Source: Antedon bifida
Lineage: Eukaryota > Echinodermata > Crinoidea > Comatulida > Antedonidae
DNA: 64,000 bases
Direction of reading: 5' to 3'
Assembly (NCBI GenBank): GCA_963402885.1
Contig: OY727099.1
Location: forward strand, 18,495,001-18,559,000
The position numbers and the translations under genes were made by a program. The notes under the pieces were generated by a model that was not told the DNA's origin, made no database searches, and worked only from the letters and a program-made list of their open reading frames with translations. Position 1 is the stretch's first letter. The number at the start of each line of letters is the position of its first letter. Of this stretch, positions 1 through 64,000 are shown in pieces.

Positions 1-244
1 TACAAACTTGTATACTTATTTTAACCAAAAATACTTAAAGTATACAGTTTTTGTTTATAGCAGTGTAAACAACATGTATTGAGTTCCATTTAATGTGAAA
101 AAAAAAATAATTTACAAAATGGAGTTTGGTTGATACCATTATTTTAAAAAGGGGTGTTTTTAAAAAATATTTTTTTTATAAAAGTATACCTCATAAACGT
201 ACCTATAACTTCCAAAGTGGTGTTTTTATATCAATGAGGTTATC

Positions 245-800
245 TGGTTCATTACCTACCCCCACATACGGCGGTGTTTTATCACTCATGCTCTTAAGTA
301 CAGCATTCATTATATGACTCATGCTGGTTTCCCTACTACCACCACATAATTTCTTATGCTGGTTCATTACCTACCCCCACATACGGCGGTGTTTTATCAC
401 TCATGCTCTTAAGTACAGCATTCATTATATGACTCATGCTGGTTTCCCTACTACCACCACATCATTTCTTATGCTGGTTCATTACCTTCCCCCACATACG
501 GCAGTGTTTTATCACTCATGCTCTTAAGTACAGCATTCATTATATGACTCATGCTGGTTCCCCTACTACCACCACATAATTACTTATGCTGGTTCATTCA
601 CTACCCCCACATACGGCGGTGTTTTATCACTCATGCTCTTAAGTACAGCATTCATTATATGACTCATGCTGGTTATATGACTCATGCTGGTCCCCCTACT
701 ATCACCCCATACGGCAGTGTCTTATCACCCTCCTCTAAGTACAGCATTTCAATAAATGACTCATGCTGGTCCATTCACTACCCCAATGCTGACTCTTTGT
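245..800. repeat. 115-bp tandem repeat, about 4.5 copies
   Basis: The landmark CATACGGC(G/A)GTGTTTTATC recurs at 265, 380, 495 and 610, exactly 115 bp apart, with a degenerate partial copy near 705. Units are nearly identical. Short open frames here are the repeat read through and encode nothing recognisable. The array lies just upstream of the DIRS-like element and may be its left-hand repeat region; that link is inference. Confidence 0.9.
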
Positions 801-829
801 TTCCAATCTTTTATTCACTCCTTTAACAT

Positions 830-857
830 GGTTGCAGGGCCCTTTTCCCCTGCAACC
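830..857. repeat. 10-bp hairpin upstream of gag-like remnant
   Basis: GGTTGCAGGG at 830-839 is the exact reverse complement of CCCTGCAACC at 848-857, with an 8-nt loop. It falls between the 115-bp array and the first coding remnant of the DIRS-like element and may belong to that element's leader. No function can be assigned. Confidence 0.6.
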
Positions 858-897
858 TGATGATATCTGTCCACACACATTTTTCGTTCCGTCTTAA

Positions 898-1149
898 TTG
901 CACAAAGATTTTCTTACAGATACACCATGTCAGGACGGAAAAGAACTAACAAGAGGTAAAAAATACGGCACCAAAAAAAGAACCGTGCCAATACCTGAAC
1001 TTGACATAAATAAAGAATTAAAGGACATGAGGCATATCGTCGAAACCTTGGTAACTTCTGTGGCTGAGATTAATGTCGGTAAGCCGAACCTACCGGCAGC
1101 TCTCTTCCTCAAACCCCCTACCTTGTCAAAAAACTTAAAGAGGAAATAA
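898..1149 (+). pseudogene. Gag-position remnant of DIRS-like element
   Basis: An 83-residue open frame, lysine-rich at its start, with an acidic/hydrophobic helix-like stretch (ELDINKELKDMRHIVETLV). It sits where DIRS-type elements carry gag. No catalytic motif is visible, so the assignment rests on position only. Confidence 0.35.
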
Positions 1150-1899
1150 TCTCCCACAAATTCATCGAGCTGCACAATCTGCTCGACTTCAACAGCGCAG
1201 CGGAAGCTTTGACGCTAACGTTCACTGGTACCTTTGAACTTGTGCCTAAGCCCAAATGCCGCATCTTAAACGAACACAACTGGCACTAGGCCTTTCACGA
1301 CTTTGCCACAATTTTATTTAAGTAAATACACGCAGGACATCTTAAATTATTTTAAGAATATTAAATACCTCATGCGCAGTCATCCAAATTAATGGTACTT
1401 TTACGACTGATAATTTCGAATGGCTAGGGAGTACACATTTTGCTCTTGGTCATCGGTTCGAGCCGACCTCCTCCATAAACTAGATGCAACGAGCTAACCA
1501 TAAACCTCTAACCCATCCAACCGTGGAGCGTCCACTCGGCTTCAGTATCTTCTACCATAACAGATTCACTAGATGTGTCCAGACAAACTGTCAGTATCGC
1601 CACTCGTTTTTCAGTGCTCGGGATCCCAATAATTCCCACTACAATAAGCGCACTCCTATCTGGTTACAAACACCACGCTTACTTAACCCAATGTTTCACT
1701 CATGGCTTCTACCTTAAATGGGGCTGCTTTTACAGCAACTAACTCCCAAGCTATCATCAACAACCTTCCGGAAATTCCGTACCTGAAAAATGTCGTATCC
1801 TCCACAACCTCTCCTATCCCTACGACTCAAACGCTGTCAATCACAACTTCCCTGGGTTTTGCATAACAGTTCATTACGAAACAATTGCCAACGCAATAG

Positions 1900-2317
1900 A
1901 CATAATTGACATACACAATCACCCGGCATTCATGGCTAAGACGGACACCAGTGACGCATACAGACTAATACATTTACATCCCACACTCAATACCACCTCA
2001 CAGGTTTCACGTGGTTAGGCCAGTATTACTACGATAAAACGCTTCCCCAAGGCGGCGGATCTTCGTGTCAAATATTCAATAAGTTTTCTGACGGAGTGAA
2101 ATATATCCTTACAAAAAAGTTACAACAGCCCAATAACGTGAAAATATTAGACGACATCCTCGTTATTGAAGACACACACCAACTGTGTGCGAACTCCTTG
2201 AAGATATCCAAGGCGCTTGCTGACCGCGTTGGCATACCTCTAGCACCGCACAAAATAATTTCACCCACCACCACCATTTCTTTCCTGGGTATTGAACTTG
2301 ATTTACAGAAAATGTAA
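1900..2317 (+). pseudogene. DIRS-type reverse transcriptase, broken
   Basis: Copies RNA into DNA in DIRS-type retroelements. Across two frames the plus strand encodes motif A (KTDTSDAYRLIHLHP near 1935-1980), motif B (LPQGGGSSCQIFNKFSD near 2045-2095) and the catalytic motif C as LDDILVIE near 2148-2170, where active elements have (Y/L)DDF or similar. It ends with a FLGIELDLQ thumb-like motif near 2281-2315. A frameshift separates motifs A and B (near 1980) and a stop follows at about 2317. The LPxG..S..IFN form of motif B is typical of DIRS elements and not of LINEs. Confidence 0.75.
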
Positions 2318-2609
2318 GACAGGCTTCCATCTGAGATAATAAAATTACGTTACTCCCTTTGAAGTTCAAAACTTCCTCACACACTTCACTCAACTACATT
2401 GAGAGCCCTCCAATCTCTTATTGAAAAGCTACAATTTGCCACCTGCGTTATACCCTCTGGACTGGCGTTCCTAAGAACGGCCGGTCTAACTAACCCCTTT
2501 TCAACTATTCACCTTTCTGACTCAGCAAAGGAGGATCTCCAAATTTGGGCCGACTTTCTTAGCAAACACAATGGCGTTACCATTTTTCACCCCCACAAAA
2601 ATTTGACTC

Positions 2610-2990
2610 GCAGCGTTTACAATTCTCCTCTGATGCCTCAAAAACCGCACTTGGTGCGACCTTCCAAAAGTTCTGGATTCAAGGCCGCTGGCCGGAATCT
2701 TGGAAAATGTTCGACATCATGGTTCTCGAAATTTACCCCATCTATGTCATGCTTTCGATTTTTGCAAAACAGCTAGCCAACACCCATGTAGTTTTCCACT
2801 GTGATAACCTAGCTGATGTATATGTGCTTTAAAAAAAAAAAAATCGTCGTCAAACGAAAAGGTCATGAGAGTGGTTCGCGGTATCGTCATTTGTTACTAC
2901 TAAACAACATTCAGTTTACAGCCAGGCACATCCCTGGTAAGCAAAACAGGATATGTGACGCTCTTTCTCGTTTTCAGGAAACGGTGGCCA
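2610..2990 (+). pseudogene. DIRS-type RNase H, broken
   Basis: Degrades the RNA strand of the RNA-DNA hybrid. The frame near 2624 gives FSSDASKTALGATFQ (first catalytic Asp), then MVLEIYPIYVML (Glu) and HCDNLAD near 2795-2815 (second Asp). After a poly-A frameshift at about 2830-2842 the C-terminal signature HIPGKQNRICDALSRF follows at about 2928-2975. That last motif is the hallmark end of the RT-RNase H protein in DIRS and gypsy-like elements. At least one frameshift inactivates it. Confidence 0.75.
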
Positions 2991-3081
2991 TGCTAAAGGA
3001 GCACAGTATGAACCGCACACCGCTAAAGATACCAAAGCACTTCGAACCACTAAACAACTCAAGATCCTCACACGAGAGCTA

Positions 3082-3934
3082 ATGTGGAACTCATTAAGCA
3101 AAGGAACCGCTAGTAACTATAAAAGCAAATGGCACCATTTTAACCAATTCAGGAAATCACTAAGCCTTCCGCTACCAACGACTCCACAGACAATTGTTCT
3201 CTATGTAAGTAAGCTGACTAAAAATGCACTGGCGATTTCCACGATTCGAAACTACCTTAGCGCAGTGTCATCGTGCACAGGGTATCATTTATGGAAGACC
3301 CTACCGCAAATCCAGCAGTCAGCATTTTATGCAGAGGAGTAGCGAAACAAAAAACGAACTCTCCATCCAAACCGATCAGACTGCCGGTCACCTCCGACAT
3401 TCTTGTAACGCTAATTGGACATATGCGAGGTATCATGGAATCCAAATACGAATTCATCCTCTACAGAGCCTTGTTCATAATATGTTACTTTGCATGCCTC
3501 AGAGCCAGTGAAGCAGTAGTCTCCAAGGCCGCAGAACACACACTAATGCTAATTGATATCACAGTACATGCCACTAAAGTGCAAATAAATTTCAAATCTT
3601 TCAAACACTCTAAGCGTTCCTCACCTCCTTTCGTCTTGCACCAAAAAACCCGGAAGCCCAATATGCCCAGTGAGAGCATTGCAACGCTACGTCAAGATGC
3701 GACCACTGAAGGCAGGCCCGTTCTTCCTGCTTGAAAATGGAACACCAGTAAATAGAAAAATGTTTTCCTCGTCGCTTAAACAATTAGCTCGCCATGCTAG
3801 TCTGGAACATACACAGTTTAACACTCATTCTTTCAGAATCTACCGACTTTCACCAACTTGGACACTCTCACCAAGACATTATGACTTTTGGACGATGGTC
3901 GAACCACATAACTTTGTCAAATACAGCGTTGTAA
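3082..3934 (+). pseudogene. DIRS-type tyrosine recombinase, broken
   Basis: Integrates the circular DNA copy of the element. The N-terminal core-binding helices read NSLSKGTASNYKSKWHHF and LAISTIRNYLSAVSS. The catalytic half has the box-A arginine context ACLRASEAVV (near 3497-3525), the box-C context NTHSFRI (near 3820-3840) and the end FGRWSNHITLSNTAL before a TAA at 3932-3934. Frame changes near 3340, 3680 and 3840 show it is a pseudogene. The nucleophilic tyrosine could not be located with confidence in the shifted C-terminus. Confidence 0.75.
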
Positions 3935-4059
3935 ACATGGGTGCTGGCTGGTTGGCATATTTCCTAAGCATGACTGGGTATTAAGCGTCAAGCTTAAATA
4001 AAGTTTGATACTTATTTTTTCTGTATATCGTTTTACTTATTTCATTTTTGTTTTCTTTC

Positions 4060-4490
4060 GGTGACAGCATAGGTTACACCGCCAATTATAATCATATGTT
4101 CAATCGGAGCCAACACGTTGCTCCAGGTAGACTTATTTATATGTTTTCGGTGTCAACATGGTTGCACCGTTTATTAAACTCAATTCTCAAACGCGTACTG
4201 GAGTCAACACATGTTGCCCCAGGCAGACTAATGGAGATTGTTTCTATACGTTTTTCGGTGTCAACATTTGGTTGCACTGCCTACCTAATTAAAATGTTTA
4301 AACATGTACTGGAGCCAACACATGTTGCTCCAGGTAGACTAATGTAGGTGTTTCTATACGTTTTTCGATGTCAATATTTGGTTGCTCCACCTATCAGACG
4401 CTAATGGTCAACCGGGTACTGGAGTCAACACATGTTGCTCCAGGTAGACTATGTAGATAGTTTCTACACGTTCTGGGTGTCAACATATGT
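4060..4490. repeat. About four imperfect 105-115-bp repeats downstream of the recombinase
   Basis: The core GTTGCTCCAGGTAGACT (or a one- or two-base variant) appears near 4110, 4208, 4323 and 4432, each preceded by a GTCAACA(C)ATG-type dyad. Units have drifted in length and sequence. Position suggests they are the 3' non-coding repeats of the DIRS-like element. Confidence 0.7.
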
Positions 4491-4574
4491 TGCACCATCA
4501 TCTGAATGGCTTGTCATCGGTTCTACCTGCACTTAATTTGGGCTGCTTCGTTGGCCCCTTCGTTGCCAACTGTG

Positions 4575-5047
4575 TTGGCCCTTTCAGAGCATCCCAATGT
4601 TCCTTTTTTATGTTTTCCTTTTACGTGCATGCTGCAACGATGACTTGCCATTCATATTAAATAACTTTACAACCAATACTTGTTTCCTTGTATTTGTTTA
4701 TCGGGCTCACATGTGTCAAAATCACGTGATTGCGGGGCGCCCTCGCAATCATCTTTTGACAGCGTGAGCATCTCATCCTCTTCACCTCACGCTGTCAACA
4801 GATTACCACGCCAGTTTTTGGCTAAGTAAAATAATTTTCACTTCCCTCTCTCCACTCCCTCTCTATTTTGTTTTCAATTACGATTTTGAGACATGTGTTT
4901 TGGCCCTTTCAGAGCATCCCAATGTTCCTTTTTTATGTTTTCCTTTTACGTGCATGCTGCAACGATGACTTGCCATTCATATTAAATAACTTTACAACCA
5001 ATACTTGTTTCCTTGTATTTGTTTATCGGGCTCACATGTGTCAAAAT
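4575..5047. repeat. Perfect 148-bp direct repeat around a 177-bp hairpin-rich spacer
   Basis: 4575-4722 and 4900-5047 are identical base for base by reading. The spacer 4723-4899 holds two inverted repeats: TGATTGCG (4727-4734) with CGCAATCA (4744-4751), and TTGACAGCGTGAG (4756-4768) with CTCACGCTGTCAA (4786-4798). Split direct repeats of the form B1-A2-B2 are known for Ngaro/PAT elements and this looks like that arrangement. The second copy stops exactly where the LINE tail begins. Confidence 0.85.
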
Positions 5048-5124
5048 GTGGCTTTTTACTTTACTTGATTTTACTTGATGTTGAGACTTTTAAAGCCGAA
5101 GCTTGTGTGTCCCTCGAAGTTTTC

Positions 5125-8095
5125 CTATATGTTATCTTGTCTGCTATAGGGGGCAAACTTGCAGAAGGAAGTAGACAAGTAATTTTCCAGCCTTGACTTG
5201 AACTGGTTGATTGAGTCAGATTCTATGACGGTTAACGGTAATTTGTTCCATACATTGCATATATTTTGAGTAAAGAACTTTTGTCTAATTCTTAGATGAG
5301 ATATGTCTTTATTCATTTTCCATTTATGGCCTCTTGTTCTGGACTCTCCTACAAAAGTAAACAGATTTCTGGCATCTATATTATCAATATGACTACAAAT
5401 TTTAAAAACCTCAATTAGAGCAGATCTCAGCCTTCTGAAATAAAGAGTAGGTAGTTGTAGTTGTTTCAATCTATCCTGATAAGTATCTCTTCTAATTCCT
5501 GGCACAAAACGGGTTGCTCTCTGTTGCACTTTTTCAAGCTTGTCTGACTCTTTGTGATATATATGTTGCCAAACAGGACTGCAATACTCGATTGACGGCC
5601 TGATTATGGTTTTATACAGCTGCATGAAAGAATAGTTATCGAGATAATGAAACGTTCGTTTTATCATTCCTAATTTTCTGTTTGCCATTGAAGCCTTCTG
5701 TGCAACATGTAATCCAAAGGACAATTTATTATCAAGTATGATTCCCAAATCTGTTATTGATTCCACTGATTGAATTGGAATTCTTCTTTACCCATATGAT
5801 AGATAACTTTCCTATTCCTTCTTCCAAAATGCATAATTTTACATTTCATTAAGTTGAAAGGAAGTTGCCATTTCTCAGACCATTCAAATAATTTATTCAG
5901 ATCTTCCTGTAATCCATTTGATTCTTCCACACTGTTCACCAAATTGAACATTTTGGTATCATCTGCAAAAATGTTTACTTTTGAACTAACTCCATCAGGG
6001 ATATCATTAATAAATATATTGAACAGTGCAGGACCAAGCACACTGCCCTGTGGAACTCCACTACTAACTCGCAGGCTTTCTGAATGAACTCCATTTAACA
6101 CCACTTGTTGTGACCGTCCAGAAATAAATGCTCTAATCCAATTTAATAAATTTCCTCCAATGCCATACGCCTGTAATTTGTTTAGCAGTCTTTCATGTGG
6201 TACACTGTCAAATGCTTTTTTGAAATCTAGAAAGATGCAATCAAAACATTGACCCTCTTCAAACCATTTGGTCCATTGTTCTAAAACTTCAATCATCAAA
6301 GTGGTACATGAACGACCTGATCTAAAGCCATGTTGATGAGTAGAAAAAAGGTGATTGACTTCCATATGATTCATCAAGGCATTTCTTACAAACGTCTCCA
6401 TGCATATTATAGATGTAAGGCTGACTGGTCTGTAATTTAGGGGGTCTGATTTTTTACCCTTCTTAACAATTGGCACTACTTTGGCTTGTTTCCATGAATT
6501 TGGTAGAACTCCATTATCCACTAATTTTGAAAACAGATCTTGTAAAATAGGGCTAAGTTCACTACTTAGTTCTTTGAGCACTCTTGAATGTATTCCATCG
6601 GGTCCAGGAGACTTGCAGATATCCAGGCGCCGTAAATAAGATTCTATATCTGTTGTTGAGAATTTCACAGTAACCAATTCGGGGCCAGAGAAGCGGGATG
6701 GTAAGTCAGGAACATTAAGAACATCCTCTAACGTAAAAACTGAAGCAAAGGCTTTATTGAACACTTTTGCTTTCCCATAATCATCTGACACCATCTCCCC
6801 TAGATTATTTTCCACACACGCAATATCTAGTCTCGATTTTGTTTTGCTTTGTACATATTTCCAAAAGTTCTTAGGGTTCACTTTTATTTCTGTGGCAATT
6901 TTAGTTTCATAACTCTTTTTTTCTTGCTTTACTAATCCTGTAACAAAATTTCGTTGCTTAACATAATTATTCCATGAGTTTTCATCTCGCTTTTTTTGGA
7001 ATCGGTTCCACAATTTATGTTTTAGATTGATCTCCTTTTTTAGCTCGATATTTACCCACTCCTTCCTATTTAATAGTCTCTTTTTCCGTAACGGCACATA
7101 TTTCTCAACACATATATTAATAGCTTTTTCAATCTTCTGAGATAACTCTTCACCCGTTGCGTCAAGACATTCCTCCTTGATATTAAAATTTGAAAACTCT
7201 TCTCTTATTTTATCGTAATTGGCTTTATAGTAATTCCTCATATATGGTATTTCACGTTCCTTTATACCCTCTTTAATCTTCAATTTGAATATAATTACAG
7301 CATGGTCGCTTTTACCAATAGGAGGAAATATTTCCAGATCATCAATTACGTTCTCAGCCTTTGATAACACTAAATCCAATAGATTGGCTTCTTGATTAAT
7401 ACGAACTCTTGTAGGTTCTCTTACATATTGAGTCCAAAATATGTCTTCTACAGTTTCCAAGAAAAGCGCACTCTCTTGTTGTTCTCCACCTAAAATCATA
7501 GAATTATCCCAGTCGATATTACCGAAGTTAAAATCTCCTACCACTATTGTGTTGTCTCTTGAAAGTTTATCTGCTTTTAAGAGCATTTCTCTTAATAGTG
7601 TATTATTATCCTTACAACTGTTTGGGCTACGGTAAATACACCCAATTAAAGTGTTATCATTATTAATTTTAAGATCCACCCAGACTGCCTCTTTAAAGTT
7701 TCCAATAGATACTTCTGTAACGGGTATACCTTCTCTAACATAAATGCCAATACCTCTTCCTGTGTATTGCCAGACCAAAAAAACTGAAAACCTTCTATTT
7801 CAAATTCCTCACGCTGAATTTCTGATAGTGAACGCTTAGGAAGAATCTCACATAATAAAACAACGTCTGGATTAACTTTCTTGATTATAATTAATAGCTC
7901 TTCTCTTTTATTCAGTAAGGAATCAGTGTTCGAATATATAAACTTAATTTCAGCTTTTTTAATTGATAACTTCTCATCTAACTTTTTCTTAAGAATTGTT
8001 TCTTTTTGATTAATAACGGAAATTTCTTCTTGAACTGTACCTGTAGTGTCTCTCAGATAATTAGGGGCGAAAACGCCCTTTAACAATCTTGCCAT
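5125..8095 (-). pseudogene. LINE ORF2: endonuclease + reverse transcriptase, two frameshifts
   Basis: Encodes the enzyme for target-primed reverse transcription. Segment 8095-7646 begins the endonuclease (NTDSLLNKREEL). A frameshift near 7745-7775 moves to 7778-5754, with GIGIYVREG, GDFNFGNIDW and SDHAVIIF (endonuclease core), then RT blocks SPGPDGIHSRVLKEL, NYRPVSLTS, HGFRSGRSC, FLDFKKAFDSVPH, SSGVPQGSVLGP and catalytic NIFADDTKMF. A second shift near 5755-5785 leads to 5766-5125 with the conserved thumb/C-terminal region (LGIILDNKLSF, RPSIEYCSPVW). Summed length is about 1,000 residues, normal for CR1/L2. Only the two single frame changes disable it. Confidence 0.85.
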
Positions 8096-8918
8096 TTCTA
8101 ATAATTAAATCATTTTCACCCGTCTCTTGTCTCTCTTTTAGCTTAGTCCATAAGTCTCTTCGCTCTGCCCTCTCAGACTGTGTACGATCTCTTGAAATCT
8201 GTACATTACTCTGGGTACCAGCTTTCCGTATTCTTAATAAAATCTCATTACTCATGAAACTTGTTTGAAAAACTACTTTGAGAGGCCTGACTTTACCTTC
8301 TACTTGCTTACCAAGTCGATAAAGAGTTATTATGTTGTAATCTAAGTCCTTAACAACACCTTTTATAATTGTTTTTATTGCCTCCATATCTTCCTCCTTC
8401 CTCTCCTGAGCTTCCTCTTCCTTAGATTCAGGTATTAAGAAAAATATTAAATTGTTCATTCTTGCCTGCCTCTCCTGAATTTCATCAATGCAAAGTTTAA
8501 TAGTTTCATTAGCATTTTTTACACTGCCTTTCGGTTCCTCTATCTTGGCTAGCAAATCTCTATAGTTCTCCTCACATTTACTTTTATTCTCTAGCAAACC
8601 AACTTTAATGTCCTCCATTTCTTTAACTATCCTATCCTGATTTGTTCTTAGAGTATTTATGTTACCAAGTACATCCTCTGCTGCTTTATTGCAGGTTCTA
8701 CAATACCAATGTAAATTGGGATTATCTTCGCTTATAACTTCATACAGCCTTTTAGAAACTTGTTGGCATTGTGAGTGAAACCAGAATTTACAAAACTCGC
8801 ACTCAATTCCTCTATCAGAGTCAGCCACCAATTTATTACAGCTACCACATAAATCACCTGCCACTCCTACTGCATTGTCTCCCTTGTCCACTACTACCTT
8901 ACTGCTGGTCTTCCTCAT
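8061..8918 (-). CDS. LINE ORF1 protein with PHD-type zinc finger and coiled coil
   Basis: A 285-residue intact frame starting at 8918. Residues about 22-80 form a PHD/C4HC3-type finger with CGSC, CEFC, HSQC and CRTC pairs in order. Residues about 85-160 are rich in heptad-like Leu/Ile/Glu/Lys and probably coil. A basic C-terminal half includes a VRPLKVVFQTSF segment, as in the RNA-binding-like domain of CR1-type ORF1 proteins. Such proteins package LINE RNA and act as chaperones. The stop overlaps the ORF2 start by about 35 nt, suggesting coupled translation. It is mobile-element, not host, coding sequence. Confidence 0.8.
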   Translation of the reverse strand: MRKTSSKVVVDKGDNAVGVAGDLCGSCNKLVADSDRGIECEFCKFWFHSQCQQVSKRLYEVISEDNPNLHWYCRTCNKAAEDVLGNINTLRTNQDRIVKEMEDIKVGLLENKSKCEENYRDLLAKIEEPKGSVKNANETIKLCIDEIQERQARMNNLIFFLIPESKEEEAQERKEEDMEAIKTIIKGVVKDLDYNIITLYRLGKQVEGKVRPLKVVFQTSFMSNEILLRIRKAGTQSNVQISRDRTQSERAERRDLWTKLKERQETGENDLIIRNGKIVKGRFRP

Positions 8919-8990
8919 GGTTGCTGGCCTAGCAAAATATCTAGTTTAAATCTCACTTAGAATAGACAATCAATTACAATCGCTCTCCAA

Positions 8991-9800
8991 ATGCTTACAA
9001 TAACTTGTAATAGTTACACTACTTAATAGATTTCATGGAAATATAAGGCTGAAGATAAAGATAAATCAACTACAAAGAAGCAAATTCGCAGGTTAGGAAA
9101 AAACATGTCTGCTCTCTCTGCTGCCCTCTAGTTTTTTCATAATGCTATAAGAGTCATACGAATAGTTTAGATAAAATAGGAGAATGTGTTGCCAGGTTTA
9201 TTTCAATTAAATGCCAGAAAAACAGTATTTTGAATTAAAATATTTAGTTGATGGAAAATAATGTTAAACTTTGAAATAATTGCGTCAAGGTTTTTATAAA
9301 TTTTTAAATCTATTTTGTGTAAAGAGATACAGAAAGACCTCCCAAAAAATCTGACTTTGTAAATAGGTCATTTGAGGTCAAAAGGGGTCAGAATGCAAAA
9401 CAGGACAGGTCCCCACTTTACTACAACTATTAATGTTTGATCAAAATTTACAAGATAGTTCATAAAAATTCTCAACAATTTTCATTTTTTACCTATAGTG
9501 TTACCTTAGCAACCATTTCTATGTGTAACTAAGGAAAGTAATTAAAAAAAACGAAAAAAATGGCGTTTTTATGAATACAAAGAATTGATTGCATTTGTAA
9601 TTTTTCTCAATTTTACTTCTACTGCATTCTAATAATCTTAAAGTGATGACAAACTTGACCTTGTAAATTCATTCATTTTGAGGTCAAACGAGGTCAACAT
9701 TTTACCATAGTAACTGTTTCTATGCGAAAATATATGTATTATTTATGTTATCTTAGAACCTGTTTCTATGCGTAACTAAGGATAATTGTTTTTTAAAATA
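8991..9800. other. Non-coding, with a scattered GTTACC..AACC / TGAGGTCAAA repeat
   Basis: No gene is visible. Phrases such as TTACCATAGTAACTGTTTCTATG with GTAACTAAGG recur near 9500, 9700, 9745 and 10510, and TTGAGGTCAAA(A/C) near 9375 and 9680. They look like fragments of one old dispersed repeat. Confidence 0.5.
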
Positions 9801-10328
9801 CAGTTGAACCTCCCGTAAGTGGCCACCCTCGGGACCTGGAAAAGTGGTCTGCCGATAAAGGGCCAAAATCACGTATTATGGCTATGCACGATATTGTTAA
9901 CGAAACGAGCCTCTCGATTTTTCAGCTAATTGTATTATTATTTATAATCAGGTGGTTTAGTATTTTTTAGCATTTTCAGACAAATTTTCAAAGCTTTTAT
10001 CATATGAAAAATGGTCGGTCAAAATCTGTGTAGTTTTCTCATCTCTTCACAGTAATGTTTTTAAAACCGCTTCGAAATAAAGCTAATATATAAAGAAATA
10101 CAATAAACATGGACCTCTAATTCATAGATCACATGTTGCGGGTGGCCGTTGTCATTTATCATACAAAAAATCTTATTTTTAGTATAAAAAGGTGCCCGCA
10201 GCTGCTTACGGGAAGTGGCCGCTTACGGTAGGTACAAAATGCACTAATTAGATAGGAAGAACAAACAGGCTTTTCAAAAGTGCGTCCGTTAAGGGAGGTG
10301 GCCGCGCGCTTACGGGAGGTGCCCGCTG
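9801..10328. mobile_element. 528-bp MITE with TA target duplication (Tigger/pogo-like)
   Basis: The element starts CAGTTGAACCTCCCGTAAG at 9801 and ends CTTACGGGAGGTGCCCGCTG at 10328. These are imperfect inverted termini and both sides are flanked by TA (9799-9800 and 10329-10330). Internal copies of the GTGGCCGCTTACGG motif near 10140, 10190 and 10295 indicate subterminal repeats. CAG...CTG ends with TA duplication are the Tc1/mariner-pogo (Tigger) form. There is no transposase frame, so it is non-autonomous. Confidence 0.75.
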
Positions 10329-10330
10329 TA

Positions 10331-13300
10331 AATAAAATATGGGGTTTTCATGAATAAAAATAATCACAGAAGAAAGTCCTTACGAATATGACCTTGTGAA
10401 ATGGTAATTTGAAAATGCTAATAAGGCATGCCTGCTAATATATAATCTACAAATTTAAATGTGTATGTATGTATGTAAGTATGAAAAATCTAAAGAATAT
10501 CTCAATTTTAGTTACCATAGTAACTGTTGCTATGCATAACTAGGGAAATTAAATAATTATCAGATAATTATTAATTAATAATTACTACTGAATCCAACCA
10601 TCACAGTACAAAAAAATATAGAATTTGAAATATACAAAGTGTGATATTTTACATGCTGACCTAAAATATGAAATGAAATTTCACATCAGGGCTTCATTTG
10701 TTATGTAGCATTAACATATCTGAGTATATCATTGACTTTTGATTGGTTCAACTTTGAGGAGGGGAAAGTGGTGAGGTAGTCGGAAGTGGTGGTGGATGGG
10801 CATGTGGGATCTGTTTAGGTTAGCAAATAAAAGAAGTAAAAAAATGAAAGAGGAGCTTAAAAATAAGAGGAGGAGTAATCTGTTGCAAAGATTAAAATTC
10901 ACAACGATCTGATAATTTATTCAAATTTCCAGAGGATATAACCTATAAAATGACATTAAAACTGGGAATTACAGAATCTATAATTAAAAATATTGGTTTT
11001 TTTTTCACAACACAACTAGAACTATATAAAACATTAAGAATTTTCCTGACCAATGAGTTTCAAATCAGATAATCAAAGAAAATAAAATGTTTTTACTAAT
11101 ACACCATGTTTTTTTTTTATAAAAATGCCTATGTTTCTCGCAACACTGCTTGTAGATTTTTAAATTACCCCAGTATTTTATTTTAGAAATCACTTATTAA
11201 ACATTAGAACTACCTATTTGTAATAAATCAGCTAAAAAAAAACCACTTTGGGCATTATGGTGAAGTAAAGTTTAGTTGCATTTAACAATTTAAATAAGTG
11301 AAAAACACCCCTTTTTAAATAAATGGTATCTCCCAAAGTATGAAATCAAAAATAAAACTAAATATGAAACAGGTACACAATGCATTATTATTATGCATAC
11401 ACTAATTATTTTTATAATTAAATGAACAAAACAAAAATGTCGTTCATCAAAATAGTACCAATATCCATTTTAAAAAACCTTAAAAAAGGACAAAAATTGT
11501 CAAAAACACAAATTTGGCCGTTGCCATGGAAATATTTGTGTGAAATAAAAAATACTTCATATTTGATTTCTCTCAACACATATATAGTCATGTGCAAAAT
11601 TTGAAAGAAATCTATTTTTTTTAGTCTGCCACTATTTTTCATATTTCTTTGATTCTTACAGACAATGGCTCTTAAATTGTTTACGATTTATTTAAAAGGT
11701 GTGTTTACTAGAAATGTTCGCGCTTTCGGGGTGAAGTATGTTGACACAAATACCTCCTCGATTTCGTTTGTTAAAAATGCTATTTTAATGTCACATGGCA
11801 TAATAGTTATTCACTTTGAAAAAAATTGGATCAAAACAAAAATATTTACTTATTTTGGTTTTTTTTTTAAATTACAGATTTTACTGTTTATCGGATTCTG
11901 TCTCATTTTTGATCGAATTAGCGAATTTCAATACGAATACAACGATTATGTTAGCGGAGTGTTGGAGTATGATGTATATGCAGCATTCACCATCATCTAT
12001 ATATCAATTATGGTTAATTCTGACATAGGCGAGCACAATGCAAAAACTTCGGTACAAATCTCCGCCTTGGATACCTACCTTATCTATCTCAGATGTACCG
12101 CGAAACGTAGATTTGATAACATTAATGTGCAGTTCGACGCTATTTTTCCATATTTCTATCTTAGCAAGATATTATAAAGAGTTTTTTAACAACATTTATG
12201 ATTTCAACAGTAGATTTTCTACTCAATTTCAATTCTTGGCGGTCAAGTTATTTCCGGGTTTATGATAAGTTCACCTTGCAGCAACTTGGTTTCAACTATT
12301 TTCTCTCTTTTATACACAAGGGAGCAGTTAAAATAATAGATTTGACCCTAAAGGTGACTGGAAACAGGCACTTTCCATCAATCAATACAGTGTCCCTTTG
12401 GAAGACGGAAGAAAAAAACAGATACAGTACTATAGTAGGACTGGAGCTTAAGTTGGCCATTAGTCATAGCCATTTTAGTTTTTTGTTTATTTTAGGAACG
12501 GACCGCGCGTGTGAAAGGTACAGTAGTTAAAAAATAAAAATTATACTGCAAATTAATAAAGATCAAATTAAATATACGCCATAAAGAATCGGAATATATT
12601 GTGGGGAATAGTATTATAAAATTACATAGGGAGATTTGATGATAAGACATTAATCGAATGAAATCCCGATAGCTGAGTTTTATTAAGTAAGCTGGCAGGA
12701 ATAACTGTAGGCTATCTGTGTCCTGTTAGGACCGAGATGTCTGCCCATGTTGCAAGCCGTAATGTCTTCTTTCTTGGGCCGAAATGGCCCACTCTGTCAC
12801 GGCAGTTAGTTTCAAAAGATGTTTAAATTAAATAATGTATTAATACTTATTAGGATGATATTTATTTGAATAAACGCCTCTCCAATAAAACATCACTTTG
12901 AATAATAATCACCACACCCCCCCCCCCCACCCCCCGCCAACCCAACTATCTAATAAACGTCCATCCCATCCACATTTATAATAACACAATTATACTATTT
13001 GTAGTAGAATTCATCGCACTGTTATCTACAATTTACCAAGCATTTGTTATTCTTTTTTACCACTTTTCATATCTATTAGATAGAGGATTTCATTTGATTA
13101 TAAATGTTACCATATTATTAAAACTAAAAGATAATAATAAGCCCCTCCCTCAAATGAACTCCGCCTCCCCACCTCCGCCCTATAAGGGCCCTACCAAATA
13201 ATAAAGACTATACTTAAAATGTTATTAATCATCTAAGACACTGTGAAACAGAATAGTTTAGTTTTACGAATGTCAAGCATTTTCAATAATGGTAACCGAC

Positions 13301-13970
13301 AGATAACGTAAAAGAAGAACATTATCATTCCGAGAACCATCGTCTACACTTCCTAGAGGGGGAGCGAGCGAAGCGAGCTCACCCTCTAGTTCTTACAATC
13401 ATGATAGTACCGATTGCTGTGATTGGTCACGTTATCATGCCGGACTGGATGAATCTCAACAGAGCTAAAGCTGATAAAGCGGTATCATTGACTTCAAGAA
13501 CATGAAAATTAAAGATGAATAAAATAACATTTTGTTAGGAAATAGTTTTAATAAAGTTATTTATATATTATACAAATAAATATTTATATTAAAAAATGGA
13601 CATCCTGTCCTATTTCCTCTTTTAAAATAATTTTCCTAATAGGCCTATCCAAATTTGAAAAAAAAAGGATTAGGCCAATTTTGGACTATAAAAGAAATTA
13701 CATATTTATAATACATTGTAGAAGTTATTAAGTTAGGCTTGTTATTATAACAAGATGATCATTATTATAGCCCTGCAGTAAAGCCGATTATTCGAAAATT
13801 ACCTTCCTATACAAACTGATTCCTCCTCTCTTACCTACATACAGCATACCTAATTGTCTATACTGTTGTAATCTATGTATGTTTTATGTAATGTGGTTGC
13901 TAGAGTGTACTCTTTAACTTACTTTAGTGAGTTCACTATTCGATCAATTGTGTTCTTTCTTTCATTGCAG
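10331..13970. other. AT-rich non-coding stretch
   Basis: No convincing exon. It contains a GTATGTAT microsatellite (10463-10483), a poly-C tract (12917-12936) and a GAGCGAGCGAAGCGAGCTC palindrome (13362-13380). The 170-codon open frame at 11665-12177 has runs of Phe/Ile/Tyr typical of AT-rich chance frames. An AG preceded by pyrimidines at 11876 could be a splice acceptor, but the downstream peptide is not recognisable. Confidence 0.5.
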
Positions 13971-14093
13971 GAGATTGGTTTTTGTATTGTAGCTGCTATT
14001 CTTCTTTTATTCGCATCATCTTCTCTAGCGTCAAGTATAAACAGAATAGCCATTGCATACGAAACAAAACAAGGCCACCAAATTACTGCCTGT
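13971..14093 (+). CDS. Possible single exon of a four-pass (MARVEL-type?) membrane protein
   Basis: A 123-nt segment lies between a strong acceptor (TTCTTTCTTTCATTGCAG) and a consensus donor (GTGAGT) and is open for 41 codons. It reads EIGFCIVAAILLLFASSSLA followed by a polar stretch ending HQITAC. The hydrophobic run is one membrane segment, and the E-x-x-F-x-x-V-A-A-I-L-x-L-x-A-S pattern resembles the third helix of MARVEL proteins (CMTM/plasmolipin). No partner exon was recognised nearby, so both the gene and the family are tentative. Confidence 0.35.
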
Positions 14094-16046
14094 GTGAGTA
14101 GCAGAATTCATTCGATTAGCCGGTTTATCATCAATCATTTTACTTAACTATTTCTGATAATTGACATTCTCCATCCCATCACATCATGTTTTTCTTTACT
14201 TAATATTAGGCCTAACTTCTTTTCTCTACGTAATAATCAATGTAATCCTTATATTATACTGAGGTATAACACATTTTCTCCCAATTACCAACCTGGGCAG
14301 ATTTATCATTCTATGATACATCGGGTCGTAATGATAAAATATCTAGGCCTATAACAATAATATGCTTACAGTAACTAGAAACTATAAGTACTGTTTATTA
14401 TTTAATGTAGTATTTAAATCTGGCACCCTAGAGTTCGTATTTGATGTAGTGTGTATAATTGTGCTATTGTTATTTTGAATGAGGAAAAGTTGCTCATGTG
14501 TTGGTGCCCTTATATCCGTTGTCACGCATCGGTGTGAGCAGGCTTACCAAAGAGAAAAGATCCGAAACAACAAAATGCGAGCTAAACCGTAAACGATTCG
14601 TACAAAGGGACACCGCCAGACAAATGTATATTGTTTAGATCACTGATTTATGTATGGCTATGAAGTATATACCGTATATGTACTGTACATATAGCCTCCA
14701 ATTATTTTATTCTAGTTTCTAATTATTTTCAAGTCTATAGTTTCAGAAGGAAATAGGCCTAAATACCTCTACTCAAGAAAATTAAGGAAATATACTTGCG
14801 CCTTATAAATAAAATTACCGTACATTTAATAGTACACATCATGATAAAGTAAAGGGTAACATATAATATATTGTATATGACCCTTATGGAAACTATTATT
14901 ATTATTGTAATGGTAATTCCTCTGCCTTGGTTCATGTTCTATTGAACACAGTATCTCTAGTTGTTTTTGTTGTTATGGGAACTAAGTTGTTATACAGTAG
15001 AAAAAGCCCCTACAATCTTTTCCCGGTTCTCCAATACAGTAAATGAATGCAAATGATAGACAACAAAAAGAAAACTTCAACCAAATTCCGTAAATTTATT
15101 CAGTTTATTCTTTGCAATTAAAACAAAAATTAAATTACTTTTAAATGTTACTGTATTAGGCATAAATAATGATAAAATACTACAGTACAATTCTAAACTT
15201 TTAGATACAGCTTAGTGTCATGCAGATTTCTATGTCCAATTGCTTATAACAACAGTACGTGGACGTTAGATTACTTATTACCAGAGTTCTCATTAAAAAA
15301 ATAACATCAACATTGATAATATCAATACTATTAATGACAATAGACAAATGTAAATTTTAACACCATAATACCATTCTCAATAGTGAAAATAAACTAAATC
15401 TAAACAAAATTAATGAATACATTATTAATAAAACAACAATCACACTATTATATCTGAATAATAATAATAATCGATATAGTAATTATACGTTCTATTTAGT
15501 TTTTTAAATTATATCTTTACATTTTTATAGCGCTCAGCATTTGCTGAGGCGCTGTAATGACAAAGACATTCAATAATGAATCCAGTTTTGGATATCGTTC
15601 CTTTTTTATTTAGGTTTAGGGCTTCTCCATCACTTCACAAATATTGTAGGTCTACATTCTATCCCTAAAAACAATAAAATCAATTCATCATAAAAGTAGG
15701 AAATAACAATAAGCAAATACGCAACCGTAACCAAATACCGTTAAAACCCCCTATAACAACATTTATATGGAATTACTCGCTCACGCCAAACATATAGTAA
15801 GCGATTACGTCCAATAGGCCTAAGTGGAATTTTTACAGAAGTTTTAAATTTTAATACTATGACGTTATTTTTGTTACGCAACTGGTTTGGAAAGAGTTCC
15901 AATGGTTCATCATAATTACTCCAATAAGACGAGTTCAGAACCTTTCGTTTTGCAATTACGGTGCTGTATGCAGTAATATAAAACGAATGTAAACAACTCT
16001 GACTTTGTATTGCTAAAACGCTTTAAAGCAAAAATATTTTCAGTAC
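14094..16046. other. AT-rich non-coding stretch
   Basis: No gene is recognised. A final exon of the dermatopontin-like gene should lie here on the minus strand but could not be identified. TAGGCCTA-type palindromes occur (e.g. 14205, 14754). Confidence 0.45.
15518..15560 (-). repeat. LINE/SINE 3'-tail-like hairpin
   Basis: On the minus strand GCGCCTCAGCAAATGCTGAGCGC folds into a perfect-looking stem and is followed by TATAAAAATG. The same plan (GCGCCTTGAGC...TGCGCTATAAAAATCC) is the 3' end of the LINE fragment at 39600-40850. This is probably the isolated 3' tail of a related element. Confidence 0.55.
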
Positions 16047-16050
16047 TTAC

Positions 16051-17834
16051 TCTTTAAAATTGTCATGTTCACCAACAACACCATGTATGAAGTATCCATT
16101 GCGTACAGTATAATCATGCTTGTTATCCCAAGTGTGGACAGGTGCTGTTTGGTAGCAGTTGACTGCAAGATAATCATCATCTTGGCAACAGTAAAATTGC
16201 CATCTAACAAAGTATCGTGTGGATTCCTGACCGGTCATTTGAGTACCGATAGTAGCAAAATGTAAATTATTATACACATAAACAATGTTTGTGAGTTGAA
16301 AGGTGAGAATATCTTATGGCTATATTCTCTCCATTAGGCTATAGAATACAAAACATTCATTGTTTTATAACACACCTTCTGTTCTAACATAAACTTGTAT
16401 TCAATTTATCAATGGGCCTCGATTGAAATTGAAGTACTCCATTCTGTACAACGTCGAGTGTGGTATAGAGCAGTTATTTTAATATCATGCGACCCATAAT
16501 CGTCCAATCAAATGACAATAAACTACTTAGGTTGGTTATAAAATTATATTATAATACACCTGCTTGTAATAATCTTGCCTGTTCACTGATCCCTCGTACT
16601 GTAGTGCGCGTCGTCAATAACTCTCCGCATCCAAAAATTGGAGCGTTGCCTTTTCATGGCCTGGTTTCCCGTCATAGAGTTGGAATATGATTCAAGATTG
16701 ATTAGTTAAATAAAAGATTATTTTTTAACTGTAGATGTGTTATAAATCATATAACGAATTTTCTGTATTCAAATAGACAGAATATTGTAGAACATTTCAT
16801 TCACTGCTTTATTAAATAGAGCAGTCGATCTTTCAACTCATGACATATTCTCACCATTCAACTAATAAACATTCATTATTTTGTATAACATAATTATATC
16901 AATTATGGCACATGGCCGTTCTAACTTTTAGAGAATGTAAACAATTAATTATTTAACTTTTATCAGTATACAATTGTCATGCGTAGATCTTAACCTTCTC
17001 GAAAGGAAAATTATTGTAAAGTATTAAGCCTATCATTTCATAGTAACATCTACATCCATTACCTACAATGACAAACACTGTTCCAGATCAGATCATATCG
17101 CAGTCAATCAAACTAATCTTACTTTGTCTAGTGTGAACACATAGGGTGTAGCTTGGTTATTTAAATAGACATACAGTCTGACATGTATTGATGTAGTGAT
17201 TGACCAAAAACCAACAAAAAACTCATTAATAATGTTATTTCCTTCCTATCTTCCTTCTTGCTGGAATGATAACTATATATACGCTCCAACAATAACACCG
17301 TTATAAGGACAAGTTGCAAAGAAAGCTCGATCCCACTCGTTCACGTAATTGGTCCAAGCACATCTGTTCATCGATAAAGCCAAGGGGAATTTTCTGAACA
17401 AAATTAATATAATAATGATGTATTAAGAGAAATCAAATATACTGTAATTAGGTTGTATCTTCCTCGTCATCCTGGTCTTCATCGTCGTCGTTATTGTTGT
17501 TATTGTCATCGTTATTTGTTATCGTTGTTATCAACGTTATCTTTATTGTTACAGTTGTCGTTATTGTTGTTGTCATCGTCATCGTTGTTGTCATCGTCAT
17601 TCTTATCATTATTGTTATTATTATCTGCTAAAAAGAAGCATATGGCGATACTTACTTGCAATAGAAATTAAGCAATCTATCTTCATTTGCGTTTGAGTGC
17701 TTAGACCTAATTCTATATATTACCTGACCAGGCGGACACTTGAAGTTCAAGACCTTGTCATAATCGCTATCCCACGCACTCACTTGACTGATCGTAAACA
17801 CGACAATTAGAAGAAAACCTGAAATACTCTTCAT
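16051..17834 (-). CDS. Dermatopontin-like secreted protein, three exons seen, 3' end missing
   Basis: Dermatopontins are small, secreted, Cys- and Tyr-rich extracellular-matrix proteins. Exon 1 (17656-17834) starts at the ATG at 17834 and encodes a signal peptide (MKSISGFLLIVVFTISQVSA), then the family signature LNFKCPPGQVIYRIRSKHSN and EDRLLNFYC. It ends at a GTAAGT donor. Exon 2 (about 17276-17393, acceptor TTGTTCAG) adds WTNYVNEWDRAFFATCPYNG and VIVGA, matching the second family block. Exon 3 (16051 to about 16217-16235) carries RWQFYCC, the strongest dermatopontin signature, and ends at GTAAGT. The exon 2/3 join is uncertain: the acceptor giving residues ESTRYFV is out of phase, while the in-phase acceptor (TTGTTAG) drops them. 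The last exon was not found. Confidence 0.75.
17470..17632. repeat. Degenerate trinucleotide repeat (GTT/ATC mix)
   Basis: About 160 bp of interrupted GTT, ATC and GTC triplets in intron 1 of the dermatopontin-like gene. The open frame through it is Leu/Ser low complexity and not a gene. Confidence 0.8.
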
Positions 17835-20800
17835 TTTTCTAAGAATAAGCAAGAAAAATAAATTATATTATTTCGTCACTTTGATTATATATATAGATAG
17901 TCTTGTGATTGAGAATAGTTTCAGTACACATTATGTACTTGTACATATTGTGGCCGATGAACATATGAAATCCAATCATAATCCCTATCCTCAAAATAAT
18001 CATGTATTTAATACCCCATGCCCTGCTTTATATTTAAATAGAGAATTTCAGAATTTATTTTAGGTTACAATAAATGTTGCTAGACCTACTGATTGTTAAA
18101 CAAAAATAATTGATAACAAATCATTATTTCTTAAGATATTAAACAGAATATCAATAAAAAAAAAAAGCATCTTTTAATGAAGAAAGAACACTAATTAAAA
18201 CTGTTACGTCAAAAAGTCGAACGGCATTTTTTGTTTTGATAATGTTAGGCTTTATTTGATTGACAGCTTTAGTATCTTAAACGTTTGAAAGCATTGCATT
18301 TTGGGTAATGTTGACGTTTTTTGTCAACGACCATTTAATAATTTAAACAGTTATTTGGGAGCATATATTTAGCAGAAATGTAGTGGGACTAATATAAATA
18401 TTTTTGGTAAACGTTTTTTTCGCAATATTCAGCAATATTATTGCAGCATTTTACCGCATCATTTTAATTCATACAGCGAAATAAATTATAGAGAATGGTA
18501 TGTTATAATAACACGCTCTTTCTTGCTGTATTCTTGTAGATATGATTTTTTTCTACAGAATGGTTAACTTAAATAAAACTACAAAATAACCTATTCAAAG
18601 TCTGATTTCATTAATTTTCATTTTTCATGTTTTTGGAGGACAATACATCTTTAACATTTGGTTAAATACTTGATAATTTTACTACAACTTGGACATATTG
18701 AAAAACAAAAAATATTAATGTATAAGAAGTCAAAGGAATATAATATAGTTTATTCATTAAAGAGTTTTCAGAGGAAAACGAGATCTGTCGACGGCTCAGT
18801 CCATCACATTGGTGGTAGGCAGTGAAAATCATCACTATTGACATACTGTACATGCATAAAAAGACATACATACACAGTTTACAATATAAGATAATTTCTC
18901 TAACGATTTTTCGAGAAGGAAGGCAAGAGGCGGTAGCCTGCATTCCACACTGCACAAAAAAGTCAAAATAGTAGTGAAATAATGAATGTTTTTATTTATC
19001 CAAATTACAAACATTAATTATTTATATATCATTTCCATTGTAAATTCAATATTGTCATGAATTGTTAATGTTTAAAATATTCTGTTCTGAAATCTGGCTA
19101 TAAATGAAAGAGATGGTACAATATTATACAATAATACATTTGCATAATATATTATTATTGTCCAATGACAGAAGAAATGTCCAAACCAGGTTGTGTCATA
19201 CGTTTCAAACCGGATAATCCAAACTGACCTTGTATCAGGATTTAAGGATCAGGATGTTCCTATAAGTATGGATGAATTAGTTTGATTTTAAACCATTCGA
19301 CTATTTAGTATTAATAGGTAATAAATTGATTTGACTTGGGCGATCAATATTGTATTCAGTTTTCTATAAAAGGTAAGTGACTTTGTTAATAGGCCTAATT
19401 ATGATTAATACATTTAATGTATTAGTTTTATCATAAGATTCTTTAAGTAGCAGTTTTTAAACTTTAACAGAGACGATTAATTTGGAGTAATGTTAACCTA
19501 CTGGAAAGCGTGTAGACTGACAGTAGTTTGTATATCCGATACTATTATATCTGTCACCGTCATGGTGTTTAATCGCTAACGTTATTCGTACTAGAATCGG
19601 CTGCAGACATAATGTTTACGTTATTTCGTCATATATTTCTCGTGATTGTCGATATTTGAATGGGAATTTGTAAAGCGCACACCAAAGAGTTGGATTGGAA
19701 TTTGTAAACTCGAATTGGGCATGCGCACAGAGTAGTCTGTAAGACCGATTTTTAGTAAATGACTCGTTTAATAATTCGTTTTGGCTGTCAACGTAGCCGG
19801 TTATAATTACGTCGGATTTATAATTGAATAATGGTCAAAACAATCCTTTCTCTATGGTAAATATTTTTAGCGAATTGTGTGTGGAGATGAAGAATGTTTA
19901 AGACGAATGTTCGTCGGAAATTATAAATTTTGTTTGCTTTAAAGTTTGGGTATGTGAGTCACTCCAAAACCTTAAGTAACGCCCCTAACCGTGATGCATA
20001 GTACTAATTCTAGTTTAGTTTAAGATTGTTCTGTACAGCAGACCACGGAGTAAAAAAAAGTCGAGCGACATTTTTTGTAATAAATATGTCTTGTTCATTA
20101 ATATGCCTGCCATATAGTGTTATTGTAATGAATAAAATAAATGTTGAATTAATTGAATCGAATTGAATATAAAATAAAACTTTGTACGGGAAAATTCCCT
20201 AACTAATCAAAAGTGTACGTTCCTGTAACATATTATTTGTTCAAACGATCCCAAAGAAAAACAATATTGAGGCCAACGTTTGCATTTTCTATCAATAAAC
20301 AGGATGTTACGAATTGAAATGATTAACTATGTGGTTAATACTTGTTTTGATAACTAGAAGAAACACTCGTTTGGTTGACTTTACACTCGTAATTGTATCG
20401 AAGTATTGAAGCACTTACATACGCAATCAACATTAATTTTTTTTCAGATGACAAAACTGCGTCATTTTTCTATTGTTTTAAAAATGACATTAAATTACCA
20501 TCATGCACAGATTTAAGCAAAACACACACGACCCTCACCATTCGCTATATTATCATTTTTTAAAGAATCGGTTGGAATGTAACAAAGTAGTCCTTTTACA
20601 ATTATACATGTTAATACGATAGAGCACGGGTAACTAAAAAACGCCTTCACGGCAAACAACAGACTATATACCGTTGTTCACCCGTGCGTGCTATTGTTAT
20701 TTTAATTAGAAGATCGTACAAGAATATAATGCAATACTACGGTTGCGTAAATACATACGAATCATTACAGGGATTCTTACAAGTACAAGGACTACAACAG

Positions 20801-20937
20801 CAAATAGACATACATATATGAAACAAAGAAAAGTTAGACTATATTTTTCTCTTTTACTTCAGTTTGTTTAACACTAATCGATCCATCTCCTGCAATGTAA
20901 GTATACATAGTCTAATGATTATACTGAATGTGGTTGT
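17835..20937. other. Non-coding stretch between dermatopontin-like gene and first foldback
   Basis: No gene is recognised. AAAAAGTCGA(A/G)CG(G/A)CATTTTTT appears at about 18212 and 20056, a small dispersed repeat. Upstream exons of the calbindin-family gene (EF-hands 1-2) should lie on this side but none could be identified. Confidence 0.5.
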
Positions 20938-21563
20938 TGTAAATGAAATTGTTCTTGTTACGTGAAAAGTGAAAAACGTTGAAACTTATGGAACGCCTCC
21001 TCTGCCTTCAGTTCACATTCATGCAGTACACACCAATCGTCATGCAGTACACACCAATGGCCATGCAGTACACACCAATGGCCATGCAGTACACACCAAT
21101 CGTCATGCAGTACACACCAAACATCATGCAGTACACGTGCAGTGCATGACGATTGGTGTGTACTGCATGACGATTGGTGTGTACTGCATGACGATTGGTG
21201 TGTACTGCATGACGATTGGTGTGTACTGCATGACCATTGGTGTGTACTGCATGACCATTGGTGTGTACTGCATGACGATTGGTGTGTACTGCATGATGTT
21301 TGGTGTGTACTGCATGACGATTGGTGTGTACTGCATGACGATTGGTGTGTACTGCATGACCATTGTTGTGTACTGCATGACCATTGTTGTGTACTGCATG
21401 ACGATTGGTGTGTACTGCATGACGATTTGTGTGTACTGCATGATAAATGTAAACTGAAGGCAGAGGAGGCGTTCCATAGAAACTCGCCCAACGTGATCGT
21501 GCGTTTTTTCACTTCCGTTCACGTAATAAGGTACAAGGTAGGTAAGTAATAATTTCATTTACA
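20938..21563. mobile_element. Foldback element 1: inverted 21-bp minisatellite
   Basis: Outer inverted repeats TGTAAATGAAATT (20938-20950) and AATTTCATTTACA (21551-21563) enclose a second pair (GGAACGCCTCCTCTGCCTTC near 20990 and its complement near 21456). Inside are five 21-bp units ATGCAGTACACACCAATSRTC from 21021. The array then flips at about 21136 into fourteen units of the reverse complement (GCATGACGATTGGTGTGTAC) from 21144 to 21438. Spacing is exactly 21 bp throughout. The whole can form a long cruciform. Open frames on both strands are the repeat read in frame (21 is a multiple of 3) and are not proteins. Confidence 0.85.
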
Positions 21564-21669
21564 TTATATCTTTGGAAGGAGCTGTATTTATTCAATACGA
21601 ACATATTAAAGTTACGCCTCAATAAAAGTCCACTGCTGCTTATTCTTCTCGTGATGCGTACCCGTATCC

Positions 21670-22395
21670 GGATATTCACCCCCTGGACATTTACCCCCCG
21701 GAAAACTACCCCCCCGGACAACCACCACCTGGACAACTACCCCCTTAGGACAACTACCCCTTTAGGACAACTACCCCCCGGACAACTACCCCCCGGACAA
21801 CTACCCCCTTAGGACAACAACCCCCTTAGGACAACTACCCCCTGAACAACTACCCCCGGACAATTACCCCCTAGGAACAATTACCCCCCGGACAATTACC
21901 CCCCCCCCCCCCCTCCCCGGGTAATTACCCCGCGGACAACTAATATACGAAAAGGGAGACCCAAATATAGGTCTCCCTTTTCGTATTGGGTCTCGTGTCA
22001 GGTCTCTGGTCTCGGGTCTCTAGTTTCGAAACACCCGTTAAAAACAGATGATTTCATTTTTACAGAAACCGGTCCTATATATTTGTCTACTTTTGGATTG
22101 GGGGGGGGGGGGTAGTTGTCCTGGGGTATTTGTCCTGGGGGTAGTTGTCCTAAGGAAGGGGGTAGTTGACCGGGGGTAGTTACCCGGGGGGTAGTTATCC
22201 TAAGGGGGTAGTTGTCCTAAGGGGTAGTTGTCCGGGGGGTAGTTGTCCGGGGGGTTGTTATCCTAAGGGGGTAGTTGTCCTAAGGGGGTAGTTGTCCGGA
22301 GAGTAGTTGTCCGGGGGGTAGTTGTCCTAAGGGGGTAGTTGTCCGGGTGGTAAACATCCGGGGGGTAACTGTCTAGGGGGTAGGTGTCCTAGAAC
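21670..22395. mobile_element. Foldback element 2: inverted arrays of a GGACAACTACCCCC unit
   Basis: About 21670-21940 carries roughly 15-bp units (CC)GGACAACTACCCC, some with a CTTA insertion. About 22105-22395 carries the reverse complement TAGTTGTCCGGGG(G) in matching variants. Between them, at 21946-21985, is a perfect 16-bp stem (TACGAAAAGGGAGACC and its complement) with an 8-nt loop, then about 115 bp of GGTCTC-rich sequence. The layout resembles the TU foldback family of sea urchins, whose termini are tandem repeats of about 15 bp. Confidence 0.8.
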
Positions 22396-22795
22396 CATGT
22401 GTACCATATTATATCCGTTTATAACTTGATTTGTGCACGGTGACACTGGTTCAAGTTTGCCATATAGACATAACGTAGATATTCCGCAAATGTACATTAT
22501 TTCTGTAAGAAAGTGGGAGAGTACCATTCCTGGTCGGAAGTCCTATGTACATTATGGACATAATGTTAGATATTGTGATTATATAATTCTATAGCTAAAT
22601 AATTTTGTCAAAACGCCGTCAGGATAGGCTATGCAACCTACCTGTCCCAAACCTGTCATGAACATTCATGAACAGAAAGTTAAGTTATAGAAACTAAACT
22701 TCCTATGTGTCCTTTGTTTTCTGGTGTCGCCCAGAAAACGCTATGTATAAAACGCCACAAATGCCTAAATAATATATCCACCATTTTCCATTTAG
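22396..22795. other. Unassigned spacer or intron before calbindin-family exons
   Basis: Nothing recognisable. It ends in the acceptor used by the first visible calbindin-family exon. Confidence 0.4.
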
Positions 22796-24515
22796 GTGTG
22801 ACACCGTAACAAAAGAAATTCTTGAGAAATTCCACTCAAATATGAAAATTCATTGCACTGAATTTATAAAGGTACTTTTCTTTACTTTATTCAAATATAT
22901 TTGATTACTTAATAGTAATGATTGTATAAAAGACCTTGATTTTTGTTATATGTAGATTTGGAAAAATTATGACACAGACAAAAGCAATTTCATTGAAGCA
23001 AAAGAACTTAAGGTTAGTAAGAGCCACGTAATTTTCCCGGTACACTATCTTAACGAATATACTTTAAGTCTCCAGGACCTCAGCTCCAGCATGGTTGAGG
23101 TTTTTAATTTAAACGAATTGTTTTATAAGCGAGACATTTAAAACAAACAAACAAAATAATACTGTAGGTATAGTACACGACACATCATATCGTATACTGT
23201 ACTAGGCGATAGATTCTGTACAATTACATTGATTTCAGACAATATAAACCTTGGCTTCAAGAATAGGTTACTAAACTGTAAAGTAGCAAAATTATTTATA
23301 TTCATTCCTTATTTAGAATTTTGTTCGAGATTTATTGGCAAGTAAACCAGACCAAGTGTATGATGAAAAGGTGATTGACGACTACACAGAAACAGTTGTA
23401 AGGAAACACATTGCCTGCCACATATTAAAATTACTCCTCGTAATATAATAATGCATAAATTCAAACAATCAAAAACCAAAATAGAGCGCTTTAACAATAG
23501 TTCAATTCGGTACATGATTATAACATAATGTCTGCTCCTGATCGGAATTGGAATTTTACGGTGATTTTTTTTTGTAATACAAGATTTGATTTTCCTTTTA
23601 ATTGTATATTGAATTGTTTTTTTTAACATTTTTTATTTCTGAAATTTATATTTGTATATGTATTTTTTTGTAATCTAGAAATGTAATCCCGCAATTCAGT
23701 TTATACTGCTATGGCCAATTTGTTAAAAAAAAGAATCTGTAAATTGTTTTATTTGTATTTTTGTAAATAAATGAACCAGCGTATATTATATTGACTCACT
23801 CTTACGTATAAACAATTTCTGTCGAATAAATATAAACTTGATATAAAACATACTGCCTTTATTTTTCCTCTTTTCACATAGATTGACATTTTCGACATGA
23901 ACAATGATGGCAAATTCAGCATTCATGAATTGGCTAAGTAAGCTTTAACTTTAATTTTATATATGTGTGAATGGGTGTGGGTCTACGGCCGTGAATGAGT
24001 TAATACAACATATATAGCCTGCTCCACTGTCTTGTTGTTAGTAAAATTCATTCGATTTCAGGAAACAAGCCGAGACGAACAGCCAGGTATATGGTACTCG
24101 GGCTTCAATTTGTATTTTAATGGTGGGCTAATCGTTATATCTGAGTTACACACTCCCAGATGGCCCAATTGGTCCCAAATGGCCCAATTATCTAAGAACA
24201 AAGTTCTAGTGTTTTAGCTGATCCAATAAAATATTCTTGTATAGCGCCATCTACAAAATTACCCCCTTCCTGACCATTGATCCTAATTTCATGACCACAC
24301 TGAAGACATAGCAATACATAATATTCAAAGGACTATACTAATTTTGTGGGACAGGTAGTCTCGTCTCTTCTTTTTTTTTTTTTAAATTTCTACCATACTG
24401 ACCATTATGTGATATTATGAACACCACATAAATAGCAGGGGTAGCAGTAATACTGACCAAAATTGAAGGAAATCAGAGCTGTGTCTGTAATTAGTAGCAT
24501 TTTAAAATGTCGCTA

Positions 24516-24548
<33 letters not shown>

Positions 24549-27400
24549 AAAAACAGAATCCAATCGGTTAAACGGCGACTTGGTATTTGCACTTTCCAAC
24601 TTTTAAATATATTTTTACCCGTGACACGTTCTCTCGCTTGAAATTTGTACTTGTATCGGTATGACCCACCCGTCTTCAGTGGTCACTGAACTTCTAGTAA
24701 ATAAATATAAATTATAAATGTGTGGGAATATCCTGCGACTCAAAGACTACTGGACTGAATTATGCGGACAACACATTTGTCTATCTGTCATTCAAACAAA
24801 ACATAGTTTGTAGTCGCTGCCTATATATTGCACATTCGTGCTGGTGATTCGTTAATTTTATTTTAACAAGTGACAAAATGAAAACCAGTTTCAGTTCACC
24901 TCGGTGTTGACTGAATGAAAAATCGACGTAATAAAGTTCATTTGTGCGCACATAATTTGTTTTTGTTTGTTTTTTTTTTCGTCTAAAATCCTATTTACTA
25001 CTTCAACATGGTGTATGCATTTCATAAAGTTGTTGACAATTATTTTGCAGGTTGTTGCCAGTTGAAGAAAATTTTCTAAAACAATTCCAGGTATTTAAAA
25101 ATCACAACTATTTGTTTTATATGTTTATTTGAGGGAGGCGTTCTTTTGATGTAATATAGTAACATTATAATCAAACAAATACCCCTAGATATGAAACAAT
25201 GCTATATACATATACATATACATATACATGGCTGCAGTCGCGTGCGCAAATTTGAATTAGTGTTTACCGACCGACCGACATAGTGGGCTATAGACTAAAA
25301 AATGACTAACGACTAAAAATACAACACAATTAATATCAAGGAGTGATAAATTACAATAAAAATTGTATAAAAATGCTTGGTAAATTGAAGATCATGCCAA
25401 TCAATGAATTCTACTACAAATAAAAATGTGTTGTAATACGATATTTTGGTACAGTATATATCAAAGATATTATAGCCGGCTTATTTCGCCTCTCTTGTAT
25501 ATACGCATGTGGCGTCAAAATGATGTTCTATAGGGACGTTTATACGGAGGGTTTATTCGAATAAATACGGTATACAATATTTAACTATATCCAAATCCTA
25601 GGAATACCCCATGATACTTTATATCAAAGAAACGTCTAGTTTCTGACGTTAAATGACGGAACTACAATACATTTTTAAATTAAAGATTTTGAAAACTAAC
25701 GAATAATTTTCTTGGCTTATTTTTATTTTTCTATATAAGCTGAAAGTATTAGCATGCACTGTTGTTGAATAAAAAAAAAATACATAGTTCTTATTTTACA
25801 TTTTATACAAATTCAATTTATTTTTTAGAATGTAAGCTTGACTGAATTCGAAGCAATATTTCAACATTATGATTACGTAAGCCTTTTTTTGCACTAATAT
25901 TTTTTCGCTCTAAGTATTGATAATAATATTAGTTTGTTTTTTAATTTTTGGATTAGTTTAGATTTGTATTATTTGTTTATTTATAGAATAATGATAATAC
26001 AATTAAAGGAGATGAAATAACGGCATTTGTCAAAGATGTTATGAATGCACAGGGGTTAACAGTAAGTACCAACTAATTATGGGCACATCAGTGTTGCTGC
26101 ATTGTTTAAAAAACCAATCTCATGACATGTGTTTGTTGCATTTGAATATAGACTACGTAGTGAGCAAAAGAAAAAAAATATATGATCAATTGACCGTCAA
26201 GTTACTTTTAGACAGTTGTATCGGCTTCCAAGAGTCGCTGTTGTATTGTATATGTACTGTTTTAGGCCTAGATTTGATATTCAATTTGTTGGCTCTTATG
26301 TAGTGTTTTAGGCCTAGATTTGATATTCAATTTGTTGGCTCTTATGTAGTGTTTTAGGCCTAGATTTGATATTCAATTTGTTGGCTCTTATGTAGTGTTT
26401 TAGGCCTAGATTTGATATTCAATTTTTTGGCTCTTATGTAGTGTTTTAGGCCTAGATTTGATATTCAATTTGTTGGCTCTTATGTAGTGTTTTAGGCCTA
26501 GATTTGATATTCAATTTGTTGGCTCTTCTGTAGTGTTTTAGGCCTAGATTTGATATTCACTTTTTTGGCTCTTATGTAGTGTTTTAGGCCTAGATTTGAT
26601 ATTCAATTTGTTGGCTCTTATGTAGTGTTTTAGGCCTAGATTTGATATTCAATTTGTTGGCTCTTATGTAGTGTTTTAGGCCTAGATTTGATATTCAATT
26701 TGTTGGCTCTTCTGTAGTGTTTTAGGCCTAGATTTGATATTCACTTTTTTGGCTCTTATGTAGTGTTTTAAGCCTAGATTTGATATTCACTTTTTTGGCT
26801 CTTATGTAGTGTTTTAGGCCTAGATTTGATATTCAATTTGTTGGCTCTTATGTAGTGTTTTAGGCCTAGATTTGATATTCAATTTGTTGGCTCTTATGTA
26901 GTGTTTTAGGCCTAGATTTGATATTCACTTTTTTGGCTCTTATGTAGTGTTTTAGGCCTAGATTTGATATTCAATTTGTTGGCTCTTATGTAGTGTTTTA
27001 GGCCTAGATTTGATATTCAATTTGTTGGCTCTTATGTAGTGTTTTAGGCCTAGATTTGATATTCAATTTGTTGGCTCTTATGTAGTGTTTTAGGCCTAGA
27101 TTTGATATTCAATTTTTTGGCTCTTATGTAGTGTTTTAGGCCTAGATTTGATATTCAATTTGTTGGCTCTTTAATCAAAATACTCCCTCTCTTGTTGAGA
27201 ATAAAAGTATGGCAGTAATAATTGTTGTATCGCTGCCATCCTTTGATCCTACTGAAAGAGATTTAAACCTTGGTGTTTTTCATTTACTTCTTTTGCAGAC
27301 TGCCGAAATGAAAGACATCGAAATCCACGATGCATGCATTAAAGATCTGTATGGCGGAGTATTACAGAAAGAAAAGTTTAAGACTCTGCTATTAAATTAG
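22796..27400 (+). CDS. Calbindin/calretinin-family EF-hand protein, last eight exons (5' end not found)
   Basis: Cytosolic Ca2+ buffer/sensor of the six-EF-hand calbindin family. Exons: 22796-22871, 22956-23012, 23317-23397, 23882-23937, 25051-25090, 25829-25876, 25987-26061 and 27299-27400 (stop TAG 27398-27400). All have AG/GT borders and matching phases. The product starts after EF-hand 2 (TKEILEKF). EF3 loop DTDKSNFIEAKE and EF4 loop DMNNDGKFSIHE have canonical ligands, followed by the family linker LLPVEENFLKQFQ. EF5 loop DYNNDNTIKGDE is also canonical. EF6 is degenerate, as in vertebrate calbindin. The C-terminus is YGGVLQKEKFKTLLLN. About 178 residues are visible of the usual 260-270; EF1-2 exons must lie upstream. 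The last intron is expanded by a 46-bp satellite. Confidence 0.88.
24518..24551. repeat. (GAAA)n microsatellite
   Basis: About eight AAGAAAG-type tetranucleotide units in intron 4 of the calbindin-family gene. Confidence 0.85.
25200..25228. repeat. (ATATAC)n microsatellite
   Basis: About four CATATA hexamers in intron 5 of the calbindin-family gene. Confidence 0.8.
26258..27172 (+). repeat. 46-bp satellite, 20 copies, in the last calbindin-family intron
   Basis: AGGCCTAGATTTGATATTC recurs every 46 bp from 26264 to 27138, giving 20 units. Variants (CACTTTTTT for CAATTTGTT, TTCTGTAG for TTATGTAG) repeat in blocks, e.g. the CTTCTGTAG/CACTTTTTT pair near 26527-26565 and 26710-26750, so there is higher-order duplication. 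Each unit contains GGCTCTTATGTAG and GTGTTTTAG, both resembling weak 3' splice sites. The true acceptor (TTCTTTTGCAG) lies 125 bp past the array. Confidence 0.92.
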
Positions 27401-27950
27401 TAATTCTATAATACATCGGTCAAATTGATAAACGACGGTTCTATAATTTGTTGAAATATTTAGGCCTACCTTATAATAGGTACGGTAGCATGTGAATATT
27501 CTGATATTTGCCATTATTATGTTATGTTGTTGTTATACCAAGTATATCAAAAGAATTTTTTTTGTTTATAAAGTCTCTTTCCATCTGCTAGTATGAGTTT
27601 TATAAATTTCCAATACAAAAATTGTGGGTGGCTCTTATTCCTTTATTTTTTTTCTCGGTATAATAGAATATACAAAAAGCAGCAAAAGCTGAAAGAATTG
27701 TATTTACTTGATATAAAAATATAAAAGTATAAACAAATACATCAAAACACAGAACAATGATTATAATAGCAATAAAAAACATAACGATGCCATTACAAAT
27801 TACTTTATTGGAAATCAAACCAATTAATAATAAATAATAGAGATGCTTATATAATATTCCTTTTTCACTAAGATGCTTATATACAATCCATAACAAATAT
27901 ACAATGCTTATACAAAATTCAATTTCTAACTATGATGTGTATATGAAATG
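27401..27950. other. 3' flank of the calbindin-family gene
   Basis: Probable 3' UTR and spacer, AT-rich. A clear AATAAA close to the stop was not seen. Nothing else is recognisable. Confidence 0.4.
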
Positions 27951-27959
27951 TATTATTTA

Positions 27960-28865
27960 ACTCGAATGCTTATTAAAAATTGAACCAACGTGGGTATAAG
28001 TGACATCCTGAACCTATGAGTCTGAAAATTCAGGTCAAACTGATGAAAGTATAAAGTGCTCAAAATGCCTAAAAAATGGACATCGTATCGCCGAAAAAAA
28101 ATAGCATGGACACAAAGATCAATCAAGTGAAAGTGACCTGAGTAATGAAGATGATAATGAAAAAAGCGAGCCAATAAAGGAAATCACCCGCTACCTCCAA
28201 CGTACTGTACAAGTGATGGTAGACGCACTAACCTAAAAAGTATATAACTTTGTACATGTATAACATTCCCCGTATGGGTACTATTATACGTGTTATCATA
28301 ATAGACCAATTGTGACTGGTTATTCGGTATAAAATCAATCAAAACAAAACAGATAGTCCTATATGACTAAAGCAAGCATTAATTGCATCTCTATAAACGT
28401 AAGAGGCTTATGTAGCATAGAAAAACAAAGACAGATACGTAATAAAAGAAACACCTCTTACACCTGAAATATTTAACAAATTCAACAGTACTTTTATTAC
28501 ATATCACTGGTTTTTATTATTGGTGATGATTTCAATTGTATTTTGGACATAAAATGGGATTAAAAAAAAACAAAAAAAAACAGAAAGGACAGCTTTTTTT
28601 ACACTTTAAAAAAAGTGTTAATAACTGAATTTAAAAAGTTGATGGAGAAATAAAAACCCATAGAAAACACAAAATTCACCTGGTGTAGGAAAGCTAAGCA
28701 AATGAATTCAGACGGCTTGACTACTGGTTAATCATGATGGTGAAGTATTATGGTACATAAGACCAGTTATTATGACAGATCATCTGGCAATTTCAAATAA
28801 AATTAGTATTGATGAGTCCAAAACAAATTGTACTGTGTAATACTGACTACCAATTAGGGGAATTA
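27960..28865 (+). mobile_element. L1/Tx1-like LINE remnant
   Basis: A CCHC zinc-knuckle remnant (KCSKCLKNGHRIA, about 28045-28085) of an ORF1 is followed by the start of an endonuclease: NCISINVRGL near 28380-28410, GDDFNCILDI near 28520-28550 and a TWCRKAKQMNSRRLDYW block near 28678-28730 across frame changes. ORF1 knuckle followed by SINVRGL-type endonuclease is the L1/Tx1 plan. Many stops and deletions; no RT remains. Confidence 0.65.
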
Positions 28866-29388
28866 ATAAAAGTCTAAATTAAAGATATTTCAGTTTTTCA
28901 CGGCAAAAAAAACCAAAAAACCCCAAAACAAGTAAAGTATTTTTTACTAAGACCTTGCTAGCAATAGAGAAAAGAGAGATGCATCGGTGGCTCCAACAGA
29001 CTCTACGGTCGCCTTCATTCTTCTATAATAGGAATAAGAATGGCATCTTTGAAGTCCTGTGGTAGCTTCATCTGCTCCCATCATGTATGAATTCGATTCA
29101 GATGTTTTCATGTAATTACAGGTCCTCCATGTTTGTATACCTCCACACTTTTCTAACTCGCTTATAATCCAGTTATTCTTTAATTGGAAGTTGTGCGATA
29201 CCATAATTCAATCATTCATAAAACAATGTTTTATAAGTCAATAGTGTATTACTTAACTAATGTATTATACCATTGATGGAATATTAAATATTGTTAAAAG
29301 AAAAAAAAAGAAAAAAATAAAGCAAAAAATTCAATCAAACACAGCATATACAGAATATAACATGTACAATAACATTTTATAGTATTGC
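28866..29388. other. Non-coding spacer
   Basis: AT-rich with A-runs. The minus-strand frame at 28947-29204 matches nothing recognisable. Confidence 0.4.
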
Positions 29389-29745
29389 GGTGTGACGTCA
29401 CAACGATAGATGGCGCTGCGTGGTTGCTAGCCAACCAAAAAATGCATGCAACGCTACTATGTTGATAAACTATATATATCTGTATTTCTATAAAATTATG
29501 TATCTTAGGTTTTTTAACTTAAACTGTAGTTAAAGAATAAATAGATTATTAAAAACAAATATTTAGTCATCTTTTGAAATTGTAGTTTGCTTTTATTGAA
29601 AATGATTAAATTTTAAAATGACTACTTCAATTCAATAAGCCTTCCAAACCATTGGTGACCTTGGAGTCACTCAGGCAGGTAGAACGCATTTATTGGTTGG
29701 CTAGCAACCATGCAGCGCCACCACCGCAGAACTCTATACGGATTG
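29389..29745. mobile_element. Probable MITE with 27-bp inverted repeats
   Basis: TGGCGCTGCGTGGTTGCTAG (29411-29430) continues into CCAACCA (to 29437) and is mirrored at 29694-29720 with one mismatch. The interior is AT-rich and non-coding. Outer ends and target duplication are not clear; a TGCGGTG/CACCGCA pair outside the repeats may mark them. Confidence 0.55.
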
Positions 29746-29890
29746 GTTATGTATAATAAATATCAGAAAAAAAGAGTCAAAACTAGTATTTTATGAAAAA
29801 AATATAAAATAAAAAAAAATAAAAAAATAATAATAGCAACATACACCAGCTACGTCGCGATAACTGACTCCATGGATGGAGTGCAAATCA

Positions 29891-32446
29891 TTATTTATTT
29901 ATTGAATTATAGGATTTCATCTCTTGCTTTGTAGCATTTTCACCAGACTTTAGTTGCTCTGCTTCAGCAAATATTAGAAAGAAGATCATTCCGAAAAGAT
30001 GGATTGCGGCAATTATTCTGAACATCAACGACCAATCACTGGCTGTATTCTGAAAAACCAACAAACACAATTAAAGTAATCATCAGAAAACAGTAAGCGG
30101 GATAAATAGTTGCAAGCTGTTGGCCTCGTATAACAAACTTACCCTATCTTTCACTAGCATTCCAAGAATGAGTAAAATAATTATAACAACAGAAAATCCA
30201 ATAGATGTCGTTATTCCTATGATCAATTGTGAATGTTGTTTTGAAACTTCCACGATGTTTGTCATGAAACTCGGCGCATAAAATCCTAGAAAACTAAAGG
30301 ACAATATGAAAAGCATCATCGACACTATTGCATCGCTTTTGAAGAAACCAATACAAGCCATGCAAAAGCCAGGTACTCCCAAAGCTGCAAAGAGAAAGAA
30401 TAAATAACATTTTTTATAATAACAGCTTGTCAATTCTAAAACCTTACAACGTGTTTAATTTTAAGATTTACGAATCACATCTTCCGTCATGACGTTTTTT
30501 CCACTATTTTATACGATTTCCATCTGTGCAGAATGGGTTTGTCTGTGTAATTTATATTTATTACTTTTTAACTTCCATGATCCATTATGTTGCCATTCTC
30601 TTTGGTCTTCTTAATTTTCTGTTTAATTCAATTTTTGCAATTTAAAGATAAAGATAGTAGTACCATACCTGTTTCAATAATCAATGGAAAAGGATAATAT
30701 CTTACTTAAAACTGCAAAAAGCTTCCTAGTATTTAGAACAGTCATGTATTTGCGTCGAATGATGACGTCAGCACTTATTCAAGAAAAAATAATAATAATA
30801 ATAGATTCTGAAATAGCTGGAATCGACGTTATAAAACCGACCTAAAAATAATAAAAACAGCATGTAATTTAATGTTTTTACATTTATTCTTCATTTCGTA
30901 ATCAATTAACATAAATGCAAAAATATAATACAAATAATCATAGTTGGGATGCGTGTGTACTGTCGTATTTTGAAATAATGTTCACACTTTAGAACAAAAT
31001 GCTTACAATAGTAACGGTCGCACTTAATGTGCTTAAGTTGATTATCCTAACACTTTTGTTCAATTTTGTTTGTATCATCTCAACTCTCCAAATACTGAAG
31101 TTCATTATTTGCAATAAAATGATTTCGTCAGTAGCGTCATAGACAAAAATCATATATTCTTGACTTGAATTTATATAAATACTCTTTTTACAGACATGAA
31201 ATATAATACAAGTCTAAGTGCATTTTAAACTCGGTAATGTAAATTCTTTTTGAATGTACTGTAGGTATTGCACTGTGTTAAATGCATATACATATGTGAT
31301 ACTAAATAAACGAACGATAATTACAGTATTCAATAAACATTCTTCGGGTAAAACTTGGTATCAAGGCAAGTTGATTTGGCAAGATATGAAAAACTACAGG
31401 TTAAAAACAATAACATTTTTGTTATATTTAATGAACAATACAAATAAACTTACATATTTTGTATCAAACCCTAATATTAGAGAAATAAAAACTGGTCCTT
31501 CAGTTAAGAGGAAAGTAAAACTTAAGGTGTATGTAGCGAAACCAATAAAAATTGATCACACAGCGGTCGACATCATCAGATCTCTAACTGAAACTGTTTT
31601 ACCCTGTCGAAAAAAAAAAATTCATTTAAAATATATAGCGAAGGAACAGGATTTTTTTTATTGAATCGAGGTGTTTCTTTCATGATATACACGAACTTGC
31701 AGCTATGATTAAATCAACATTATGATTAGTAAGTCTAACTCTACTAACTCTGCTAGAATATTGGCATGGAATCTTATCATGGTTTTACAATTGTTGACTG
31801 TTCTGTATTTTAGTTTACCTTATCAATACTTGTATCATCGAAACTTTTCAAATATTCAAGCTCATCATTTGAAATAAAAGGATCATCGTCAGGATCGTCA
31901 TAGACAAACATGATAAATACTATCAATACAATAAGACTAAGGGCACCTATAATAAAAATGGTTAGAATTTGTAATGTAACATTATTCACGTTTCTAAACT
32001 TTAGTTTCATAAAAATTTAAGTTATAATTTTGAAAAATTTTAAATGTGACCCCCAACAAAGTTTGTTTATTAACACCGATAAAAAAAAAGAATAACTAAA
32101 GAAACTGACAATCACATACATTGAAAAAGTACTATAATAAGGCGTTTACCAGTTTTGGAAATATCCCAGCTTTTGTTTTGGGTCTCACTGGCAAAGCTCC
32201 ACAGCCGGCAGTGTAATGTAAAGCCTACACAGTAGCACGCCTATCATTACGTAATTCATGTCGATACCCCACTTCTACAAACGTGATTTAATATTTAATT
32301 ATTCGATGGTATTACGGCACTATGAACGTTTAAAAAAGACAAATTAGGCCTACTGTAAGCATAATATGTTATCGGCCATCCACCAGAAATGGAAGTACAA
32401 ATCCATATTGATATTGGATAACAGATAATCTCAGCTATGGTCATAC
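29891..32446 (-). pseudogene. SLC17-family (sialin/vesicular glutamate-type) transporter, 5'-truncated with two TGA stops
   Basis: SLC17 proteins are 12-helix organic-anion transporters of the major facilitator class. Six minus-strand exons join in phase: 32354-32446 (TIAEIICYP, GGWPITYYA), 31819-31946 (FIMFVYDDPDDDPFIS, the conserved VYDxP..HP.IS block), 31454-31603 (SIFIGFATYTLSFTFLLTEG), 30706-30841 (VGFITSIPAIS, ADVIIRRK), 30143-30384 (LGVPGFCMACIGF) and 29891-30049 (DWSLMFRIIAAIHLF, stop TAA). Exon 31454-31603 has an in-frame TGA at 31556-31558, where the family has Trp in PVWA. Exon 30706-30841 has another at 30779-30781. Exons for roughly the first half are not found between here and 36.6 kb. 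Splice sites are intact, so decay is recent, or the TGAs are allelic or assembly errors. Confidence 0.8.
31057..31158 (-). pseudogene. Decayed duplicate of the SLC17 VYDDP exon
   Basis: The minus-strand sequence around TTTGTCTATGACG (31135-31147) parallels most of exon 31819-31946, including matches to TTTTATT, CAAAT(G)ATGA and GATGATACAA in the same order. Indels and lost splice context make it non-coding. It sits between two later exons of the same gene, so it arose by local duplication. Confidence 0.7.
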
Positions 32447-32829
32447 CTGTAAAGAAAACCAAAGACGTAATTTAAATATTTAGGCCTAATTAAACAATGA
32501 ATTATCTTTTCATGGGTAGGCCTATGATTAATCATGTGCGATTTATAAAAAATGATATTCTCAATAGTCTATCTAACAGTTTAAATAATGGAAAGAATTA
32601 GTTATATGTACCGTATTTCTTTACACATTTATTAGAGCGGGTCAAGTGGCGGCACGAGCGGCTAAGACAAGGGCGCAATTTACCATACACATAGGCGAGT
32701 AAGTAAGTTTGTCCGTGTGCAATTAAAATAACCCAGTTTACGTCAAGTACTGGTTATATTATCCCAGTGAACTGTTTTCACAAAAAGCTTATGTGACAGG
32801 AATTACCACATGTCTGATAAGACTAGACT

Positions 32830-32950
32830 ATTATATAACACCTAAATGAATTCCTGTCATTTGATTGGACGATTGTGGATCACATGGCCTGCAATAATAC
32901 TCACTATTAAACGATCGTTTAATAGTAATTTTTTTCGAGTGCGAAAAAAA
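32830..32950. repeat. Dispersed repeat, copy 1
   Basis: ATTATATAACACCTAAATGA and the next 100 bp (TTGATTGGACGATTG, CACATGG, CGATCGTTTAATA) match 44754-44885 in the same orientation, ending in a T-run and a GCG(T)ACGAAAAA motif. Unclassified MITE or SINE-like family. Confidence 0.7.
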
Positions 32951-33415
32951 AAAAAATTATTTCGCTTTTGGAAAATATTTTATTTTATACTATTGTTTTG
33001 AAATACAACAGCGCCACCTATTTTGTACTTTCGCCTTTGAATGTTATGTGGACAGATTTCTATTCTTTGACCCTTGTTTCATTCACAATATACATCAATG
33101 ATCTTGCCACTGTTCCTAAAGCCTGTTTTCCAGTCGACGCTGAGTTGCGTACAATCAACCGGTTTCAACGTTTTTTACAGGAAAGATTAAAATCAACGCT
33201 AAAAAACAGAGTTGGTCTTGGAACACTTCACGTACACATATCCCAGCAGCAATGGGAAAACCATGAAATGAACGATCGCGTAAAAATGTGTGAATATTTG
33301 CGGTCTGGCTCGATCATCGTTATCGTTATTTATTTTCAACTTTAACGATTTGAAAATGTAATCGTTTGTTCCATCACCACAGCAGCAGCATACAACAACT
33401 TGTTTACCTGCAGTG

Positions 33416-35624
33416 TAGTCCATGGGATTTAGCTAAAAAATGACCCTTTTCTCACACAAATTGCAAGAAAAGGTTTTTTTGATGAAATGTGTTCTTTAGA
33501 CCCTACTGAACACATTTATCAACGTTAGGACATTTTTCGACAACAGGAAGTAGCCTAATTTGCATAATTAAAAATGGCCGCCATTTTTAATAACGTACTC
33601 TGTATCTTGGAAACCGCTAGTCACAGATACTTAATTATGGTGTCAAAATCGTTAGAATATATGTTTTTATATTCACTTTATTGAAAAAGTTTGTCCAAAA
33701 ATGAATGAAAGTGCTATTTCTAACATTATTGACCTTGACCTTGAATTCTCATATCTCAGCAACCACTAATCGGAGATATACAAATTAGGGCTTAAATTGT
33801 TCAGAAACTACACATTTATATCCAGTCTAATAGCATGTTTTTGCAAATAATGGCCGATTCTAACATTATTGACCTTTGACCTTGATTTATCATATCTTAG
33901 CAACCACTAATCTGAGAGACACACAATATGGCTCAAACTGTTCAGAAACTACATATTTATATTTAGTCTAATGGCATGTTTTTGCAAAAAATGGCCGATT
34001 CTAACATTATTGACCTTTGAACTTTGCACTACATAAAATCGCATAACTTTGAAAATATTGTACATATGAAATTATTTTTAGTGTCAAATTGTTCAGAACA
34101 TACATGTTTCTATAGAGTCCAATGACACATTATGTCCAATAATGGCCTATTGTATGGTTATTAACATTTGAACTATATTTGAAAAAGATTTAAACCCGGA
34201 ATCTTCTTCATGTGGACATCCATTAGAACATGTAATTTGGCACTCTAAAATGTAAGAGTTGCAACGTTGACTTATTATGTTTAGTTTAAAGTAGGCCATG
34301 GTACATTAAATGTATAAGCATAAACTATTGCATTCATTCATAAACTGCCTACAAGTTTACACGTTTGTTTATTTTATTTCTTATCGTCTTCGCAGCGAAG
34401 CTGAATTACAAGATATTTATATTATAGCATTAAAATGATGGTTAAAAAAATAGTAAAAATTAAACCACATAGAAACATGGTACATACACAATAAATTCAC
34501 GTAAAAAAAGTACAAAAACAAATTATAAAAGGTTAAAAACTATACACCACTAGTAGTCATACTGTATATGGTTATTGAAATAAATAAATTCCATAAGAAA
34601 CTGAGGTTTTTACTGCATATGGCGAAAATATTGCAAGTGGTGGTCAGCCTATTTATGAGTCTCGATAGCCAATTAATTAAACTAAACTAAATATGTTGCA
34701 TTAATATCGACCTTTTAAAATTCCAGTTGTCAACAATGCGTCTAGTAGTAGAAAAGGCCTTATTAATAAGACTATGTTTCAACCTAAAAGAATGCCCTCA
34801 AGAGTGATGCTATCCTTACTGTACATGCACTTTAAATTACCACCATATTCTAAACAAGAAGTGCCAAATCACATGTTTTAATGAATGCCTACATGAAGAA
34901 GATTCCGGGTTTAAAAATCCTTTTCAAATATAGTTCAAATGTTAATAACCATACAATAGGTCATTATTGGACATAATGTGTCATTGGACTCTATAGAAAC
35001 ATGTATGTTCTGAACAATTTGACACTAACAAAGGTCAATAATGTTAGAATCGGCCATTTTTTTGCAAAAACATGCCATTAGACTAAATATAAATATGTAG
35101 TTTCTGAACAGTTTGAGCCATATTGTGTGTCTCTCAGATTAGTGGTTGCTAAGATATGATAAATCAAGGTCAAAGGTCAATAATGTTAGAATCGGCCATT
35201 TTTTACAAAAACATGCCATTAGACTGGATATAAATGTGTAGTTTCTGAACAATTTAAGCCCTAATTTGTATATCTCCGATTAGTGGTTGCTGAGATATAA
35301 TAAATCAAGGTCAAAGGTCAATAATGTTAGAAATAGCACTTCCATTCATTTTTGGACAAACTTTTTCATTAAAGTGAATATAAAAACATATATTCGAACG
35401 ATTTTAACACCATAATTAAGTATCTGTGACTAGCGGTTTCCAAGATACATAGTGCGTTATTAAAAATGGCGGCCATTTTTAATTATGCAAATTAGGCTAC
35501 TTCCCGTTGTCGAAAAATGTCCTAACGTTGATAAATGTGTTCAGTAGGGTCTAAAGAACACATTTCATCAAAAAAACCTTTTCTTGCAATTTGTGTGAGT
35601 TAAAAGTCTAAATCCCATGGACTA
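33416..35624. mobile_element. 2.2-kb element with 735-810-bp inverted termini
   Basis: The left arm (33416 to about 34225) starts TAGTCCATGGGATTTAG. The right arm (about 34889-35624) is its reverse complement ending CTAAATCCCATGGACTA. The arms differ by scattered bases and a deletion of about 65 bp in the right one. Each arm contains two to three internal repeats of about 140 bp around CATTATTGACCTTTGACCTT. GTG lies directly outside both ends (33413-33415 and 35625-35627), a possible 3-bp target duplication. The 660-bp centre has no transposase frame. Superfamily unknown. Confidence 0.8.
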
Positions 35625-36594
35625 GTGATCGAACTAAAACCTGTGTTTTCCAGGCAGTTTAGATGTAGACTTTCGATTAATTACCGTTTATATATATATA
35701 TATATATTTATACTATCATCAACTATATAAACAAGTTTTCCAAAAAATTAACATTTAGGAATATTAAATATTTCTAAATATGCAAATTAGTTTTTAGAGA
35801 GAAAAGTGATTAGACCATAGAGAAATTAAATCCTCTGTGATTGGAAAATGGGAAAACTCATGAATATTTATGATTGTTTTTACCCCTAAATTAAGTGGTT
35901 TCCTTATAGGTAAGTGAATACTTAACTCATTGTAAGTAGGGCCTACCCGTCAAGTGTTTCCCCTTTATAAGGGAATTCTTTTTTCAAGAACTACTTTAAT
36001 ATATTTAGCCTACCACTGACTATTTCGTCTAAATCCCCCACCCTATAAATCGATGGTACTGTATATTGGAGTCGAGTGTGGCACCATTCTATTGTACACC
36101 AGCGTATTAACCAATTACAGGGCCAGCTTTGGTCAAAGTGATGAAAACAGGCTGACAAATTTTGTTCAGCCTGGCCTTTTAGTATTAACAAAAGTTACAT
36201 TAGACAACTAAAGATTACTTTAGACAACAACGAAGAATGCATTTTAGTTGTTGAATAGAGAGATTTTCATTCTAAATGTCTCCACATTGCACGCATTGAA
36301 TTGAATATTACCATTATTGTTTCTAATCTATCATCTTCTACTAAATGAGTGTTTTCTTTTTCTTCCTAAAACATAATTATTGTAATTAGTCTTTTTCAAG
36401 TTTGCTAACATCGTCATTTTATCTATAGTGTAGATGCAAGTAAAGTAAATACATTGAAGTAAACTATCATAGAATATATATTTTTATTGATTCTTTTAGT
36501 AGGCCTACTTTACAACATGAAAAATAAATTGTGTATTTTTGTAAATAACTTCCCACAGTAGGCTTTTACATTAATGTTTACTGTGAAGATCTCT
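35625..36594. other. Spacer before the 3' end of SLC9C1
   Basis: Includes a TATATA run (35691-35709) and AT-rich sequence. The segment next to 36595 should be the SLC9C1 3' UTR (minus strand). Nothing else is seen. Confidence 0.4.
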
Positions 36595-39500
36595 TTAAAC
36601 GATTTCATCGTCTTTTCTTATACTTGGTGTTTCTGTGTAAAGTGAGATACTTCCTCTAGTTAGTGGACCAAGACTTCGAGGATGCTGTTGGTTCAAAAAT
36701 TGTGGCGCTATCTTGTTGTTTCGGAATCGATTTGAATCCATTTTGCTCTCTCCAAAGTCATCTTCTTCTCCAACAGCCAATGATTTTGATCTTTTCCGTA
36801 GATTGTGTTCTGAACATAACTGACTATGTGTTTCAGATTTTGCTCCATGTATATCAAGGCCAGACGTCACAACTTCCAACTCTGTCGCTACAATGTCTGT
36901 GTTTAAAACTACCATCAATTTTGGTTCTGGCTCTTGATCGCGTAAAAATTGTAATCTGTGGACATTTCTGTTAATAACACAAGGAGCAAATAACTCATCG
37001 CGTGAGTGTGCGTTTATTGCAGATCCCTGGATTAGTATTACATCGTCCATGGTGTCCTCGATGTCAAATACATAATTGCACTCTTTTAGATCCACTAAAA
37101 TAGACCTTTCTAGATGGAGCTTTACCTTCTCTTGTGTCCAACCCTAAAAATACATTAAAACCATTTATAATAACAATTAAGATGATTTATAACATTTTAC
37201 TCAATAATTGACTTGATTCTGGTCTAGGCCCGTTGCCACCTGGCCCTTTGCCACCCGGCCCATTGTCACCCAAACTGTTGCCACCCGGCCTATTGCCACA
37301 TTAGGCCTTTTGCCACCCGGCCTATTGCCACATTAGGCCTTTTGCCACCCAGGCTATTGCCACATTAGGCCTTTTGCTACCTAGGTCATTTGCCATCCGG
37401 CTATTTTCCACCCGGCCTGTTGCCACCCGGTCTGTTGCAACCCTGCCATTTGCCACCCGGCCTGTTGCCACCCTACCATGTGGCACCCAGCCATTTGCCA
37501 CCCGGTCTGTTACAAACTGGCGTAATTGCGACAAAGGAGCGTAGCGTCTCTGGGCTAATATATAGGTATATTATTTTTCCCGCTCTCAGTACAATTATTT
37601 GTGACTGGGAGAGCTAATTCATTAAACTTTTTGGATCCACCTGTCTAGTATACAATATTTTGGGATCTAAAATCACGATATAGAGATAATTAGGCCTTAT
37701 ATTTATTCTCATCCAGTTGAAATGCTACTGATTAATTTTAATTAAACAGTTGTTTTGAATTGTTTATACGAATTGTTTTGAGACATTAAATTGAAGATGC
37801 TGTATTTTTGTCCTGATGAAATCAGTAACGAAATCGGTATAATTGTATTTAGATAAATACAAACCATTAAGTGGTAAACAAGGTGGGCATACATGATATG
37901 TTACTTTAAAAACTTTCGGAATAGCCCAAAACTAAAACTACATTGATTTCTGTTTCTTAAACATTCTATTCTTGAATTGAGAGAACGGCGTCCATTTTAA
38001 TTTAATTGCAGGCCTAATTAAGAAGTGCAAATTACACTCACAGATTAAAAGCCGGGTGGCAAAGGGCCGGGTGGCAACAGGCCGGGTGGCAACAGGTCGG
38101 GTGGCAAATAGCCGGTGGCAAAAGGCCTAAGGTGGCAAAAGGCCTAAGGTGGCAAAAGGCCGGGTGGCAAAAGCCCAGGTGGCTGGCAGCCAGGTGGGAA
38201 TTGGCCGTGTGGCAATAGGCCGGTGGCTAAAATTCAACCAATCAAAAGCGATGCATTATCCGAAGTGGTGTTTTTTATTGGTCAAATCGCCTGTGTTGCG
38301 CTTACGCCCTTGCGTTGGAAAGAAAGCTTTAGTCAAGATCGATTTAGACAAAATTACAAAAGTTGATTGTAGGCATATACACTGAGTTATGTGATAAACA
38401 TTGTGTAAAATATGGAAACGGAAAACTTGGCGAAGTATCTATTCATTTAGTCAACATGTTGTTTAATATTGTGTATGGACAGAAATTTTAATTCTGAAGA
38501 ATGCATTCAATACTTTTACCTGATAGCTCATTTGTTCTAATAGCAATTGTGTTGCAATTCGAATTCCGCACACACGCCATAAACGACTTTCAAGCGATGG
38601 TTCCAATGTGAACGTGTCAATAGCAACATGCATGTCGTCCAAGTTGATATAATAAACCTTTTTGGAGTAAAGACATGTTTATTTTTATTGCGCCAACTTG
38701 ATAGTTTGGTTTCTATACTATAGTTTACAACACACACTATGCAATTCTCTAGTGTACTTTCTTTTATTTTCCGAATACCCGTATTATAAAACATGCAATT
38801 ATGTCAGTAATTTCAACACGAGAGAGGTTTTCTTGAGGGCCTAGTTAGTATCTTTTTGTGATCAGGCTAGTGTGTTTCTTGATCATCTTTGTACACTTTA
38901 TATAAAGATTTTTTTGTCGTATTTTCCCCTCAACAAACGTCTAATAGTCGACCAAATTCATTAGGTGAAGTGCATACCCCGCCTTTGTTTATTTATGAAT
39001 GAAATTCAAAATCATAGTTTGAACTATAGTACTTTTCAAGTCGTACTGTAGTTATTTTGTAGGTATAATACTGGCTAGTGTATTTATCAAATTGCAATAT
39101 ATTCCTTTAGACTTACTAGAATCAAATCAAATTCATTTAACTATCATTCCTTACCAGTACAGATGTTTCACATGTAACTGTTGCATTTCTAGGCTTTCCA
39201 GTCAAAAGACCCATTTCACCAATGACGTTACCGGCTGTAAGATAGTCTTCAAACACGTCAGTTGCTCCTCTATTGATTGATGCCAGCGTTTGCTGATGTT
39301 CGTGGTCTAGGTTTTCAGTCGACCCCAATAACTAAAGCAACAAAGAAAAATATAGGCCTAAATAATTATTTATTCGGTACGTTTTAAATATAAGTAAGCA
39401 TACACAAACTCTATACAAAACTCTATACGTATCTAAAAATGAGAAAGGAAAAGTATTTTAGAATTATTGAAAAATGAAATATGTACAATAACCATAGATA

Positions 39501-42500
39501 TTATATTGTTTGAAGGTTTGCATGGCGAAATCAAATGTTGTTATAAGTTTGCGGTACACCACGTATATTAGTTCTGTTGAGTTTCTCGACGTTTCGATAA
39601 TATAATAACAGGATTTTTATAGCGCACATACCACTCAAGAGTGCTCAAGGCGCATTCAAAAAAAAATAAAACAAATCATACAAATGCCCGACAAATAAAA
39701 TGCAATTTCTTTGGAGGGTCCCCATCCGTTCTCGTTCTGTCGCGGTCCCGGACCCCTACGTAGGTGACCAAACAAAGGAACAGGATACACATTTGCCTTG
39801 CCACAGACGACCGGGTGCTCAGAGACAACAACCAAGACAGAGGCACCCCAAAGATAATGCTGGTCAGGAAAAAGTATACTATACAATTCTAGAACTTTAA
39901 GAAACCTCATGATTTCCATATGCCTTAATAAATAAATGTGTTTTTAATAATTGTTTAAAAGTATCAACAATTTTGCAAAATCTGATAGAGCTCGGTAGAG
40001 CATTCCATAGACGAGGAGCAGTAACGGTGAAAGCTCTGTCTCCCCATGAGTGGTGAGACTTAGGTTGATGTAGAAGCAGCGTATCACTAGAACGCAGATT
40101 CCGTCTGGGAACATACAGCCTAAGCATGTCAGAAATATATTCAGGAGCCATGCCATTAATAGACTTAAAAACAAAGAGTAATATTTTAAAAACAATGCGG
40201 TACCTAACAGGAAGCCAATGCAAAGTTTCCAAGGTATTTGATATGTGTGCATATCTTGGTAGTTTTTTAACAACTCGTGCCGCTGTATTTTGAATCAGCT
40301 GAAGCCTGTGGAGTTGTTTTTGTGGTAGCCCATATAGCAATGAGTTTCCCATATCCAGTCGTGAAGTGACAAAAGCATGAACAAGTTGTTTAGCTGCTGC
40401 CTCATTAATTAACTTTCGAATCCTTCGGATGTTTCGTAAGTGAAAAGACGACGTAGAAATAGTTTTTGAGATATGAGAAATCATAGTCATACCCGCATCC
40501 ATTTCAACCCCTAGATTTCTAACCTGCCTAGCCGGGTCTATTTAGGTTTCACCAATGTAAATAAAACTTGGTGGCAGTTTTTCCAACTGCAGCTTTGATC
40601 CAAAGAGAATATATTCTGTTTTTTCATCATTTAATTTAAGAAAGTTGTTTTTCATCCAGACACGCAATTCATGGATACAATGTTGGAGCAGTTCCAAAGA
40701 AATGTCAATGTGTGTCATTGTAGGTTTAAAATAAATATAAATCTGAGTATCATCAGCGTAAACATGATAGTACAGATCATATTTACTAATGATATCCCGT
40801 ATTGGGTGTAAATAAATTGTGAACCAATATGCTTCGATCGTCCTCAGAGTGAGAATGCGAGGACGTCAAGAGAAACTCAACAGTTCTTTTCACAACTAAT
40901 ATACGGGGTGTACCGCAAACTTATATCAACAACCATAGATATACTATATTATATAGGTAGAATGACATTAATGCGAATGTCAGGTGCTCTGAAAAATGAC
41001 AGCGATATCTGTATAATAATTATGATTAATAATCTAAAATATTATGAAGAACCCACAAACAGGCCAAAACAGGTTACAAAGTAAAATTATAAATATTCGA
41101 TTGCTGCAGCCATACGTCATGGTTTTCTCTCTATTGTGAACCACTTTTTTATCTGCGATTACACTAAAGATAATAACTTAGTTGTAAAATTAATATATGC
41201 CAAAAATATACCTTGATCATACCGGATACAATTAGATATATTCCATTTGGTTTCTCTCCTTGCTTGATAATCACCTCGCCAAAGTCGTAGTGCAATAATT
41301 CAGCTCTTGACTAAATTACAAGTATGTAGACGTTACTGATTTATAATAGATACTGGCTCTCATATAAGGTATAGCTAGACTAGCTAGCTCTGTCTACACT
41401 ATCAAACTAGTTTGACAAAAAAGTGTGATGTGCCTAAATATGGTAGTGATATGGCGTCATCACATGTTTTGTCACATAAAGTTTGATAGTGTAAACAGAG
41501 CTTTAGTGATGAGTTCTTTCTTGGTTGATGTCTTGTTAATCAAAATGTATCCGCAATATTTAAATTGTTTGTATCGTCGTATAACAATGTTTATTAACAT
41601 TACCTTAATAAACTCTATGAGTTTTGTATCACCTTCTAACCATGCAACATTTTTCAGTAGAAACTCTGGAGGTGGGGGTGGAATCGAAGCCGGTGCATTT
41701 AATAATCGTTTCATCCTAACCTCTACGTTCTTGATTAGCAAAAAATGAAGTTTAAATTTGTTTAAGTCGATAAAGTAATCAGAAAAGAGTAAAATATCGC
41801 CTAGAGTGTTTTGTTAACAATCGTTTGGCTAGTATAACAAATAATATGCCGTAATGTAATATCATGCTTAGTGTGTAGAATAGCCTCAAGACGATTCTCG
41901 GTACTCTATCTTAAATTTAAGTAACATGATACAGGTAAACATTGATAATCAACAAACGATTCTATATTAAATAAAGAATCGTTGTTACCATTTGTAATTT
42001 GTGTGCGTCAGTTTCATCAAGAAGACCAGCTCCTTGTAACTCTGTAATTGTATCACGTGAATGGTTAAGGACTGTGCGAATAGCTTGACGTGTTTTTACC
42101 GAAACTGCAATGCCTGGATGTTCTCGTTGTAAAAGACCTTAAAAAACAACACATCGCTATAAAACTAATTACTTTTCTATTACATACCAGTATTACATTT
42201 CGGTAGCCATTAAAACGCATTACTCTATTTAAGTGTAAGGGCATGTCCATTTTTCATAACTGTTGTGCATTGTGTACTATTCAACTTAGACAGACGTAAT
42301 TGTCTAAAGAAATGGCGTCTTAATAAAAAGAAACCGGAATTCGAGATTCATGGCTGAAATATTTTGGTATGACATTCAGTTACAGAAATAACGTTCCCAA
42401 CGTACGTAAATTAGCTTTTCCTAATTTATTTGGTTACAATGTGGGCGGAACTTCACGTTCCATGTTGGGATGTAATTTTCTGTTTTACACCTTAAAATAG

Positions 42501-45500
42501 TTTACCGAGTTCACGTATAACTTCAAGACGAGATAATTCTGATCTGCGCTTTAAATCTTTTAGGATGTCCTGATTGTCCACCATATGCTCAACCAGTTTA
42601 CTGACCTCTTCTTCACCAATAACAAATCCTTTACCAACATCATAACCTAAACTCAATTTCTTGTTAATTCGGGTGTTTAAGAAACCCATAATTCTTGGAA
42701 TGAGTGCCTGGAAATCAAAAATTGCATGTTGCTTGAAAACCCTGTTTCTCTTCTATTTAAGAACTTCTAAATTCCAGGACTAACTGTAATCTAACAATGT
42801 GTGTGTCTGTTTCTTCTCCAGCAAACCTAGGTAACACCTTGTATAGGTAGTCATTTATTTAGAAACTATAAAGATCGAATCAAGCAGGATAATTTACGGC
42901 TTCACTGTGAAATGTTAAACCAATTCTTCAATTATCAATCAATCTATACATTTTTGGAAATTGTTGTTTGTGTGTGTGCATATATTGCGTAAAGAATATA
43001 TTCAGATTATTTCATATAAATATACATATCACCATGAATATTAACTATAATATTATGTCGTACCTTTACTAGACGCAGCATACGTAAACTCCTAAATGTA
43101 CGGAATAATTTTGGAATCTTCAGCACGCTGGTGTTCATATTGATATCGGTCAATGTTTCATCAATCACAATATCGATTATTGACACCAGTATTATAAGTA
43201 AGTCAAATTTGTTCCAATGACTTAAAACATAGTATTTCCGCAATCCAATCGCCTAATAAGAGAAAGATTTTTGACGTAGTAAATTAAATGTTTGTTTGTT
43301 TAAATTGTTTGTATAGGCCTACAAAATATAAATTTATAAATATAGCTTTGTCACAACTTCCAATGTTGCTTATACGTATTATTGATCGTGAAAGACAACC
43401 AACAAGTTTTAATAGTCCAAACAGAGGTGACATGAATATTAACCAATCAGGGACAAGGAATTTTATTCTAATTAGGCAAACCGTTGAACACATCGCGCAA
43501 GAAAACAAAAAACAAAGTTCGACGCTTTTCTACTTAAAATACACATTTTATGTTGTTAGATTTTGGTAGACTTTTTACAAGACGTTTAAAGTATTTTTAT
43601 CTATCAAATAAGTGTATAAAATCATTTATTGCAATTTTGTCTACCCAAAATCGTAGATTGACTGGACTATAAGATATTATTCATATAATAGGCCTAGAAT
43701 TAGATTTACTCGCGTAGAAATCTACGTACTGATTGTGAATTGAGAAAGCGTGACGAACATTACCTTATTTGGTATTTTATGCGTAAAGTACGCCCTCAAT
43801 TTTTTACTGTACCCGGTCCTAGTTAAGACTGTTTAGCAATGGTGCTGGTAAATTAAGACCATCAGTTAAGAATTTTTAATAGCAATCCGCACCAGGTGTG
43901 TACATTTTCACACCTATCTATACTACCTATTTATAACTTATATACATTATACAAGTTTAAGTAGAATGGTCTACTGTGCAATTTGATAATTTCTCTATGC
44001 ATCATTAGTTACCTTTATCATTGCCTCCAAGATGTAAATAGACATAAAAACGAAGTTCGAAATTCGCATAACTGGTTTGTAATCGTCGTACCGTAAGTGC
44101 TCCGTATCTATAACGAACTCCAAAATAATCGGTACCATGTTGGCAAAGATGACGAAGTAAATGAACAGCTCGAATGCTTGATGCATGGAGATTTTAAAGA
44201 AGAAATTCTGGAACTTGTTACTTGGTGGTGGTATGCTTTCTTTCTTTTTCACACTTATCCACTCTTCAAATTTGCGTTTCTGGAAGAGAAGGTAACAAAC
44301 AATTCGTATTTGTTATGCTTTATTTAAGATTACTTTAAAAAAAGTTATCTGTCGAAATTGTACAAAAATGATGGAGATACTTGAATTGATTTGAGTTGTA
44401 GTTGATTATTTTCCTTTTTTAAATAGGTCTATATAAGAAAACGTTTAAATGATATTGTGTACATATTAAAACGATTTCAGTTTAAATAAACAAGTAAAAT
44501 ATTTCATATTAACCATATATGGATATATGCCTTTAATCTGCCAGTTCTTTTTAATCTCATCAACTTTAATCAATTCGTCGTGAACATCGGCCGCTGATTC
44601 TGTGCAACCAACCAAAACTCGAGTTGCTTCTCTCGATAGCATTCCATGTTCAAATTGTTTCCAATAACTGATCTATAATTAAAAAATACTCAATTAAAGT
44701 TCATATTAGGCCTACGACTTGTAGTTTTAATAGATGCAAATTACATATCGAAGATTATATAGCACCTAAATAAATTCCTGTAAGTTGATTGGACGATTGT
44801 TGGTCACATGGAGTGCAATAGCACGTACTATTTACCGATCGTTTAATATTTTTTTCTTTTTTTTTATCGCGTACGAAAAAATGTGCGTGAAGTCCAATAG
44901 AAGCATGCACCGTCTGTTGTTCTGCGAACAGAGACATCGACGTGCACAACGTGATATCTACTTCACAACAATGGCAATGGCCTACTAAGATTTTTTCTAC
45001 AACAAATAACGAATGTTTTTATTATTCGTGCGATGGTACAAATCATTAAATTCGGTGAAATATGAAATTTTATCTTTACCCAGGCTTCGCCTCGTGAAAT
45101 ATAGAATTCCATCTTTCACCTCATACAATTATTTGTACCATCGCACTAATAAACATTCATTATTTGTATAATAACAAATACTGTACGGTACCCGTTCTGC
45201 TTTAAGCATCCTAAGACGAGCTTCCTCCGACATGTCTTCATATTCTTTTTTCGATGGTTCGTTTGGTACTAGTGTTTTACAACTTGGACATTTGCTTTTT
45301 CGTATTCCCGATATCTGGTCATGCTTTGTTTCACCCTCACCCTCTGTCTGTACGAATTAATACATGAAAGTTATTGTGAAGTCGATGATCACTAATTTCT
45401 TTCGTTACATATTTGCTTTAATCTGAATCAGCTGTTTAACTGTTGCACTCTCGGCTCTCTAGCGTCTACAAACGATTGCTTTTAAGTACGGTTTTGATTA

Positions 45501-48500
45501 CTTTTTACGGACTAGTAGCCTGCATTAGTTATAAAAACATTCAACATCGTACAATATTATGAGCAACCATTGATATCACCAACAAACAAATGTTGATGAG
45601 TATTATTATCTAAAAAATATTGTATACATACTTCTCCTCCTTCTGAAGTGTAAGGATCTTTGATGTCGCAGACTCTCTCCACAAGCGACCATTCAGCATC
45701 AGCCAGGAATCTATCTGCCTTCAGCATTGACAATGTTCGTGATTGGGTCTCCATAACCTTCTTTACTGCGTTGGCCATTGCTAACCTCTGAGAAACGGAA
45801 ATATCACTCATTCCTATAAAAAATAATATTTAGTGTATAATATATAACACGCCAGTAAATACAGAAAATATATGAGTTTATTTACGCAATTCGAAGTGTT
45901 ACGTGAACGATTTTTTTTTTCACATGTGATGCCTGTATCATGAAAGGTAAGGTAAACGTTTCCCCGATTTTTTTTAGGCCATATAGGCCTATGCCTAAAA
46001 GAATATAAAGGTATTTTCCCCTCCCTACCGATAAAATCGTCCCTACAATATTTTGTTTTTTTTTATGTTTCCATTTTTTGTTAAAAAGGAATGTTTTAAG
46101 AGCTTTGACTTAATCTTATATCAGACCTGAAGATTACAATGAAGAGACATACAGTGACATGAACCATGATAGTTCCACTACAGCAACAAAATAAAGTTGG
46201 TTGATCCTAATAATAATAATAATTATTATTTGTATTATTTGTCCTGTTTATTACTGTGTGCAATATTTTAGGCAGTTTCCATACAGTATTTCCACCTACT
46301 GTAAATACTGCCTTAGAAAAAAGAAGAAAAAACAGGCCTACCGTACTGAACAATTTGAGAAAATACGTCGATAATCAATTCATTTTTTTATAGAGCCTCA
46401 TCATAACTTACCAAGGGTTTTGAGTAAGCTCTGCATTGTCGTGGCATTCACAATAAGAGTCAGTATGACAATTCCAGATGTATGAAGCAATACTTTACTA
46501 CCGACATTCCTTAGCTCTTCGTGTTCCAAGAACTCGTCAGTTTGCTCGACTAACAGTGCTAAGGCTAGGCCCACTGCTCCTCTCAAACCTCCCCACGTCA
46601 TTACGACTGCGTTACGCCAAGACAATCCATACCCAAGCCTGGCTAGTATAGGACTGAACATTGCAATTGTTATTGCTCTAAAAAGGAATAGATTCAGTGA
46701 TATATTATCTCGAAAAAAATTAACCGATAGTTATCTCATTCAAATCATAATATATAATAAAAGATAATTATCCGATAAATGCGATAATTTTTAAGCTTTG
46801 AGCAGAAGGATATAAATCGTTGCATTGTGATTGTGCTGACGGTAAAGATTGACGCGCACTGATTTTTTTTTAAAAATTGAACATCTGATTGGTTTAAAAT
46901 AATATATTGATCCAAGTTAATAATTGTTTTATTGCATATGTTCTTGCAACATTAGACATTATTTATAAGCCATTATCTACTAACATCAATTAGTTGATAT
47001 GATTATTTGTGATCCTTTGGATAACACGTAATGATGTATACAATATAATTATGTTTATTTTAAAAATCAGTTATTTTATAAGTTGTCTTTGCGCACAATG
47101 AATCTGTAGATGACAGTAAATTATGTCTATGTCAAATTATCATGGCTTACTGCAAAATAAAAAAAAAATCGTAAATACCGCCCTCTATTTTGTTTGTTTA
47201 CATAGCGACGATCATTAGAATCATTTAAATTGATAACTAGATTTGAACTCGTCACTTTTATTAGTTATCCGCATGACAAACGCCACGCCTACTAGATCCC
47301 TGGATAAGTTTTTTACCACAATTTAGCGCGTAGTTAAATTACTCGCACAGTAAAATAGCCAATCACAACTTAGTCTTATTTGGCCTGCTATATTATAGCA
47401 ATAGGTAGGAAATAAATGATTTGGGCTATATCAAATTCCGTTACAGTATAAACAGGTAGAATCATTCTGTATACATATTACATACAGTGTAGAATAGGTG
47501 AAATTACGGGACCCGGCATTTATTCAAATTTTTAACATGGCGACGGTATCAAAATGAAACATTATAATAGCAATTTCGGAAGGAAATTATCTCATTAACA
47601 ACATATTAACGTGTAGAAGAAATTTGAATACGTAAAATATAGATGCACGCTCTTTTAAATGTGATGAAGTATGACGCAAAATATGAAAATACGACTTTTT
47701 ATTTTCAACTGGCCATATGATGACGTCACAATATCTGATTGGCAAAATTTTCACATGAATTCGTATCTACAATTAAATAGCTTCCAGAAAACGTTTTAAT
47801 CATGCTGGAAAAACATAAATTACGCGAAAAAATTGTTTTTAGCGCTACGGGAATTTTTGACATGCTCAAAATGACATGAAACGCAAGAAAGTTGATTAGA
47901 AATTGATTTTTCGCTTTTTTAAATTTTAAATGCGCGTGCGCGCGTAACTTCGTGTGCAACATGTCATTTTTTTGACACAGAAAGTTAGCGCATGATATAA
48001 ATTAACTTTTTGTTAAAGTTTCAACTTAAATTGTTATATGGTTTTTAATCTATGTTTTAATCGAAGTTCATAAAATCGCGCGTAAGTCACGTTGCGCATG
48101 TCTGACGTCATTCACAATAGCAGGTGCACAACTTCACGTGAATGCCCACATTTTGACAAAGTTAAGGCCGGTGCACACCGAACGCGAAGCAGCGAAGCGT
48201 CACGCGTCATTCGACGGATCGCTTTGAAAGTTGAATTGTCATGCGTCTATTAGTTTTTCTTGTCGGTTCCCACTAAACGCGTCACGATGTGCTGATTCGT
48301 CGCGATTGCTAGGCCTAGGAGATGGTGGGTTGGCCAATACAATGCTACATTTAAAATAATCAGAGAAGATGACTCTGAAGTATTTCCTATGTAAGTTTAA
48401 CCAGAGAAGAGTTAAATTAAAATGTAATTTAACTCTTCCCTGGTTACACCAATCACAGTGTTTGGTTTTCGTGGGAAAATGTTATCCTTTTCCAAAGCCT

Positions 48501-51500
48501 GAAATGTGCATGATTGTATGTATATATCACAAGGACAGAAGAAGATGTATCCAATATCAATACAGTTACAAGAATTAAAGCATTTATTGCATGTTGATTA
48601 CACGTACATGTGATCTGCTGACTGTATTTATTAGTGGTGTTACAAATATCTTTCAACAGAGGTTATTATTATAACCATATAATTTATAAAACATTTCATA
48701 TAAACACGAACTGGGAATCTTCATAGGTTTGTCACTTTCAAATATAAACTATAGGCCTATATATTAATGTAAAGTTTTCACATTTATTTTCTAATTATTA
48801 TTAAATATTATATTATTCATGACAAAACATACAGTTTTTTTCTCATTTGATTAAATGTAATAAATATCTCAAACTCATATTTACACTGTATATTATCTTA
48901 TGACTTTTTTTCACATAAATACACTTATTTAAATAGTGAATCATTGTTTTTAAAGGTATCATTAAATAATTAATCATTACACTGTATATTATCTTATGAC
49001 TTTTTCACATAAATACACTTATTGAAATAGTGAATCATTGTTTTTAAAGGTATCATTAAATATCAACCAGATTTTCTGTTTTACTACTCCTGAATACTTT
49101 CGCAAAATAATATCAACATTTATAAATTTAAAATGTATCATCCCAAAAAAAATGAAAATTGAAGAAATATTATTATTGTTAAAAGTGAATAACTAAGTGT
49201 TATACTGTATTACACACAACGAAAATGTTTTAAATTATATTTTCAGGAAGACAATATATCTTGTCCAAAAAATGACACTAAACTTAAAGATGTATTGTCC
49301 CATAGAATCATGAAAAATGAAGATGATTAAAATCAAATTTGAATAGGCCATTTTGTAGTTTTAACAAATTTAATCACTTACATAGAAAAAAAACCCCCAA
49401 AAACTTATGTTTTCACTTATAAAATGAAAAAAATGCCATTAGCTGGCAGAAAAATTTGACTATTTTTTTTGTATTGGAGTATAACAAAACATATACATAT
49501 ATTTCCATGTGTTCTCTATTGCTAAAAAAAGACATTCAGTTCAGCTTTCATTCTATAACCACTTAATAAATACTAGTTACAGTCCAATTCCTCCTTAATC
49601 TCTTCCATTTTCTATTAAAAAAAAATGAAACAAGTATTAAAAAATTGCTATAGTAAGGCATATTGCTCAAATCATTTTTTCTGGCCAATGTATGTCACCA
49701 ACTGACATACCCATTTGAAAAAAGTCTATACAAACCTGTGTCAGCCTCATAATTGCCAGTCCACGTTTTTGAGGAGCAATTGCTTTTAATTCCATGGCAA
49801 TATACTGGCCGCTTAAACTAGCTTGGTCATTGGTGGAGTTTGTAACGCTGGTGGTAATAGCCTGAAGGATCCCATTTATCAATGTTCATCTAATTGAACT
49901 AAAAGAAACAAAAACAACAGTATTTATGTATTAATATTACTACTAGGCCTATCATAGCCTTACAACACTAGGCCTAAATCAACTAAATATTAGGCCTAGC
50001 CTAGGCCTATAAATATTAATAATAATAAGTAGGCTAGCCTAGACCTAGCCTAGTACTCATATTTAGTAGTAGGCTTAACCTAGGCTAGGCCTGGCCTACC
50101 ACATAGTAGACTAGTAGGGATTAGTAAGTATTATGTAGGCCTATAAGTACTACTTGGCATGGCCTAGCCTACTAGGGTATAGGTCTATGCTTAGGACTAG
50201 CTAGGCCCTAGTATGGCCTAAACCTAGGTAGGCTAGAAATAGAAGGCTTGCCAACTCACTTTACAAATTGATCTCTGACACGTTTTAGGCCTAGTTTTTC
50301 TGGCATTCTTCTACACAGATGTTTGTCTGAAATTATTGTCTTCATGCATTAATCCTTATGTTTCTGTCTGTGTATGACTTACTTCCCTTATCGTAAAGAC
50401 AAGAAGGGTAAATGACAAAGTATTTCCATAAAGACCTCGCTCGTCAGCCACCATTTTTTTGCCGTCGGTGTCGTCGATGAGAGATATTCCTGACTTCTGA
50501 TTGGTTGACGAACGCGAACCGCGCTCGCGACGCCTCAAAAAGTTGACCAAGGTTCAACTTTTGAAAATTCGCGTGCGAAGCCTTCGCTGCAGTCGTTTTC
50601 AACGCGTTGAAGTTGAAATTTGACTATCGTACACTGTTCGCTTGTATGTTCACACTGGAAGCGTCCGTCGCCTGCCGCGTGCGTCACTTTTTAACGCGAA
50701 ATTCGCTGCTTCGCGTTCGGTGTGCACCGGCCTTTATAAAATGTTATGTTTACATTTTTTTGAGATACGCGAGACACAAAAATGACAGAAAAAAAGAAGA
50801 ATAATACAGAAAAAAAAAAGATGAAACAGGACAGTTACAAGGAGTTATCCGCTGAATGCGGATAACTAATAATTATTTTTAACTTAATAATTATAAGTCA
50901 TATATTTTATTTATACTATTTATTATTTTTTAGACCCGCTTTATATTTTGCATTAAGGTATTTGCTTAAGCTTATTCAGCACAATTGATAAATGCCAACC
51001 CATGCCGTTTAACGTTAAGAATCACCATGTTGACTTACCTTGACTATTTTTGATGCACTACTTTTACTTTCCAAATTTGTTTAACTTAACCTTTTAGCTT
51101 GAAAGTGCTTTTCTTTAGTAATTTACCTGATTATATTAATTCCCACGTAAATGGTCAACATGTAAAACCAGTCTATTGGATCAACGTTTTCCATCGCTCG
51201 CTCTGTGATGACGACTCCAACGAGAAAGAATATGAGAGTGTTGGCAACGTATCCTAGGACCTCCCAGAACCTACACTCACATTAAAAGAAAAGAAATAAT
51301 ATTAAATATTATCAAATTCGCCACACATTCGAATTATTTTAAAAATAGTTTACATTGTACTAACCTATGTAAAAATACCTCAACTTCTGGACTTATTGAT
51401 GTTCTTTCAACGTTTACCACTAAACCAAGAACGACAACGGCGAGAACGCCTGATACTTTCAAAACCGATTCGCCAATGTAGAAAGTTAAATAAGTTGATG

Positions 51501-54500
51501 CTAATGTTATTGTGATTTCGACAAGGGCATCGTTGAAGATTCTTGACAACCAAAATGTCGTAAATTTTGCCATAAGAAATCCAAACGCTGGTCCTCCTAA
51601 TGCCACTCGAATAAAGTATACAATTATTTCCGTTGCTAAAAAAATTGAAATAAGTATTTCTTTAAAAAATAAAATATTAATACAACTTCTCCATATACAT
51701 CTACACTTATTTTATTACAAAAACCTTATTTTTAGAAATGATATTAAAGCGTGAAGGCCCATTTACACTTGGACGATAACGCTCGAAGATTAATAGATAA
51801 ACATGCTTTTTTCTTACATGAAACAAAAGAAATCTAAAAATTGATCATTATAAAATAGGATAACCATCTATGTTGCCTTTGGTGAAAATAATTTTTTACC
51901 ACGTCCTATCAAATGACGTCATGATTAGTAAGAGCAAAAATATCGTGGTGATACAACGATTTTATTGTTCTTATGGATCATGACGTCATTTTATTGGATT
52001 TTGAAAAGTAATATAGTTATCAAAGACACAATAAATGGTTATTATAATAGTTCTAGAATGAAAACTTTTATAATTTCTTTTGTTTTATGTAAGAAAAATG
52101 TTTATTCGCCGATCGTTAAAATTTGTCCTAGTATCAATGTGCCTTTATAGTATTTTGAGAGTGAATCACAAATTAAGGTTCAGTTTATAATAATTAAATG
52201 AGATTTTACATGCCTTTTTCTATTTTGCTTTTCAATATTGTATAACAATGTATGTTTGTAAGTGACTAATAGTAAAATCCCACAAATATTAATAAGGTTA
52301 ATTAATAAGTGATACGATAATGTCCATTTCCAATAAATATGCATGCTCATGAATAATACCACCAAACTTACAAGTTAAAATGACTATAGCGAGGAATTTA
52401 ATAAAAAGGCAAATTGTAAGTAAGGTAATTTAAAATAAAAAACCTTGTTTTGTTCAATATCGACTCAACTGACGTAACATTGCAAGGTAGGCTTTCTGAA
52501 GACTGAAGTCACGGGTCTCCTCACTAATTTTTACAGTTTCACTTCCTTTTCTTACAAAATTGGGTTTGTTCGTACTTTGATTGACAGAGTTTACAAATTG
52601 AATAACTCCTGGTCTAGCTTTAACAATGACATTTCAACTCTTAAAACCATTTTAAGTAAAAACTGTTTTCCACTCAGTATAATTAATGACAATATTTACA
52701 GATATCTTAATAATGTTTTCTCTCCTTGCAATGTTGCTTCAGTTGAGTCGATTATTGAACAAAACAAGGTTCTTTATTTTAAATTACCTTACTTACAGTT
52801 TGCCAAATGCGCACAACAAAGAATCGATAACATTACACGTAAATATTGCAAAGGTGTTAATATTAAATTAGCTTTCAAATCATTTAAAATTTCAAACTTG
52901 TTTAGTCTTAAGGACCCTGTCCCTGATGTGTTTCGTTCTCGTGTTGTATATAAATTTAAATGTATGGGATGTAATTCCATGTATATTGGTGAAACCAATA
53001 GACGGTTATCAATGCGGGTGCGTGAACATTTCAGGGACAAGGCTTCTCACATTTTTCAACATCTGCAGGATTCAGAACGGTGTAAGACCCTCGCTAAGGC
53101 GGATTGCTTCACCGTTCTGGATTCTGCAGATTCCGCTTTCAAACTTAAGGTCAAGGAAGCCCTCCACATCTCGTGGAGTAAACCTTCCTTGAACAAACAA
53201 ATCTATAACTTAGGCGTCACACTTGCCATATGATTGCTTGTTGCCTACATTCCTTGTTGTTTTATTATGATAATTACTTACTTATTTACATACAACTTGT
53301 CCTATTGGTATATAAGCACGCTAGGTGTTGTTTACTGTTCTGATGATGAGAAGAGTTTCTCGAAACATGTCACATTTTAAGGCAGTTTAAATATGCCTGT
53401 ATTATAAAAAAAAATGTGTTTTATCTTATTTTTACCTGTCTTTGAATTTCCTGGTATAGCCATTTCTTTAAATATTGTAAATATGACGATCGAGCAGCCA
53501 TCGTTCAAAAGTGACTCTCCCTCAATGATGGTACCAAGCTGTTTAGACGCTCCTACGGTAGAAATAATAATGAAGAATTGATAAGCGAGGCTAAATCAAA
53601 ACAATAAAGTAAATATAGTAGTGATATGCCCAAATATGGTAGTGATATGACATCATCATGTTAATATTATGGGCACATACAGTTTGATAGTGTAGACAGA
53701 GCTTAAAACAGCCAGAAAGAAATTGCAGAGATTTTGGGTAACACTAATCCTTCCTCAGTGCAATTATTTGTAGGCTACATATTTTCATTTTATACCTACA
53801 CCACCTCTTCCCACCGGCTTTATATCTCTATTTGCGCCTGCTGTAGGCTAAATTAGACAACTTTAAACGTCCGATGTTTTAAAATGCTGTATCAGTTCAT
53901 TCATCTAAAATAAAGCATACCTACCTAGATCTTTAAGAAGTGCAACGACGGCTACGGGATCAGTGGCACTGACTATAGAACCAAACATCAAAGAAACGTT
54001 CCAAGACCAGTTGTAAGTAAGTGTAAATTTAGCAATAAGAGATGTTAAGACTGTCGCTACCATTAAGCCAAATACCGCTAAAATGCATACCTATTTGAAA
54101 AAAATAAAGATAATTTTATTCCAAAATATATTCCTATAGTATAGTATAGGAAGTATTTACAAATCCGCGCGCATAATATTGAACAAACACAATTTTACTG
54201 CCAAAGAACTATTAAAAGGATGCAAATTACAATAATACAACACTATCCGAATACGATAACAATCCTGCAACAAAAGCATGTTTTAGGTTTAGTTTAGTAT
54301 AATTTTATTCTAAAAGTGTTTTGTTTATTATGCACGAGTCGTATTTCCATTTTTTATATAATGCGAAATAAATAAAGTTCAGAAATGTTCGTGCAAATAA
54401 ATTTGCCAAATGAAAAGGATTTTTACTAACCATCATTACTTGCTACTTACCTGAATAAAAGATTTTAGAAATATATGAACATCCATAGCAAAAGCTGATT

Positions 54501-55509
54501 CAAAAATAAGAACTGGTAGAAAAACGTGCATAATTAGATGAGGGTCCATGTGAGCCATTCCTGTATATAGTGAAACAGTTCCAAAACGATTCGACAAAAT
54601 TCCTAATCCTGTTCCCAAAATTAAAAGTATTACGGTATATGGAATTGGTATTTTCTTGAACAGAGTCCGAACCAGAGCTAAAAAGAATAATAGTAATGTG
54701 TGTAACATAACAGTATCTCTAGCCTAGACTAGGTTAGTTCGATCACATTAGGTTGTGCTATCCTTATGTTGGTTGGTTGGTACTATTAATCTAATACATA
54801 CACAGTTTGCAACGGTGCAGTTTGCTCCATCGTGTTTGTGATGGTTACTTATAGGCAAAAATTAACTAAAATAATAACCATAATACAAATAAAATACCCA
54901 AACATCAATTGAAACATTCAATCTACTAAACTAGGCCTACTAAAATGTTTTTTTGCTCATTATTGTTACTATTATCATTAGCGTAGGCCTAGTATTAATG
55001 TATTACTGTTACATTAATAATTAAATTCAAGTTCACATTTATTTAGGAAAAAAATAACATGCATGGATCTTACATAAGAAAAGGACATTTTCTGTAATTG
55101 TAAGTCCTATTACAAAATAACAAAACGTAAAACGTTAATTAGGGCCTATACTTTTTACACTTATGTTCGCACTCCTTAACCTATATGTAGCCCTATGTTA
55201 TATTCTCTATGCAATACGGCCCAGGTTAGACTAGCCTAGGCCTAGGCATACATATTATACATCATTGTGGTGGCATTAACACGTCATTCATTCCTGTCAA
55301 TCATAAGTCATCATTAATGTTATTGTTTTAACCTAGCTAGACTTACCTCCCAAAGCACAACACCCAAACAAAAACAAGATTGTGTATGGTGTCGGATGAG
55401 GATGATGAACGATATGTGGATGTCCATCTCCAGCTGTGTGTACTGTCCCGACTGTAACATTTCCACATATATTTTCTATTTCAGCGTGATCATGATCATC
55501 TTCCGTCAT
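36595..55509 (-). CDS. SLC9C1: Sperm-specific Na+/H+ exchanger (sNHE), complete 19-exon frame
   Basis: Sperm flagellar exchanger that raises internal pH on hyperpolarisation and is tuned by cyclic nucleotide. Exons: 55347-55509, 54451-54677, 53925-54090, 53436-53552, 51365-51635, 51127-51270, 46412-46677, 45632-45813, 45192-45347, 44514-44672, 44013-44279, 43064-43252, 42506-42707, 41989-42137, 41604-41729, 41212-41310, 39155-39331, 38520-38657, 36595-37143. They total 3,747 nt (1,248 aa + stop) and every junction is in phase. Residues about 45-450 are the exchanger (SATDPVAVVALL, EGESLLNDG, WGGLRGAVGLALAL). About 630-770 is a voltage sensor whose S4 (LFRTFRSLRMLRLVK) has Arg/Lys every third position. 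About 930-1060 is a cyclic-nucleotide domain (GEMGLLTGKPRNATV, phosphate-cassette Arg). The tail 1067-1248 begins GWTQEKVKLHLERS. The ATG at 55509 follows a His/Asp-rich start; length is close to sea-urchin sNHE. Confidence 0.93.
37212..38226. mobile_element. Foldback element 3: inverted 15-bp minisatellite in an SLC9C1 intron
   Basis: About 37212-37515 contains tandem 15-bp units CCTGTTGCCACCCGG with many variants. About 38049-38226 contains the reverse complement CCGGGTGGCAACAGG. The 520-bp centre is AT-rich and non-coding. The element occupies most of the intron between SLC9C1 exons 18 and 19. Same architecture as foldback elements 1 and 2 but a different unit sequence. Confidence 0.8.
39542..40925. 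mobile_element. Composite insertion: LINE fragment between inverted repeats
   Basis: TATAAGTTTGCGGTACACC at 39542 and its complement GGTGTACCGCAAACTTATA ending at 40925 extend to about 50-60 bp of imperfect inverted repeat (GTATATTAGTT, CTGTTGAGTTTCTC). They enclose the LINE fragment at about 39600-40850. AACCATAGATAT occurs just outside both ends (39491 and 40932). Lies in SLC9C1 intron 16. Confidence 0.65.
39600..40850 (-). pseudogene. 5'-truncated LINE ORF2 (RT C-terminal part)
   Basis: Minus strand: the catalytic RT motif HVYADDTQIYIYF (near 40760) is followed by FLKLNDEKTEYILFGSK, a stop near 40540, RNLGVEMDAGMTM, then LLYGLPQKQLHRLQLIQNTA and LHWLPVRYRIVFKIL, ending at about 39900. The 3' end on this strand has the GCGC...TATAAAAATCC hairpin tail (39605-39655). 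This is the CR1/L2/Rex-type RT C-terminus, a different family from the 5-9 kb LINE. Antisense direction does not apply: it is on the same strand as SLC9C1. Confidence 0.75.
41386..41502. mobile_element. 117-bp MITE
   Basis: AGCTCTGTCTACACTATCAA at 41386 is mirrored by TTTGATAGTGTAAACAGAGCT ending at 41502, with one mismatch. It lies in SLC9C1 intron 15. A second copy, mainly its right half, is at about 53628-53705. Confidence 0.8.
44754..44885. repeat. Dispersed repeat, copy 2
   Basis: Matches 32830-32950 in order and orientation (CACCTAAATAAATTCCTGT, GATTGGACGATTGT, CGATCGTTTAATATT). In SLC9C1 intron 9. Confidence 0.7.
45002..45167. mobile_element. 166-bp MITE
   Basis: CGTGCGATGGTACAAAT near 45027-45043 and ATTTGTACCATCGCAC near 45131-45146 are the inner part of about 37-42-bp inverted termini that begin ACAAATAACGAATG and end CATTCATTATTTGT. 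A small internal hairpin AGGCTTCGCCT is near 45082. In SLC9C1 intron 9. Related end fragments occur near 16340-16375 and 16862-16900. Confidence 0.75.
46678..48164. other. SLC9C1 intron 6, part downstream of the Harbinger-like element
   Basis: AT-rich intron sequence. Nothing recognisable besides short palindromes. Confidence 0.4.
48398..48446. repeat. Near-perfect 49-nt hairpin
   Basis: TAACCAGAGAAGAGTTAAAT and ATTTAACTCTTCCCTGGTTA pair over about 22 bp with one mismatch and a very short loop. Located inside the Harbinger-like element; possibly a nested palindromic MITE. Confidence 0.7.
48880..49068. repeat. Tandem duplication of about 92-95 bp
   Basis: TACACTGTATATTATCTTATG...AAGGTATCATTAAAT occurs at about 48890-48968 and again at about 48979-49060 with small differences. 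Inside the Harbinger-like element. Confidence 0.8.
49940..50240. repeat. Cluster of TAGGCCTA / CCTAGGC palindromic motifs
   Basis: About 300 bp are largely permutations of TAGGCCTA, GCCTAGG and CTAGCCTA on both strands. Single copies of the same motif are scattered across the window. Inside the Harbinger-like element. Confidence 0.75.
52577..53233 (+). CDS. Penelope-like C-terminal linker and GIY-YIG endonuclease fragment
   Basis: A 218-residue open frame. After a RVYKLNNSW linker, typical of the region following the Penelope RT, comes VVYKFKCMGCNSMYIGETNR with RLSMRVREH. That is the GIY-YIG nuclease core (here S-M-Y-I-G with the following Arg and the RxxEH motif). The GIY-YIG domain nicks target DNA in Penelope retrotransposition. 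The frame starts mid-protein, so this is a fragment and not a host gene, despite being open. The catalytic Glu/Asn further on were not placed. Confidence 0.8.
   Translation: MIDRVYKLNNSWSSFNNDISTLKTILSKNCFPLSIINDNIYRYLNNVFSPCNVASVESIIEQNKVLYFKLPYLQFAKCAQQRIDNITRKYCKGVNIKLAFKSFKISNLFSLKDPVPDVFRSRVVYKFKCMGCNSMYIGETNRRLSMRVREHFRDKASHIFQHLQDSERCKTLAKADCFTVLDSADSAFKLKVKEALHISWSKPSLNKQIYNLGVTLAI
53340..53371 (+). ncRNA. Vestigial hammerhead-ribozyme-like motif
   Basis: CTGATGA (53340-53346) and GAAAC (53362-53366) flank a possible stem II GAGAA/TTCTC with a GAGT loop, followed by GTC (53369-53371). Hammerhead motifs are known in Penelope-like terminal repeats. The first stem II pair would be T-C, so activity is doubtful. 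Confidence 0.4.
53628..53705. mobile_element. Second copy of the 117-bp MITE (partial)
   Basis: GCCCAAATATGGTAGTGATATG and AGTTTGATAGTGTAGACAGAGCTT match the right part of 41386-41502. The left terminus is missing or decayed. In SLC9C1 intron 3. Confidence 0.7.
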
Positions 55510-55862
55510 TATTTTCTGCCCTTGTTTACATTAGTTACGTAATTATGTTAATTGTTAAGGGCATCACAAGTGGAAACCACTGTGTAAACCACCACTTACT
55601 ACCATGATTCTCTCCAATGCATTCTTTAAAGTCTTCTCGATAAAGCGTGTAGTCTTACTTATGCGTATTCCAAACCTATTCCAATGCTTGTGAGCGGTAA
55701 TGCGCGCGTTCTTAATATGTGCGTAAACCAAAGATCGTATATAGCGCCACGTCAAAGAACTTATAACACAAGAATCTCCTGTTCGTCCGAAGCGCGTAAC
55801 AATTTCGAAAGGCATTGTGGGATAGAATAGAGCTATGGGTGGCGCCATTGTGAGCCATGGAG
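55510..55862. other. Region upstream of the SLC9C1 start
   Basis: Should contain the 5' UTR and promoter of SLC9C1 (minus strand). No TATA box can be assigned. The 94-codon minus-strand frame at 55564-55848 is unrecognised; part of it is an inverted repeat shared with 56129-56160. Confidence 0.35.
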
Positions 55863-56160
55863 TAGGGCGCCCGCATCAAATTAGAAAGTCAAAATCATAG
55901 AGGGGATCTGCTAATACTCTAGGGGGGTCGAGTAATTGACTGAGGAGTAGGGCGCCCGCATCAAATTAGAAAGTCAAAACCATAGAGGGGATCTGCTAAT
56001 ACTCTATGGGGGTAGAGTAATTGACTTCCTAGTTTGGAGGGGGCGCTTCTCCATGCTGTGAAATGGCGTCGCCCAGTTTGACCTTTTAACCCTGTACTTC
56101 CGATACTGTGTTTTGAATGCAAATTGAAGAACAGGAGATTCTTGTGTTATAAGTTCTTTG
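55753..56160. repeat. 32-bp perfect inverted repeat upstream of SLC9C1
   Basis: 55753-55784 is the exact reverse complement of 56129-56160 (GAACAGGAGATTCTTGTGTT continuing to CTTTG). The right copy is followed by a CGCCACTTCGTGGCG hairpin, and a related CGCCACG sits next to the left copy. Possibly the termini of a small element. Confidence 0.8.
55863..56025. repeat. 85-bp tandem duplication
   Basis: TAGGGCGCCCGCATCAAATT starts at 55863 and 55948 and the following about 75 bp match with two or three changes. Lies between the arms of the 32-bp inverted repeat. Confidence 0.85.
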
Positions 56161-56169
56161 GCCACGTAT

Positions 56170-57960
56170 ACTATATCGCCACTTCGTGGCGCTATAGTAT
56201 CTATATATGGCTCTGTTTGGCGTCAGAGCCATATATATTTACAGTGGAGAAGAAAGTAATTGTTGTGGTGATAAAGGAGAAGCATAAAGGAATTAAAGTG
56301 AGATACATAAAGTAAAATAAATAGTGAAATGGAAGTAATAATATAAGGCTGTACTTAAATGTAGAACTGTTAATTGTTGAGATTACTGAGGATTAATTGA
56401 AATTGTGAATGTAAATTGAAGGAAGAAATAACTGTTGGGAATAGCAGAATTAGTTGCATTTAAAGAATTGTTTGAAAATATTGAAGAGTAACTTTACGTA
56501 GAAAAGGAGAAAGAAATAATTGGTCGGTGAGCGGATTGCAGTACAGAACGACATCAAGAAACATTTTAACTTTATATTTAATTTATTTATATGTCCGAAA
56601 ATAGTTGCAGTTTGAGAAGAATTATAATTGGGAATACCAGCAGAACGGGAGAAGAGGCGGGGGAGTTGTTTAGTTGCAGAATCGTTTTAACTTTTATCTT
56701 TCTAATTTGTTTTTGTGTCAGCGTAGGAGAGAAGACAAGAAGCAACGATATTGTGGACAGTTATTATTCGTTTAATTATTCATCCTGTGTTATTATTGTA
56801 TTTGAAAGGGGGGGGGGGGGTTCTGGGATTTATTTGACACTAAGAAGATTGTTGATATTTTGTCTGGAAGGATTGGGAATTGTATAAATTTTGTGGGGAA
56901 TAGGGATACTGTATCATTGTTTGAGAATTGGTTGGGGTTTTTTTTTGTGGGGATTTTTTTTTGTTGAGGGTTGGATTAGAAAGGAAAGAATTGTTTTGCC
57001 AAACGTGATTATTAAATTTACTTTTTACATTTATATGTGTACAGTTGTGGCTATTTACCGTTGTTTACCGGTAATTACCAGAAATTATATGTCCGAAAGA
57101 GTCGTAGTTGCGGCTGTGTGACAATGTAACCTTAATTCTTTGAAATACGGCACTTTTTGTTAGACAAAATGTTCCATAAGAACAATTTGGAGAAAAAAAT
57201 TAACTGTCTACAACTAGCGGTTGGCGTTCTATGGGTAGGCCTATACCTGATATTTTAACCATTAATTTGCATATTTCAGCTAATTTGCATGTTCAGGTGT
57301 GACCGAGGTATGATGTGTGGAATTCCATCCCCTCATCATTTGTGAAAGTATATAGAATAAAATGAAGTTTCTACATACATTAGTTATGGAGATGCGTAAA
57401 TCGTGTGAAAATTACCTATAATCCTTTGAAAATAAGGTCAGGAGTCAAATACAGCATTTCCGGTAATTTTTTGACAAATAGTCTTATAAGTAAGAACAAT
57501 TTAGAAAAAAACAACTAGCGGTTGGCGTTATATGGGTACCCTATATTTTTACCCTTAATTTGCATATTTCCGCTAATTTGCGTATGTTCCCAAAGTGTGA
57601 ACGAGTTGTGATTTGTGGAATTTTTCTCAACATCATGTATATTCAATTTAAAAATTAAAAGGTTTTGTTTGCAATTTGTTTGACTTTAAATTCTAAATTA
57701 TTGCCTAGACTATACCAGATATATAGAAAAATACTGTATATAGCGGCCATTTTGGTTTTATGGACATTAACCTAATTTTTTCAACTACATTTTTTCTCCA
57801 TTTTGAATATGTTGTTCTAATAGGTCTTTAGAGATAATTTATTTACCACAAAAATAAATTCTGTTCTAATTTTGTCTAGGTATACTCATTATTTTTGCTA
57901 CATTGACCGGACTATATGTGCATATTCCATGATAGATTTTCATACATGTTCACACCCAGG
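56170..57960. other. Non-coding spacer with a diverged direct repeat
   Basis: CAACTAGCGGTTGGCGTT with GGGTA(G/C)...TTAATTTGCATATTTC occurs near 57212-57300 and 57512-57590. The rest is AT-rich with a poly-G run at 56809-56820. The open frames at 56591-57121 show no domain. Confidence 0.5.
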
Positions 57961-58027
57961 GGTTTACATTGAGAAACTCTCCACCGGTCATTTATAGGTC
58001 AGCTTTGATATTGTTCCATTCTAAAAA

Positions 58028-59630
58028 TGCATCGTCCGGAAATTTTACACGGATCCACGTGTGGCAGAACCACCGACGCTACACGTGATTAGTTCATAAT
58101 AACCTTTCATTTATAGGTCAGCTTTGATATTGTTCCATTCTAAAAATGCATCAGCCGGGAATTTTACCCGGATTTCATGTGTGGCGAGAATTCTACCACT
58201 GAACCACCGATTCTACACGAGCAAGCTTCATAATCACTGGTAAGTCCTAGGTCATCTTTGATATTATTCCATTACAAAACTGCATCGTCCGGTGAACCCG
58301 GGTCCCCGCGTGGCAGGTGAGAATTCTACCACTGAATCACCGATGCTACTCGTGTATAGTTCATAATCACCGGTCATTTATAGGTCAGCTTTGATATTTT
58401 TCCATTACAAAACAGCATCGTCCGCCGAGAAGTGAACACGGGTCCCTGCGTGGCAGGCGAGAATTCTACCACTGAACCACCGATGCTAGCCGTATATGCT
58501 TTATACTCACTGGTCAGTCCTAGGTCAGCTTTAATATTGTTCCATTCTAAAAATGCATCGTCCGGGAATTTTACACGGATCCACGTGTGGCAGAACCACC
58601 GACGCTACACGTGTATAGTTCATAATAACCGGTCATTTATGGGTTAGCTTTGATATTGTACCATTCTAAAAATGCATCGGCCGGGAATTTTACCCGGATA
58701 CGTATGGCAGGCGAGAATTCTAAAACAGAACCACCGATGCTACACGTATATGTTTTACAACCGGGAACTAAACCCGGGTCCCCGCATGGCAGGCGAGAAT
58801 TCTACCACTGAACCACCGATTCTACACGAATATGCTTCATAATCACTGGTCAGTCCAAGGTCATCTTTAATATTATTCCATTACAAAACTGCATCGTCCG
58901 GGAAGTGAACCCGGGTCCCCCTCGTGGCAGGCGAGTATTCTACCAATGAATCACCTATGCTACACGTATATGCTTTATAATCACTGGTCAGTCCTAGGTC
59001 ATCTTTAATTTTATTCCACTACAAAACTGCATCGTCGGGGAAATGAACCCGGGTCCCCCTCATGGCAGGCGAGAATTCTACCACTGAATCACCGATGCTA
59101 CACGTATATGCTTTATAATCACCGGTAATTTATAGGTCAGCTTTGATATTGTTCCATTCTAAGAATGCATTGGCCTAGAATTGAACCCGGGTCCCCGCAT
59201 GGCAGGCGAGAATTCTACCACTGAACCACCGATTCTACACGAATATGCTTCATAATCACTGGTCAGTCCTAGGTCATCTTTAATATTATTCCATTACAAA
59301 ACTTCATCGTCCGGGAATAGAACCCGGATCCCCCGCGTGGCAGGCGAGAATTCTACCACTGAATCACCGATGCTACACGTATATGCTTTATAATCACCGG
59401 TAATTTATAGGTCAGCTTTGATATTGTTCCATTCTGAATGCATCGACCGGGAATTTTACACGGATCCACGTGTGGCAGAACCACCGACGCTACACGTGTA
59501 TAGTTCGTAATAACCGATAGTTTATAGGTCAGCTTTGATATTGTTCCATTCTAAAAATGCATCGGCCGGGAATTTTACCCGGATACGTGTGGCAGGCGAG
59601 AATTCTAAAACAGAACCACCGATGCTACAC
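58028..59630 (-). pseudogene. Older, mutated block of tRNA-Gly-derived units
   Basis: Units start near 58029, 58148, 58282, 58412, 58554, 58674, 58758, 58891, 59028, 59166, 59303, 59438 and 59559. Those at 58029, 58554 and 59438 have lost the D-arm segment. 58282, 58412, 58758, 59166 and 59303 have acceptor or T-arm damage. 58891 and 59028 are near-intact but mismatched in the acceptor. Several have T4, not T5, downstream. Confidence 0.75.
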
Positions 59631-59692
59631 GTGTATAGTTCATAATCACCGGTCATTTATAGGTCAGCTTTGATATTATTCCATTCTAAAAA

Positions 59693-59762
59693 TGCATCGG
59701 CCGGGAATTGAACCCGGGTCCACGCGTGGCAGGCGAGAATTCTACCACTGAACCACCGATGC
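59693..59762 (-). tRNA. tRNA-Gly (GCC)-like, one base short
   Basis: One base missing next to the anticodon stem/variable loop (GCGTGGACCC). Boxes A and B intact. Perhaps transcribed but imperfect. Confidence 0.5.
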
Positions 59763-59892
59763 TACACGAATTTGCTTCATAATCACTTGTGGCAGGCAAG
59801 AATTCTAAAACAGAACCATCGATGCTACACGTGTATAGTTCATAATCACCGGTCAGTCCTAGGTCACCTTTGATATTATTCCATTCTAAAAA

Positions 59893-59963
59893 TGCTTCGG
59901 CCGGGAATTGAATCCGGGTCCCCCGCGTGGCAGGCGAGAATTCTACCACTGAACCACCGATGC
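59893..59963 (-). pseudogene. tRNA-Gly-like with acceptor and T-stem mismatches
   Basis: GAAGC for GATGC in the acceptor and GGATT for GGGTT in the T arm disrupt pairing. Anticodon GCC retained. Confidence 0.6.
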
Positions 59964-60165
59964 TACACGAATATGCTTCATAATCACTGGTCAGTCCTAG
60001 GTCACCTTTGATATTATTCCATTATAAAAATGCATCGGCCGGGAATTTTACCCGGATACGTGTGGCAGGCAAGAATTCTAAAACAGAACCACCGATGCTA
60101 CACGTATATAGTTCATAATCACCGGTCATTTATAGGTCAGCTTTGATATTATTCCATTCTAAAAA

Positions 60166-60236
60166 TGCATCGGCCGGGATTCGAACCCGGGTTCCCTGCG
60201 TGGCAGCCGAGAATTCTACCACTGAACCACCGATGC
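60166..60236 (-). pseudogene. tRNA-Gly-like with broken anticodon stem
   Basis: CTCGG/GCAGG cannot pair fully around the GCC loop. T loop TTCGAAT and box A look good, so it may be transcribed yet fold poorly. Confidence 0.55.
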
Positions 60237-60440
60237 TACACGTATATGTTTTACAATCACCGTTTATTATAGGTGAGCTTCGATATTGTTCCATTATAAA
60301 AATGCATCGGCCGGGAATTTTACCCGGATTCCAAGTGTGGCAGGTGAGATTTCTAAAACAGAACCACCGATGCTACATGTGTATAGTTCATAATAACCGG
60401 TCATTTATAGGTCAGCTTTGATATTATTCCATTCTAAAAA

Positions 60441-60511
60441 TGCATCGGCCGGGAATTGAACCCGGGTCTCTCGCGTGGCAGGCGAGAATTCTACCACTGA
60501 ACCACCGATGC
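60441..60511 (-). tRNA. tRNA-Gly (GCC), perfect anticodon stem variant
   Basis: Differs from consensus only in the anticodon-stem/variable region, where CTCGC pairs perfectly with GCGAG. Boxes A and B and the terminator are intact. Probably functional. Confidence 0.85.
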
Positions 60512-60708
60512 TACACGAAAATGCTTCATAATCACTGGTCAGTCCTAGGTCACCTTTGATGTTATTCCATTATAAAAATGCATCGGCCTGATACCCGGAT
60601 ACGTGTGGCAGGCAAGAATTCTAAAACAGAACCACCGATGCTACACGTGTATAGTTCATAATCACCGGTCATTTATAGGTCAGCTTTGATATTATTCCAA
60701 TCTAAAAA

Positions 60709-60779
60709 TGCATCGGCCGGGAATTGAACCCGGGTCCCCCGCGTGGCAGGCGAGAATTCTACCACTGAACCACCGATGC
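60709..60779 (-). tRNA. tRNA-Gly (GCC)
   Basis: Full cloverleaf: acceptor GCATCGG/CCGATGC with discriminator A, box A TGGTTCAGTGG, anticodon loop CTGCCAC in a CTCGC/GCGGG stem, and T arm CCGGGTTCAATTCCCGG (box B). T5 terminator directly downstream. Confidence 0.92.
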
Positions 60780-60981
60780 TACACGAATATGTTTCATAAT
60801 CACTGGTTAGTCCTGGGTCACCTTTGATATTATTTCATTATAAAAATGCATCGGCCGGGAATTTTACCCGGATACGTGTGGCAGGCAAGAATTCGAAAAC
60901 AGAACCACCGATGCTACACGTGTATAGTTCATAATCACCGGTCATTTATAGGTCAGCTTTGATATTATTCCATTCTAAAAA

Positions 60982-61052
60982 TGCATCGGCCGGGAATTGA
61001 ACCCGGGTCCCCCGCGTGGCAGGCGAGAATTCTACCACTGAACCACCGATGC
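60982..61052 (-). tRNA. tRNA-Gly (GCC)
   Basis: Identical to the gene at 60709-60779; all stems, both promoter boxes and T5 terminator intact. Confidence 0.92.
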
Positions 61053-61259
61053 TACACGAATATGCTTCATAATCACTTGTCAGTCCTAGGTCACCTTTGA
61101 TTATTATTCCATTATAAAAATGCATCGGCCGGGAATTTTACCCGGATACGTGTGGCAGGCAAGAATTCTAAAACAGAACCACCGATGCTACACGTGTATA
61201 GTTCATAATCACCAGTCATTTATAGGTAGGTCAGCTTTGATATTATTCCATTCTAAAAA

Positions 61260-61330
61260 TGCATCGGCCGGGAATTGAACCCGGGTCCCCCGCGTGGCAG
61301 GCGAGAATTCTACCACTGAACCACCGATGC
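61260..61330 (-). tRNA. tRNA-Gly (GCC)
   Basis: Identical to the consensus gene, with intact boxes A and B and a T5 terminator. Confidence 0.92.
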
Positions 61331-61397
61331 TACGCGAATATGTTTCATAATCACTGGTTAGTCCTGGGTCACCTTTGATATTATTTCATTATAAAAA

Positions 61398-61468
61398 TGC
61401 ATCGGCCGGGAATTGAACAAGGGCCCCCCGCGTGGCAGGCGAGAATTCTACCACTGAACCACCGATGC
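61398..61468 (-). pseudogene. tRNA-Gly-like with damaged T stem
   Basis: CCCTTGTTC replaces CCCGGGTTC, breaking the T stem next to box B. Other parts match the consensus. Confidence 0.6.
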
Positions 61469-61670
61469 TACACGAATATGCTTCATAATCACTGGTCAGT
61501 CCTAGGTCACCATTGATATTATTCCATTATAAAAATGCATCGGCCGGGAATTTTACCCGGATACGTGTGGCAGGCAAGAATTCTAAAACAGAACCACCGA
61601 TGCTACACGAATATGCTTCATAATCACTGGTCAGTCCTAGGTCACCTTTGATATTATTCCATTATAAAAA

Positions 61671-61741
61671 TGCATCGGCCGGGAATTGAACCCGGGTCCA
61701 CCGCGTGGCAGGCGAGAATCCTACCACTGAACCACCGATGC
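61671..61741 (-). tRNA. tRNA-Gly (GCC), variant
   Basis: TAGGATTC replaces TAGAATTC after the D arm, and the anticodon stem closes C-T (CTCGC/GCGGT). Promoter boxes and acceptor are intact. Functionality uncertain. Confidence 0.7.
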
Positions 61742-61947
61742 CACACGAATATGCTTCATAATCACTGGTCAGTCCTTGGTCACCTTTGATATTATTCCAT
61801 TATAAAAATGCATCGGCTTGAAATTTTACCCGGATACGTGTGGCAGGCAAGAATTCTAAAACAGAACCACCGATGCTACACGTGTATAGTTCATAATCAC
61901 CAGTCATTTATAGGTAGGTCAGCTTTGATATTATTCCATTCTAAAAA

Positions 61948-62018
61948 TGCATCGGCCGGGAATTGAACCCGGGTCCCCCGCGTGGCAGGCGAGAATTCTA
62001 CCACTGAACCACCGATGC
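61948..62018 (-). tRNA. tRNA-Gly (GCC)
   Basis: Identical to the consensus gene. Counterpart of 62498-62568 in a 550-bp duplication. Confidence 0.92.
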
Positions 62019-62220
62019 TACACGAATATGCTTCATAATCACTGGTCAGTCCTAGGTCACCATTGATATTATTCCATTATAAAAATGCATCGGCCGGGAA
62101 TTTTACCCGGATACGTGTGGCAGGCAAGAATTCTAAAACAGAACCACCGATGCTACACGAATATGCTTCATAATCACTGGTCAGTCCTAGGTCACCTTTG
62201 ATATTATTCCATTATAAAAA

Positions 62221-62291
62221 TGCATCGGCCGGGAATTGAACCCGGGTCCACCGCGTGGCAGGCGAGAATCCTACCACTGAACCACCGATGC
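62221..62291 (-). tRNA. tRNA-Gly (GCC), variant
   Basis: Same variant as 61671-61741, its partner in the 550-bp duplication. Confidence 0.7.
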
Positions 62292-62497
62292 CACACGAAT
62301 ATGCTTCATAATCACTGGTCAGTCCTTGGTCACCTTTGATATTATTCCATTATAAAAATGCATCGGCTTGAAATTTTACCCGGATACGTGTGGCAGGCAA
62401 GAATTCTAAAACAGAACCACCGATGCTACACGTGTATAGTTCATAATCACCAGTCATTTATAGGTAGGTCAGCTTTGATATTATTCCATTCTAAAAA

Positions 62498-62568
62498 TGC
62501 ATCGGCCGGGAATTGAACCCGGGTCCCCCGCGTGGCAGGCGAGAATTCTACCACTGAACCACCGATGC
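62498..62568 (-). tRNA. tRNA-Gly (GCC)
   Basis: Identical to the consensus gene; second copy in the 550-bp duplication. Confidence 0.92.
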
Positions 62569-62635
62569 TACGCGAATATGTTTCATAATCACTGGTTAGT
62601 CCTGGGTCACCTTTGATATTATTTCATTATAAAAA

Positions 62636-62706
62636 TGCATCGGCCGGGAATTGAACCCGGGTCCCCCGCGTGGCAGGCGAGAATTCTACCACTGAACCAC
62701 CGATGG
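62636..62706 (-). tRNA. tRNA-Gly (GCC)-like, first base changed
   Basis: Matches the consensus except that position 1 is C, so the first acceptor pair is lost. Processing may be affected. Confidence 0.5.
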
Positions 62707-62910
62707 CATACGTATATGTTTTACAATCACCGTTCATTATAGGTGAGCTTCGATATTGTTCCATTATAAAAATGCATCGGCCGGGAATTTTACCCGGATT
62801 CCAAGTGTGGCAGGTGAGATTTCTAAAACAGAACCACCGATGCTACATGTGTATAGTTCATAATAACCGGTCATTTATAGGTCAGCTTTGATATTATTCC
62901 ATTCTAAAAA

Positions 62911-62981
62911 TGCATCGGCCGGGAATTGAACCCGGGTCCCCTGCGTGGCAGGCGAGAATTCTACCACTGAACCACCGATGC
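62911..62981 (-). tRNA. tRNA-Gly (GCC)-like, one anticodon-stem mismatch
   Basis: GCAGG replaces GCGGG, giving one C-A mismatch in the anticodon stem. Boxes and terminator intact. Confidence 0.55.
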
Positions 62982-63301
62982 TACACGAAAATGCTTCATA
63001 ATCACTGGTCAGTCCTAGGTCACCTTTGATATTATTCCATTATAAAAATGCATCGGCCGGGAATTTTATCCGGATACGTGTGGCAGGCAAGAATTCTAAA
63101 ACAGAACCACCGATGCTACACGTGTACAGTTCATAATCACCGGTCATTTATAGGTCATCTTTGATATTATTCCATTCTAAAAATCCAGGTTCCCTGCGTG
63201 GCAGGCAAGAATTCTAAAACAGAACCACCGATGCTACACGTGTATAGTTCATAATCACCGGTCATTTATAGGTCAGCTTTGATATTATTCCATTCTAAAA
63301 A

Positions 63302-63372
63302 TGCATCGGCCGGGAATTGAACCCGGGTCCCCCGCGTGGCAGGCGAGAATTCTACCACTGAACCACCGATGC
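63302..63372 (-). tRNA. tRNA-Gly (GCC)
   Basis: Identical to the consensus gene, with T5 terminator. Confidence 0.92.
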
Positions 63373-64000
63373 TACACGTATATGTTTTACAATCACCGTT
63401 CATTATAGGTGAGCTTCGATATTGTGCCATTATAAAAATGCATCGACCGGGAATTTTACCCGGATTCCAAGTGTGGCAGGAGAGATTTCTAAAACAGAAC
63501 CACCGATGCTACATGTGTATCGTTCATAATAACCGGTCATTTATAGGTCAGCTTTGATATTATTCCATTCTAAAAATGCATCGGCCGGGAATTGAACCCG
63601 GGTTCCCTGCGTGGCGGGCAAGAATTCTAAAACAGAACCACCGATGCTACACGTGTATAGTTCATAATCACCGGTCATTTATAGGTCAGCTTTGATATTA
63701 TTCCATTCTAAAAATGCATCGGCCAGGAATTGAACCCGGGTTCCCTGCGTGGCAGGCAAGAATTCTAAAACAGAACCACCGATGCTACACGTGTATGTTT
63801 TACAATCACCGTTCATTATAGGTGAGCTTCGATATTGTTCCATTATAAAAATGCATCGGCCGGGAATTGAACCCGGATTCCAAGTGTGGCAGGAGAGATT
63901 TCTAAAACAGAACCACCGATGCTACATGTGTATAGTTCATAATAACCGGTCATTTATAGGTCAGCTTTGATATTATTCCATTCTAAAAATGCATCGGCCG

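Follow-up and report, generated by a model that had tools for sequence, protein, structure and literature searches.

A tandem tRNA-Gly(GCC) array in Antedon bifida with partly alternating gene and pseudogene units, probably spread by unequal exchange

The 64,000-nucleotide stretch of Antedon bifida DNA analysed here (the window) ends in a satellite-like array of tRNA-Gly(GCC) units, in which gene-pseudogene repeats have very probably been spread by unequal exchange, that is, by ordinary repeat turnover with no new device involved. In the proposed scenario, the loss of the promoter boxes from one gene copy would have been followed by duplication of two- to four-unit blocks through unequal crossing-over and conversion, with the box-less copy carried along, the outcome being gene-pseudogene repeats. 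The array lies on the minus strand and comprises 45 units, all head-to-tail, 36 of which are 135–142 bp long (this count is the one obtained after rejoining three units split in two by a first pass). Its low-coordinate edge is at about 57,982, and on the other side it is cut off by the window end at 64,000.

57982..64000, minus strand: whole array in the window, 45 units; the window end is reached at 64,000
57982..59489, minus strand: array edge, 12 units, more diverged by box states and body diversity
59490..63115, minus strand: alternating stretch of 27 intact and degenerate units; 24 of 26 neighbours switch
63577..63922, minus strand: three hybrid units (63646, 63784 and 63921) with a degenerate A box and an intact B box, from Rfam RF00005 matches and box states

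Each repeated unit holds a tRNA gene or its relic, as befits a tandem tRNA array. The tandem arrangement of tRNA-Gly(GCC) genes reported in the initial annotation is borne out by ARAGORN (20 tRNA genes in the window, 19 of them called Gly(gcc) and the remaining one carrying an odd anticodon) and by Rfam RF00005 (23 matches in the window at the gathering score), both counts taking in some hybrid units, as well as by TRF, which gave periods of 138 and 273. Classed by the state of their A and B boxes, the 45 units include 21 with both boxes intact and 13 with both degenerate. The A box is degenerate in six more, three of which have the B box deleted or cut (63233, 60640 and 59824), the other three being the hybrids. 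Single units combine an intact A box with a damaged (59962) or a degenerate (58212) B box, and three short forms have the A region deleted and the B box degenerate. Among the 12 edge units, there are seven intact-like copies, the three short degenerate forms (58078, 58604 and 59489), 58739 with both boxes degenerate, and 58212. Diversity of the intact bodies is 0.114 at the edge (n = 7 units) versus 0.031 in the core (n = 14 units).

The intact units of the core are represented by the following copy.

60709..60779, minus strand: representative of the most frequent intact tRNA-Gly(GCC) gene, 64.3 bits (Rfam), with seven identical core bodies

Eight kinds of body occur among the 15 intact core units, and the commonest, present in seven, retains both boxes as well as all four stems. 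The six acceptor pairs are complete in 14 of these units and the five T-stem pairs in 13. A box test on the intact consensus gave best A- and B-box matches of 11/11 and 11/11 to the box motifs, and intact members also have a T-run terminator, the motif ATTTTTA with its T5 run directly following 32 of all 33 core bodies. Since A box, B box and T5 run are all present, the intact copies are probably transcribable by Pol III. Matches to the intact gene at 100% identity (71–75 nt) lie at six places on the same contig (C12:20,010,289-20,015,495), and the commonest intact body is letter-for-letter equal to genes elsewhere over 71 nt. The same search also pointed to places at C12:7.46, 7.57 and 18.447 Mb.

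The degenerate form, initially described as a single one that is uniform over about a dozen copies, resolves into two main forms, D1 and D2, with a difference of 7.7% between their bodies and 21.5% between their spacers; the 18 degenerate core units carry 13 kinds of body, the commonest in four of them.

62086..62153, minus strand: D1 example, 135-bp unit, four identical core bodies
62773..62843, minus strand: D2 example, 137-bp unit, 24.8 bits (Rfam)

There are nine copies of D1 and three of D2. In the consensus of either form, the best A- and B-box matches are 8/11 and 9/11, i.e., both boxes are damaged, TTTT lies inside the D loop, and the anticodon stem is broken (three of five pairs lost in D1, four of five in D2). 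The acceptor and T stems still pair in both consensus forms, in line with the claim that both boxes were lost and this pairing kept, but unit by unit the six acceptor pairs are complete in 16 of the 18 degenerate core units and the five T-stem pairs in 12. Further body deletions were found in 63233 and 60640, which both belong to the 15 distinct degenerate units used in the private-change test below, and 59824 is truncated. With their damaged boxes and internal TTTT, D1 and D2 lack the internal Pol III promoter of their own that a functional tRNA-like gene would have, and these same two defects make it probable that the degenerate copies are silent passengers. The Rfam tRNA search at E<=1 matched none of the D1 bodies, one D1 unit searched alone gave no Rfam tRNA match at E<=10, and three D2 units score 21.1–24.8 bits, all below the Rfam tRNA cut-off of 29. 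The other Rfam matches (mascRNA, plastid ycf2 and a viral pseudoknot) are under their own cut-offs and overlap tRNA bodies or look like chance.

Intact and degenerate units alternate beyond chance over part of the array seen. Between units 63921 and 59624 (33 units), neighbours switch class 26 times out of 32, against a null mean of 16.4 (P 0.00036), and in the 27 units from 63115 to 59624 they do so 24 times out of 26 (P about 1e-5); the lower limit of both ranges is the "about 59.5 kb" of the initial annotation, and the upper limit of the second was picked after inspecting the data. The alternating order is lost beyond 63.1 kb on one side and 59.6 kb on the other, contrary to the initial description of alternation from about 59.5 kb onward. 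The initial observation as a whole is partly confirmed.

The clearest recent event in the array is the copying of a larger block, found by an exact-seed search.

61425..62571, minus strand: two overlapping copies, exact over 597 bp at a 550-bp shift (four units)

This match has zero mismatches and thus suggests a recent duplication of a four-unit block. The same script found a 334-bp repeat with three mismatches at lag 1238, and multi-unit blocks are accordingly copied with high identity, as in a higher-order repeat. On a whole-unit tree that excludes units 59824 and 58821, there are three intact/degenerate label changes (one of them due to 58212, taken as intact within a degenerate group) versus a mean of 14.4 after shuffling, and none of 500 shuffles was as low; the degenerate units form two separate groups. 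The type of the 3' spacer also goes with the body, the ratio of ATAAA to GGACT being 1:9 in D1 and 10:5 in intact units (Fisher P 0.012), a comparison unaffected by the mis-assignment of D2 unit 60372 in spacer typing. This link is incomplete, and no single homogeneous dimer runs throughout the array, which contains two main degenerate forms, hybrids, truncations and mosaic spacers. The proposal that the dimer is the homogenised unit draws on the alternation, the tree clustering and the association of D1 with its spacer, but it is at odds with the incomplete link, the two degenerate groups and the copied four-unit block; for these last three reasons, blocks of several sizes, not one dimer, seem to turn over. 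The initial interpretation as a whole is partly supported. The partial body-spacer link, the two degenerate groups and the hybrids between A and B boxes are as predicted by exchange between units.

Changes private to single units were then compared between bodies and spacers in 26 distinct units (exact duplicates collapsed, 59824 excluded, gapped positions still counted), and in the intact class there are 10 in bodies and two in spacers over 759 positions each (P 0.038). This is opposite to the expectation for selected genes; as selection goes unseen where some is expected, the test has little power. Copy-by-copy selection is thus not visible in the intact core units, as might be expected if the whole array, intact copies included, were a tRNA-derived satellite unused in translation, with the working tRNA-Gly genes elsewhere, for example in the 20.01-Mb cluster with its six identical matches. 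We consider this improbable: redundancy by itself would relax selection on single copies, and a long-unused satellite would hardly keep, without use, an intact body with both boxes, four stems and 71-nt identity to genes elsewhere.

For the degenerate class, the same test gave six private changes in bodies versus 14 in spacers over 1035 positions each (P 0.11), or six versus 10 of 966 without the edge unit 59624 (P 0.45). As far as private changes can tell, degenerate copies thus diverge as freely as spacers, which is one half of what the initial annotation had named as refuting its reading, whereas raw diversity points the opposite way, at 0.048 in the body versus 0.137 in the spacer (P 0.0004, small numbers) and, for D1 alone, 0.028 versus 0.086 (P 0.003). 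Raw body diversity is lowered by construction, because the classes were defined by body sequence, and we attribute the contrast, short of proof, to this definition together with exchanged spacer types. Lower body diversity, the alternation, the acceptor pairs complete in 16 of 18 units and the nearly invariant T5 run would also fit degenerate units selected as a working part of the dimer, whether they keep Pol III genes a fixed distance apart, act as a barrier element, or give rise to tRNA-like RNA or 3' fragments. Such selection appears very unlikely, given bodies of 13 kinds, T-stem pairing incomplete in six of 18 units, deletions and a truncation, private changes not significantly rarer than in spacers, damage to both promoter boxes with a TTTT that could stop a transcript early, and an alternation that is lost toward either end of the visible stretch. 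The spacer, decoy and 3'-fragment roles suggested initially find no support in the sequence analyses. Similarly unlikely is a maintained promoter-less tRNA-like element: in read-through transcripts, its surviving acceptor and T stems might allow RNase P, tRNase Z or further factors that bind tRNA to act, or the element might set the spacing of neighbouring Pol III genes.

No cloverleaf emerged as the minimum-energy fold for the intact form, D1, D2 or the short form, whereas the fold of a composite hybrid sequence is cloverleaf-like, so that the hybrids could adopt this shape. Fold z-scores against shuffles were -1.9 for the intact form, -2.5 for D1, -2.2 for D2, -4.0 for the hybrid composite and -0.9 for the short form; they are given little weight, because the intact gene itself was not folded correctly. 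The possible hybrid cloverleaf, the lower raw body diversity, the complete acceptor stems and the ATTTTTA after 32 of 33 bodies were counted against turnover. Counted for it were alternation beyond chance, the exact 597-bp and the 334-bp repeats, an edge more diverged than the core, the private changes of the degenerate class, the damaged boxes with TTTT in the D loop, the incomplete T stems of six out of 18 degenerate core units, and the deletions and truncation.

Turnover by unequal exchange would make this array a compact, well-resolved case of a dead gene copy coming to account for much of a tRNA array through turnover alone, and it cautions that regular spacing and alternation by themselves are not evidence of function; should the degenerate half prove to be expressed, it would represent a new type of tRNA-like gene. 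A literature search found no description of the present array, which does not disprove that one exists. Unequal exchange, the best reading of how its gene-pseudogene repeats were propagated, has parallels in Xenopus 5S DNA and the Arabidopsis Ser/Tyr tRNA cluster. In X. laevis 5S DNA (Jacq, Miller and Brownlee 1977, as cited in PMC9274356), a Pol III gene and its own pseudogene likewise share a tandem unit, but the gene encodes 5S rRNA, not a tRNA, and the pair is described as repeating as a unit, in contrast to the present array, only part of which alternates within the window. In the Arabidopsis SYY (tRNA-Ser/Tyr/Tyr) cluster, tandem tRNA genes are likewise arranged with the core enriched in the main form, while minor forms and pseudogenes are more frequent in the flanks; 13 of its 54 clustered Tyr genes are tRNA-like, and it too has a position bias, with the main form mostly at Y2 (~80%) and minor forms mainly at Y1 (~60%) (PMC12308677). 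Its unit differs in having three genes of two isotypes, with introns in Tyr, versus one isotype and a short unit here.

Other systems are similar in single respects, as far as the sources cited describe them. Pollicipes 5S rDNA contains tandem dimers of a 5S monomer joined to a putative truncated pseudogene, but just two such dimers are reported, again of 5S rRNA (PMC3215682). The tRNA-Cys cluster on Arabidopsis chromosome 5 consists of tandem units that share one isotype, and it too includes a conserved pseudogene, but this sits before the first repeat and does not alternate (PMC10701932). The tandem tRNA units of Entamoeba, ascribed mainly to concerted evolution, differ in having up to five tRNA genes per unit and, according to the authors, no clear evidence of pseudogene copies (PMC2652664). 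Finally, the human 1q23.3 variable-number tandem repeat is a homogeneous tandem array of tRNA genes, but its unit is 7.3 kb long and contains five of them (PMC4041453).

The tRNA-Gly(GCC) genes are arranged in tandem on the minus strand, in an array that begins near 57,982 and runs up to the window's end. The window corresponds to C12:18,495,001-18,559,000 in a genome of 315.6 Mb and 27 contigs. Splitting the array gave 45 units (a tRNA or relic body plus spacer, named by window position), 36 of which measure 135-142 bp.

Array units by state of the A and B boxes
intact A, intact B: 21 units
intact A, damaged B: 1 unit
intact A, degenerate B: 1 unit
degenerate A, degenerate B: 13 units
degenerate A, B deleted or cut: 3 units
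degenerate A, intact B (hybrids): 3 units
short, A region absent, degenerate B: 3 units

ARAGORN predicts 20 tRNA genes in the window, and Rfam gives 23 matches at the gathering score (top 69.9 bits; six at 64.3 bits). Internal Pol III boxes are present in the window's tRNA genes; together with the non-LTR retroelement pieces in the window, they point to a eukaryotic source, probably an animal. One tRNA unit (60,166-60,236, minus strand) has an altered base in the anticodon arm, and ARAGORN reports its anticodon as gcca. CATG replaces the CACG of core intact units (above about 59.6 kb) in three edge units (58821, 59097 and 59234), the kind of change that CpG decay would give.

In the commonest intact body, both boxes agree in full with the consensus motifs and four of four stems are paired. 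For the consensus forms of the degenerate units D1 (135 bp) and D2 (137 bp), matches to these motifs are 8/11 for the A box and 9/11 for the B box in each. Both forms carry TTTT inside the D loop, and their acceptor and T stems still pair; the D stem is retained in D1 and at 3/4 pairs in D2, and the anticodon stem has lost 3/5 pairs in D1 and 4/5 in D2. The initial annotation, which described lost boxes with surviving acceptor and T stems, thus holds for the consensus forms and less well unit by unit: among core units, all six tested acceptor pairs form in 16/18 degenerate and 14/15 intact bodies, and all five T-stem pairs in 12/18 and 13/15, respectively. ATTTTTA follows 32 of the 33 core bodies, being missing at the truncated unit 59824.

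The degenerate form, previously regarded as uniform, comprises 13 distinct bodies among 18 units above 59.6 kb (commonest n=4), and the intact form eight among 15 (commonest n=7). Between D1 (n=9) and D2 (n=3), divergence is 0.077 for the body and 0.215 for the spacer. On a tree of 43 units, built by a quick method and weakly supported at 23/34 inner forks, class labels are strongly clustered (three label changes vs. a shuffled mean of 14.4; 0/500 shuffles as low), with two separate degenerate groups and D1 adjoining intact units. The type of 3' spacer is linked to body class, but not tightly (ATAAA to GGACT, 10:5 in intact units and 1:9 in D1; P 0.012).

Alternation of intact and degenerate units is a property of part of the array rather than a rule for all of it. 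A-box state switches between neighbours in 26/32 cases across the 33 units from 63921 to 59624 (shuffle mean 16.4, P 0.00036), and in 24/26 cases across the 27 units from 63115 to 59624 (P 1e-5), a range picked after inspection. A signal of the dimer, proposed earlier as the unit of homogenisation, is present, the mean unit-to-unit distance being 0.102 at lag 2 vs. 0.142 at lag 1, but is not dominant, because lags 4 and 9 (0.103 and 0.098) are about as low as lag 2. Among repeats of at least 250 bp, one stretch of 597 bp recurs four units (550 bp) away with 0 mismatches; three others, 295-334 bp long, show 3-7 mismatches and are shifted by 666-2470 bp. Diversity of intact bodies is 0.114 below 59.5 kb (7 units) vs. 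0.031 above (14 units). The hybrids, the mosaic spacers and the more diverged edge fit unequal exchange that operates mainly in the core.

Within the degenerate class, raw diversity is lower in the body than in the spacer (0.048 vs. 0.137, P 0.0004). Alone, this contrast points to a conserved degenerate body, but the classes were defined by body and spacer types have been exchanged between them. Private changes were counted among 26 distinct core units. Degenerate units have 6 in the body vs. 14 in the spacer, of 1035 each (P 0.11), or 6 vs. 10 of 966 without edge unit 59624 (P 0.45); neither difference is significant, and by this weak test degenerate bodies may diverge like spacers. Intact units have 10 vs. 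2 of 759 each (P 0.038, small numbers), the reverse of expectation under selection on each copy; these counts show no trace of selection acting copy by copy on intact units, and they reveal that the test is weak. Neither private changes nor raw diversity demonstrates special conservation of the degenerate form, and we do not retain the suggestion of a designed element.

A 478-bp array query has at least 18 matches in the genome; only the best candidates were scored, and the window's own locus is absent from the listing. Among the matches listed, the longer ones (C12:7.46, 7.57 and 18.447 Mb; 77-80% identity) look older, and five others are weaker or partial. Eight listed matches of 71-75 nt at 99-100% identity cover the intact gene alone (six at C12:20.010-20.015 Mb; two at C10:9.782 and 9.790 Mb), and the intact body therefore equals tRNA-Gly copies elsewhere with different flanks.

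Most likely, promoter boxes were lost in one or more gene copies; blocks with a live and a dead unit would then have been duplicated via unequal exchange, the dead unit spreading as a passenger. Intact units are probably transcribed and dead ones probably silent. The structure is real and neat, although its earlier reading went partly too far. The array closely resembles Xenopus 5S DNA, whose repeated unit pairs a gene with its pseudogene (as cited in PMC9274356), and the Arabidopsis SYY cluster, with its position-biased minor and tRNA-like copies (PMC12308677).

Elsewhere the window contains foldback-like structures, with inverted arms up to 98% complementary, and other repeats:
21,019-21,443, foldback-like, arms of 21-bp tandem repeats
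21,678-22,390, foldback-like, arms of 15-bp tandem repeats
33,550-35,500, foldback-like, arms of 141-bp tandem repeats
37,227-38,231, foldback-like, arms of 15-bp tandem repeats
26,251-27,171, 46-bp satellite, 20 copies, 97% matches
240-674, 115-bp tandem repeat, 3.8 copies, 96% matches
5,125-8,945, minus strand, non-LTR retroelement pieces with PHD finger, endonuclease and reverse-transcriptase domains
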